From contig PBOL01000027.1 of assembly GCA_002725315.1 (NCBI GenBank), positions 14,027 to 55,547 of the forward strand: DNA of 41,521 bases, read 5' to 3'. The notes under the pieces are model-generated. The model ran no database searches. It saw only the letters and a program-made list of their open reading frames with translations, and was not told the DNA's origin. Position numbers and translations under genes: made by a program. Each line of letters opens with the position of its first letter. Position 1 is the first letter of the stretch. Below, piece by piece: positions 1-41,521 of the stretch. The stretch is from Methanobacteriota archaeon (GTDB taxonomy: Archaea; Thermoplasmatota; Poseidoniia; Poseidoniales; Thalassarchaeaceae).

Positions 1-813
1 AGCACTGAGTCTGCACTCAACTCCTGACCACGTAAGGTACTCATTCGTCCGCCCGGGCCAACTCACAGTCGCCTCGGCAGCATTCCATCCTAGTTTCCTC
101 CCTATCTCCTTGGAGAACTCTCTGGCTATTGACTGGGCGTCGACTTCCTCAAAGTCACACCACTCCACGTCATTCCCTCCCACTGACTCGATGGCAGTCC
201 TGACCTCCGGTTGTTCATGGTGGAGGCATAGCAGAGGAATGCCATCTCGATGTATTCCGGCCTTCTCCGAGGCGATTTCACCTAGTGTTTCGCCAAGGAC
301 CTCGGTGTGATCCATGGAGATGGTCGTTATCGCGCACATGTCAGCATCGACTAGCCTAGTTGAGTCTAGACGGCCACCCAGTCCCGTCTCTACAATCGCC
401 CTGTCAACCTTGGCCTCGGAGAAGGCCAGCATAGAGGCGAGGAAAGTCGTCTCAAAGTAGGTAGGTCTGATCTTTGGTTCGATCTCACTTGCCTTGCGAA
501 CTAGCCCTAGGAATCGGTCAAAGTCATCTGGAAGCACTGGTGTGCCATCCACCCTTGCCCTCTCTTCCACGGTTACGAGGTGGGGTGATGTGAATAGGCC
601 GATCAACTGGCCGTTCCTGGCCCCGAGAGATGACAAATGGGCGCAGAGCGAACCCTTGCCGTTTGTTCCGGCTACGTGGACACTGGGGAAGTCCCGCTCA
701 GGGTTCCCAAGACGGTCTAGCATCTCTGCGCAGGAAGAGAGTCCGAGCCTCATCCCGGACCCTATTCTTCCCTCCAGCCAATACCTGATTTCGGACTCGC
801 CGGTAGAGGGCAT
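1..813 (-). CDS. folC: Folylpolyglutamate synthase / dihydrofolate synthase (Mur ligase family), 3' end missing
   Basis: Reading leftward from the ATG at 813, the frame stays open to the window edge (271 codons). The N-terminus carries the FolC pattern: IRYWLEGRIGSGMRLGL near residues 8-24, then a LDRLGNPERDFPSVHVAGTNGKGS block (seen in pieces) whose GTNGKGS is the ATP-binding P-loop, then VETGLGGRLDSTRLVDAD and ITTISMDHTEVLG, the Mg/ATP site of this ligase family. The enzyme adds glutamate to folates or dihydropteroate using ATP in the cytosol. The C-terminal ligase domain lies outside the window. Its start is 17 bases from the divergent start of the presenilin-like gene, so the two promoters must overlap the opposite coding regions. 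No clear Shine-Dalgarno is seen. Whether it acts mainly as synthase of dihydrofolate or of polyglutamates cannot be told from this part. Confidence 0.93.
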   Translation of the reverse strand, partial: MPSTGESEIRYWLEGRIGSGMRLGLSSCAEMLDRLGNPERDFPSVHVAGTNGKGSLCAHLSSLGARNGQLIGLFTSPHLVTVEERARVDGTPVLPDDFDRFLGLVRKASEIEPKIRPTYFETTFLASMLAFSEAKVDRAIVETGLGGRLDSTRLVDADMCAITTISMDHTEVLGETLGEIASEKAGIHRDGIPLLCLHHEQPEVRTAIESVGGNDVEWCDFEEVDAQSIAREFSKEIGRKLGWNAAEATVSWPGRTNEYLTWSGVECRLSA

Positions 814-830
814 GGCTGGGTCAAGGTGAA

Positions 831-1934
831 ATGCGCCTTGAAGGTCGTGGAAGCGTGGCGGATTCCGAGCTAGACGAAATCCTGGATGCGGTTCTCGACC
901 AATGGCAATCCATGGCTGGCATGGCTGCGATGTTCACGGCCTCGATTTTGTTCGGAGTATTCATCCAGCCATTCTACAACTTCGAAGAAATGAGGGCCTT
1001 CGGAGAAGAGGGGGCGACAGAGGCCAGATACGTACTACTGGAGCTAGCGATGATTTTCGTATTCACTATCGCCATCATATGGCTTGCCAGGAAGGGCCTA
1101 GATATGCTGATCAAAGGAATTGTGTTCCTTGCGCTTTGGTACAGCCTGTTCATGGCAATCGGCCCGATTATCGCGATTCTGATGTGGATCACTAGCCTAA
1201 GTAGTTCTGGCCTCTGGTTAGTCGCAACCTTTGTGACATCGGTATCAATGATGTACACCCTCCATAAGTTCCCCGAGTGGTACGTGGTTAACGCAGTGGG
1301 GTTACTCGTTGGGTCGGGCGTTATAGTGATGCTAGGGATCGCCTTCGTTCCAGTATTGATAATCTTCTTCATGGTTCTAGCAGCTGTATACGACCACTGG
1401 GCGGTGAACAAGAGCAAGCACATGCTGGAGCTGGCGGACACCATGATCGGACTGAAGCTTCCCGTGCTACTGGTAGCGCCCAAGAGCACCAGCTACACGT
1501 TCTTGGAGCAGGAGGGAAACGTAATGGAGCAATCTGAGAAGATGGGAGGGGCCACCGCCCCGGTGGAACAAGATGTCGAGGCGGGGACACCAAGACCCAG
1601 GGGAAGGGATGCCCTGTTCATGGGCCTAGGTGACGTTATTTTCCCCGGAATGCTGGTGATATCTGCCATCACTTTCCTTCCCGACTACGGGCCGGTTGTG
1701 TTCGACTTCTGGGGAGAGCCGAGTGAGCAGATCCACCTTGGAGCGATGCTGGTTGGGATGGGGACTCTACTAGGTGGACTGGTCGGATACGCCGCCTTGA
1801 TGACGCAGGTGGCCAGGGGCAAGCCTCAGGCTGGCCTCCCCCTACTCAATGGTGGGAGCATCCTAGGATACCTCATTTCCGGAGCAGTATTCATCGGTAT
1901 AGACGAACTATGGCAGGACATCTCGTTCTTCTGA
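831..1934 (+). CDS. Presenilin/signal-peptide-peptidase-like intramembrane aspartyl protease (A22 type)
   Basis: A polytopic membrane protein of 367 residues. The diagnostic features are visible: AAVYDHWAV with the first catalytic Asp at residue 188, FMGLGDVIFPG with the GxGD catalytic Asp at 268, and GLPLLNGG around 336-342 in the position of the C-terminal PAL motif. About 45 hydrophilic residues (215-260) separate the two catalytic helices, as in presenilin where the autocleavage loop lies. About nine hydrophobic segments can be picked out. Archaeal presenilin homologues are known (for example the crystallised Methanoculleus protein); they cut transmembrane helices. Substrates here are unknown, although the many single-pass exported proteins at 24-38 kb are possible ones (inference). 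The ATG at 831 has GGTGA very close to it; a GTG at 855 is an alternative start. It is divergent from folC and 52 bases before serS. Confidence 0.85.
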   Translation: MRLEGRGSVADSELDEILDAVLDQWQSMAGMAAMFTASILFGVFIQPFYNFEEMRAFGEEGATEARYVLLELAMIFVFTIAIIWLARKGLDMLIKGIVFLALWYSLFMAIGPIIAILMWITSLSSSGLWLVATFVTSVSMMYTLHKFPEWYVVNAVGLLVGSGVIVMLGIAFVPVLIIFFMVLAAVYDHWAVNKSKHMLELADTMIGLKLPVLLVAPKSTSYTFLEQEGNVMEQSEKMGGATAPVEQDVEAGTPRPRGRDALFMGLGDVIFPGMLVISAITFLPDYGPVVFDFWGEPSEQIHLGAMLVGMGTLLGGLVGYAALMTQVARGKPQAGLPLLNGGSILGYLISGAVFIGIDELWQDISFF

Positions 1935-1986
1935 TTAATTCCCAATGAGTTGAAGTTCGGAAGCGGTGCCAGGGGGGTCGATAGCG

Positions 1987-3261
1987 ATGCTTGACATGTC
2001 GATGTTCAGGGACCATGCGGACGTGATTCGCTCCGACCACGACCGAAGGGGGATTCCGCACGACTCCATTGACGAGGTCATTAGGCTGGATGGAGAATGG
2101 CGCAAGTCTCGATACGAAGCGGATCAGCTTAGGAAGGAGAGGAACGACGCAGCAAGGGGGATTGCAGAGGCCAAGAAGTCGGGGGACGAGGCTGCTGCAA
2201 ATGCCATCCTATCGGAGGTAGCAGACATAGGAGCAAAGATTGACGAGCTTGCAGCCTACTCTGACGAGTGTCTTTTGAAGAGAGATTCCCTTAGGATGGG
2301 AATACCCAATATCCTGCATGAAGACGTCCCAGTTGGTGAAGACGACCAGAAGAACACACTACACAGCCTTCACGGCGAGAAGCCGGAGTTTGGGTTTGAG
2401 CCACGGAACCACAATGACCTGATAGACATGAATGGCTGGGTCGACCAGGCCAGAGGTGCAAAGGTAGCGGGAAGCCGCTTCTACTTCATGCAGGGTGATC
2501 TGGCTCGCTTGGAGATGGCACTGCAGCAATATGGTGCCGATTTCCTAATGGACAGGGGTTACACCCTGGTTCAGCCTCCTCTGATGATGAACCGCGAGGC
2601 GTACGAGGGAGTAACTGACCTGAGCGACTTCGAGACCGTGATGTATGGGATCGATCCCGACAAGTACTACCTGATCGCGACTAGCGAGCATCCCCTAACT
2701 GCAATGAGGATGGATGAGATAATCGAGCCCTCCGAGTTACCGATCAAGATCGTTGGAGTCTCGCCATGCTTCAGGAGGGAGGTCGGAGCCCATGGGCTTT
2801 CTGATAGGGGAATCTGGAGGGTTCACCAATTCACCAAGGTCGAGCAGATAGTCATCTGCAAACCCGATGACTCATGGGATCACCATGAGGAGCTCCTAGG
2901 TAATGCAATCGGGCTCTGGGACAGCTTGGGGCTTCACTATCGAGTCGTGAACATCTGCACCGGGGACATGGGGACGGTCGCTGCCAAGAAGTACGACCTA
3001 GAGGCCTGGCTTCCAGGAGCAGGTGCATACAAGGAAGTAGTGTCCTGCTCTAACTGCACTGACTACCAGGCCAACCGACTCAGGATGAGGTACAGGACAT
3101 CAGAGGGCAACTCCGCGGTTCACACCCTGAACTCGACGGCTATTGCAACCAGCAGGACGCTGGTCGCAATAATGGAGCAGTGCCAGAACGAGGACGGTTC
3201 AGTTTCGGTACCGGAAGTCTTGAGGCCATATTTGGGAAAGAATGCCCTGGAGTCACTATAG
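1987..3261 (+). CDS. serS: Serine--tRNA ligase
   Basis: A class II aminoacyl-tRNA synthetase of 424 residues, the usual length of the common SerRS (not the rare methanogen type). The N-terminal third is a helical coiled-coil arm (for example YEADQLRKERNDAARGIAEA) that grips the long variable arm of tRNA-Ser. The catalytic part shows TSEHPLTAM, motif 2 as CFRREVGAHGLSDRGIWRVHQF, here given as CFRREVGAHG followed by RVHQFTKVEQ, and motif 3 as NSTAIATSRTLVAIMEQ near the C-terminus. I place the start at the ATG at 1987, giving MLDMSMFRDHADVIR, which matches the family N-terminus; a GTG at 1966 would add seven residues without family support. It follows the presenilin-like gene by 52 bases on the same strand and may share its transcript. 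Confidence 0.96.
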   Translation: MLDMSMFRDHADVIRSDHDRRGIPHDSIDEVIRLDGEWRKSRYEADQLRKERNDAARGIAEAKKSGDEAAANAILSEVADIGAKIDELAAYSDECLLKRDSLRMGIPNILHEDVPVGEDDQKNTLHSLHGEKPEFGFEPRNHNDLIDMNGWVDQARGAKVAGSRFYFMQGDLARLEMALQQYGADFLMDRGYTLVQPPLMMNREAYEGVTDLSDFETVMYGIDPDKYYLIATSEHPLTAMRMDEIIEPSELPIKIVGVSPCFRREVGAHGLSDRGIWRVHQFTKVEQIVICKPDDSWDHHEELLGNAIGLWDSLGLHYRVVNICTGDMGTVAAKKYDLEAWLPGAGAYKEVVSCSNCTDYQANRLRMRYRTSEGNSAVHTLNSTAIATSRTLVAIMEQCQNEDGSVSVPEVLRPYLGKNALESL

Positions 3262-3281
3262 GTTAGAGTGTGTCAAGAACA

Positions 3282-3287
3282 CTTATT
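3282..3287 (+). promoter_or_regulatory. TATA-like box for the DUF805 gene
   Basis: CTTATT lies at -29 to -24 relative to the ATG at 3311, the distance at which an archaeal TATA box sits from a transcription start. There is no Shine-Dalgarno before the ATG, so the message is probably leaderless. The call is from position and composition only. Confidence 0.5.
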
Positions 3288-3310
3288 CGATTGCAATCCC
3301 CCGAGTAAAC

Positions 3311-3823
3311 ATGGAAGACGCAGGTCCAACAGTAGCAGCGCCAGAGTACGTCCCACGTCCACAGCAGATGATGGGTTTCACGGATGCGGTGAAGAACGCC
3401 GTGAAGAACAATTACATCGGATTTTCTGGTAGGGCTAGCCGTTCTGAATTCTGGTGGTTTGTCCTGTTCCAGAACCTCGTATTATTTGGCGGATATATTG
3501 TCGTTTTCGGATACATCTTCGCAGGCTTGAACGAGGACGGTACAGTTTCGGTACCGGGGGGTGAGGGCGCGAAGATGTCGGCTGAGACGTTCTTTAATCT
3601 GATTCGGATGCCAATGTTGCTGTATCTCGCCCTATTGCTTCCATCACTTGCTGTTTCCGTTCGGAGGCTCCACGATGTAGGAAGGAGCGGTTTATGGCTC
3701 CTGATTGGCATAATTCCACTAGTGAATTGTATCGGAGGAATCGTATTGCTGGTGTGGATGATCCAAGACGGGAATGCCCATGTTAACGCATTCGGAGCGG
3801 TTCCGACAAACGAAGTTGAGTAG
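3311..3823 (+). CDS. DUF805 family membrane protein
   Basis: A 170-residue inner membrane protein. The family pattern is clear: NNYIGFSGRASRSEFWWFVLF at about residues 34-54 (a run of Gly-Arg-Ala-Ser-Arg-Ser then aromatic residues), and SVRRLHDVGRSGLWLL at about 114-129, followed by two hydrophobic segments and a short tail ending EVE. DUF805 proteins (for example E. coli YhaH) have no settled biochemical role. I chose the ATG at 3311 because the residues upstream overlap the end of serS and have no family match, and because CTTATT sits at a suitable promoter distance. A hydrophilic insert (LNEDGTVSVPGGEGAKMSA) lies between the first and second membrane segments. It ends 2 bases before the stop of the convergent biotin carrier gene. 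Confidence 0.88.
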   Translation: MEDAGPTVAAPEYVPRPQQMMGFTDAVKNAVKNNYIGFSGRASRSEFWWFVLFQNLVLFGGYIVVFGYIFAGLNEDGTVSVPGGEGAKMSAETFFNLIRMPMLLYLALLLPSLAVSVRRLHDVGRSGLWLLIGIIPLVNCIGGIVLLVWMIQDGNAHVNAFGAVPTNEVE

Positions 3824-3825
3824 GT

Positions 3826-4326
3826 CTAGTCGCCAATCTCTGCTAGCACGCTGCCCATATCCACGCGCTCGCCCTGTTGGTAGTGTAGCTTGGTGACCTC
3901 CCCCGCCTTTGGGGATTTTATCCTGTGTTCCATCTTCATCGCCTCCAGAACCATCAAGTCCTGACCCTCGCGAACCCTCTGACCCTCCTTGACCATCAAC
4001 TGAAGAATCGTTCCAGGCATGGGGGCTGTCAGTGCCCCATCGTCTTTGATCGCGTTTCCGCTGCCCTTCTCATGGATATGGACGACATGTGCTCTGCCGT
4101 CCATGTGGACCCACCACGCGTCACCAACGCGGGAAGCATGCGCTATCGTCTGGTTTCCTCCTGAACGGACGACTAGTCGGCCTGGTTGCGAGTCGGCTGA
4201 TACCACTACGTCCGGGGGGTCCTCATCGATCCCGTCCCGAATCATTGCAGACGCACGAATGCCGCCTTCGGTCTCCTCCATGGAAGGCCTGAACATAGAG
4301 TTCCCAGAAGATACGCTCCACTCCAT
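3826..4326 (-). CDS. Biotin carboxyl carrier subunit with BT-like region (second half of an acyl-CoA carboxylase alpha chain)
   Basis: A 166-residue protein whose C-terminal 70 residues form a biotinyl domain: GALTAPMPGTILQLMVKEGQ, then VLEAMKMEHRIKSP, in which Lys131 is the biotinylated residue. The N-terminal half (residues 1-95) is rich in beta segments and resembles the BT linker region that joins the biotin carboxylase to the carrier in methylcrotonyl- and propionyl-CoA carboxylase alpha chains. The biotin carries carboxylate from the biotin carboxylase to the carboxyltransferase encoded upstream. The start at 4326 is preceded by GAGGTGAT (4330-4337), a strong Shine-Dalgarno overlapping the TGA of the previous gene. 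It is in the same reading frame as that gene, so the pair resembles one alpha chain divided by a stop. Confidence 0.9.
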   Translation of the reverse strand: MEWSVSSGNSMFRPSMEETEGGIRASAMIRDGIDEDPPDVVVSADSQPGRLVVRSGGNQTIAHASRVGDAWWVHMDGRAHVVHIHEKGSGNAIKDDGALTAPMPGTILQLMVKEGQRVREGQDLMVLEAMKMEHRIKSPKAGEVTKLHYQQGERVDMGSVLAEIGD

Positions 4327-4329
4327 TTC

Positions 4330-4337
4330 ATCACCTC
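4330..4337 (-). promoter_or_regulatory. Shine-Dalgarno that supports a separate start for the biotin carrier
   Basis: GAGGTGAT matches the complement of the archaeal 16S 3' end and overlaps the TGA stop of the biotin carboxylase gene, three bases before the ATG at 4326. It argues that the in-frame stop is a true gene boundary rather than a sequencing error. Similar GGTGA-type signals precede nuoA (23876-23884) and nuoH. Confidence 0.7.
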
Positions 4338-5886
4338 AGGGGAATGCCCTCCGCAGAGTCCTGAACGGGTCTCCCCGATGGCCAGTGTGCTCGTCCTCTG
4401 AATCTGCCGAGACAGAGCTTGCGACGCCTAGTCCTAGTCTCTTTGCCGCTGCTGCAACTACTACGAGGACTGCCTCGTCCGGTTCCTTTCCCTGGAAATC
4501 AGAAGTGGATGAGTTGTCCAGGAAATCAGTGTCAATTCTCCCTTCCACGAATGATGGGTGGTTTAGGGCATTGCGGAGGAATGCTATGTTGGTTGTGACC
4601 CCTAGAGCAACGAACTCCCCTAGTGCGGTATCCATTCTCCTGATGGCCGCCCTTCGGTCTGGTGCGTGGACGATCAACTTGGCCAGCATAGGATCGAAGT
4701 CGATCGTAACCTGATCCCCTTCCCTGACGCCGGAGTCGACTCTGATTCCGGGTCCTGTTGGCTCGCGCCAAATCGCTAGGGTTCCTGTGGAAGGCAGGAA
4801 CCCGTTGCTTGGATCTTCGGCGTATATCCTAGCCTCAATAGAGTGCCCGTTCTGAGCAACCTCGTGCTGCTCGAGTCCGATGCTCAGGCCCGCTGCCACC
4901 TCGAACTGCTTCTGAACCAAGTCGATCCCCGTCGTCATCTCGGTAACTGGGTGCTCGACCTGCAATCGGGTGTTCATCTCCAAGAAGTAGAACTCTCCAT
5001 TGCTAGACAGAAGGAACTCGACGGTGCCAGCGCCAACGTAGCCTACGGATCTAGCCGCGGTTACCGCTGCTTGCCCCATCTCCTCCCTCTTGTCGCTCGT
5101 TACGGATGGTGACGGGGCCTCCTCGATCACCTTCTGGTACCTCCTCTGTAGGGAGCAGTCCCTCTCGTTGAGATGGATTGCATTTCCGTGGCTGTCGCAC
5201 AGGACCTGTATCTCCACGTGCTTCGCGTTTCTTAGTTGCCTCTCGACGTAAACGGTTCCGTCGCCGAATGAAGCGGAGGCCTCCCTGGACGCCGCTTCGT
5301 ACTCTGAGCGGAGCGCCTTGGGCTCGCTGACTGCCCTCATTCCCTTGCCCCCGCCCCCTGCGCTTGCCTTCAGGAGAAGGGGGTAGCCGACTCTGGCAGC
5401 TGAGATGGCGAGGTTTCCTAGGTGGTCGGCATCCTCCTCTACGGGTACCTCCTCACCGGGAATAACCGGGACCCCGGATTCTATCATGAGCCTGCGAGCG
5501 GAAATCTTGTCGCCCATAGTTTCGATCGATTTCGGAGGTGGTCCGATCCACACTATTCCGGCCGATTCGACATCCCTAGCGAAGTCAGCCCTCTCGGATA
5601 GGAATCCGTATCCCGGATGAATCGCCTCGGCGCCACATGACTTGGCAGCATCGATTATAGCTCTCCCGTTCAAGTAGGTCTTCTCGAGGTTATCTCCTTC
5701 TATTCGTATGGACTCGTCCGCAACCTCGACGTGAAGGGAGGAGGAGTCAGAGTCGCTATACAGGGCGATTCCAACTAGTCCGGACTCGCGGGCAGCTCTG
5801 AGAATCCTGACTGCAATCTCGCCCCTATTTGCAACAAGGACCCTGGAAAACGGCCTGGGCGAGTTCGCGATCCATTCTGGCGTCAT
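4336..5886 (-). CDS. Biotin carboxylase subunit of methylcrotonyl-CoA carboxylase (or related acyl-CoA carboxylase)
   Basis: A 516-residue ATP-grasp enzyme that carboxylates biotin with ATP and bicarbonate. Visible landmarks are FSRVLVANRGEIAVRIL (13-29), EAIHPGYGFLSE (87-98), the ATP-binding KASAGGGGKGMR (173-184), HVEIQVLCDSHGN (223-235), ERDCSLQRRYQKVIEEAPSP (241-260) and the catalytic EMNTRLQVEHPVTEM around 306-320. About 60 residues follow the usual biotin carboxylase end and look like the beginning of the BT region of an alpha chain. I start at the ATG at 5886 (MTPEWIAN), two bases after the hydratase stop; an in-frame ATG at 5916 would overlap that gene. Substrate assignment to methylcrotonyl-CoA rests on the neighbouring beta subunit. 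Propionyl/acetyl-CoA carboxylase is the alternative, since biotin carboxylases are hard to separate by sequence. Confidence 0.93.
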   Translation of the reverse strand: MTPEWIANSPRPFSRVLVANRGEIAVRILRAARESGLVGIALYSDSDSSSLHVEVADESIRIEGDNLEKTYLNGRAIIDAAKSCGAEAIHPGYGFLSERADFARDVESAGIVWIGPPPKSIETMGDKISARRLMIESGVPVIPGEEVPVEEDADHLGNLAISAARVGYPLLLKASAGGGGKGMRAVSEPKALRSEYEAASREASASFGDGTVYVERQLRNAKHVEIQVLCDSHGNAIHLNERDCSLQRRYQKVIEEAPSPSVTSDKREEMGQAAVTAARSVGYVGAGTVEFLLSSNGEFYFLEMNTRLQVEHPVTEMTTGIDLVQKQFEVAAGLSIGLEQHEVAQNGHSIEARIYAEDPSNGFLPSTGTLAIWREPTGPGIRVDSGVREGDQVTIDFDPMLAKLIVHAPDRRAAIRRMDTALGEFVALGVTTNIAFLRNALNHPSFVEGRIDTDFLDNSSTSDFQGKEPDEAVLVVVAAAAKRLGLGVASSVSADSEDEHTGHRGDPFRTLRRAFP

Positions 5887-5888
5887 GC

Positions 5889-6752
5889 TCAGACTTCTCC
5901 GTCCTCGGGTTTCCAAGCGGGCTTCCTCCCCTCCAAGAACGCGGAGAGCCCCTCTTGTCCCTCGGGGGACCCTCGCATCCTGCTGGTCAGGTCAAGGCTC
6001 CAGAGTCTTAGTGAGTCGTCATCCCCGTCCCACCTGTCCAACTGGGCGACCATTCGCTTGGCCGAGGTTACTGCCATGGGCCCGGAGGTCAGTACGTCTG
6101 AGGTAACTGCTTCAGCGAATTTGTCCATGGACTCGGCAGAGTCGGCTATCTCATCGATGAATCCAACCCTTAGCGACTCCTGAGCGTCGATCCTAGACGC
6201 GAGCATCGCTAGCCTGCGGAACTGGGCGCTTCCGAGCCTCCTGTAAACATAAGGCCCGATTACGGCTGCCGAGATTCCTAGCTTGGCCTCGGAGAGTGCA
6301 ATCTTGGTTCGTGGTTCGCCAATGACGTGATCGGAGCATGCCACCAATCCAGCCCCCCCGCCTAGAGCGACGCCCTGAACGCACGCAATGGTGAAGCAGG
6401 GATGCGACCAAAGGCCGTGGAATAGGCTGTCTAGGCGTTCCGCGTCGGCCCTGTTCTCCTCTGGGCTCTTTACACCACCATCCCTCATCATGTTGATGTC
6501 GGCACCGGCGCAGAAGTGTCTACCCTCCGATCTGAGTAGGATGACTCTGAGGAAAGGTGCACCGTTTTGATCCTCCAGCTGGGCATTCTCTCCGACTGAT
6601 CTATTGGATGTCCAATCCAAGAGCGTCGTCATCTCTTCGATTAGCTGCTCGTTCAACGCGTTATGCACGTCTGTCCTAGTCAGCGTCAGAGAGGCAACGG
6701 GACCGTTTACCCGTAGGGTGCAGAGCTCTGTTTCGGGGGCTTCGTCACTCAT
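5889..6752 (-). CDS. Enoyl-CoA hydratase/isomerase family protein, probable methylglutaconyl-CoA hydratase
   Basis: A 287-residue crotonase-fold protein. The oxyanion-hole segments are HFCAGADINMM (79-89) and ALGGGAGLVACSD (129-141), followed by ALSEAKLGISAAVIGPYV (152-169) with a conserved Glu at 155. The first catalytic Glu of classical enoyl-CoA hydratase is replaced by Gly135, as I recall for bacterial LiuC-type hydratases, whose SEVKLG...AVISPYV segment this resembles closely. Together with the adjacent carboxylase subunits, the likely job is hydration of 3-methylglutaconyl-CoA to HMG-CoA in leucine breakdown. The start at 6752 (MSDEAPETEL) lies 10 bases after the beta-subunit stop; longer in-frame starts up to 6917 would run into that gene. 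Another crotonase activity cannot be excluded. Confidence 0.85.
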   Translation of the reverse strand: MSDEAPETELCTLRVNGPVASLTLTRTDVHNALNEQLIEEMTTLLDWTSNRSVGENAQLEDQNGAPFLRVILLRSEGRHFCAGADINMMRDGGVKSPEENRADAERLDSLFHGLWSHPCFTIACVQGVALGGGAGLVACSDHVIGEPRTKIALSEAKLGISAAVIGPYVYRRLGSAQFRRLAMLASRIDAQESLRVGFIDEIADSAESMDKFAEAVTSDVLTSGPMAVTSAKRMVAQLDRWDGDDDSLRLWSLDLTSRMRGSPEGQEGLSAFLEGRKPAWKPEDGEV

Positions 6753-6762
6753 CAGCAATTCG

Positions 6763-8322
6763 TCACATCCTGAACACGCCGTATCCGGTGTCCGGCATCG
6801 GGGAGTTGAGGCTCGCGGAAATACATAGCCCAAGAACGTCACGTGTATCCCTCGGGTCGATAATCCCATCATCCCATAGTCGGGCCGTTGAGTAGTACGG
6901 GTTGCTCTCTCTCTCATACTTCTCCCTGATTTCGTCTGGGTCTGCCTTGCCGACCGTCGAGAGGACGCTAGCGGCCTGCTCGCCCCCCATCACGCTAATT
7001 CTTGCATTTGGCCACATGAAGAGGAAGCGCGGGTCGTAGGCCCGCCCGCACATCCCGTAGTTCCCGGCCCCGTGGGATCCACCGATAATCACGGTGAACT
7101 TGGGTACGGGGACGCATGAAACCGCAGTGACCAGCTTTGCCCCATCCTTTGCGATACCACCGGCCTCGGCGTCCCTTCCCACCATGAAGCCAGTGATGTT
7201 CTGCAAGAAAACGAGGGGGACTCCCCGCTGTCCGCAAAGCTCTACGAAGTGCGCCCCCTTGAGTGAAGATTCTGAGAATAGGATTCCGTTGTTTGCGACT
7301 ATCCCCACGGGGTACCCGTGAATCCTAGCGAATCCGCAAACCAGGGTCTTCCCATACCTCTGCTTGAACTCGTGGAATCTGGAACCGTCTGTGATCCGAG
7401 AGATTACCTCGCGAACGTCGTAGGGCGTACGGTTGTCACTGGGGATTATTCCCAAGAGGTCGTCTACATCGTGATGGGGGTCCTCTGGATCAGAGGTGTC
7501 CAGCCTGTGCTTTGGTGAGACATTCAGGTTCTCGATGATATTGCGAACCATGCTAAGCGCCTCTCTCTCGTCCTCTGCGTAGTGGTCAGCAACCCCTGAC
7601 TCGGAAGTGTGCACCTCGGCTCCTCCTAGGTCCTGTGCAGTGACCTCCTCTCCTGTCGCTGCCTTCACCAAAGGAGGTCCGGCAAGGAAAATAGTTCCGT
7701 TCCCTTTGACGATTATTGACTCGTCCGACATCGCTGGAATGTAGGCCCCACCTGCAGTGCAAGAGCCAAGTACAGCGGCCACCTGTGGAATCCCTCTGCT
7801 TGACAAGATTGCTTGGTTCCTGAAAATTCGGCCGAAGTGAAGCTTGTCTGGGAAGACATCGTCCTGCAGCGGTAGGAACGCTCCACCGGAGTCCACCAGA
7901 TAGACGCAAGGCAGGTTGTTCTCCTCGGCGATCTCCTGAGCTCGGATGTGCTTCTTGACGGTCATGGGATAGTATGCGCCTCCCTTCACTGTTGCGTCGT
8001 TGGCAACGATCATGCACTCCTTGCCATGCACTACTCCAATTCCGGTAACTATCCCGGCTGAGTGTGCCCTGCCATCGTATAGCCCGTTAGCAGCCAGCGA
8101 GGAGGTCTCAAGGAATGGGGTCCCGGGGTCGCAGACCTCGTTGATCCTCTCTCTAGGAAGTGCCTTGCCTCTGTCCCTGTGCCTCTGGACGTGACGTTCG
8201 TCGCCGCCACGCTTTACGACATCCAGTTTCTGCTTCAACTCGTCGACCAGTTCGCTGTTCTTCTCAGTTGCAGACTGGAACTCTCCGCTTGCCCGGTCGA
8301 CCCTAGTCGGCAGCCTGTCCAT
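6763..8322 (-). CDS. mccB: Methylcrotonyl-CoA carboxylase beta subunit (carboxyltransferase)
   Basis: A 519-residue carboxyltransferase of the crotonase-related fold. Segments match the methylcrotonyl-CoA beta chain rather than propionyl-CoA carboxylase: [19 protein letters not shown] (114-132), [20 protein letters not shown] (141-160), [14 protein letters not shown] (162-175), [16 protein letters not shown] (186-201) and [19 protein letters not shown] (209-227). The C-terminal half has [20 protein letters not shown] and [20 protein letters not shown]. It transfers carboxylate from biotin to 3-methylcrotonyl-CoA, making 3-methylglutaconyl-CoA. The ATG at 8322 gives the family length; an upstream extension to 8382 would run into an inverted repeat and has no family support. 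The cluster order beta, hydratase, biotin carboxylase, carrier fits a leucine-degradation operon without an acyl-CoA dehydrogenase inside this window. Confidence 0.94.
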
Positions 8323-8362
8323 GTCTCTCGGCACCCCGTATGGCGGACAAGTCTTCAATTGA

Positions 8363-8382
8363 GTGGGCAGGCAACTGCCCAC
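8363..8382. repeat. Inverted repeat between the DUF63 and mccB genes
   Basis: Perfect arms GTGGGCAG and CTGCCCAC separated by GCAA (8 bp, 4-base spacer). It begins seven bases after the stop of the DUF63 gene and lies 41 bases before the mccB start. No T-run follows on the minus strand. It could be an operator for the leucine cluster, a message hairpin, or a 3'-end structure. Confidence 0.6.
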
Positions 8383-8389
8383 AGCAGCG

Positions 8390-9721
8390 TTAGACGCCTA
8401 GAACCAGTCGTCCGACGTCCCTCAGCCCGGGGGCCATCCCAACAACTAGCATAGCAACGCCGACTAGTAGCCGCAGGTGTCTCTCCCTATGCTCGAAGTT
8501 CAGTGTCGCGAAGAGGTAGAAAATCAGCCCTGCAAGACCTGCCTTGACGATTGCGAACAGCCATACCCCCTCATCCAGCATCCAATGTTCTATCCCAAGC
8601 TCTCCGTTGAGCCATAGGCCCGCATCGATAACCTTCTGGGAGACTACATGCTTCTCTGAAAGGCCAGGGAATCCATCGATACCGACCCAAGTAGCGATAC
8701 CGTCCATCAGCTGTCCGGCCACCGCTAGGAATACTAGAGGCTGGGCCATCGTTGCCCTGGTTCGCAGGCCCTCTATCAGATCCTTGTCCTCGGAGTCAGT
8801 TAGTTTACTGTAGTCCTCGTCAGTCATGCCAGGAGGAAGTATCCCTGCTACTAGACCGTGTCTTGAGAGTTCCTCGGATGCCTCCCTCCCATATTGGTAC
8901 ATCTGGTAAGCAACTATCGAAGGTATGACGATTACAACAACGAGTGGCCACAGCATTTCTTGCTCCGGGGGCCTTTCGAAGGCGTAAGAGGCGAGAGCCC
9001 CGAGGAAAATCATCGAGCCCCCAATTCCTACCAAGTAGACAAGCCTCTGTACGGGAGTGAAGTTGCTTGTTGAGTCCCTCGAAATTCTGATGAAGACAAT
9101 TCCCATTGCTGTCGAAAGGAACATCGGGGTCATGTCTATGTCGAATAGGCCGACTCTATGGCTGGACGAAATTGAAGCACCGTAGAGTGCGAACTGGGCG
9201 AACACAAGGATCATCGCCATTCCCTCTAGGTTCTCAGCTGACTCGTCGTCATCTCCCCTGAGTCGTTGGCTTGTCAGTGCTATTCCGCCAGCCAGAATTA
9301 CCCAAAAAGCGGCTTGGAAGTGGATTCCTGGACTGACAAAGTAGGGTGACAGGGCAGGCCCGAACATCTCCGCATCCTCCACGACTTCGCCGAAAGCGGC
9401 CCATGTCACGAAGGGCAGTAGCGCAACGACGCTCGCATCGCTAGGGTCAATGCCGAGGCCCCTGAGCCATGCCGACATTGCGAGTACGAATAGTCCCAGT
9501 ACTATGGCGTAGGTCATGGTGTTGTAATTGTTGTAACCAGAGTCTCCCGTCGACTCCCCCCTGATTGGGTCAACGAAGTATTCGAAGAGGGCCTCTGAGA
9601 GGGGGTTGGAAATTTCCAGAATCTCCAGAACCAGCCCAGCGAAGACCAGTACGAAAACCAAGGTTAGGCCATTGATTGCCCATTTCTCATAGGGGTGCAG
9701 TTCCTCTAGCGGATTGTACAC
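8390..9721 (-). CDS. DUF63 family archaeal membrane protein, enlarged
   Basis: A 443-residue polytopic membrane protein. The DUF63 pattern is visible near the N-terminus (YFVDPIRG then [17 protein letters not shown], about residues 48-78; [31 protein letters not shown]) and again at the C-terminus ([13 protein letters not shown], then [16 protein letters not shown] at the very end). Family members as I know them are about 270 residues, so the middle (about 150-310), which carries four hydrophobic segments and a charged loop [20 protein letters not shown], looks like an insertion. No function is known for the family. CATAAG at 9745-9750 sits at promoter distance from the ATG, so the message is probably leaderless. 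It runs in the same direction as the leucine cluster downstream, with an inverted repeat between them. Confidence 0.82.
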
Positions 9722-9744
9722 GATTCTTCGAGAAGCGTGCCTCG

Positions 9745-9750
9745 CTTATG
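9745..9750 (-). promoter_or_regulatory. TATA-like box for the DUF63 gene
   Basis: CATAAG on the minus strand lies 24-29 bases before the ATG at 9721. The same hexamer occurs at the identical distance before tRNA-Tyr (40090-40095). No Shine-Dalgarno is seen, which fits a leaderless message. Confidence 0.5.
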
Positions 9751-9805
9751 CATGACGGTGCAAGGGGATGCAATTGTGTGCGGGTCTGGCCGGGGTTTCC
9801 CCTGG

Positions 9806-10489
9806 CTACTCCTCTCCAAATGAGACGCTCTCGTCGTCTTCCAAGTCGAGGTGCTCTTCCTTCATTCTCCTCTCACGTGCCTCTGCGAGGCCGGGAACCA
9901 TTGTCTCGAACGAGTCGGAGCGATCAGAGGTCATGTCTTGGAAAGAGTCCAGGTTCTTTGATCTGAGCCTTTGCCTCTTCTTGTCCTGCTCTAGTCCGTA
10001 AAGGACCGTACCGTGCTCCGATCCACCCAGTATTCCCTCTATTGCCGGAGTTGCTAGCGCCAGTCCCTCGTTGTCTCCAATCACGGCAACAGTGGAGCCG
10101 TAGATTGCGATCTCGCAGTTAGTCAACTCCTCGATTAGGGTTCTGATCCGTCCATTGGTGCCAATGAGCCTGCTCCTCATCCTGCGAGTCTGATTAGGTT
10201 GCCTTCCCACCCACTCCCTTATGTCGTACATCCTAAGGAAAACCTCATCCTCAAACAGTTGTAACGCGCGGGATGGTGCGATTCCCCTGCCCACTGCGGT
10301 AATGACGTCGGGCGCCTTCATCCTTCTCACAGGGTCGGGCTCGTCGTTCCATGTGATGGACACGTCACCTGTCTGGGAGTCGATTACTAGCTCGCCACCG
10401 CAGGCTTCACCGATCATCTTCCTAGTCTCTCCGGACTTCCCTATCAGGACCGCTATCCTGTCCTTCGGGACCCTGCAAAGGTGCTCCAT
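9806..10489 (-). CDS. Two-KH-domain RNA-binding protein, Dim2/Pno1-like
   Basis: A 227-residue protein with two KH domains. KH1 has VPKDRIAVLIGKSGETRKMI with the GKSG loop at 17-20; KH2 has RLIGTNGRIRTLIEELTNCE with the GTNG loop at 110-113 followed by the beta strand IAIYGSTVAVIG. Between them is the ARGIAPSRAL-like stretch (VGRGIAPSRALQLFEDE, 66-82) typical of the archaeal Dim2/Pno1 family, which binds the 3' end of 16S rRNA during small-subunit maturation. A charged tail of about 70 residues (EQDKKRQRLRSKNL onward) follows and is probably unstructured. It is 26 bases downstream of the RIO1 kinase gene and in one operon with aIF1A, an arrangement common in archaea and consistent with ribosome assembly. 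Confidence 0.9.
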   Translation of the reverse strand: MEHLCRVPKDRIAVLIGKSGETRKMIGEACGGELVIDSQTGDVSITWNDEPDPVRRMKAPDVITAVGRGIAPSRALQLFEDEVFLRMYDIREWVGRQPNQTRRMRSRLIGTNGRIRTLIEELTNCEIAIYGSTVAVIGDNEGLALATPAIEGILGGSEHGTVLYGLEQDKKRQRLRSKNLDSFQDMTSDRSDSFETMVPGLAEARERRMKEEHLDLEDDESVSFGEE

Positions 10490-10515
10490 GCCTGCGGGCG
10501 GCTCGCCTTCTGGCT

Positions 10516-11397
10516 TTAATCCACTCTAGGGGGGAGTTTTGGAACAGGATCGTCCAGAACACGGACGAGGCTGTCGGCCACTTGGGCTTCGTGGCCCTGC
10601 CTACCCAGCCACTCTGTGAGTCTCGTTACGTCCCTAACCAGGAACTCGTTCGCACTTGGGTGCCGGATTGTCACCGCCTGCCCAACGTCGATCACCCAAG
10701 GCTCACCTTCGTGCCAGAGGATGTTGTACTCGCTGAAGTCAGCGTGAACCAGATCGCAGGTCTGCCATATCACAGCCACGGTCTGAAGAAGGTCTTCGAA
10801 AACTCCTCGTGGATCATCGACCTGTATGTCCTTGAGCCTCGGGCTAGCTGCCTCCTCGTCACCGATGAACTCCATCACTAGCACGTTCTTGTGGCTGAAC
10901 ATTGGCTCTGGAACCCTGATTCCGTGCTTGCGCATCCTCTTCAGGTTCCTGAACTCCTTCCTCACCCAGATGTTGACCAGTTCCCTATGCCTCCTGGAAA
11001 GGCCGGAGAACCTCGGGTCACCATCGATGTACTTTGCCAGGCCCTTGAAGACGGCGTTTGTGGTGTGGAAAATCTTCACGGCCATGGGGCCGCCCTTCGA
11101 TGTGGCTCGGAAAACGTGGGCCTCCTTTCCCCTTGCTATCGGGTAGTCGATAGTCTCGATTTCTCCCTGCTGCATTAGCTTGTGCAGTGCCAGAAGGGTG
11201 GAACGATCGAATACCTGATCGAATACCCTTCTGTCTACCCATTCGAATTTCCCCTTCCCCATTACTCCCTGGAGCGAGTCCTCGATTTCGTCGAACATTC
11301 GCTTGTACTTTGGTTCGGAAATCCACTCGTGCTTCCTCTCAGATCTTAGGAGGCTGTCCATGTCGGGCTCCTCGTCCCATTCCCCTTCCCGAGGCAT
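10516..11397 (-). CDS. rio1: RIO1-type serine protein kinase
   Basis: A 293-residue atypical kinase. The nucleotide loop is ARGKEAHVF (88-96) after the PIARGKE turn, the ATP-binding Lys is in MAVKIFHTT (Lys108), RIO-specific residues FRNLKRMRKHGIRVPEP (149-165) follow, the catalytic loop is LVHADFSEYNIL (Asp220, Asn225), and the metal-binding Asp is in VIDVGQAV (Asp237). Archaeal and eukaryal RIO1 act in late small-subunit maturation. The N-terminal 60 residues are charged and contain KYKRMFDEIEDSLQGVMGKGK, which precedes the kinase domain in archaeal members. The ATG at 11397 is four bases after the aIF1A stop, so the genes are almost certainly co-transcribed, and the KH-domain gene follows. 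Confidence 0.95.
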   Translation of the reverse strand: MPREGEWDEEPDMDSLLRSERKHEWISEPKYKRMFDEIEDSLQGVMGKGKFEWVDRRVFDQVFDRSTLLALHKLMQQGEIETIDYPIARGKEAHVFRATSKGGPMAVKIFHTTNAVFKGLAKYIDGDPRFSGLSRRHRELVNIWVRKEFRNLKRMRKHGIRVPEPMFSHKNVLVMEFIGDEEAASPRLKDIQVDDPRGVFEDLLQTVAVIWQTCDLVHADFSEYNILWHEGEPWVIDVGQAVTIRHPSANEFLVRDVTRLTEWLGRQGHEAQVADSLVRVLDDPVPKLPPRVD

Positions 11398-11401
11398 GTG
11401 C

Positions 11402-11908
11402 TCACCCGAAGAAGGAGTCGATGTCGTCCTCGTCGTCCTCGGCCACTGGCTCGGGCTCCTCTGGCTCCTCTGGCGACTCCTCCTCGACCGGGGGCTCCGC
11501 CTCTATTTCGTCATGCTCTGCAACTTCAGAGACCTCGTCGTCCTGGCTCATCCCGAATAGGTCGACTATCTCGGGCAGTACTCCCTTTCTGGAGAGGTAT
11601 AGTGACTGAGTCTTGGTGTAGCGCATCACCACGTTGGCCTTCTCGTCCTGGAACTCCCATGGCTGGACGACGATTAGATCGCCTTCCCTGACCCATTGCC
11701 TTCTCCTCATCTTTCCTGGAATCCGGGATAGTCTGGTCTCGCCGTCCTCGCATATGGACCGAACCCTGCGGCCTCCGAGAATCTGATCCGCTATTGCGAA
11801 CATCTCGTTCACCTTTCTTTTTGGCAGGGGGACTCTGATCCTATCTCCGCTGCCCGACTCCATCTGGGCCAGGAGCTCAGTGTCTACGGATTCCTCCCTA
11901 CGTGCCAT
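11402..11908 (-). CDS. eif1A: Translation initiation factor aIF1A with long acidic C-terminal tail
   Basis: A 168-residue protein. Residues 25-118 form the OB-fold core of IF1/eIF1A: RVPLPKRKVNEMFAIADQIL (25-44), a nucleic-acid-binding surface with CEDGETRLSRIPGKMRRRQW (53-72), VREGDLIVVQPWEFQDEKA (73-91) and VVMRYTKTQSLYLSRKG (93-109). It occupies the ribosomal A site during start selection. After residue 120 comes a 48-residue tail made mostly of Glu, Asp and Pro that ends EDDEDDIDSFFG. Archaeal aIF1A usually ends soon after the OB fold and helix, so this tail is unusual; eukaryotic eIF1A has a comparable acidic tail ending DDIDDI that contacts eIF5B. It is the first gene of a unit with RIO1 and the KH protein; the 43-base gap to nuoN holds no clear TATA box. 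Confidence 0.94.
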   Translation of the reverse strand: MARREESVDTELLAQMESGSGDRIRVPLPKRKVNEMFAIADQILGGRRVRSICEDGETRLSRIPGKMRRRQWVREGDLIVVQPWEFQDEKANVVMRYTKTQSLYLSRKGVLPEIVDLFGMSQDDEVSEVAEHDEIEAEPPVEEESPEEPEEPEPVAEDDEDDIDSFFG

Positions 11909-11951
11909 GCACTCCCGTCATGGGGCACCTATGTGAAGTTGAGCCTGCTAC

Positions 11952-13643
11952 TCAGGGGAGCAAGGCTTCTGCCGCACCATGGGCGATGTCAACAAGGAAC
12001 TCGCTTCCGGGCCCTATTCCGAATGCCAGGGAGAGCGCGGAAAGGGCGATGATGAATGCCCTAAGTGGGGTGTTGCAGATTAGGTCCCCTTCTCCCTCCG
12101 GTTCCTCGAAGAACATGACCAAACCCATCCTGAGGTAGTAGAATAGAGATAGCGCGCTGTTCAGGACAACTGCGACTGCAAGCCAGAAGACGGGTTCGAC
12201 GCTGGTCGCCCAGGAGACGATGCTCGAGGCCCCTCCAGTACCTGCTGATACGGTAACGATCCCATTGATCATAAGAAGCTTCGAGAGGAATCCGGAGAAA
12301 GGTGGCACACCAGCCAGAGACAGCATGAACACGAACATCGACCCTGCCAGAATTGGGTCTCTTCGAGCCAGCCCGTTTAGCCCCTGCATTCTGTGGCTGC
12401 CTCCCTCAGTCTCCAGCGATGAGAGGACCAGGAAAGCGCCTAGCTTGAACACCACCAGGACCGAGAGGTGGAAGAGCACGGCCGTCACTATGAGGGCCTT
12501 TGCCTCGGGCCCGGCCAAGCCTGAGCCGATTGCTGCAACGGCGGCGAGCATGTATCCGGCATGGGCGACGCTGGAGTAGGCTAGGACCCTCTTCGGGTTG
12601 TCGCTAGACAGCGCTGCCAGATTTCCCCAAGTCATGGTTATGAGGGATATGGCGGCCATGGCAACAAACCAGAAGGACTCGCCCGATTCTGGCATCGAGA
12701 CGATTATCATGACCTTGAACAGGGCAACGAATCCCATCGCCTTGGAGGCGGTTGCTAGCATGCCAGCGACGATCGAAGATGCGCCGGAGTAGGCATCGGG
12801 TATTGCCAGGTGGAATGGAGCAGCCCCGACTTTGAACCCGAACGCGACAAGCATCATCCCCACGCCCGCAGTTGCCAGCGGGTCCAGGCCATCCATCGAC
12901 CTCCACGAGTCGGACAGACCCGAAACGCTGAGGTCGCCGTTCCAGAGGTAAAGGAGAGACATTCCGTATATCCCGATAGCGGAGGCAACCGAGCCCACCA
13001 CGAAGTACTTGGTCCCAGCCTCCCCCCCCTCTACTGACTCCTTGTGGAAACCAACCAGCACATAGGATGAGAGAGAAGCCAGCTCCATGCACACGAATAG
13101 CATGAACAAATGGGTTGACTTGGCCATCAGGGACATGCCTAGCCCAGTGGTCAGTAGGAGGATGTGGAAGTCCACCTGCCTCCTATTGTCGAAGAGTGCG
13201 TCCGTCTTGCGGGCACCTGACTCCTCGTCGTCGTCCTCTGTGGGAGCCTCCGCACCCGGGTCAGCGGGAATCCGGTGAGTGGCTGCGATGGCGCATAGGA
13301 AGAGAACCGAAATGAAGATGTTCGAGAGCAGAATGCTGAACTCGTCCACCACAAGGGCGTTTCCTACTTCTCCAGACCAGTCGCTCGGGCTCAGGAGCCC
13401 CATCTGTGCCGCGGCCAACGAAGCCAGTAGAGTTCCTATGGTGATCCAGTTCGGCAATCGAGGATCACGTGCTATGCCAAACCTCGATCCACCTAGGAGT
13501 ACTGGGACCCTGAAGGAGGTCAGGGGTATCCTGAACCTCGCATCTCCCAAGTTTGGAACGATGATCAGAGCCACCAGGCCTACCAGCATGATGATCTCAG
13601 GTAGGAGGAGCTCGGTCGGCATCCCTGCAAGCTCGGAGCTCAT
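11952..13643 (-). CDS. nuoN: Complex I subunit N (antiporter-like membrane subunit)
   Basis: A 563-residue protein with about 14 hydrophobic segments. LFMLFVCMELASLSSYVLVG carries the conserved Glu of the fifth antiporter helix, FGFKVGAAPFHLAIPDAYSG has the conserved Lys and the broken-helix region, and SSDNPKRVLAYSSVAHAGYM is the second broken-helix signature. It forms one of three antiporter-like proton channels in the membrane arm. An additional hydrophilic loop (about residues 123-150, PADPGAEAPTEDDDEESGARK) is longer than in bacterial NuoN. The start overlaps the nuoM stop by ATGA. It is the last gene of the nuo operon; aIF1A follows after 43 bases. Confidence 0.95.
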   Translation of the reverse strand: MSSELAGMPTELLLPEIIMLVGLVALIIVPNLGDARFRIPLTSFRVPVLLGGSRFGIARDPRLPNWITIGTLLASLAAAQMGLLSPSDWSGEVGNALVVDEFSILLSNIFISVLFLCAIAATHRIPADPGAEAPTEDDDEESGARKTDALFDNRRQVDFHILLLTTGLGMSLMAKSTHLFMLFVCMELASLSSYVLVGFHKESVEGGEAGTKYFVVGSVASAIGIYGMSLLYLWNGDLSVSGLSDSWRSMDGLDPLATAGVGMMLVAFGFKVGAAPFHLAIPDAYSGASSIVAGMLATASKAMGFVALFKVMIIVSMPESGESFWFVAMAAISLITMTWGNLAALSSDNPKRVLAYSSVAHAGYMLAAVAAIGSGLAGPEAKALIVTAVLFHLSVLVVFKLGAFLVLSSLETEGGSHRMQGLNGLARRDPILAGSMFVFMLSLAGVPPFSGFLSKLLMINGIVTVSAGTGGASSIVSWATSVEPVFWLAVAVVLNSALSLFYYLRMGLVMFFEEPEGEGDLICNTPLRAFIIALSALSLAFGIGPGSEFLVDIAHGAAEALLP

Positions 13644-15211
13644 GGCTTAACCCCCTCTGACTCCATTGCCGCAACAAGGACCGTGTCGATGAGCTCGCTG
13701 CTCCAGTACGACATCATGTCCCAGAAGAAGAATGGAAGGATTCCGAACAGAATTGTAAGACCGCCCAGAATCGCCATGCCTGCGTTCTCGTGCCATGTGA
13801 TGTCGCGGGGTTCTCCATGCAGGGTTTCGGGGAGGAGCCCATTGTGGGGGTCATTGGACTCGAATATGGTGCGCTGCATCGAGGTAAGGTAGTACACTGC
13901 TGTGATGATAAGTGTCAGAGCCGGCAGGAGTACCAGCCAGCCGAAAGTCATCCAGAATGCTATCAGGACTGCGACCTCTGCAACGAATCCGGCCATCATG
14001 GGTAGGCCAAGGCTGGCCATCCATCCCAGCATCATGTGGCCCGATAGCCATGGACTGTGGTGCGCTATTCCGCGCATTGATCCTATCTCCAGGGTGTGGT
14101 AGTGGTGCTTGAAGGCACCAGCGACGGCGAAAAGGAGTGGGCTGATTATCCCGTGAGCGAACATCATGAACAGCGCACCGGCTATTCCAAGGGGCTGCAT
14201 TGTCGCTATACCCAGGAAAATAAGACCCATGTGGGAAACCGAGGAGTAGGCGACCATCCTCTTCAGGTTCGTCTGCCCCATGCAGACCCATGCCCCATAG
14301 ACGAGGCTGGCCATACCCAGGGCAACCAGGAGCGGGGTGAAGACGACGGTAGAGCCGGGGAAGGCCGTCACGGCTACCCTGAGGAATCCGTATGCACCCA
14401 TCTTCAGCATTACCCCAGCAAGAATCATGGAGCCTGCGGTGGGTGCTTGGACGTGTGCGTCTGGAAGCCAGGTATGGACGGGTACGCTGGGCATCTTGGT
14501 CGCGAATCCGACTAGCAGGAGCATCCATACGATATGGCGAAGGCCCTCGCTCATCGTGCTCCCGCTGGCTAGGATTACTTCGAGGTCGAATGACCTATCT
14601 GATATCGAGGTCCCGGTGTTGAAGTACATCACCAGTATTCCGATTAGCATGATCACGCTTGCTGTGAATGTGTAGATGAAGAACTTCATCGCCGCGTAAC
14701 GGCGGTCGGCTCCCCCCCACATAAGAATCAGGAAGAACATCGGGATCAGGGTAAGCTCCCAGAAAACGTAGAAGACGAAGAGGTCCAGGGACACGAATAC
14801 GCCAATCATCGCTCCCTCCATAACCAGTAGGAGCGGATGGAACAGGTGCCCCCTCTTCGCGTCCCATTCCACGAGCATAGAAATCGGGACTACTAGGGAA
14901 GTGAGCCAAATCATCGGCAGGGAGAGGGCGTCCGCCCCCACATGCCACGAAACGCCGATGTATGGGATCAGGTCCACTGGTGTGTTCTCTAGCTCGTAGC
15001 TGCCGAAGCCGATAGCCATCCAGTCAAGGTCGCTCAGCGAGTGCGCTGCTGCCCATGTCGATATTGCAAAGAGGCCCAGGGAAACCCCCATGCACATGTT
15101 CCTGCTGAACGTGCGGACCTGGTCCCCTGCATGGGATGGGAGAATTTGTGGCAGTACCAGAAGGAGTGCTCCCACGGCGATCGGGGACAGTGCGAGAATG
15201 GTTAGGATCAT
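13640..15211 (-). CDS. nuoM: Complex I subunit M (antiporter-like membrane subunit)
   Basis: A 523-residue polytopic subunit. It contains LFVFYVFWELTLIPMFFLI (conserved Glu), GFATKMPSVPVHTWLPDAHVQAPTAGS (seen as VPVHTWLPDAHVQAPTAGS, the family signature), GQTNLKRMVAYSSVSHMG and FMMFAHGIISPLLFAVAG, all in the expected order. The ATG at 15211 overlaps the nuoL stop as ATGA, which decides the start; upstream codons would extend into nuoL. It contributes a proton or sodium path in the membrane arm of complex I. Confidence 0.96.
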   Translation of the reverse strand: MILTILALSPIAVGALLLVLPQILPSHAGDQVRTFSRNMCMGVSLGLFAISTWAAAHSLSDLDWMAIGFGSYELENTPVDLIPYIGVSWHVGADALSLPMIWLTSLVVPISMLVEWDAKRGHLFHPLLLVMEGAMIGVFVSLDLFVFYVFWELTLIPMFFLILMWGGADRRYAAMKFFIYTFTASVIMLIGILVMYFNTGTSISDRSFDLEVILASGSTMSEGLRHIVWMLLLVGFATKMPSVPVHTWLPDAHVQAPTAGSMILAGVMLKMGAYGFLRVAVTAFPGSTVVFTPLLVALGMASLVYGAWVCMGQTNLKRMVAYSSVSHMGLIFLGIATMQPLGIAGALFMMFAHGIISPLLFAVAGAFKHHYHTLEIGSMRGIAHHSPWLSGHMMLGWMASLGLPMMAGFVAEVAVLIAFWMTFGWLVLLPALTLIITAVYYLTSMQRTIFESNDPHNGLLPETLHGEPRDITWHENAGMAILGGLTILFGILPFFFWDMMSYWSSELIDTVLVAAMESEGVKP

Positions 15212-17508
15212 CCGCTCACCCCCCAAGCTAGGGCAAATATCGAAATCATCCCGACTGCCGTCATCATGATGTAGTCGCGTGCCCTACCCGTTGTCGCCCT
15301 CCTAATCTGGACTGAGCCTAGGACTGAGCTGGATTCGACCTGCTTTACAATTCCGTCAATGACGTTCCTGTCGAACCATGCGGCGAATGATGCTAGAGGG
15401 ATTGCGGTCATCCCTAGGGCCTTCTCGTAGTAGTGGTCGAAGTAAAGACGGTGCCTCAGTGCCTCGGATAGGCTTGAATCGGCCATCTCCGACATGTCCT
15501 GCGACCCGAAGCGGCCGGAAATCCAAACCAGCCAGGAAACCATGGGATTCGAGGATTGTCCTGCCCTGAGGGAGCCGCCGTGGACCCTAGCAGCAATAAT
15601 CGGCCCGACTACCAAGGAGAGGAAAATGGTCGTCCAACCCACGATGCGCAGATTTGGGTCCTCGGGCAGGAAAGCGTGCTCCAGCTCGTATATCACTTGG
15701 TCGAATACGGACTCTTTTTGAATGCCAATGTCGTCCTTGTAAGGCTTGGCCAGCCACTTAACTACCCCTAGGACTGAGAGGCCGAAGCCCCCGAGGGCGC
15801 TGATTACTGAGAGGATCACCAAGGGTTCCTTTATCCAGGGAGTTTCCTCGTGTACGTGGTCAACGACCTCGCTCTTGGGCTCACCAGCGAAAGTCATGAA
15901 CCACATCCTGGACATGTAGAAGCCCGTCATTCCAGCGGTAAGTAGTACCAGGACTGCTGGTCCGAGCATCAGGGGCTCGTAGTCCAGGGAAGCCTTCCAA
16001 GTCTTGGCCACAATCGCCTCCTTCGACCAGAAACCTCCGATGAGGGGGATTCCTATTATGGACATAGACCCGATCATCATTGCCGCTGAGGTGACTGGCA
16101 TCTTCGATGCCAGGCCGCCCATGTTTCGCATGTCCTGCGGATCAAAGTCGTGGTGACCGTGCTCAGAGCCGTGATGGAGGTGGTCATGGGCATGGTGCAC
16201 CTCGTGGATAACCGAGCCGCTGGCCATGAACAGCATACCCTTTGCCATTGCGTGGTTGAAGAGGTGGAACATCGAGCCCCCAAAGACTAGTGCGGCTGCA
16301 TCGGCGTTGCCGTGGTTGTAGAACCACAGGGAAACTCCTAGTCCGGTGAAGATGTACGCCAGTTGGCTCATGGTCGAGTAGGCCAGGACCTTCTTGATGT
16401 CATTCTGAACGAAGGCGATGGAGGCCGCCATGAAGGCGGTGATGCCTCCGATGTAAGCCACGATCAGGCCTAGGTCTTCCAGTCCCGCCACCCCGTGGTG
16501 GCCAACGTCCACGAATGGGACCATCCGGGCGACCAGGTAAAGACCCGCATTCACCATCGTGGCCGCGTGAATTAGTGCTGAGACGGGCGTGGGGCCCTCC
16601 ATTGCGTCAGGCAGCCAGACATGGAGAGGGAACTGGGCTGACTTCCCCACAGCGCCTACGAAGAGCATGAGCAGGGCCCAGAATAGCTTGTCGGTGTCGA
16701 CTGAACCATTCAGAGAAGGGTCCTCGAAAATCACGGAGAACTCTAGTGATCCGTATATGTCGTACAGTATCAGGAGACCGATCATGAGGAAAACATCGCC
16801 GACGCGAGTAGTCAGGAATGCCTTCTTGGCTGCATATGCAGCGCTCTCTTTCCAGAAGTAGAACCCTATTAGCAGGTAAGAGCACAGTCCCATGATCTCC
16901 CAGAAGATGAAAAGCCAGAGGAAGTTGTCAGCCAGGACCATCCCGAACATCCCCATGGCGAAGAGGACGAACTCGGCGTAGAACCGGTGGTTGCGGTTCT
17001 CGTTGATAGGATCCGTATTCATGTAACCGAGGCTGAACCAGCATATTAGGAAACAGAGGAATGTAGCGACGAACAGGAGCATCAGTGTGACTGAGTCGAC
17101 CCATACGCCGACGCCAATCACCCTCTCGGAGCTCATTGTGTAGTCGGACAGCAGCACATCGAAGGAAATCCAGTCCCCCCAAGTGGTGGCAACCCTCTCG
17201 CCCACTTCCTCGGAAATTTCCCTCGCACCCCTGAGGTAGTCAACAATGATCCAGAGTGCGGTCGTGAGGGAGACAAGCAGGGCTGATAGCGCGAGCGTCC
17301 CGCCTTCCTTCAGTCCCTCCTTCCAGGCTTTCTCTCCGTTTTTCAACTGGCCTGAAATTAGAATAATCGGGAATGCAACGAGTGGTGCCAGCACTATCAG
17401 GAACGCCGCATCCACAGAATCGAATTCTGCAATAGCCAAGGCAGGAACGACCAGCAGGGCAGGTATTAGTGGCATCAGTAGCCTGTACTCGTTTCCTGAC
17501 TTCGCCAT
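15208..17508 (-). CDS. nuoL: Complex I subunit L (antiporter-like membrane subunit with lateral helix), histidine-rich loop
   Basis: A 766-residue subunit, starting MAKSGNEYRLLMPLIPALLV. The signature FLWLFIFWEIMGLCSYLLIG, then GKSAQFPLHVWLPDAMEGPT and HAATMVNAGLYLVARM, then KKVLAYSTMSQLAYIF identify NuoL. The C-terminal part includes a long amphipathic stretch and a final membrane helix, as in the lateral piston helix of this subunit. Residues about 435-454 carry a His-rich insertion (ten His within HEVHHAHDHLHHGSEHGHH) in a loop where bacterial proteins go almost directly from SVIHA to QDMRKMGG. The start at 17508 lies seven bases after the nuoK stop; a start at 17541 would overlap nuoK. 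Confidence 0.96.
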   Translation of the reverse strand: MAKSGNEYRLLMPLIPALLVVPALAIAEFDSVDAAFLIVLAPLVAFPIILISGQLKNGEKAWKEGLKEGGTLALSALLVSLTTALWIIVDYLRGAREISEEVGERVATTWGDWISFDVLLSDYTMSSERVIGVGVWVDSVTLMLLFVATFLCFLICWFSLGYMNTDPINENRNHRFYAEFVLFAMGMFGMVLADNFLWLFIFWEIMGLCSYLLIGFYFWKESAAYAAKKAFLTTRVGDVFLMIGLLILYDIYGSLEFSVIFEDPSLNGSVDTDKLFWALLMLFVGAVGKSAQFPLHVWLPDAMEGPTPVSALIHAATMVNAGLYLVARMVPFVDVGHHGVAGLEDLGLIVAYIGGITAFMAASIAFVQNDIKKVLAYSTMSQLAYIFTGLGVSLWFYNHGNADAAALVFGGSMFHLFNHAMAKGMLFMASGSVIHEVHHAHDHLHHGSEHGHHDFDPQDMRNMGGLASKMPVTSAAMMIGSMSIIGIPLIGGFWSKEAIVAKTWKASLDYEPLMLGPAVLVLLTAGMTGFYMSRMWFMTFAGEPKSEVVDHVHEETPWIKEPLVILSVISALGGFGLSVLGVVKWLAKPYKDDIGIQKESVFDQVIYELEHAFLPEDPNLRIVGWTTIFLSLVVGPIIAARVHGGSLRAGQSSNPMVSWLVWISGRFGSQDMSEMADSSLSEALRHRLYFDHYYEKALGMTAIPLASFAAWFDRNVIDGIVKQVESSSVLGSVQIRRATTGRARDYIMMTAVGMISIFALAWGVSG

Positions 17509-17515
17509 CGTATCA

Positions 17516-17818
17516 CTAGTTCCTGAGCTTGCTCGCGGCATCCAGGGAAATTGTCTGCTGCGTTGAGTACATGGAGAGTAGGATAGCCAGGCCTATTGCA
17601 ACCTCGGCCGCGGCGATGGCGATGGCGATGGCGGTGAAAACCCAGCCGTTCACATCGCCGTAATGTGTGGCGGCTGCCACGAAGTTGAGGTTTGCAGCGT
17701 TGAGCATTAGCTCTATGCACATCAGAACCACTATCGCGTTCTTGTGGTAGAACGTCCCTAGAAGCCCGATTCCGAATAGGATTACGCCAAGAGCTGCAAT
17801 CCAGCTGGGATCAATCAT
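17516..17818 (-). CDS. nuoK: Complex I subunit K
   Basis: A 100-residue subunit with three membrane helices. It carries GTFYHKNAIVVLMCIELMLNAANL, in which the Glu of MCIELM (second helix) and the Glu of AIAAAEVAIGLAIL (third helix) are the conserved proton-path residues of NuoK. The ATG at 17818 overlaps the nuoJ stop as ATGA and sets the start; a longer frame upstream would add a basic sequence read out of nuoJ in another frame. Confidence 0.95.
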   Translation of the reverse strand: MIDPSWIAALGVILFGIGLLGTFYHKNAIVVLMCIELMLNAANLNFVAAATHYGDVNGWVFTAIAIAIAAAEVAIGLAILLSMYSTQQTISLDAASKLRN

Positions 17819-18441
17819 TCCTCCTCGCCCCCTTCCTGGTCTTCTTCGGTACTGGATGAAATGGTCCGCCTTACAGGCATCCCTACGCCGGGTGTGGCAG
17901 TTACTGCCTCCTGGCCCGTATCCCACACCAGATTGATCAGTCTCTCGTCACGAACCAGGTACGATGCCCCGATCATGGCCATAGCCAGAAGAGCCCCGAG
18001 GACTACTGTGGCGATTGTCCATTCGTTGAATAGGGAGTCGGCAAAATCCAGCGTCGTAGGTGCCCCCGCTACTCCAGAATCCCACATCGGGTGCTCCATG
18101 ACCTCCCTGAGCAAGGCAAGGGTCAGGCCGAAGAGGCCCATCCCAGTAACTGCGGAAATGAAGTTCAGAGTAGGCAGAGACTCAGTACCCTGTATCCTGC
18201 GGCGAGTCAGCATTACGCCGAACTGCACGACCAGCATGACAGATCCCAGGTAGACCAGTATCTGTATCGCTCCGAGCATCTCGGCGCTAGCCATTAGGAA
18301 CAATGCCGCGACGGCGAAGAATGTCAGCATCAGCCACAGCAGAGAGTGGGCGACCCTGCTTGCGAAGACGCAGCCTAGGGCGCCCGCGATTGCTGCTCCC
18401 GAGACTATAACGAAAACGATCATCTCGAAGTCAATAGCCAC
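17815..18441 (-). CDS. nuoJ: Complex I subunit J
   Basis: A 208-residue subunit with five hydrophobic segments. The third-helix signature EMLGAIQILVYLGSVMLVVQFGVML (seen as GAIQILVYLGSVMLVVQF) contains the conserved Tyr region of NuoJ that forms the pi-bulge near the E-channel. A hydrophilic tail of about 45 residues ends in a run of acidic residues (SSSTEEDQEGGEEE), which is longer than I expect for the family. It starts four bases after the nuoI stop and overlaps nuoK. Confidence 0.93.
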   Translation of the reverse strand: MAIDFEMIVFVIVSGAAIAGALGCVFASRVAHSLLWLMLTFFAVAALFLMASAEMLGAIQILVYLGSVMLVVQFGVMLTRRRIQGTESLPTLNFISAVTGMGLFGLTLALLREVMEHPMWDSGVAGAPTTLDFADSLFNEWTIATVVLGALLAMAMIGASYLVRDERLINLVWDTGQEAVTATPGVGMPVRRTISSSTEEDQEGGEEE

Positions 18442-18445
18442 TTGA

Positions 18446-19399
18446 TCAGGCCTCCGCCCTTGCAGCCTTTCTTGCTCTCTTTTCCTTCTCTTTCTGGGCC
18501 CTCTTTGCCAGTTCCATGTCGACCCTCTCCTGGTGGACAGCGGGCAAGACCCTGGTCCTACCTGCGTCCATCCACAGGTCTTCCCTTGAGAATCCGGACA
18601 TGCCGTCGTACTCGTTGGTCATGAAGAATGACTCGAAGGGGCAAGCCTCCATGCATAGTCCGCAGAACATGCACCTGCCAAGGTCGATGCGTCCGGAGAC
18701 TATGTCCTGCTCGGCGGGCTTCAGGGACCCCAGCGCGACGTCCTCTATGCCTGATCCGTCGGACCATCGGACTGTCGCTACCTCGCCCGTGATGTCGATC
18801 ACTTCGGCGAAGTCGTACTGCTGTGGAGCGTCATAGTGGTCGTTGACCAAGTCGAAACCGGAGGAGATCTCGTCGAAATCCTGCTTTGGCCTTGCAGCCA
18901 GTCCGCCGGACTCGACCTCGCTCCCGTACCCGTGCCACTGGTGATCCTCATCCACGGTGTCGAGGACGTTTACCCGTACCTCAGATGTCATGTGAAGGCA
19001 GTCGTTCGGGCAGGCCCTAACACATGCCTTGCATGCAGTGCAAGTCTCCCAAATGATGCCTATCCTGCCGTTGTAGTTTCCCGGAACGAAGAGCCATGGC
19101 TCCAGGTCCTCTAGCCTTTCGTATGGGTACATCACTGTAACAGGCCTCTCCACGAAAGGCATGATCTGACTGGTCTCCCTGTCGGCAGAGAACTTCTGGC
19201 CACTACTGGGGTGGTCCTTGCCTACCCTTCGTGCTGTCTCATCGTCGACCATGTCCGCTGCCTGACCGTGGTAGTCGTTCTTCAGGAAGCGTAGCTTTCC
19301 GAGGAAAGGCACTGTCCTGAGAGCCGTCTTCAGCGTAATCCACATCGGCCTTACTATGAGGTTTCGGAAGCTCGGTGTACCGTGCGGGTGGTAGCTCAT
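18446..19399 (-). CDS. nuoI: Complex I subunit I (two [4Fe-4S] clusters) with a large insertion between the cluster motifs
   Basis: A 317-residue ferredoxin-like subunit. The first cluster motif is CTACKACVRACP (Cys120, 123, 126, 130) and the second CMFCGLCMEACP (Cys243, 246, 249, 253), which carry electrons to cluster N2 in NuoB. In typical NuoI proteins about 35 residues lie between the last Cys of the first motif and the first Cys of the second; here there are 113. The extra stretch includes an acidic, aromatic part (about 150-195) and a compact beta-rich segment, DITGEVATVRWSDGSGIEDV (202-221). A Lys/Arg/Ala-rich helix closes the C-terminus. The N-terminus starts MSYHPHGTPSFRNLIV with the ATG at 19399 overlapping the nuoH stop as ATGA, which decides the start. 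Confidence 0.93.
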   Translation of the reverse strand: MSYHPHGTPSFRNLIVRPMWITLKTALRTVPFLGKLRFLKNDYHGQAADMVDDETARRVGKDHPSSGQKFSADRETSQIMPFVERPVTVMYPYERLEDLEPWLFVPGNYNGRIGIIWETCTACKACVRACPNDCLHMTSEVRVNVLDTVDEDHQWHGYGSEVESGGLAARPKQDFDEISSGFDLVNDHYDAPQQYDFAEVIDITGEVATVRWSDGSGIEDVALGSLKPAEQDIVSGRIDLGRCMFCGLCMEACPFESFFMTNEYDGMSGFSREDLWMDAGRTRVLPAVHQERVDMELAKRAQKEKEKRARKAARAEA

Positions 19400-20982
19400 G
19401 AGCGGGCCTCCATGTCTGCACGGCTGCCGGGGGAGGCCTTGACTACCGCATAGGTGCTGTACGGCCTGCGCATTGTCTCGATTGCCTCCTTGTCCTCGTC
19501 CATGCCTAGGATTGCCAGGCCCAGTACGCCTAGAAGTATCATCGAAATCGGGGCCAATATCCCCCATCCGTCGTCCCAAACCCATATCCTGAGGAAGATT
19601 GAGATTGCCAGGTTCACTATCGAGAGTGGCAGCAGCCACAGCCAGCCGAACTCAAGAATCTGGTCTGTTCGTACCCTGTGAAGGGATGCTCTGATCCAGA
19701 CGAAGACGGCGAATAGAAGCCATGCCTTTAGCAAGACCCAGGCGATTCCTGGGATTAGTGAGAATACGAACTCCAGAGCCCCTCCCACGATGGGTGCCGC
19801 CTCGAGTGATCCTTGGAACGGAGCCTCCCAACCACCCAAGAAGAACAGGGCGAAGAGAAGGCATGCTGCATAGGAGCGCATGTACTCGGCCATGAACATG
19901 AATCCCCACCTCAGGCCACCGTACTCGGTCCACCAGCCCTCCACGAGCTCCGCCTCTGCCTCCGGCATGTCGAACGGGATTCTCTCGACCTCGGCGATCA
20001 TCGTAATCAGGAAAAGTGCGGCCCCCAGAGGCATCATGAACAAGTTCCAGACGTTTGACTCGGAAATCTGGAAGTCTACAATCTCGATGATGTTGAACGA
20101 GCCGCTCATCACGCAGACGCCCAGTACGGTGATTAGGAGTGGGATTTCATAGGCAGTCAGCTGTGCTGCAGAGCGCATTCCACCGATCAGGGTGTACTTG
20201 TTGTTTGAGGCCCAGCCCGCGAAGAAGACCCCTAGTGGTGCAACACCGAAAATTGCCATCATGAAGATGGCCGATAGTTCCGGGCTTGAGATGTAGAAGT
20301 GTGGCCCAAAGGGCACGAATGCGAAGACTAGGACGGTGGTTGAGATGATGATCACGGGTGCTACCTCGTAGACCACCTTGTCTGCGTTCTTAGGAACGAT
20401 GTGCTCCTTTCCTGCGAACTTGGTGAAGTCCGCGAAGGCCTGGAAGAATCCTGGGAGAAGGAACCAGTAGCCGTGGTAGCCCCGGTTGTTGACTCGAGAG
20501 ACCGTCTCTAGCGAGTGGTCATTCCCCCAAATTGAGTTGAGGGTCCGGTTCAGGAATCCTATCGGTGCCCCCATTCCAAATGGAAGCTGGTTCCACCATT
20601 TTCCCGCCGTGACCCCGCTCTCACCTATCCAGAGGCTCCTGAGGGTCGTCGTTGCACCTAGCCTGTCCATCAGCCTTCCTATGAACTTGCGCTCGATGTA
20701 CGGTATGGGGAGGATCGTGAGCATCAATGTGGTGAAGACTATTGTGCAGATCATGGTTGCAGTGAAGAATGATTCCAAGGCCGGTTGGATTGCTGCGAAC
20801 TGCTCCCTGGGACTGAATATTGGGCCAATGTGTATGTCCTCGGGCCAGATTCCGGTCGGTAGGGAAATGGTAGCCTGGAGGTCAACTTCACCGGCGGGAA
20901 GCGCGTCGTGTACGTTGTCCATCGACCACCCGACACCGCTCTCAATCCATCCCCTGAGGTTTAACCAGTCGCTGCTAGGCAT
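19396..20982 (-). CDS. nuoH: Complex I subunit H
   Basis: A 528-residue membrane subunit that forms the quinone tunnel entrance with NuoB and NuoD. Visible signatures are YIERKFIGRLMDRLGATTT (first cytosolic loop), GVFFAGWASNNKYTLIGGMR, and AEVERIPFDMPEAEAELVEGWW (shown here as RIPFDMPEAEAELVEG), followed by EYGGLRWGFMFMAEY. At 528 residues it is longer than bacterial NuoH (about 325): the additions are an N-terminal stretch of about 70 residues before the first helix, an insert after GATTT (residues about 132-200) and extra C-terminal helices. The ATG at 20982 has AGGTGAGAT upstream and lies four bases after the nuoD stop. Confidence 0.95.
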   Translation of the reverse strand: MPSSDWLNLRGWIESGVGWSMDNVHDALPAGEVDLQATISLPTGIWPEDIHIGPIFSPREQFAAIQPALESFFTATMICTIVFTTLMLTILPIPYIERKFIGRLMDRLGATTTLRSLWIGESGVTAGKWWNQLPFGMGAPIGFLNRTLNSIWGNDHSLETVSRVNNRGYHGYWFLLPGFFQAFADFTKFAGKEHIVPKNADKVVYEVAPVIIISTTVLVFAFVPFGPHFYISSPELSAIFMMAIFGVAPLGVFFAGWASNNKYTLIGGMRSAAQLTAYEIPLLITVLGVCVMSGSFNIIEIVDFQISESNVWNLFMMPLGAALFLITMIAEVERIPFDMPEAEAELVEGWWTEYGGLRWGFMFMAEYMRSYAACLLFALFFLGGWEAPFQGSLEAAPIVGGALEFVFSLIPGIAWVLLKAWLLFAVFVWIRASLHRVRTDQILEFGWLWLLPLSIVNLAISIFLRIWVWDDGWGILAPISMILLGVLGLAILGMDEDKEAIETMRRPYSTYAVVKASPGSRADMEARS

Positions 20983-20986
20983 GATC

Positions 20987-22123
20987 TCACCTGTCCGTCT
21001 CCCCGATGCATGGATCGAATGAGCCCATGATGGCTGGAATGTCCGCAACCTTGTATCCAACCATGCACTTTGAGGCGTAAGGGATGGTGATGAACATCGG
21101 CGAACGGATTGAGACCCTGTAAGGCTGCTTCCCTCGACTTTCGCCTCCACCTGCAATGTAGAACATCGACTCGCCCCTGCTGTCTTCGAAGTGATGGAAT
21201 CCCGATGTTCCCTCTGGGGCCCTGCTTGGGGCTTTGGCCAGAATCGCCGGATCGCCCGGCTCGTGGTATGTGTCTGCCCCCCCTGGTATCTTGTCTAGAG
21301 CCTCCAACACCATGGTGGCACTTACTCTCATCTCCTCAACCCTGACCCTGTACCTGTCATAGCAGTCTGCTCCCTTGATCGAGGGCCTCTCGACCGGAGG
21401 CTCCCAGTCGAGTTCACTGTAGACAGAGTATGGGTGGGCTGTCCTGACGTCGTAGTTGACGCCTCCTGCACGTAGGTTCGGCCCAGTCACACCGTGGTTT
21501 ACCATCTCCTCAGGTTTTGAGTATCCAACTCCCTGTGTTCTGATCAGGAAGATGGTGCTCTCGTCGAATAGTGCCTCGTACTCCTGAATCCTACTGAGGA
21601 ATAGGCTGACCTTTGCTCGTGCGCGCTGGGCGAATCCATGAGGAAGGTCCCTCTTCACTCCGCCGACCCGCGGGAAGTTGTAGTGCATCCGTGAGCCACC
21701 GAGCTCCTGGAGCAGATCCATCATCATCTCCCTCTCCCTCAGGCACCAGACCATGATGGACAGGTTTCCGATGTCAGGACCATAAGCCCCCAGCCACATC
21801 AGGTGGGATGCGATCCTCTGGAGCTCGATGGCGATTAGTCGGATGTACTCGGCCCTCTCTGGCACCTCCACCTCAAGGAGGTCCTCGACCGCGTAGATGT
21901 AGGAATGTGACCATGTGTTTGCACTTGCGTAGCACAGCCTGTCGCAGTAGGTGGTGATCTGCGTGAAGTCCCTGGACTCGCAAATCTTTTCGACGCCTCT
22001 GTGGATATATCCAAGGTCGGGCTCCGTGTCGACGACGGTCTCGCCATCGACTTTCACCTTCAGAGTCCATAGGCCATGGGTCATGGGGTGCTGCGGCCCC
22101 ATCGAAATCCACATCTCAGCCAT
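20987..22123 (-). CDS. nuoD: Complex I subunit D (49-kDa, quinone-site subunit)
   Basis: A 378-residue subunit related to [NiFe] hydrogenase large subunits. MGPQHPMTHG at 8-17 includes the quinone-site His, LGYIHRGVEKI at 37-47 follows, and YCDRLCYASANTWSHSYIYA (59-78) is the next conserved block; GPNLRAGGVNYDVRTAHPYS lies further on. The C-terminus reads SFDPCIGETDR. Hydrogenases have two Cys in this place and complex I proteins usually none; here one Cys (372) is kept while the second position is Glu. The start at 22123 is preceded by GAGGAGAT. It is 13 bases after the nuoC stop. Confidence 0.95.
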   Translation of the reverse strand: MAEMWISMGPQHPMTHGLWTLKVKVDGETVVDTEPDLGYIHRGVEKICESRDFTQITTYCDRLCYASANTWSHSYIYAVEDLLEVEVPERAEYIRLIAIELQRIASHLMWLGAYGPDIGNLSIMVWCLREREMMMDLLQELGGSRMHYNFPRVGGVKRDLPHGFAQRARAKVSLFLSRIQEYEALFDESTIFLIRTQGVGYSKPEEMVNHGVTGPNLRAGGVNYDVRTAHPYSVYSELDWEPPVERPSIKGADCYDRYRVRVEEMRVSATMVLEALDKIPGGADTYHEPGDPAILAKAPSRAPEGTSGFHHFEDSRGESMFYIAGGGESRGKQPYRVSIRSPMFITIPYASKCMVGYKVADIPAIMGSFDPCIGETDR

Positions 22124-22136
22124 ATCTATCTCCTCA

Positions 22137-22796
22137 TCACTTTATCTTGCCAGCATCCGCTGGCTTGCGCAGGAACCCCTGGGCATCGTCGTACATCTCC
22201 TCGAAGTCATGGTATCGAAGCTTGTGCTGCTTCTGGAGGGGATGAAATCCGGCAGGGGTCTCGTGGGGTTGGAGTACCCTTCTCATACCCAAGTGTCCCT
22301 CGAAGTCTATCCCCACCAGGTCCCAGGTCTCCTTCTCGTTCCAGTCGGCTCCAACCCAAATGTCCTGGACAGTAGGGACCGATGGCTCCCTTGTTTCTGG
22401 TATTGGCACACTTACCTCTATCTCCAGGGGCACTTGTTTGCCGCTGACTCCGGTCGGGTCGACCACTATCGGCTCAACCATTCCATCTGACACTGGTGGG
22501 TCGGAGATTCCCATCCTCAGGAAGTGGTATACCACCTCCCAGTTCTTCTCGGGGCTTCCGTCTGGCCAGTGGATGCCGGTAATCATCGAGCAATAGTCCA
22601 CTTCATGCTCGTCGCGAAGGTTCACGGCCAGTTGGCGCCAACTGCCGGGTATGCACTCAACCGAAACTACGCTTCGCGGGCTTGTCCCGCTCTTTCTCTC
22701 TGACACCTCAGCAGAGACTCCATCGATCGTGGAGATTGCAGTGGCCATGCTCTCAGCGGCTGACCTCTGGACGGAAGTGGGTACGGTTTTTCCCAA
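22137..22796 (-). CDS. nuoC: Complex I subunit C (30-kDa)
   Basis: A 219-residue peripheral subunit. The signature near the C-terminus is NEKETWDLVGIDFEGHLGMRR (given as KETWDLVGIDFEGHLGMRR), close to the family pattern ERE..DM.GI.F.GHPDLRRIL, and the last third has VLQPHETPAGFHPLQK. In the middle, VNLRDEHEVDYCSMITGIHW matches the typical NuoC strand. There is no ATG at the gene junction. The TTG at 22796 starts two bases after the nuoB stop and keeps an N-terminal helix whole; an ATG at 22748 (MATAISTIDG) is the alternative. I favour TTG because all neighbouring junctions are tight. Confidence 0.92.
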   Translation of the reverse strand: MGKTVPTSVQRSAAESMATAISTIDGVSAEVSERKSGTSPRSVVSVECIPGSWRQLAVNLRDEHEVDYCSMITGIHWPDGSPEKNWEVVYHFLRMGISDPPVSDGMVEPIVVDPTGVSGKQVPLEIEVSVPIPETREPSVPTVQDIWVGADWNEKETWDLVGIDFEGHLGMRRVLQPHETPAGFHPLQKQHKLRYHDFEEMYDDAQGFLRKPADAGKIK

Positions 22797-22798
22797 TT

Positions 22799-23404
22799 TC
22801 AGTCCTCCTGGTCATCTCCGATGATGATCGGCTTGAGAGATTCTGGCGCTCCGTCGTTGGGAAGTGCACCAATCCTGATGATCTTCTGCCTTAGTTTGTC
22901 GAACCCATCTATCAGGGCCTCTGGTCGTGGTGGGCATCCTGGGATGTAGACATCTACTGGGATCACAGTGTCGACCCCCTCTAGGATGTTGTAAGACTGG
23001 AAGTAAGGGCCTCCGGAGATTGCGCACTCACCCATAGCTATGCACCACTTCGGCTCTGGCATCTGCTCCCACAGCCTAACAATTGGATCAGCGAACTTCT
23101 TGCTGATCGGGCCGTTGACCAAGAGGACGTCGCACTGCCTCGGGCTAGATCTGAAGAAGACGCCGAACCTCTCTGCGTCGAACCTGCTTGCTCCTGCAGC
23201 GGCCATTTCCAATGCGCAGCACTTTATCCCTAGGTGGAGGGGGAATAGTGACTTCCTCTGGCTCCAGTTGAACACGCGTCCCGCAAGGACTCCGATTACG
23301 TCCTTGATTCGGCTTGCCCTCATGGCCTCGTCCGTTACGTCGCCAACTGTATCCACCAGCATCCTGCTGTTGAAGACCGAGTAGTTCTGCCCATCGTCAG
23401 TCAT
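22799..23404 (-). CDS. nuoB: Complex I subunit B (carries cluster N2)
   Basis: A 201-residue subunit. All four N2 ligands are seen: the tandem Cys62-Cys63 in GIKCCALEMAAAG, Cys127 in MGECAISGGPYF and Cys157 in YIPGCPPRPEALIDG. RQCDVLLVNGPISKKFADPI (89-108) is the other conserved block. It passes electrons from NuoI to quinone at the NuoD interface. The ATG at 23404 lies nine bases after the nuoA stop. Confidence 0.97.
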   Translation of the reverse strand: MTDDGQNYSVFNSRMLVDTVGDVTDEAMRASRIKDVIGVLAGRVFNWSQRKSLFPLHLGIKCCALEMAAAGASRFDAERFGVFFRSSPRQCDVLLVNGPISKKFADPIVRLWEQMPEPKWCIAMGECAISGGPYFQSYNILEGVDTVIPVDVYIPGCPPRPEALIDGFDKLRQKIIRIGALPNDGAPESLKPIIIGDDQED

Positions 23405-23413
23405 GAAAAATCC

Positions 23414-23872
23414 TCAGATGTATATTCTCCCTCTCTTCCTGAATACGTGCCAGACTCCCAATGACATGAGAATCATGAAGACGGTCATTGTTAGGAGAGC
23501 AGATTTGATTGCTCCGTCGTCGAGCAAGGAGTCGTTCCCCTTCTCTATTGCCATTATCCCCCCGAATGCTAGGAACATGAACGCGATGTCGAAAACGAGG
23601 AATATTATCGCATACCAGTAGTATTGGAAGTGGAAGTTGATGTCTGCGTCACCCAGCGGGTCTGCACCGCACTCGTAGGTGCTATCCCTGCGGACGTATA
23701 GGCTGTGATCAACCTCGTAGCCCGGGAGTAGGATTGATCTGGTCTTGTTTACGTCAGAGCCCTTTGTGGTAGGCCTGAGGAACCTCGTAGCAAAGAAGCT
23801 GAAGACTGGAAAGCCGATTCCGACCAGCGTCATCACGGCCACTGGCAAGTACATCTCGGTCACAGTAGACAT
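23414..23872 (-). CDS. nuoA: Complex I subunit A
   Basis: A 152-residue subunit with three membrane helices. STYECGADPLGDADINFHFQ contains the ECG motif of the mobile loop that faces the quinone site, and YYWYAIIFLVFDIAFMFLA is the conserved second helix with the family Asp. I take the ATG at 23872 (MSTVTEMYLPVAV) because GAGGGTGAT (23876-23884) precedes it at proper spacing; an upstream ATG at 23929 would add 19 residues. It is the first gene of an 11-gene operon, and an inverted repeat at 23883-23901 abuts its Shine-Dalgarno. Confidence 0.93.
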   Translation of the reverse strand: MSTVTEMYLPVAVMTLVGIGFPVFSFFATRFLRPTTKGSDVNKTRSILLPGYEVDHSLYVRRDSTYECGADPLGDADINFHFQYYWYAIIFLVFDIAFMFLAFGGIMAIEKGNDSLLDDGAIKSALLTMTVFMILMSLGVWHVFRKRGRIYI

Positions 23873-23882
23873 GGCATCACCC

Positions 23883-23901
23883 TCGGTCCCGTAGGGACCG
23901 A
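23883..23901. promoter_or_regulatory. Inverted repeat in the leader of the nuo operon
   Basis: Perfect 8-bp arms TCGGTCCC and GGGACCGA with a 3-base spacer. On the minus strand it lies between a TATA-like CTTATG (23927-23932) and the nuoA start, and its last bases overlap the Shine-Dalgarno GAGGGTGAT. It could be an operator near the transcription start or a message hairpin affecting translation of nuoA. Confidence 0.55.
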
Positions 23902-23959
23902 TGAGTACCGCCACAAAAATTCCGGACATAAGCGTATCCGAGTGGGAACCTTGGCAATG

Positions 23960-26641
23960 CTAATCGTCCAACTCTACGTTGAGTGACTCCGAGAGCATCA
24001 TATTCTCGGCCCTGGAACGTGCGAAAAGGTACGTTATCGCCAGTGAGCCAACCAGGATTACAGCAATAGCAATGACCATCTGGGTTTCGCTGGAAATCGA
24101 TGCAGCCCCTACACTGGACTCAACCGTCAGGTCGATTGGTTCCCCCGCGACCGGCATACCCTTGGGCTGCACGGTGACAGTGAAGGTGTACTCGTCGTCA
24201 GAAATCATGTTACTAGGGGGAGTGACCCTGACCTTGACCTGCTTGGTCTTCCCCGGATCCAGCTTGAACTCCTCGCCGCCGACCACGTCCACGGTCCATC
24301 CTCTCAGAGAGTCACTAGTTAGGACCTCTATCTCCTCCTCTATGTTGCCGTGGTTGGTAACGAAAATCTCGAACTCCATGTGTTCGGGGTAGCTCGCACT
24401 GAGGAAGTCCGTGGTCTCCATGTCCAACTGCAAGTCATGGATTGCCCTGATGTCCATGGCGATTTCCAAGAAAGAGGGCAATTGGCCGGTGTTCTTCTTG
24501 GAGGTGACTCGTATCGTTATGACTCCAGAAGTACCGCTTTCCACCTCCAGAACTTCAAACTCGACAACGACGAGCGTCTGTCCCTCAGAAGGAACGGTGA
24601 CCTCCCCATCGACGTCGATTCCACCTACCTTGATCGTCCTGACTACGGAGGAGTCCAGTCCCGAGATTGTGAATACGGCGTCATCTGCTCCTCCATCCCC
24701 CGTGTTGGTGACTATTAGCGGGATCGATACTGAGCCTCCCGGGGGAAGGGACATCGCCATCGTATTGGGGTCTTCACCGGGACTCTCGAATGCCACTGAC
24801 ATGCTGTAGTTGAAGTTGGAAACGGTGGCAGTCAGAACGTGCTTGAGGAGAACCTGGGTGCCCACAATCCCGATCCTGACTTCGAAAGACTCGGACTTGT
24901 TGTTTATGTTGTCAGAGATTAGGATCTCTAGGGAAATCTCGACCTCCTGATCGGATTCTAGGTTCATCATGGATATCTCGTTGCCATCCGTGTCCTTGTA
25001 CCGGTTAGCCCACTTGGTTTCACCGCAGTCATCGGCAATGTCCGGGTCGCAGGAAGTGAGGGCGAATGTGTCCTGTATGTTGCCTGTGTTGGTCAGGAGG
25101 ATTGGGAATGCCACCCACTGGCCGAATCGGCCCGTCTGAGAGTCTGAGGGAATCTGGATGCTGCCATCGTGGACGGGGGTCACTGTCACCGTTGCTGAAA
25201 TCTGGTCATGAGTCGAGCCTTGAGAGCTGACTGTGAAAGTTACCTGGTACTCTATCCCTGCCTTAGCGTCTACTGGGACTGAGATTTGTACGACCACGTT
25301 CTCCCTGTCGCAGCTCGTGCTTGATGTGCAGTGCCTCCCATCGATTGTGATGGTGGTCTGAGTTAGCTGGACCTGCCACCCAGGGGTAAGGTCCACCACC
25401 CCAAGTGCGAATGTGTCCTGCCCGTTTCCGGTGTTTGTAACCTGAAGTACGGTTTCTCCCGTTCCCCCTGGATCGACATTGCTCAGTGTGGGATTCGAAA
25501 GGCTAAGAGAGGCGCTCCTTACTTGACCCAGGTTGATGCGTAGGAGTGACTCGCAGCCGACGTTGCTTCCAGCCCTTCCCTGGATGTATACGTCGACAGA
25601 GCCTGGCTCCACGGAGTCATCGGGAGTGATGACGAAATCGAATGTAGTAGAGTCCGATGATTGCCCGGGCTCGGACAGGAGGCGGCTGGTCGGTGTATCG
25701 AAGTCGACCCAGTCGCTGACATCGAGTCCCTGTGACATCGCGAATGCGCTTACTGTCCAAGCGGTATTGCCGGTGTTGGTCAGGGAGAATGCGTTGCTTG
25801 CCGAGTCTCCTGGTTGTAGGGTGTGGGAGTTGTGCTGCAGCGATGACTCGCAGGTCTTGACCTCGGGAATGTTTAGTCTCAGCTCGATGCTGTCGTTGGC
25901 TTGATCGAGAGTGTTTGGGTCATTTGTCACAGTGGCCTCCAGAATGAAGCAGTGTTCGCCTGACTCGGTAGAGCTCCCATCAGGTAGATCGACGTTTACA
26001 GTGGCGGTCTCCGAATCCCCGGAGTTAAGATTCATTGTCTGTGGTTCGACAGTTGCCTCGAGCCCGTCAGAGTCACAGTCACTGGCTGAGGCCATGCTTA
26101 GCTGGATGTTTGAGTTGTCCTGCTCCCCGGTGTTTTCTACCTTTACTGTCCACTCCTCGTTGTCGTCCTCGCCATCATAGTTGATGTTGCCATTGCCTGG
26201 GGTGATGTAACTCAGTTTTACTGAATACTGGCCCCCTCCCTCTGCGGTTGTGGTGACCTCTATGTCCTGGTTTGCCTGACCGCCCAGGTATGTTCCCTGG
26301 GCATTCACGGTGGTGACGCAGTCACCTGAGGCCTGGTCATTCACGCTTACGGTTAGGGTCTTCTCCTCTGAGTCTCCTTCGTTGAGGGAGAACGGCGTGG
26401 TGTCTATCGTGGAGGTGAATCCATTGAAGTCAGAATCTTGAGCAGTGTTGAGGGTCACCGTGAGGTCCTCATCTCCGTCATTGGTGATGATTATGGAGTA
26501 CTCCGCAGGGTCATCCGTGGTCGCCTCCTTGGCCAGAGAATCAGCTGACATTGCAATGGAGGCCGCAGCTGAAACTGCCGGTGAAAGCACTGAGGCGAGC
26601 AGAAGAGCGACGAATAAGTTCGCTAAAACGGACCTTCTCAT
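23960..26641 (-). CDS. Exported, membrane-anchored repeat protein with NEW3/CARDB-like beta domains
   Basis: An 893-residue protein. It begins with a signal peptide (MRRSVLANLFVALLLASVLS, cleavage probably after AVSA near residue 25) and ends with a membrane helix at about 855-874 followed by a 19-residue cytosolic tail rich in acidic residues. The outside part is a string of seven or eight immunoglobulin-like beta repeats marked by N-(T/H)-G-N: positions 289, 403, 518, 646 and a later NHGNIEEEIEV. Such repeats occur in alpha-galactosidase NEW3, CARDB and DUF11 domains of surface proteins. Cys pairs (CTSSTSC near 438-444; CDPDIADDC near 531-539) suggest disulfides. No catalytic motif is seen. 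It may be a cell-surface stalk or an S-layer-associated protein. It precedes nuoA by 87 bases on the same strand but has no evident relation to complex I. Confidence 0.8.
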   Translation of the reverse strand: MRRSVLANLFVALLLASVLSPAVSAAASIAMSADSLAKEATTDDPAEYSIIITNDGDEDLTVTLNTAQDSDFNGFTSTIDTTPFSLNEGDSEEKTLTVSVNDQASGDCVTTVNAQGTYLGGQANQDIEVTTTAEGGGQYSVKLSYITPGNGNINYDGEDDNEEWTVKVENTGEQDNSNIQLSMASASDCDSDGLEATVEPQTMNLNSGDSETATVNVDLPDGSSTESGEHCFILEATVTNDPNTLDQANDSIELRLNIPEVKTCESSLQHNSHTLQPGDSASNAFSLTNTGNTAWTVSAFAMSQGLDVSDWVDFDTPTSRLLSEPGQSSDSTTFDFVITPDDSVEPGSVDVYIQGRAGSNVGCESLLRINLGQVRSASLSLSNPTLSNVDPGGTGETVLQVTNTGNGQDTFALGVVDLTPGWQVQLTQTTITIDGRHCTSSTSCDRENVVVQISVPVDAKAGIEYQVTFTVSSQGSTHDQISATVTVTPVHDGSIQIPSDSQTGRFGQWVAFPILLTNTGNIQDTFALTSCDPDIADDCGETKWANRYKDTDGNEISMMNLESDQEVEISLEILISDNINNKSESFEVRIGIVGTQVLLKHVLTATVSNFNYSMSVAFESPGEDPNTMAMSLPPGGSVSIPLIVTNTGDGGADDAVFTISGLDSSVVRTIKVGGIDVDGEVTVPSEGQTLVVVEFEVLEVESGTSGVITIRVTSKKNTGQLPSFLEIAMDIRAIHDLQLDMETTDFLSASYPEHMEFEIFVTNHGNIEEEIEVLTSDSLRGWTVDVVGGEEFKLDPGKTKQVKVRVTPPSNMISDDEYTFTVTVQPKGMPVAGEPIDLTVESSVGAASISSETQMVIAIAVILVGSLAITYLFARSRAENMMLSESLNVELDD

Positions 26642-26730
26642 CGACCGACCGAGCCATTCGCCCCTCTAAGGGCTTCGGGCTCATAGTGCGGCAATAATCA
26701 CGGTTATCGGGGTGCGAAACCGAAAGCGGA

Positions 26731-29700
26731 TCAAGAAGTCTCGGCGTCGTATTCGGGATCTGGGACCCACTCCTCCTTGGCAGGGTCCCACAGCCAACCC
26801 GGGTAGTCTTCGTAGCTCTCTAGTCCGCTCTCTGGGACTCCTCCGGCACGGTCATAATCTACTGATGGGGGGTCGTTATCGGCGATTCCGTCGGAAGCGG
26901 CATGCTCGGCAGATCCACCGCCAACAGGGAGTTTGCCCAGCAGCTCGTCGATGTCACCTCCCGACCTTGAGAAGGCGAAAAGTGCAGCTCCAACAGCAGA
27001 TGAAACCAGAATCAGCAGCCCAAGCAAGTAGAGGAACACGGATGTGCCCTCTCCCGATGAGTCCGAAATCACGTCAATTTCCATAGAGTAATCCATTCCA
27101 GATACGTCTTCCGCGTCAGCAAGCATAAGGGAGATTTCCCCATCAGATCCTGAGTCTGGGGTAAATGCAACCTGGACCGAGCGAGACTCCCCTGGCTGAA
27201 GGGTAACTAGCACCCCATCGAGTATCCTAATGTCCCAACCAGAAGGGGCATCTACGACCAATCGGTTAGAGATCACGGTGTTCCCGGTATTCGTCAGGGT
27301 GAAGTATAGCGTGGTTGAGTATCCCTCGTTTGCTTCGTTGAAGTTATCCAGCGACCACTCTACTTCCTTGACAGTTTCGACCAGGAGCGATATGGTCCTC
27401 CTAGACTCAATCCCATCCCCAGAGAGAACCAGCACCACTTCGGGCTCGGTCCCGGCCTCCTCATGCTCTGGGATCACTATGGTGCACCACACCATTGAGC
27501 TCTCCCCTGGGCCTATCCTCGGGGGGCTGACCGTACAGGAAGACGCCCAGTCTTCACCGGGCAGTTCCATGGTTGCGGTAGGATCCCAGTTTGAAGTGCC
27601 CTCGTTGACGACGCTCCATCCCAACTCAAAACCAGTCCCCCCCACCGGGTGGGCTCCCAGGCCCAGTGGATTGTCTGATGACTCGAAGCTGGCACCGAGA
27701 GGGAATACTACCTCATGGAATGATACGCTGGGTATGGCCCCGGAAATCACGTCTAGTGTTGCGTTCCAGTCAAAGTAGTCTCCATCATCCACTAGGAACC
27801 TAACCTCAAACAGGCCACCAGCAGCAAGTCCATTTCCTTGTATCGAGAATGTCCATTGCGTTGATGAACCCATTGAAATCTGCATTTCCTGAAGTCCGCC
27901 CTCTACTGACCATCCCCCTGGCAGCGATCTTACTATTGGGGTGATGGTTAGGTCTCGGTTACCCTGATTGGAAATCTGGATGGGGATCTGGTGCAGTGAA
28001 TCGGCTAGTACCCCCTCCTGAATCCCTCCGGGAATGGGTGAGAACTCGATCAAGTCGTATGGCGAGACCACTAGTGGCATGTCGTAGGTCCAAACTTCTG
28101 AACTGACTCGTGACTTTACCAGCAATTGAGCGGTGAAGGTCGATCCGGCCTGAATCATCGTGCCTGGGGGGTTTACGGAGATTGGGGCTGAAATCGTAGC
28201 GCCCTTCAACATCGTTCCCGTTGAGCCCTGGCTCGAACCTGGGAAGGGGCCGAGTTCGTCGAATCCGACATCCCACCCAGCTGGGGAAAGTAGTTCGACA
28301 TCGTAAGTCTGCGCACCATTTCCCATATTTGTAATATCCAGGGAGAGGTTTGTCGTTTCGAACGAGTCAACAGGGATAGTCTCCGAAGGGAGGCTGACTT
28401 CTGGACTTGCTAGGACTGGGACATCGAAGAAAATCTCTAGTTGGGATTCTACATCGTACTCAATGTCTGTTGCCGTAATCACCATCGAATACGTCCCTGG
28501 ATCGGGGGGACCGGGGTGAACCAAGGTCAGGTTTACCGTTGTTGACGCGGCTGGACCTAGGTTGACCTCGTACTTGTCGAATGAATTGAACCAGTCAAAT
28601 GACACGTCGTCGATGGTTCTAATTGGGCTCGAGACATCGATTGTGGCATTGGTCTCGAAAAGGGCGAGATTTGTCATTGTAATCTCCCATGCGGTGGTCG
28701 TGTCGGACGCTTCCTCTAGTGTCTTCCAGGGATTATCGGTTGAAGCCTGGATTCCGGGTGCGCTGACCTGTACCGTCTGAGTAAGGACGTTGTTGTCTTC
28801 GTACAACTCCTCTAGCTGGTCATTAGGGTCTACCTCGATCCTAATCTGAGTCTCTACGGCAGATTGGGGGGTCCAGTCCCACTCCAGCCTAACATCCTCT
28901 CCGGGAGACATCCCGAGGCTCTGGGTCCCTAGCAGGTTGCTGTTTGTATAAGCGGAAACGAATACTTCAGGGAATGAGCCGGAACCTTGGTTCACTATCG
29001 TCGCCGAGAATTGGGTGAGCTCCCCCACCTGTGGAATGGGAGTGGATATCTCGAATGATCCTGGGAGAATAGCAGGATCCGGGGTTAGGTCATTCACATT
29101 GACGCCCCTAACGGCAATGGCGTAGGGCTGTTGGGTTCGGCTACCACCATGTGAGAAATCCTCCACTTTGACGTTCCAAATCCCTATTGACGCAGAGTCG
29201 ATCAATACTACCTCGACGTTGTTCTTGTTATCCTTCGAGCCTCCGGTCGCAGACTTACCGTCGATGAACCTATTGCCGTAGTATGTTACGGTTCCATCTG
29301 GGGAAGTGACCTCTAGGTTCAGGTCATTTCGGAGTTGCGTCCCGGAAAACGTTGACCCAGGATAGTCTGACCATGCCAGGACAACCTTCAGAGGCTCGCC
29401 GGCTCGGGTGATCTCGAAGTTGTACTCGGCCTGCTGCCCGCTGGCAAGGCGAGATCTGTCATCGACGAAAATCCCAACATCGTTGTCGGGAACTAGGGTG
29501 TTGACGAGATTCAATCGGCCCCAGCCTTCGTCATTGTTGGGAATGTCACGGGTCCCCATGTCCTCGGCTCCAAGTATCAGTAGGTCCTTGACGAGGGCAC
29601 CCTGGGGGGCCGGCCTCTCTGCTATTTCCATGAGGTACTCGCGTACTAGTGCGGATGCTCCGGCTGCAGCTGGGGTGGCCATCGAAGTGCCACTGTACTC

Positions 29701-31200
29701 GACATACCATGGATCATTGATGTTGTTGGGCGCCTCTGTGGCCTCTTGCGCCCTGCAAGACCTGACGTAGTCACCTGGGGCAACGATATCAGGCTTGATC
29801 CTTCCATCATCAGTGGGTCCCCTGCTGCTCCAGTAGTACATCTCGTCTGCGGCATTGTTGCTATACCTGTTCACGTGCGCCCCTACGGTGATTACGTTCT
29901 TTGCAGTGCCAGGGGGCGAGACTCCGTCATCCCTCTCGTTGCCAGCTGCGAAAAGCACGGTCATGCCCTCGTATATCCAGTACTGGTCCCAAGTGGAGGT
30001 TCTGTCATCAGCGTCTTCTGATTGAGTTGTGTAGTCCCCGCCGGAGTTGAACCCTCCCCAGCTGTTTGTGTGAATTCTTGCGCTGCCAGAGCTGTACGCA
30101 GAATTGAGCAGTGAGTAAACGCCGGGACCGGAAAGTTGCCCCGTGCTATCATCCTCCATTGCCTGGAGGTAAAGTTGGGCCTCCGGAGCGACGCCCTCGT
30201 AGGTACTGGTACGGGAGCCGGAACCGAGAACCGTACATGCTACGTGGGTACCATGGCCGTCATTTGTATCCGCAGTAGAGCCGTCATTGGCCACATCCAC
30301 CCTCTGGACGATTCTGTTTCCAAAGTCGCCGTGGTCGTGGTCAATTCCTGTATCCGCCACACCCACGGTCTGGCCGCTCCCGTTGAGCCCACTGAAGAAA
30401 AACGACTCTACGGTGTTTATCTCCATGTGGCTACGGGCTAGATTGTTGGATGTGGATAGGACTGGCAAGAGGGAAATGTAGGACACCTCGGGGTTCATCC
30501 CTATTTCGGCTATTTTCTCGTGGCTAACCTCCCCAAAGTGAATCCCCATTGCAGGTGACCAGTGCTCATCTAGGTAATCTGAACCTAGTTGCGAGAGGCT
30601 TCCTCCAATTCCCAGGCCGGTGGAGTCAAGCCTGTTCAGTTCCGGGTCCTTCCAACCGTTCAGTTCTACCTCTGTGGTTGTCTGGGATTCTGAATCCCAG
30701 AGGAGTTTGTCGATCATCAGTGCCAGTGGGACAAGGTGACTGGAAATTACTACTGGGAGGGAGGATGCCTTCTGTAGCTCTTCTGGGGTCCCTTGAATTA
30801 GGAAACCCGATGGTGGAATCGTGGATCTTATTGAGACCTGTGAAAGGCTGGTGATTTCGGCCCTTGCGTCCCATAGTCCGGTTTCACTGTCTACCAGGAC
30901 AACTAACAGGTCTGGCCTCGGTTCCTGGAGATCCTTGGGAATTTGATCATAGAGGATTAGCCCACTGTTCGTATAAACGCCGATCGAAGAGTCCGCCCAC
31001 GAGTCCCTTGGTCCCTCCTCTCCTGAAGAGATGATTGGCTTCCCCAAGTCCCTGATGCTGTCTGGATCGGGTGATATCTCGATTCTATTCGGATAGGTTT
31101 CTAGGCCCGGGTATGCCTGAACTTCGTCCTCATGCATCGCTATCGGCGATAGTGAAGATATCAGAAGAACTAGGATGAGTAGTGGAGCATTCTTTTCCAT
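26731..31200 (-). CDS. Exported subtilisin-like serine protease (S8) with beta-domain stalk and membrane anchor
   Basis: A 1489-residue protein starting MEKNAPLLILVLLISSLSPI (signal peptide). The catalytic triad is complete: Asp283 in VGVADTGIDHDHGDF, His316 in NDGHGTHVACT and Ser506 in EYSGTSMATPAAAG, with the oxyanion Asn421 in LFAAGNERDD. An N-terminal region of about 250 residues could be a propeptide. A jelly-roll domain (VVLAWSDYPGSTFSGTQLRN onward) follows the protease, as in kp43-like subtilases, then CARDB-like (PGSFEISTPIPQVGELTQF) and NEW3-type repeats (NMGNGAQTYDV, NQGNRDLTI, NTGNTVISNRL). A membrane helix lies at about 1388-1411, with a 78-residue cytosolic tail ending YPGWLWDPAKEEWVPDPEYD. 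I start at 31200, with GGGAG nine bases upstream; ATG 31206 and TTG 31221 are alternatives. It is likely to degrade proteins at the cell surface. Confidence 0.93.
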   Translation of the reverse strand: MEKNAPLLILVLLISSLSPIAMHEDEVQAYPGLETYPNRIEISPDPDSIRDLGKPIISSGEEGPRDSWADSSIGVYTNSGLILYDQIPKDLQEPRPDLLVVLVDSETGLWDARAEITSLSQVSIRSTIPPSGFLIQGTPEELQKASSLPVVISSHLVPLALMIDKLLWDSESQTTTEVELNGWKDPELNRLDSTGLGIGGSLSQLGSDYLDEHWSPAMGIHFGEVSHEKIAEIGMNPEVSYISLLPVLSTSNNLARSHMEINTVESFFFSGLNGSGQTVGVADTGIDHDHGDFGNRIVQRVDVANDGSTADTNDGHGTHVACTVLGSGSRTSTYEGVAPEAQLYLQAMEDDSTGQLSGPGVYSLLNSAYSSGSARIHTNSWGGFNSGGDYTTQSEDADDRTSTWDQYWIYEGMTVLFAAGNERDDGVSPPGTAKNVITVGAHVNRYSNNAADEMYYWSSRGPTDDGRIKPDIVAPGDYVRSCRAQEATEAPNNINDPWYVEYSGTSMATPAAAGASALVREYLMEIAERPAPQGALVKDLLILGAEDMGTRDIPNNDEGWGRLNLVNTLVPDNDVGIFVDDRSRLASGQQAEYNFEITRAGEPLKVVLAWSDYPGSTFSGTQLRNDLNLEVTSPDGTVTYYGNRFIDGKSATGGSKDNKNNVEVVLIDSASIGIWNVKVEDFSHGGSRTQQPYAIAVRGVNVNDLTPDPAILPGSFEISTPIPQVGELTQFSATIVNQGSGSFPEVFVSAYTNSNLLGTQSLGMSPGEDVRLEWDWTPQSAVETQIRIEVDPNDQLEELYEDNNVLTQTVQVSAPGIQASTDNPWKTLEEASDTTTAWEITMTNLALFETNATIDVSSPIRTIDDVSFDWFNSFDKYEVNLGPAASTTVNLTLVHPGPPDPGTYSMVITATDIEYDVESQLEIFFDVPVLASPEVSLPSETIPVDSFETTNLSLDITNMGNGAQTYDVELLSPAGWDVGFDELGPFPGSSQGSTGTMLKGATISAPISVNPPGTMIQAGSTFTAQLLVKSRVSSEVWTYDMPLVVSPYDLIEFSPIPGGIQEGVLADSLHQIPIQISNQGNRDLTITPIVRSLPGGWSVEGGLQEMQISMGSSTQWTFSIQGNGLAAGGLFEVRFLVDDGDYFDWNATLDVISGAIPSVSFHEVVFPLGASFESSDNPLGLGAHPVGGTGFELGWSVVNEGTSNWDPTATMELPGEDWASSCTVSPPRIGPGESSMVWCTIVIPEHEEAGTEPEVVLVLSGDGIESRRTISLLVETVKEVEWSLDNFNEANEGYSTTLYFTLTNTGNTVISNRLVVDAPSGWDIRILDGVLVTLQPGESRSVQVAFTPDSGSDGEISLMLADAEDVSGMDYSMEIDVISDSSGEGTSVFLYLLGLLILVSSAVGAALFAFSRSGGDIDELLGKLPVGGGSAEHAASDGIADNDPPSVDYDRAGGVPESGLESYEDYPGWLWDPAKEEWVPDPEYDAETS

Positions 31201-31270
31201 CTGCATCCACTCCCTCTTCAAATTCGATTTGATTCTATGGGTTTGTTGTCATTCCACCTAGTCATGTTTT

Positions 31271-31834
31271 CTAGAACAGTTTGAATGGGGCTTCATCTAC
31301 GAAGACCTCTCTTGTCCAATCCCCGACCTCATGTGTCCAAAACTCGGAGTTACTGCCCCCGTAGTAGCGGTAATCCAAAGAAATCTCGATTGTGTAATGT
31401 TCCCATACGGACTGCCCGAGAACAATCATCTCCAGGTCGTCGTTCGGAGTGTTTGAGATTGAGCTGTGGGCAGGCAATTCCTCCATGTAGAAGTCGTGCC
31501 GTCCCACTTCAATGTCTTCGGAATCTAGCATTCTAATTGTCACGCTGACATCTTCAATTGCCCTGCTACCCTTGTTGTCAAGTTCTGCTAGGACAACGTG
31601 TCCGGATGCAGACTGCATGTATGCCACGTCCATGCTCACGTTGTCATAAGGGACAATCCAAATCACTGCGAAAAATGACACAGAAGCGATCAAGAAAGAT
31701 AGTATGGATGCAATAACTACTCTTGATGGGGTGATTACATCAATTGCCCTGTCTCCCAACTTCTCTAGGATGACGTGTGCCGTCTCCACATCATGTTCAC
31801 TTGACTCTGGGCGGAGCCTTTCCAGCAATCCCAT
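31271..31834 (-). CDS. Single-pass membrane protein of unknown function, coupled to the large exported protein
   Basis: A 187-residue protein I do not recognise. Residues 1-37 are charged and cytosolic, including an amphipathic stretch (ETAHVILEKLGDRAIDVI). One membrane helix lies at about 39-62 (VVIASILSFLIASVSFFAVI), and about 120 residues of beta-rich sequence outside follow (AELDNKGSRAIEDVSVTIRM, then YTIEISLDYRYYGGSNSEFW), which look like one immunoglobulin-like domain. Its ATG shares one base with the TGA of the 1456-residue gene (TGATG), so translation of the two is probably coupled and the products may act together. It ends 70 bases before the protease start. Confidence 0.75.
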   Translation of the reverse strand: MGLLERLRPESSEHDVETAHVILEKLGDRAIDVITPSRVVIASILSFLIASVSFFAVIWIVPYDNVSMDVAYMQSASGHVVLAELDNKGSRAIEDVSVTIRMLDSEDIEVGRHDFYMEELPAHSSISNTPNDDLEMIVLGQSVWEHYTIEISLDYRYYGGSNSEFWTHEVGDWTREVFVDEAPFKLF

Positions 31835-34800
31835 CAGCTTCCACCCCCGAATGTTGCCAGCAGAGTCAAAATTCCAGACGAGATTGGTTCTGGCGCCATG
31901 ATGTGGCTCGTTGAGCCGGAGAAGCCTGGAACCATGTTCATGAGTGATAGATCTGAAGCCAGCCCGTTCACGCCGAGGGTAGTTCCAGTGGGGACACCTC
32001 CGGTCGCCTGCGCATCAAGCATCACACCCCTAAGGTCGAAAACAGTACCTCCTACTTCTGCAGATGCCCTTGCCGAGGCCACTATACGCCCGCTCTTAAC
32101 GTCCTTGACTTCGATTATTGAATATGGTCCAGCTATCTCCCTTACATGGATTGTCGCGCTCTTCAGGTCCTCTCCCAGTAACTCCATCTCTTCGAGAACC
32201 ACAGGGGGTACTGTCGGAATATCGGTCGCTCGAATATACAGCTTGCTCACACCGTCCCCTCCCGAGCGAATATTGAGGCCGTACGAGTCTGTGGGCTTGA
32301 CAGATAGTCGATCCGATAGGCCCTCTGCGAGCAGTACGATGTCGCCCTTGCTGTTGATTGCCCGACCCTGTGCCTCGATGTAGAGCGACATTCCCTCCGT
32401 GGAGGAAGAAAAGTCCAGAACGGGCAATCCTTGGAATGCCAGATTTTGGGTTATATCGAAGTCCATGTCTGGTTCTGTGGTCAGATTCATTGAGCCTGGA
32501 ACCTGAGTGAGGAACATGGTCGCTGGCCACCATGCCCCTTCCATCCATTGCATCTGCTGTAGCATGATCGACCCGACCCCGATACCGTCTATCCTGAATT
32601 CCTCGGGAACTGTCATGTCCATCGAAATTGCAGTGCCTATGCTGGCTTGAATTGCGACTGACTCCGGGATGTCTTGGACCATTATCTCCGTCCTGCTCCC
32701 GGCCCCTCTGTCGAGCAGCAGGGCATGGAACCAGTCTAGACGGTTAGACATCCCGTACATCGTTGATGTGGATGTCTGAGTAACTCCTCCCATTGTCTGA
32801 ATCCTGAACTCAGAGTCTAGGACAACGGATGTTCTTTCCCCAACCTCTAGGCCTTCGAGGGTCAGGAAAAGATCCTGGCCATTCACACCCTTGAATGATA
32901 TGACAAGCTCTGAATTGAAGGGCTTCCAGCCTTCTAGTCCTAGGCTGATGTCCCACAATTGTCCTTCCTCTATTGCTGTCCTAGAAACTGAGAGATCGAC
33001 CTTTGCTGGTAGATTTGGAATCCACGTCTTGAGGAAAAATCCATCCGATATTCCTGAGGTTGCTGAGTTCAAGGATACACCATGAACCCATTCTGGTTCG
33101 TCCACTGAGGCATGTCCCATAGAAGACTGGACCACTAGGTCGAACTCGGAGTCAGCATCCAGTCCCAATCCGAAAGAAAAGTCCTCCTCTCCTGATGCTG
33201 AACCAGTAGAGATGTCAGTTGTTATGCCCGCCAAGACTCCGTTAACAGACCTTCCTAGGTCCGCAAAACCTCCTATGAAGAATGCCAATCCTGAGATTCC
33301 GTTCGAGGTATTCAGCTCGGGTACATCCAATGATGGACCGGAGTCTGAACCAGTGGGGACCTTCAATGAGACCTGTGGGGGCATTGGGTCTATCTCGGCT
33401 AGGACGGAAAGTGGGAGTTGATCTGTGGTTGGAGCATTTCCGACGTTGATCATGAACGGGTTTTGTCCCTCGAATGTGGCAAAGGCTGTACCCATTCCCG
33501 TGGTGCCCTGTGCCCCCTCTTCCAATGGAGGAATCCAGCCGACTTGACTGATGCCAGATATTGCCGCCGAGAGCGATGAAGTCTGGTTGGACGGATCGTG
33601 ATGGAACAGGAAGTGGTCGCCACCCATTGAGAGGGGGTTGTTTGAGTCACTAAGTTGGGCCTCAATCTTGCCTATCGGAATAGAGGAGTTGAATGATAGA
33701 ACTGAGCCTGATGTAGTGGAGAAAGAGTCTGGTAAATCAGTAATCCTGGCTGCCTGCCTTTGGAAGCCCTCAAGGCCGGTATATACTATGGATTCAACTG
33801 GAGAAGACGCCGAGTACTGCTGCCCATCTGGATTTACTATAACTGAGATGCTGTTAGGGAGATCCGAAAGCCAAAGTGACTGGTGGTAAGACCCGCTAAG
33901 ATTTCCTGTGTCGTGATTCACAAAGGTAAATGCGATTGGTTCCGATGAAAACGATTCGAGAGACATCGTCTGTTCTTGTGTGTCATTTGAATCTGAGAAT
34001 GAGAATGCCTGCAGACCACTGAAGTTGATACTGGCCGCCACGGGAACAAGTGGATCCTTCAGTCCATCGTCAGTCTGAATTTTCCCTAGCCCACGATCTT
34101 GCGCGAGCATGATGTGATTGCCCGTAACAGTTGGATGATCGGAAGAGACGATTTGCATTATCACGGAATCCAGTGGCGTGGGGTTCCTCGATTCGAGCCA
34201 GCTGTCTGTCATTACCAGATGAATGTCCCGACCAGCGATGCCTCCTGCCCCGGTTCCCCCGCTGATTACGTCCACAACGGTAGATGGTACGTCATTCAGT
34301 ACGTTTCCGACGTCTAAGAACACATCCACAATGTTGAGGATTACTGAGTCCATTATCTTGGAGATGAAGTCGAGGTTGTCTCCTGAGTCTAGGGAATTAT
34401 TTGCCTCTGGTGAGCCACCTAGGCCGAATGATCCGTAAACGGCTACTGCAGTAGGGATGGACGATGCTCGGATGTGGATTCTCCTGTGATCTTCATCGGA
34501 CCCCCCTCTGGAGAACCAAGAGGTGTAGTCCAAGAGTTCGAGTTGCTGGACGGATCTGAGGATGATCAGGCTTTCTGGAGGATCTGCAGGATTAATTGGC
34601 AGGGTTGGGTCATCGACATTCTGGCTGCTGTCCCTGGTGAAATTCTTGATCCCAATTATCAATCCCAGGCGATCTGGGATTGAACCGGGAAGCTCGGGCT
34701 CGTCCGAAGAGCCAAGCAACCTGAATACTCTCTCGATTTGGTTGTCCGTTAGGGAACCTGCCGGCATCCCCCTGAACCAACCCATGGAATCAGTAGTATT

Positions 34801-36204
34801 GCCGTAGCTTCCATCGGACTCAGAAGGAGGTAGTCCGGATCTATCCTCATAGAAATGGATGTGCAAGTCGGACCTTCTGTCGGCCCAGTACTCAATTGTG
34901 GTGAGGCTGCGCTCTCCCTCCATCCCAACAGAAGTTGGTAGCACACTGTCCGTTCTGATTACCACCTCGGCCTCTCTGGGGAGTAGCTCAGAGTCTCCAT
35001 TGGGGTGAAACCTGACCTCGATGTAAGCCAATTCCCACATCTCTCTTTCTCCATTGTCTTTAGGTGGAGAGAAGTGAATGTACCCGAAACCGGCGGAAAC
35101 TCCACAAGAGATCTCGATAGATTTCATTGAGGCCAATTCGGTGGAATTGTACCTATCTGGGCACTCGTCCTGCCCCCCGTTGTCGAACCTCAGGGAATAG
35201 GGCGATGAAATCGCAGCGAATGTGATTCCTGACTCTGACGGGGTACTTCCTATTCCCAGAGTCAGTAGCGCGAAAAGTGCGTCTCCGAATCCAAATGCTG
35301 CCTCAGATAGATCGAAGTAGAAACGCTCGATTCCCACTTCGAATTTGAAGAGATTTGGAGGAGTCGTGAATCTTGAGTCGATCACCCAGATGTATGTCTC
35401 TCCCTCTCCCAAGTTCAGAACTGTTCCAGAGTCGGAATATGAGAAAGCCTTGATGAGCGAAACCTGCAATGAGTCCATTTCATTCCAATCAGGGTCAGAT
35501 GCGCTGTTCCCGATCTCCCTAACTGTGAATTCAATGCCGGGCTCGATCCAGAGAGTGTCACCCTCGATACCCCATCCTCCGATGAACTCGACATCGACGC
35601 TGAGTCCGACTTGGATATCATCGTCTCCATCGTTGTCGACGTCAACCGCGTGAAGGAGTGCTTCAGTCTCAGTGTTTAGTATTGAGAACAATGATGCAGA
35701 GAAGGATACTACCTCGATCTGCTCCACCACATTTCCATCTTTGTCGGTGTACTGGGTCCAAATCACATAGTCGGTGATATTGAACAGAGTCTGCCAAATA
35801 TTCTCGACGAACCCAGGAGGTCTCATTCCGGGGTCTAGTAGCATCTCATAGGGGGCAGGGTGAGTGGCAGAGTGGGGGAGGGTACTTGTCATCGAGACTC
35901 CCTCCATCGCTGTACCTACCAGTGAAATTGGACTCTCGGAGTCAGACTCCGTTACCGAATCCCGCACCTGTTCAATACTCGGATCAGCCAGAGATGAGAT
36001 GGAGTTTGAATTGAGTATCTCGCTCCTCTCTTGGAGCATTTCGTCCAGTTCGTCCAGTACTCCGAAGTCTTTTGATTCTACTCTGGGCTCCCCGGTAACG
36101 CTGCTAAGTGGGGAGAAGAGTGGAAGAATCAGTACAGCGAGGCAAATTATCGCGATTTTTAGAGAAGGGTCGCGATTACTAACCTCGCCGATTGGCTCGT
36201 CCAT
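31834..36204 (-). CDS. Very large exported protein of unknown function
   Basis: A 1456-residue protein with no family I can name. The start at 36204 (MDEPIGEVSNRDPSLKI) has AGGAGGTG eight bases upstream; reading further up adds 35 residues with no support. A hydrophobic helix at about residues 15-35 (IAIICLAVLILPLFSPLSSV) is a signal anchor or signal peptide. The rest is rich in Ser, Gly, Asp and beta-prone stretches. A calcium-binding-like AVDVDNDGDDDIQVGLS sits near residue 190. The middle and end hold repeated blocks with similar wording, for example SFSDSNDTQEQ, SLKVPTGSDSGP and FHALLLDRGAGSRTEI, so internal duplication is likely but unproven. The C-terminus is only mildly hydrophobic (ISSGILTLLATFGGGS). 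Its stop overlaps the next gene by one base. Adhesion or a structural surface role is a guess. Confidence 0.8.
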   Translation of the reverse strand: MDEPIGEVSNRDPSLKIAIICLAVLILPLFSPLSSVTGEPRVESKDFGVLDELDEMLQERSEILNSNSISSLADPSIEQVRDSVTESDSESPISLVGTAMEGVSMTSTLPHSATHPAPYEMLLDPGMRPPGFVENIWQTLFNITDYVIWTQYTDKDGNVVEQIEVVSFSASLFSILNTETEALLHAVDVDNDGDDDIQVGLSVDVEFIGGWGIEGDTLWIEPGIEFTVREIGNSASDPDWNEMDSLQVSLIKAFSYSDSGTVLNLGEGETYIWVIDSRFTTPPNLFKFEVGIERFYFDLSEAAFGFGDALFALLTLGIGSTPSESGITFAAISSPYSLRFDNGGQDECPDRYNSTELASMKSIEISCGVSAGFGYIHFSPPKDNGEREMWELAYIEVRFHPNGDSELLPREAEVVIRTDSVLPTSVGMEGERSLTTIEYWADRRSDLHIHFYEDRSGLPPSESDGSYGNTTDSMGWFRGMPAGSLTDNQIERVFRLLGSSDEPELPGSIPDRLGLIIGIKNFTRDSSQNVDDPTLPINPADPPESLIILRSVQQLELLDYTSWFSRGGSDEDHRRIHIRASSIPTAVAVYGSFGLGGSPEANNSLDSGDNLDFISKIMDSVILNIVDVFLDVGNVLNDVPSTVVDVISGGTGAGGIAGRDIHLVMTDSWLESRNPTPLDSVIMQIVSSDHPTVTGNHIMLAQDRGLGKIQTDDGLKDPLVPVAASINFSGLQAFSFSDSNDTQEQTMSLESFSSEPIAFTFVNHDTGNLSGSYHQSLWLSDLPNSISVIVNPDGQQYSASSPVESIVYTGLEGFQRQAARITDLPDSFSTTSGSVLSFNSSIPIGKIEAQLSDSNNPLSMGGDHFLFHHDPSNQTSSLSAAISGISQVGWIPPLEEGAQGTTGMGTAFATFEGQNPFMINVGNAPTTDQLPLSVLAEIDPMPPQVSLKVPTGSDSGPSLDVPELNTSNGISGLAFFIGGFADLGRSVNGVLAGITTDISTGSASGEEDFSFGLGLDADSEFDLVVQSSMGHASVDEPEWVHGVSLNSATSGISDGFFLKTWIPNLPAKVDLSVSRTAIEEGQLWDISLGLEGWKPFNSELVISFKGVNGQDLFLTLEGLEVGERTSVVLDSEFRIQTMGGVTQTSTSTMYGMSNRLDWFHALLLDRGAGSRTEIMVQDIPESVAIQASIGTAISMDMTVPEEFRIDGIGVGSIMLQQMQWMEGAWWPATMFLTQVPGSMNLTTEPDMDFDITQNLAFQGLPVLDFSSSTEGMSLYIEAQGRAINSKGDIVLLAEGLSDRLSVKPTDSYGLNIRSGGDGVSKLYIRATDIPTVPPVVLEEMELLGEDLKSATIHVREIAGPYSIIEVKDVKSGRIVASARASAEVGGTVFDLRGVMLDAQATGGVPTGTTLGVNGLASDLSLMNMVPGFSGSTSHIMAPEPISSGILTLLATFGGGS

Positions 36205-36210
36205 ATTGGT

Positions 36211-36229
36211 CGCACCTCCTAGAGGTGCG
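36211..36229. promoter_or_regulatory. Inverted repeat overlapping the Shine-Dalgarno of the large exported protein gene
   Basis: Perfect 8-bp arms CGCACCTC and GAGGTGCG with a 3-base spacer CTA. On the minus strand the arm nearest the gene contains the Shine-Dalgarno AGGAGGTG (36213-36220), so a message hairpin would hide the ribosome site. A TATA-like CATATA at 36231-36236 lies 27-32 bases from the ATG; if that box is used, the transcript would be nearly leaderless and the repeat would act in DNA as an operator instead. Confidence 0.55.
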
Positions 36230-36280
36230 CTATATGGTATTGCCCTGCGTGTACCATTCAGTATCGTCGTTTCGACGTAC

Positions 36281-38542
36281 TCAGAGGCCAACCAACTCTT
36301 CGGACCCACAATGAGGGCAATTGGTGTATGCAGAGTCTATCCCGGGTGGAAGCTCTAGTTCGAATCTATCCGAACATGATGAGCAGTCTTTCCTGACCTT
36401 TCTTGAGTCGTCATCACTTGCTTTCTCGATATTTGTTTCTAGGTCTAGGTTGGCGATTTCAGATTGTAACTCGTCTACTTCCGAAGTTCCCATGGTAGGT
36501 TCAGAAATCTGAGTTTTATCGATGAGGTCGTTAATGTCGATTTCGACGGGGGTCCGGACCTGTGGTTCGTAGGATGGCTGAAATGGATTGGTTGTCCTTT
36601 GTCCCCACATTCCAACATCTTCGGGAGGCTTCTCAGTGGTCTGAGCTTCCTCTTCATTTTCCTCTTCCTGTTCGACGATGTCGGACATTTTTCTCCTTAC
36701 TGCTAGGTTGAATGCGATGAAGCCGCCTACTGCAATAATCCCAATCACAAAGACAGCGATTATGGCTAGTCCTAGGGCTCCAAGTCCGCCTCCGGTTTCT
36801 TCGCCCTCTACTACAACAAGAATCTCCGCGAATGTGGTAAGTCCTGCTTCATTTTCCACTCTGCAGTACACATTCTGGGGTCCTTCTGTGCTGAACACGT
36901 GAATTACTTGGGGTCCGATGAATTCAATCTCATTTTCAGTGCCCTGCTCGATAATCCATGTGTATGAGATTGATGAGGACTGGTTATCGATTGCAGAAAT
37001 CTGGAAAATTACCGGGTCCCCCACAGTTGCTTCGGCCTGGGAATTGTATGGAAGTGAATCTACCAGTTGCAGTAGAATCTCCGGTGGCGTTATGTCTACA
37101 AAGGAGACTTCGAGGTCATCCTGTGAACTCCTTCCCGACTTGTCGGTAACTAACAAAGAGACGATGTGGACGCCTGGGGAGAAGTCGTCGATGACTTCTA
37201 TGTTAATGGAAGAAGATGCGTCTTCGTCCACCCCTGTCTGTATCGAATAGTTCGACTCGATAATATTGCCATCCAATAGCCAATCGACCCTGTCGACCCC
37301 CCAGTTGTCACTGAACCATCCGCTGATCTCCAGGACCTCCCCATATCCCTTGACAATGGTTTCTCCACCGCCTATGGAGACAACGGGGTCCGATTGGTCG
37401 ATTACCGAGACCTCTATGGTCGAGCTTGCACTTCTAGAGTCGGTCGAGGTAGCCCAAAGTCGAACTGGGTAGATCCCTGGAGAGTCCCAAACATGGGTAA
37501 CAGAGTATCCTGATGCATCAGATACTCCATCGTCATCGATATCCCATGAGAATGACGAGCCTTCAATCTGTTCTGATTTGTTCGGAGTATCTAATGCAGA
37601 AAGAGAGACTTGTGCTCCGACATCTACCGATTCCAAATTTGTCTCACTCGAGATGATTGGATTGAGTATCGGAGTCAAGGTGACAGTCACTGTTACTGCT
37701 GCATGGGAAGTCCCTGCTCCCCCTCCTCCCGGCCCGGCTCTGTTGTCAACAACGACGTATAGATCCTCATCTCCAATACCGCTAACCTCCCAGAGGTTCG
37801 TTCTTTCCGTGGTAACCAATAACATGTCAGCCGAAACAATCCTCGATGAGGATGACCAGTTTTCACTAGGCGAGTACAGGGAAAATGCGTCTTCGTTCAT
37901 TACGAAAATATCTGGGAAGCCTTGCATGGTTCTGGCTTGTATTCTCATCTGAGTTCCTTCGTCAACCGAAAAAGGACCAGCGGCCACAGAGAAACTATCT
38001 GCTTCCACCCTGTGAATTGAGTCTGAAAGTGTGAAGGGCTCTGGAGTGATTATTCCTGCCTCTAGCGAGGCCTCCGAAGCCTGGCCTCCTTGGGACCCAT
38101 GGCCCGCATCGCTGGGATGTGCTAGGTTGTCGATGACCAAGTACCATCTCGTTGTTTCTCTGTCGCTTGGCACTGACCAGTGCCACTCACCAGAACCGGA
38201 AAAGGACTCGAAAACTGATTCGGACTGCCAAACAGAATCTATTCGATACGTTTGCTCACTCTGATATATCGATACAGTGCTTGCTGAGAACAGCAAGATG
38301 TCGACATCGTTATCCGATGAAATTTGGAAGGCTATGGACTCCCCCTGTTGGAGTTCCCCTAGGTCGACTCTAATGCAAGACTGATCGGGAATAGTCCAGT
38401 TTGAGGGCAAAGAGTCCATACTGGAGTTAGAGCAGGAAATCACACCTCTCGAAACAGGACTAGCCGTAGAAGCATATGGGGCCAGGACTAGGATTGCTAG
38501 AGCAATCAGAGAAGCCCGACGCATTGTCCGGCCGTCCGCCAT
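36281..38542 (-). CDS. Exported PKD/Ig-domain protein with membrane anchor and cytosolic zinc ribbon
   Basis: A 753-residue protein. A signal peptide (MRRASLIALAILVLAPYAST from Met7) is followed by two PPC-like beta domains (each ending in a WYLVIDN or LYVVVDN strand), then three PKD or Ig-like domains: SWDIDDDGVSDASGYSVTHV and GIYPVRLWATSTDS are typical PKD, and YTWIIEQGTENEIEF with QNVYCRVENEAG is another. The membrane helix is at about 589-615. The 138-residue cytosolic part has an acidic segment and ends with a zinc ribbon, CSSC (720-723) and CPHC (742-745). PKD domains bind surface polymers or mediate contacts; the zinc ribbon could report to a cytosolic partner (inference). Met1 and Met7 are both possible starts; no Shine-Dalgarno is seen for either. 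Confidence 0.8.
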   Translation of the reverse strand: MADGRTMRRASLIALAILVLAPYASTASPVSRGVISCSNSSMDSLPSNWTIPDQSCIRVDLGELQQGESIAFQISSDNDVDILLFSASTVSIYQSEQTYRIDSVWQSESVFESFSGSGEWHWSVPSDRETTRWYLVIDNLAHPSDAGHGSQGGQASEASLEAGIITPEPFTLSDSIHRVEADSFSVAAGPFSVDEGTQMRIQARTMQGFPDIFVMNEDAFSLYSPSENWSSSSRIVSADMLLVTTERTNLWEVSGIGDEDLYVVVDNRAGPGGGGAGTSHAAVTVTVTLTPILNPIISSETNLESVDVGAQVSLSALDTPNKSEQIEGSSFSWDIDDDGVSDASGYSVTHVWDSPGIYPVRLWATSTDSRSASSTIEVSVIDQSDPVVSIGGGETIVKGYGEVLEISGWFSDNWGVDRVDWLLDGNIIESNYSIQTGVDEDASSSINIEVIDDFSPGVHIVSLLVTDKSGRSSQDDLEVSFVDITPPEILLQLVDSLPYNSQAEATVGDPVIFQISAIDNQSSSISYTWIIEQGTENEIEFIGPQVIHVFSTEGPQNVYCRVENEAGLTTFAEILVVVEGEETGGGLGALGLAIIAVFVIGIIAVGGFIAFNLAVRRKMSDIVEQEEENEEEAQTTEKPPEDVGMWGQRTTNPFQPSYEPQVRTPVEIDINDLIDKTQISEPTMGTSEVDELQSEIANLDLETNIEKASDDDSRKVRKDCSSCSDRFELELPPGIDSAYTNCPHCGSEELVGL

Positions 38543-38592
38543 TTACTTTTGAACGATATCGCAGTCGCGTTCATGACTTGCTTGGCAGTTGA

Positions 38593-38874
38593 CTAGGAAT
38601 TTCGGGGGATGGGAGTAGGCGGGAACCAACGCAGGAGAACCACGTCCCCTACAGAACGGACCCATCCCCATGGTACGGCAACGTGGATTCGACCCTCAAC
38701 AAGACTCTCAGGTGGGTCCGATACGAAAATGTGGGTGCAAGACCAGTTGTTTACATCTATTACAGAATCATGTACCGTTCCAAGAAGCCTACCGTCGGGA
38801 ATAATCACGGGAAGACCCCTAATTTCCGAGGCGTGACGGTCTGCCATCGCGTTACGCCCCAAAGCATGTGGCAT
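38593..38874 (-). CDS. PRC-barrel domain protein
   Basis: A 93-residue protein consisting of one PRC-barrel: ASEIRGLPVIIPDGRLLGTV (about 15-34) is the usual first strand pair, followed by DSVIDVNNWSCTHIFV and VAVPWGWVRSVGDVVLL, where the second half of the barrel forms. PRC-barrels occur in RNA maturation (RimM) and in small archaeal proteins of unknown role. It lies 21 bases after the eL15 stop on the same strand, so a ribosome-linked role is plausible but unproven. ATG at 38847 (MADRHASEIRG) is an alternative start closer to the domain edge. Confidence 0.8.
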   Translation of the reverse strand: MPHALGRNAMADRHASEIRGLPVIIPDGRLLGTVHDSVIDVNNWSCTHIFVSDPPESLVEGRIHVAVPWGWVRSVGDVVLLRWFPPTPIPRNS

Positions 38875-38895
38875 CAATATGACGGAAGAGAGGGG

Positions 38896-39483
38896 TTACT
38901 TTCCCCTATTCTTGTTGGCCTTTAGGCTTGGTCGGAGCTTCTCCGCACCCTTGCCCTTGTTCAGAAGGCCCCTGCCTCTCTTGCCCGCTCCGGTCTTTCC
39001 TCGGAAGGCGCGGCCCCTGTGGCTAGAACCACTGGAAACCCAACCAAGTTGCTTGTCGGACTTTATCGCTGGATGAGATGGATCGATCATTATGACCTCG
39101 TAGAACTTGTTCTTCCCGTCCTCTCCGACCCAGTATGAATTCAAGACCTCCATGTTTGGAAACCTCCTGGCAGTCCTTTCCTCCGCAATCCTCTGGATTG
39201 ACTTGGCCATTGTGATCTTCTTTATCCCCGCCTTTGATGGCTTCCTCTTCATGTGGATCTTGCCCTTTCTGAGTCCACCCCTGCGGACTCTGGTCCGTAC
39301 TACGACAACACCCTGCTTGGCCTTGTATCCAACTCTGCGAGCGGCATCAATACGCGTGGGCTTCTCTATTCGGCAGAATACCGGCTCTCTCCTCCAGCTT
39401 GCCATTCTAGCCACCCTATGCCTGGAAGGGATTGTTTCCTTAGGCTGCTTCCACATGCTCCTAACGTGTTGATGCAGTCCCAT
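38896..39483 (-). CDS. rpl15e: Ribosomal protein eL15
   Basis: A 195-residue basic protein of the large ribosomal subunit found only in archaea and eukaryotes. Family landmarks are MWKQPKETIPSRHRVARMASWRR split over residues 10-32, RIDAARRVGYKAKQGVVVVR (44-63), RVRRGGLRKGKIHMKRKPSK (65-84), RTARRFPNMEVLNSYWVGED (104-123) and YEVIMIDPSHPAIKSD, with a Gly/Arg/Lys-rich tail. The ATG at 39483 is preceded by GGAGGAG five bases away. It shares an AT-rich palindromic promoter element with the divergent serine kinase-like gene. Confidence 0.96.
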   Translation of the reverse strand: MGLHQHVRSMWKQPKETIPSRHRVARMASWRREPVFCRIEKPTRIDAARRVGYKAKQGVVVVRTRVRRGGLRKGKIHMKRKPSKAGIKKITMAKSIQRIAEERTARRFPNMEVLNSYWVGEDGKNKFYEVIMIDPSHPAIKSDKQLGWVSSGSSHRGRAFRGKTGAGKRGRGLLNKGKGAEKLRPSLKANKNRGK

Positions 39484-39515
39484 TAGTACTCCTCCAGCGG
39501 CCCGCCGACCTAGAA

Positions 39516-39527
39516 CTCATTTATGAG
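39516..39527. promoter_or_regulatory. Shared palindromic TATA element between eL15 and the SerK-like gene
   Basis: CTCATTTATGAG has 5-bp inverted arms around TT and can serve both strands. Rightward it lies about 26-31 bases before the GTG at 39551; leftward it would start a short eL15 leader that holds GGAGGAG. Confidence 0.5.
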
Positions 39528-39550
39528 CCTGCTTGCCTCTCAATAATTCA

Positions 39551-39961
39551 GTGATTGAGGAGCAAGTCGACATTCACATCGTCGAAAGAAGTTCGCTGAG
39601 GGGGCATGAGGAGGTGATTCCCTCCAATCTAGAAACCAGAATTAGCAAGCTGCAGAATAAGGGATTCTACAAACCAATTATCGTAGATTCGGAAACATTG
39701 GTGATTCTGGATGGCCATCACAAGTGGACAGCTGCCGGAGTTCTTGACCTCAATTGGGTTCCAGTAGTGAAGGTGAACTACCTTTCTGATCCCAGTGTGA
39801 CAGTTGATGTTTGGCCGGGGTGCGGCAAGGAACTGATTAACAAGGAGGAAGTAATCGAAATGGGACTATCGGAGGATGTTTTCCCTCCGAAGACGAGCAG
39901 GCACATCTTCGAATTCGAAGTTCCCCAAATACAAGTCCCGCTCAAGAGCCTGAGAGCTTAG
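39551..39961 (+). CDS. SerK-like ParB/sulfiredoxin-fold protein, possible free-serine kinase
   Basis: A 136-residue protein. It has the blocks of archaeal SerK (the ADP- or ATP-dependent free-serine kinase): RGHEEVIPSNLETRI (17-30) with the His-Glu-Glu that includes the catalytic Glu, VILDGHHKWTAAGVL (51-65) with the phosphate-binding DGHH, and VFPPKTSRHIF (110-120), matching the C-terminal PKTTRH motif. Thermococcus SerK is about 240 residues and carries an extra domain between the last two motifs; here only about 50 residues lie there. If active, it would form O-phosphoserine from serine for cysteine synthesis. I start at the GTG at 39551 because TTTATG lies at promoter distance, giving a leaderless message; a TTG at 39533 would add six residues. 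Its stop directly abuts the tRNA-Tyr gene. Confidence 0.75.
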   Translation: MIEEQVDIHIVERSSLRGHEEVIPSNLETRISKLQNKGFYKPIIVDSETLVILDGHHKWTAAGVLDLNWVPVVKVNYLSDPSVTVDVWPGCGKELINKEEVIEMGLSEDVFPPKTSRHIFEFEVPQIQVPLKSLRA

Positions 39962-40066
39962 TGGTCCGCGCTCCCGGACTTGAACCGGGGACCCCCTGAT
40001 GGCTGCCTACAACCAATGTGTTTCCAGTCTACAGTCAGGTGCTCTAGCCATCTGAGCTAAGCGCGG
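39962..40066 (-). tRNA. tRNA-Tyr (GUA) with intron; CCA encoded
   Basis: On the minus strand, CCGCGCT (40066-40060) pairs with AGCGCGG (39972-39966), giving C1:G72, the tyrosine identity pair of archaea. The D arm is GCTC/GAGC, the anticodon stem CCTGA/TCAGG and the T arm CCCGG-TTCAAGT-CCGGG. The anticodon GTA is at 40032-40030 in loop CTGTAG|A. Discriminator A73 and CCA (39965-39962) are encoded. A 28-base intron interrupts the anticodon loop after position 37. CATAAG at 40090-40095 is a good box A. Confidence 0.95.
40001..40028 (-). other. tRNA-Tyr intron (bulge-helix-bulge, position 37/38)
   Basis: The precursor folds into the canonical motif: CTGT of the anticodon loop pairs with GCAG of the intron (C-G, T-A, G-C, T.G), flanked by three-base bulges AGA and CCA. 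The archaeal splicing endonuclease would cut AG^A and CC^A, removing 28 bases and restoring a seven-base anticodon loop. Confidence 0.9.
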
Positions 40067-40089
40067 TTGAGTTGTGGAGGGACTTTCGC

Positions 40090-40095
40090 CTTATG
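40090..40095 (-). promoter_or_regulatory. TATA-like box for tRNA-Tyr
   Basis: CATAAG on the minus strand lies 24-29 bases before the first base of the tRNA (40066), the usual distance for an archaeal promoter. The 158 bases between the tRNA and ftsZ contain no gene that I can support. Confidence 0.5.
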
Positions 40096-40224
40096 TCGCT
40101 TTCCAGTCAAAGACGATAATTCCCGAAGTTGTGTGATATTGAGTAACCCCTCCGCGCTAGCCGATAGGTCAGATAATCGGCTTGTAGAACTGATTGATTC
40201 CCTCAACGGTTAAGAAGGCGAAGA

Positions 40225-41406
40225 ATGGACTGGGGGGGCGTAATAGGCAGCGATGCCTGGGATGCACGAGGCGGGTTGATGGTAGAGGTCCCTAGCAGTT
40301 CAGTGGCTCCTGAAGCCGATTCTCACGCTCCAACGAGGGTTCCCACAGCGCTTAGGGACCGGGAGCTGGAGAGCTTCGGTCCTCCCGATCCAAGGATACT
40401 GGTTTGCGGATGTGGTGGGTCCGGCAACAACACCATGAACAGAATCACCCACATAGGCGTTGAAGGCGCAATAACGGTAGCAATCAACACAGACAAGCAG
40501 CACCTGGACAATACCAGGGCTATGCAGAAGTTACTGGTCGGCAGGCACATCACCAGGGGCCTTGGTGCCGGTGGAGACCCAGTGATGGGAAGAAGATGCG
40601 CGGAAGCGGGCAGGGATGTAATCACCAAGATTGTTGAGGGTGCGGACCTGGTTTTCGTTACCGCTGGCCTGGGAGGGGGCACTGGTACAGGGATTGCACC
40701 AGTGGTTGCTGAAGAAGCAAAGCGTTCTGGAGCACTTGTTGTGGCTGTCGTTACAACTCCATTCACGGTAGAAAGGAGGCAGCGTATGCAACGTGCTCTA
40801 GAAGGCCTGGACATGGTTAGGAAGGCCGCAGACGCAGTATTGGTTCTTGACAACAACAGACTGATGCACTTCGTCCCAAACCTACCACTAGACGAGGCTT
40901 TCAGCATCATGGACCAACTGATTGCAGAGATTGTGAAGGGAGTGGTTGAGACAATCACCCTTCCAAGCCTGATAAATCTCGACTTCGCAGATGTCCGCAC
41001 GATTATGAAAGGAGGCGGGGTTACAATGATGCTCTATGGTGAGAGCGACCAGGGGCCAGAAGAGGTTGTTCACGAATCTCTGAACCACCCACTTCTGGAC
41101 ATTGAGATTGATGGGGCTACAGGTGCCCTGATTCACGTCACTGGAGGGCCATATATGACATTGGAGCAAGCCAATCAGGTCTGTGACTTGATGACTGCTA
41201 GGCTTTCACCGAACGCGAACGTGATTTTCGGAGCCAGACAGGATCCTGCATTTGGGGACACGATCAAGGTAATGTCGATAATAACCGGAGTGGCGCACGA
41301 GAGGTTGGACCGAGAGATGATGAGCGCGGACATGTTAGGAGACGCGTTGAACATTGCAAGAAGAGGCAGAGAGAGGGCAGACAGCGGATTTCAGAGGTTC
41401 GATTAG
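40225..41406 (+). CDS. ftsZ: Cell division protein FtsZ
   Basis: A 393-residue tubulin-like GTPase that forms the division ring. After a poorly conserved N-terminal stretch of about 55 residues comes the GTPase domain: ILVCGCGGSGNNTMNRI (58-74), AINTDKQHL (86-94), the tubulin signature GLGGGTGTGIAPVVAEEA (148-165), and the T7 loop NLDFADVRTIMKGGG (251-265) that completes the active site of the next subunit. The C-terminal half ends GFQRFD without the bacterial-type conserved tail. The ATG at 40225 gives the longest form; the ATG at 40279 (MVEVPSSSVAP) would also keep the whole domain. The upstream gap has no clear TATA box or Shine-Dalgarno, so the start is uncertain. Confidence 0.95.
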   Translation: MDWGGVIGSDAWDARGGLMVEVPSSSVAPEADSHAPTRVPTALRDRELESFGPPDPRILVCGCGGSGNNTMNRITHIGVEGAITVAINTDKQHLDNTRAMQKLLVGRHITRGLGAGGDPVMGRRCAEAGRDVITKIVEGADLVFVTAGLGGGTGTGIAPVVAEEAKRSGALVVAVVTTPFTVERRQRMQRALEGLDMVRKAADAVLVLDNNRLMHFVPNLPLDEAFSIMDQLIAEIVKGVVETITLPSLINLDFADVRTIMKGGGVTMMLYGESDQGPEEVVHESLNHPLLDIEIDGATGALIHVTGGPYMTLEQANQVCDLMTARLSPNANVIFGARQDPAFGDTIKVMSIITGVAHERLDREMMSADMLGDALNIARRGRERADSGFQRFD

Positions 41407-41456
41407 GTGAACGGGAGTGGATAAGCCTCAAACGGGTCGTTCAGGAGTGTGGTTCA

Positions 41457-41521
41457 ATGACTAGAAGCATTATGGCACTCAGTCTTTCCTTTTTCCTGCT
41501 TTCTTCGGTGGCCTTTGCACC
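41457..41521 (+). CDS. Start of an exported protein, cut by the window edge
   Basis: The last 65 bases encode 21 residues, MTRSIMALSLSFFLLSSVAF then Ala: a positively charged start, a hydrophobic core and an AFA cleavage-like end, that is, a signal peptide. AGGAG lies 12 to 14 bases upstream. The gene begins 50 bases after ftsZ. Its identity cannot be judged from this fragment. Confidence 0.65.
   Translation, partial: MTRSIMALSLSFFLLSSVAFA

Follow-up and report, generated by a model that had tools for sequence, protein, structure and literature searches.

The window analysed here, a stretch of 41,521 nucleotides from a Candidatus Thalassarchaeum (Marine Group II, Poseidoniales), carries on its minus strand a cluster of complex I genes in which nuoI encodes two iron-sulfur motifs separated by an unusually long linker. 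The following features define the locus:

11952..23929, minus strand: nuoABCDHIJKLMN cluster, 11 subunits, without nuoEFG
18446..19399, minus strand: nuoI (317 amino acids plus stop), open reading frame with two intact [4Fe-4S] motifs
19007..19042, minus strand: first NuoI cluster motif, CTACKACVRACP (residues 120-131)
18638..18673, minus strand: second NuoI cluster motif, CMFCGLCMEACP (residues 243-254)
18704..18964, minus strand: insert found in Poseidoniales only, lying between the two motifs (residues 146-232; net charge -17)

All eight cluster cysteines could be located (residues 120, 123, 126 and 130, then 243, 246, 249 and 253). Both motifs are intact, as the original prediction had stated, and a recount from the cysteine positions returns the 113 residues that it had given between Cys130 and Cys243. 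The assignment of the protein to NuoI stands on these two complete [4Fe-4S] motifs, on a NuoI profile match and on the location inside the nuo cluster. Its top NCBIfam match, TIGR01971 (E 1.2e-19), is split by the insert into two stretches and hence reaches only 70 bits, under the cut-off of 113. With the NuoI and NdhI families (TIGR01971, TIGR00403), Poseidoniales NuoI shares the core fold, the two CxxCxxCxxxC motifs and the place between nuoH and nuoJ; it departs from them by a linker of 112 residues, against about 29, and by an additional insert of about 50 residues in its N-terminal part.

The linker counts 27-43 residues in insert-free Thermoplasmatota relatives and, from the alignment, about 29 in cyanobacterial NdhI, in line with the value of about 35 previously quoted for well-studied NuoI. 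The excess over relatives amounts to 69-85 residues, varying with the relative chosen. The two motif starts are 123 residues apart here and 119-125 in other Poseidoniales. Elsewhere in the Thermoplasmatota this spacing is 38-54 overall: most Thermoplasmatales-type NuoI have 38 or 44, the sister Marine Group III-like family has 53, and the remaining relatives have 40-54.

Conservation and taxonomic range of the insert

Searching with an insert-only profile, we found the insert in 62 of 64 Poseidoniales genomes, in both families, in single copy and always within nuoI. The two other genomes also have no nuoI match, and nuoI is therefore missing from those assemblies. The same search found the insert in none of the 179 other Thermoplasmatota genomes, and no stand-alone copy of the domain in the 243 genomes. 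Weak short matches to the profile occur in other genes, three in other Thermoplasmatota (E 0.02-0.08) and one in a Poseidoniales genome. The profile matched no PDB sequence, and our literature search found no paper on this insert or on any archaeal NdhO.

Across 49 diverse members, the insert is 83-89 residues long and its net charge ranges from -14 to -22. A charge as low as -17 is found in 1.4% of the 87-residue windows drawn from the other soluble-like proteins of this genome. The acidic aromatic stretch noticed at the outset corresponds to residues 146-193 (net -10). By codon comparison, pN/pS is 0.18-0.36 in the insert versus 0.01-0.06 in the NuoI core, hence a looser conservation than that of the core, yet with clear selection. 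An assembly or frame error as the source of the insert was ruled out by its retention in 62 of the 64 Poseidoniales genomes together with this purifying selection.

By aligning each subunit with ten outgroup operons, we found further stretches that are present in Poseidoniales only, of which the two in NuoI had been absent from the original prediction:

19157..19312, minus strand: second NuoI insert, near the N-terminus (residues 30-81), about 50 residues
19088..19108, minus strand: 7-residue NuoI insert DLEPWLF (residues 98-104)
20452..20550, minus strand: NuoH insert of 33 residues in a cytoplasmic loop (203-235, numbered on the 586-aa frame); among aligned loci, Poseidoniales only
22431..22508, minus strand: NuoC insert (residues 97-122), Poseidoniales only among aligned loci
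22140..22205, minus strand: NuoC C-terminal tail, 22 residues (198-219)
22811..22852, minus strand: NuoB C-terminal tail (residues 185-198)
23702..23764, minus strand: NuoA loop insert, 21 residues (56-76)

Close operon relatives, those of the Thermoplasmatales and of the Marine Group III-like family, also encode an 11-subunit complex I without NuoEFG. However, their NuoI has a normal to moderately long linker without the insert, and Poseidoniales NuoI is without the second 2x[4Fe-4S] domain that these relatives carry at the C-terminus. This domain, which brings the total to four motifs, is found in most outgroups, including Thermoplasmatales and Marine Group III-like archaea (loci L119, L120, L121, L132, L133, L134, L135, L136 and L162) and others. 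Related lineages have thus altered NuoI differently: Poseidoniales by an inserted barrel (see below), Thermoplasmatales and the Marine Group III-like family by an additional 2x[4Fe-4S] domain. In a NuoB+NuoD tree, Poseidoniales are monophyletic with 100% support, and the root is weakly supported. Since four-motif NuoI occurs both in the sister family and in the Thermoplasmatales, the simplest history under this weakly supported root is that the Poseidoniales ancestor lost the C-terminal domain and gained the insert.

Two other variations were observed inside the Poseidoniaceae. Some of their NuoI proteins are longer by about 120 aa at the C-terminus (L118:1498-2847, L128, L154:1628-2989); this extension includes a helix-hairpin-helix-like sequence, IKGVGPFIEEKLNALGIYTFSQI, has no Pfam match and may resemble a C-terminal domain of some alphaproteobacterial NuoE. 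In Poseidoniaceae NuoI (L116, L124, L126, L127 and more), the second motif is followed by Gly, Asn or Ser instead of proline (CP), the cysteines being unchanged.

Predicted fold of the insert and resemblance to NdhO

The original prediction had placed a beta-rich segment around residues 202-221 and proposed a possible small SH3-like domain. We modelled NuoI twice with AlphaFold. In the first model, built with Poseidoniales sequences only, the insert was folded and the iron-sulfur core poorly so; in the second, to which Thermoplasmatota NuoI had been added, the core came out in the expected ferredoxin-like order of elements. In this second model, the mean pLDDT is 85-95 in most ten-residue blocks of residues 160-230, one block being at 69. 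The predicted barrel strands (167-171, 195-204, 207-212 and 218-222) cover the beta-rich segment and are flanked by hairpin strands (135-143 and 227-239). With good confidence, the insert is predicted to be a small five-stranded SH3-like barrel attached at the tip of the inter-motif hairpin. The single-chain model, with a pTM of 0.49, does not fix how the barrel is oriented towards the clusters.

18710..18913, minus strand: predicted SH3-like barrel, NdhO-like (residues about 163-230; AlphaFold, Foldseek and profile comparison)
18722..18850, minus strand: segment aligned with NdhO (NuoI 184-226 to NdhO 23-66; profile-profile comparison, 12/43 identical)

In Foldseek searches with the second model, the core matched NuoI/NdhI and further polyferredoxin chains, and the top SH3-like match was NdhO of T. 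elongatus (6nbq_O, 21% identity, E 0.018). With the first model, the same NdhO chain ranked second among all PDB matches (E 0.032), alongside KOW, Tudor, SH3 and designed SH3 barrels; neither E-value for NdhO is significant by itself. The profile-profile comparison agreed, with P=3e-5 and a score of about 30, for an NdhO profile of three sequences only, read from PDB alignments, NdhO having been picked after a database search. None of 400 column-shuffled NdhO alignments reaches this score (maximum 18.4 versus about 30), and none of 843 background segments scores as high as T. elongatus or spinach NdhO. Set against ten other SH3-like sequences, several of them controls, the three NdhO sequences took ranks 1-3 of the thirteen. 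Kinship with NdhS, PsaE, KOW, Tudor, Myosin_N or classical SH3 domains was rejected, all of them being weaker than NdhO in profile comparison.

The insert and NdhO (PF11910) have in common an SH3-like barrel of similar length, an EVxDIxGxxAxVRW pattern and an aligned histidine. Both belong to a complex I without NuoEFG, NdhO at its ferredoxin site and the insert probably so. Three residues, His188, Gly205 and Trp212, do not vary over the 49 aligned rows; T. elongatus NdhO has the same residue at the first two and Phe at the third. On the other hand, NdhO is a separate subunit of 70 aa, whereas the insert is a covalent part of NuoI; the insert is acidic, has no equivalent of the basic Lys4/Lys5 of NdhO and falls below the Pfam cut-off. 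Indeed, the Pfam NdhO model gave no match above cut-off in the 49 inserts, nor in any of the 243 genomes, and no further NdhO sequences came from plasmids or viral contigs. NdhS, another subunit of NDH-1, is also SH3-like and is seated in a groove of NdhI, but profile comparison shows no resemblance between it and the insert (P 0.07-0.4).

Barrels of the SH3 type are very common, and the Pfam scan of the 49 inserts gave weak SH3-like matches to Myosin_N (in 12/49 members), Agenet and UBE2O SH3-B, besides unrelated ones. The insert could then be an SH3-like insertion peculiar to this lineage, unrelated to NdhO and taking no part in electron entry, used for example in assembly. We regard this explanation as unlikely: NdhO stands above all other SH3-like domains tested, Myosin_N included, and the invariant His188 and Gly205 match NdhO. 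From the sequence comparisons, we rather lean, without great assurance, towards a kinship between the insert and NdhO. The stronger claim is more tentative: the insert may possibly be a true NdhO homologue outside oxygenic phototrophs, fused into a marine archaeal NuoI, where it would permanently gate the entry of electrons driven by ferredoxin.

Electron donor and role of the barrel

As the original prediction had noted, NuoEFG are missing: no NuoE, NuoF or NuoG of complex I was found, and this is not the 14-subunit NADH-oxidising enzyme. No NuoF exceeded the cut-off in 146 Poseidoniales or 145 Thermoplasmatota genomes, this genome included. NuoE was found in 8 of 79 genomes, always fused to a NuoF-like protein. 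NuoF-like genes of about 630 aa exist in 10 of the 146 Poseidoniales (G206, G112, G203, G164, G074, G185, G247, G248, G258 and G275) and are NuoE-NuoF fusions in all eight checked; a NuoG-like protein (about 910 aa) adjoins the fusion in each of the eight genomes in which NuoG, too, was looked for. In G206, this pair lies about 22 kb from nuoI on one contig. The pair is probably an NAD-dependent formate dehydrogenase, judging from its resemblance to such enzymes. A hidden NADH module was rejected accordingly; the genomes with this pair carry the insert too. Many archaea were already known to be without NuoEFG (PMC3750248, PMC11237513). The Marine Group II complexes have been called canonical NADH dehydrogenases (PMC6336850); in contrast, the present data do not support an NADH module in Marine Group II complex I.

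What, then, feeds this complex? The FrhB domain is found in none of 50 genomes of the class, and an F420 donor of the Fpo/Fqo type was rejected for this lack of an FrhB/FpoF-type subunit. All 26 high-quality genomes searched encode a 2-oxoacid:ferredoxin oxidoreductase (POR/KOR), and proteins with a [2Fe-2S] ferredoxin domain are encoded in 40 of 40 genomes, so that both a ferredoxin-reducing enzyme and ferredoxins are available. Since NuoEFG and FrhB are absent and the oxidoreductase is universal, ferredoxin is the likely donor of Poseidoniales complex I. The [2Fe-2S] ferredoxin of this genome is acidic (net -11), and a near-neutral 2x[4Fe-4S] protein (net -2) is encoded beside a Rieske/cytochrome b cluster.

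At locus L190:5417-10380 (G000, contig C23), a gene for a 2x[4Fe-4S] ferredoxin-like protein, probably the "RnfB" of Marine Group II papers, adjoins a cytochrome b gene. The neighbours encode a protein of 941 aa that has [4Fe-4S] and CCG (heterodisulfide-reductase-like) domains, as well as a Rieske-looking product without Pfam match. This gene group is possibly a quinone-linked redox complex.

Cyanobacterial NDH-1 is also without NuoEFG, and cryo-EM has placed ferredoxin above cluster N6a, bound to NdhH and to the long NdhI hairpin (PMC6992706, PMC7021789). NdhO lies at this ferredoxin site, where it contacts NdhJ, NdhK and NdhN (PMC7021789), and NdhS is about 25 A from ferredoxin (PMC6992706, PMC7021789). 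Deletion of ndhO raises ferredoxin-driven activity, and NdhO is therefore described as a likely negative regulator. In our alignment, Lys86, Lys89 and Lys91 of the ferredoxin-contacting hairpin of NdhI fall between Cys73 and Cys103, i.e., in the very linker that carries the insert in Poseidoniales. By analogy with NDH-1, the insert would thus sit at or beside the expected electron entry.

The original prediction had proposed that the insert, in a complex deprived of NuoEFG, might form a docking surface for an electron donor. The absence of NuoEFG and the location of the insert on the equivalent of the ferredoxin-contacting loop both agree with this idea. However, the basic residues expected on an NdhI-type hairpin are replaced at its tip by an insert of strongly negative charge in every member, the [2Fe-2S] ferredoxin being acidic as well, and this acidity makes the insert unlikely to be a simple receptor for such a ferredoxin. 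The barrel sequence is also moderately variable outside a few residues. The insert might dock a donor of another kind, perhaps a basic or near-neutral carrier such as the 2x[4Fe-4S] protein encoded beside the Rieske/cytochrome b cluster, and docking understood in this way appears doubtful to us. No insert-bearing genome searched has an NADH module of complex I; yet both NuoEFG and the insert are missing from Marine Group III-like and Thermoplasmatales genomes. The absence of NuoEFG is therefore no predictor of the insert, which correlates with lineage and not with NuoEFG loss as such. Given the acidity, the negative regulation attributed to NdhO and this lack of dependence, a docking surface is one of several possible roles.

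Alternatively, the barrel could be a passive shield or brace over the N6a end left exposed without the NADH module, which would reduce the leak of electrons to oxygen and make the arm more stable. Aerobic respiration is reported for Marine Group II (PMC6336850), and the Poseidoniales-only additions in NuoB, NuoC and NuoH surround the same arm. But Thermoplasmatales, for which aerobic respiration is also reported (PMC3750248), and Marine Group III-like relatives manage without both NuoEFG and the insert, and we hold such a passive role to be the least probable of the explanations considered.

The explanation that we prefer, and that we believe about as readily as we doubt it, is an NdhO-like SH3 barrel in the donor-site hairpin of NuoI, shaping or gating ferredoxin entry at N6a. 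The last common ancestor of Poseidoniales would have acquired the barrel as an insertion at the tip of the inter-motif hairpin. The 11-subunit complex I without NADH module would probably be fed directly at cluster N6a by reduced ferredoxin, supplied for example by 2-oxoacid:ferredoxin oxidoreductase. The barrel probably stands at the apex of the Q module beside N6a, where Poseidoniales-specific additions in NuoC and NuoB (the homologues of NdhJ and NdhK in NDH-1, respectively) may brace it, and would shape or gate donor access in the way proposed for NdhO in the photosynthetic enzyme.

These observations bear on the electron donor of complex I in archaea that lack NuoEFG; in Poseidoniales, the insert would mark the donor site. 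They concern Marine Group II archaea, which are abundant in the surface ocean and uncultured. The insert offers a testable structural prediction and may tie an archaeal enzyme to NdhO, a small subunit with a regulatory function whose descriptions to date come from photosynthetic complex I. If the kinship with NdhO is true, archaeal and photosynthetic complex I would share an accessory domain, through ancient inheritance or gene transfer.
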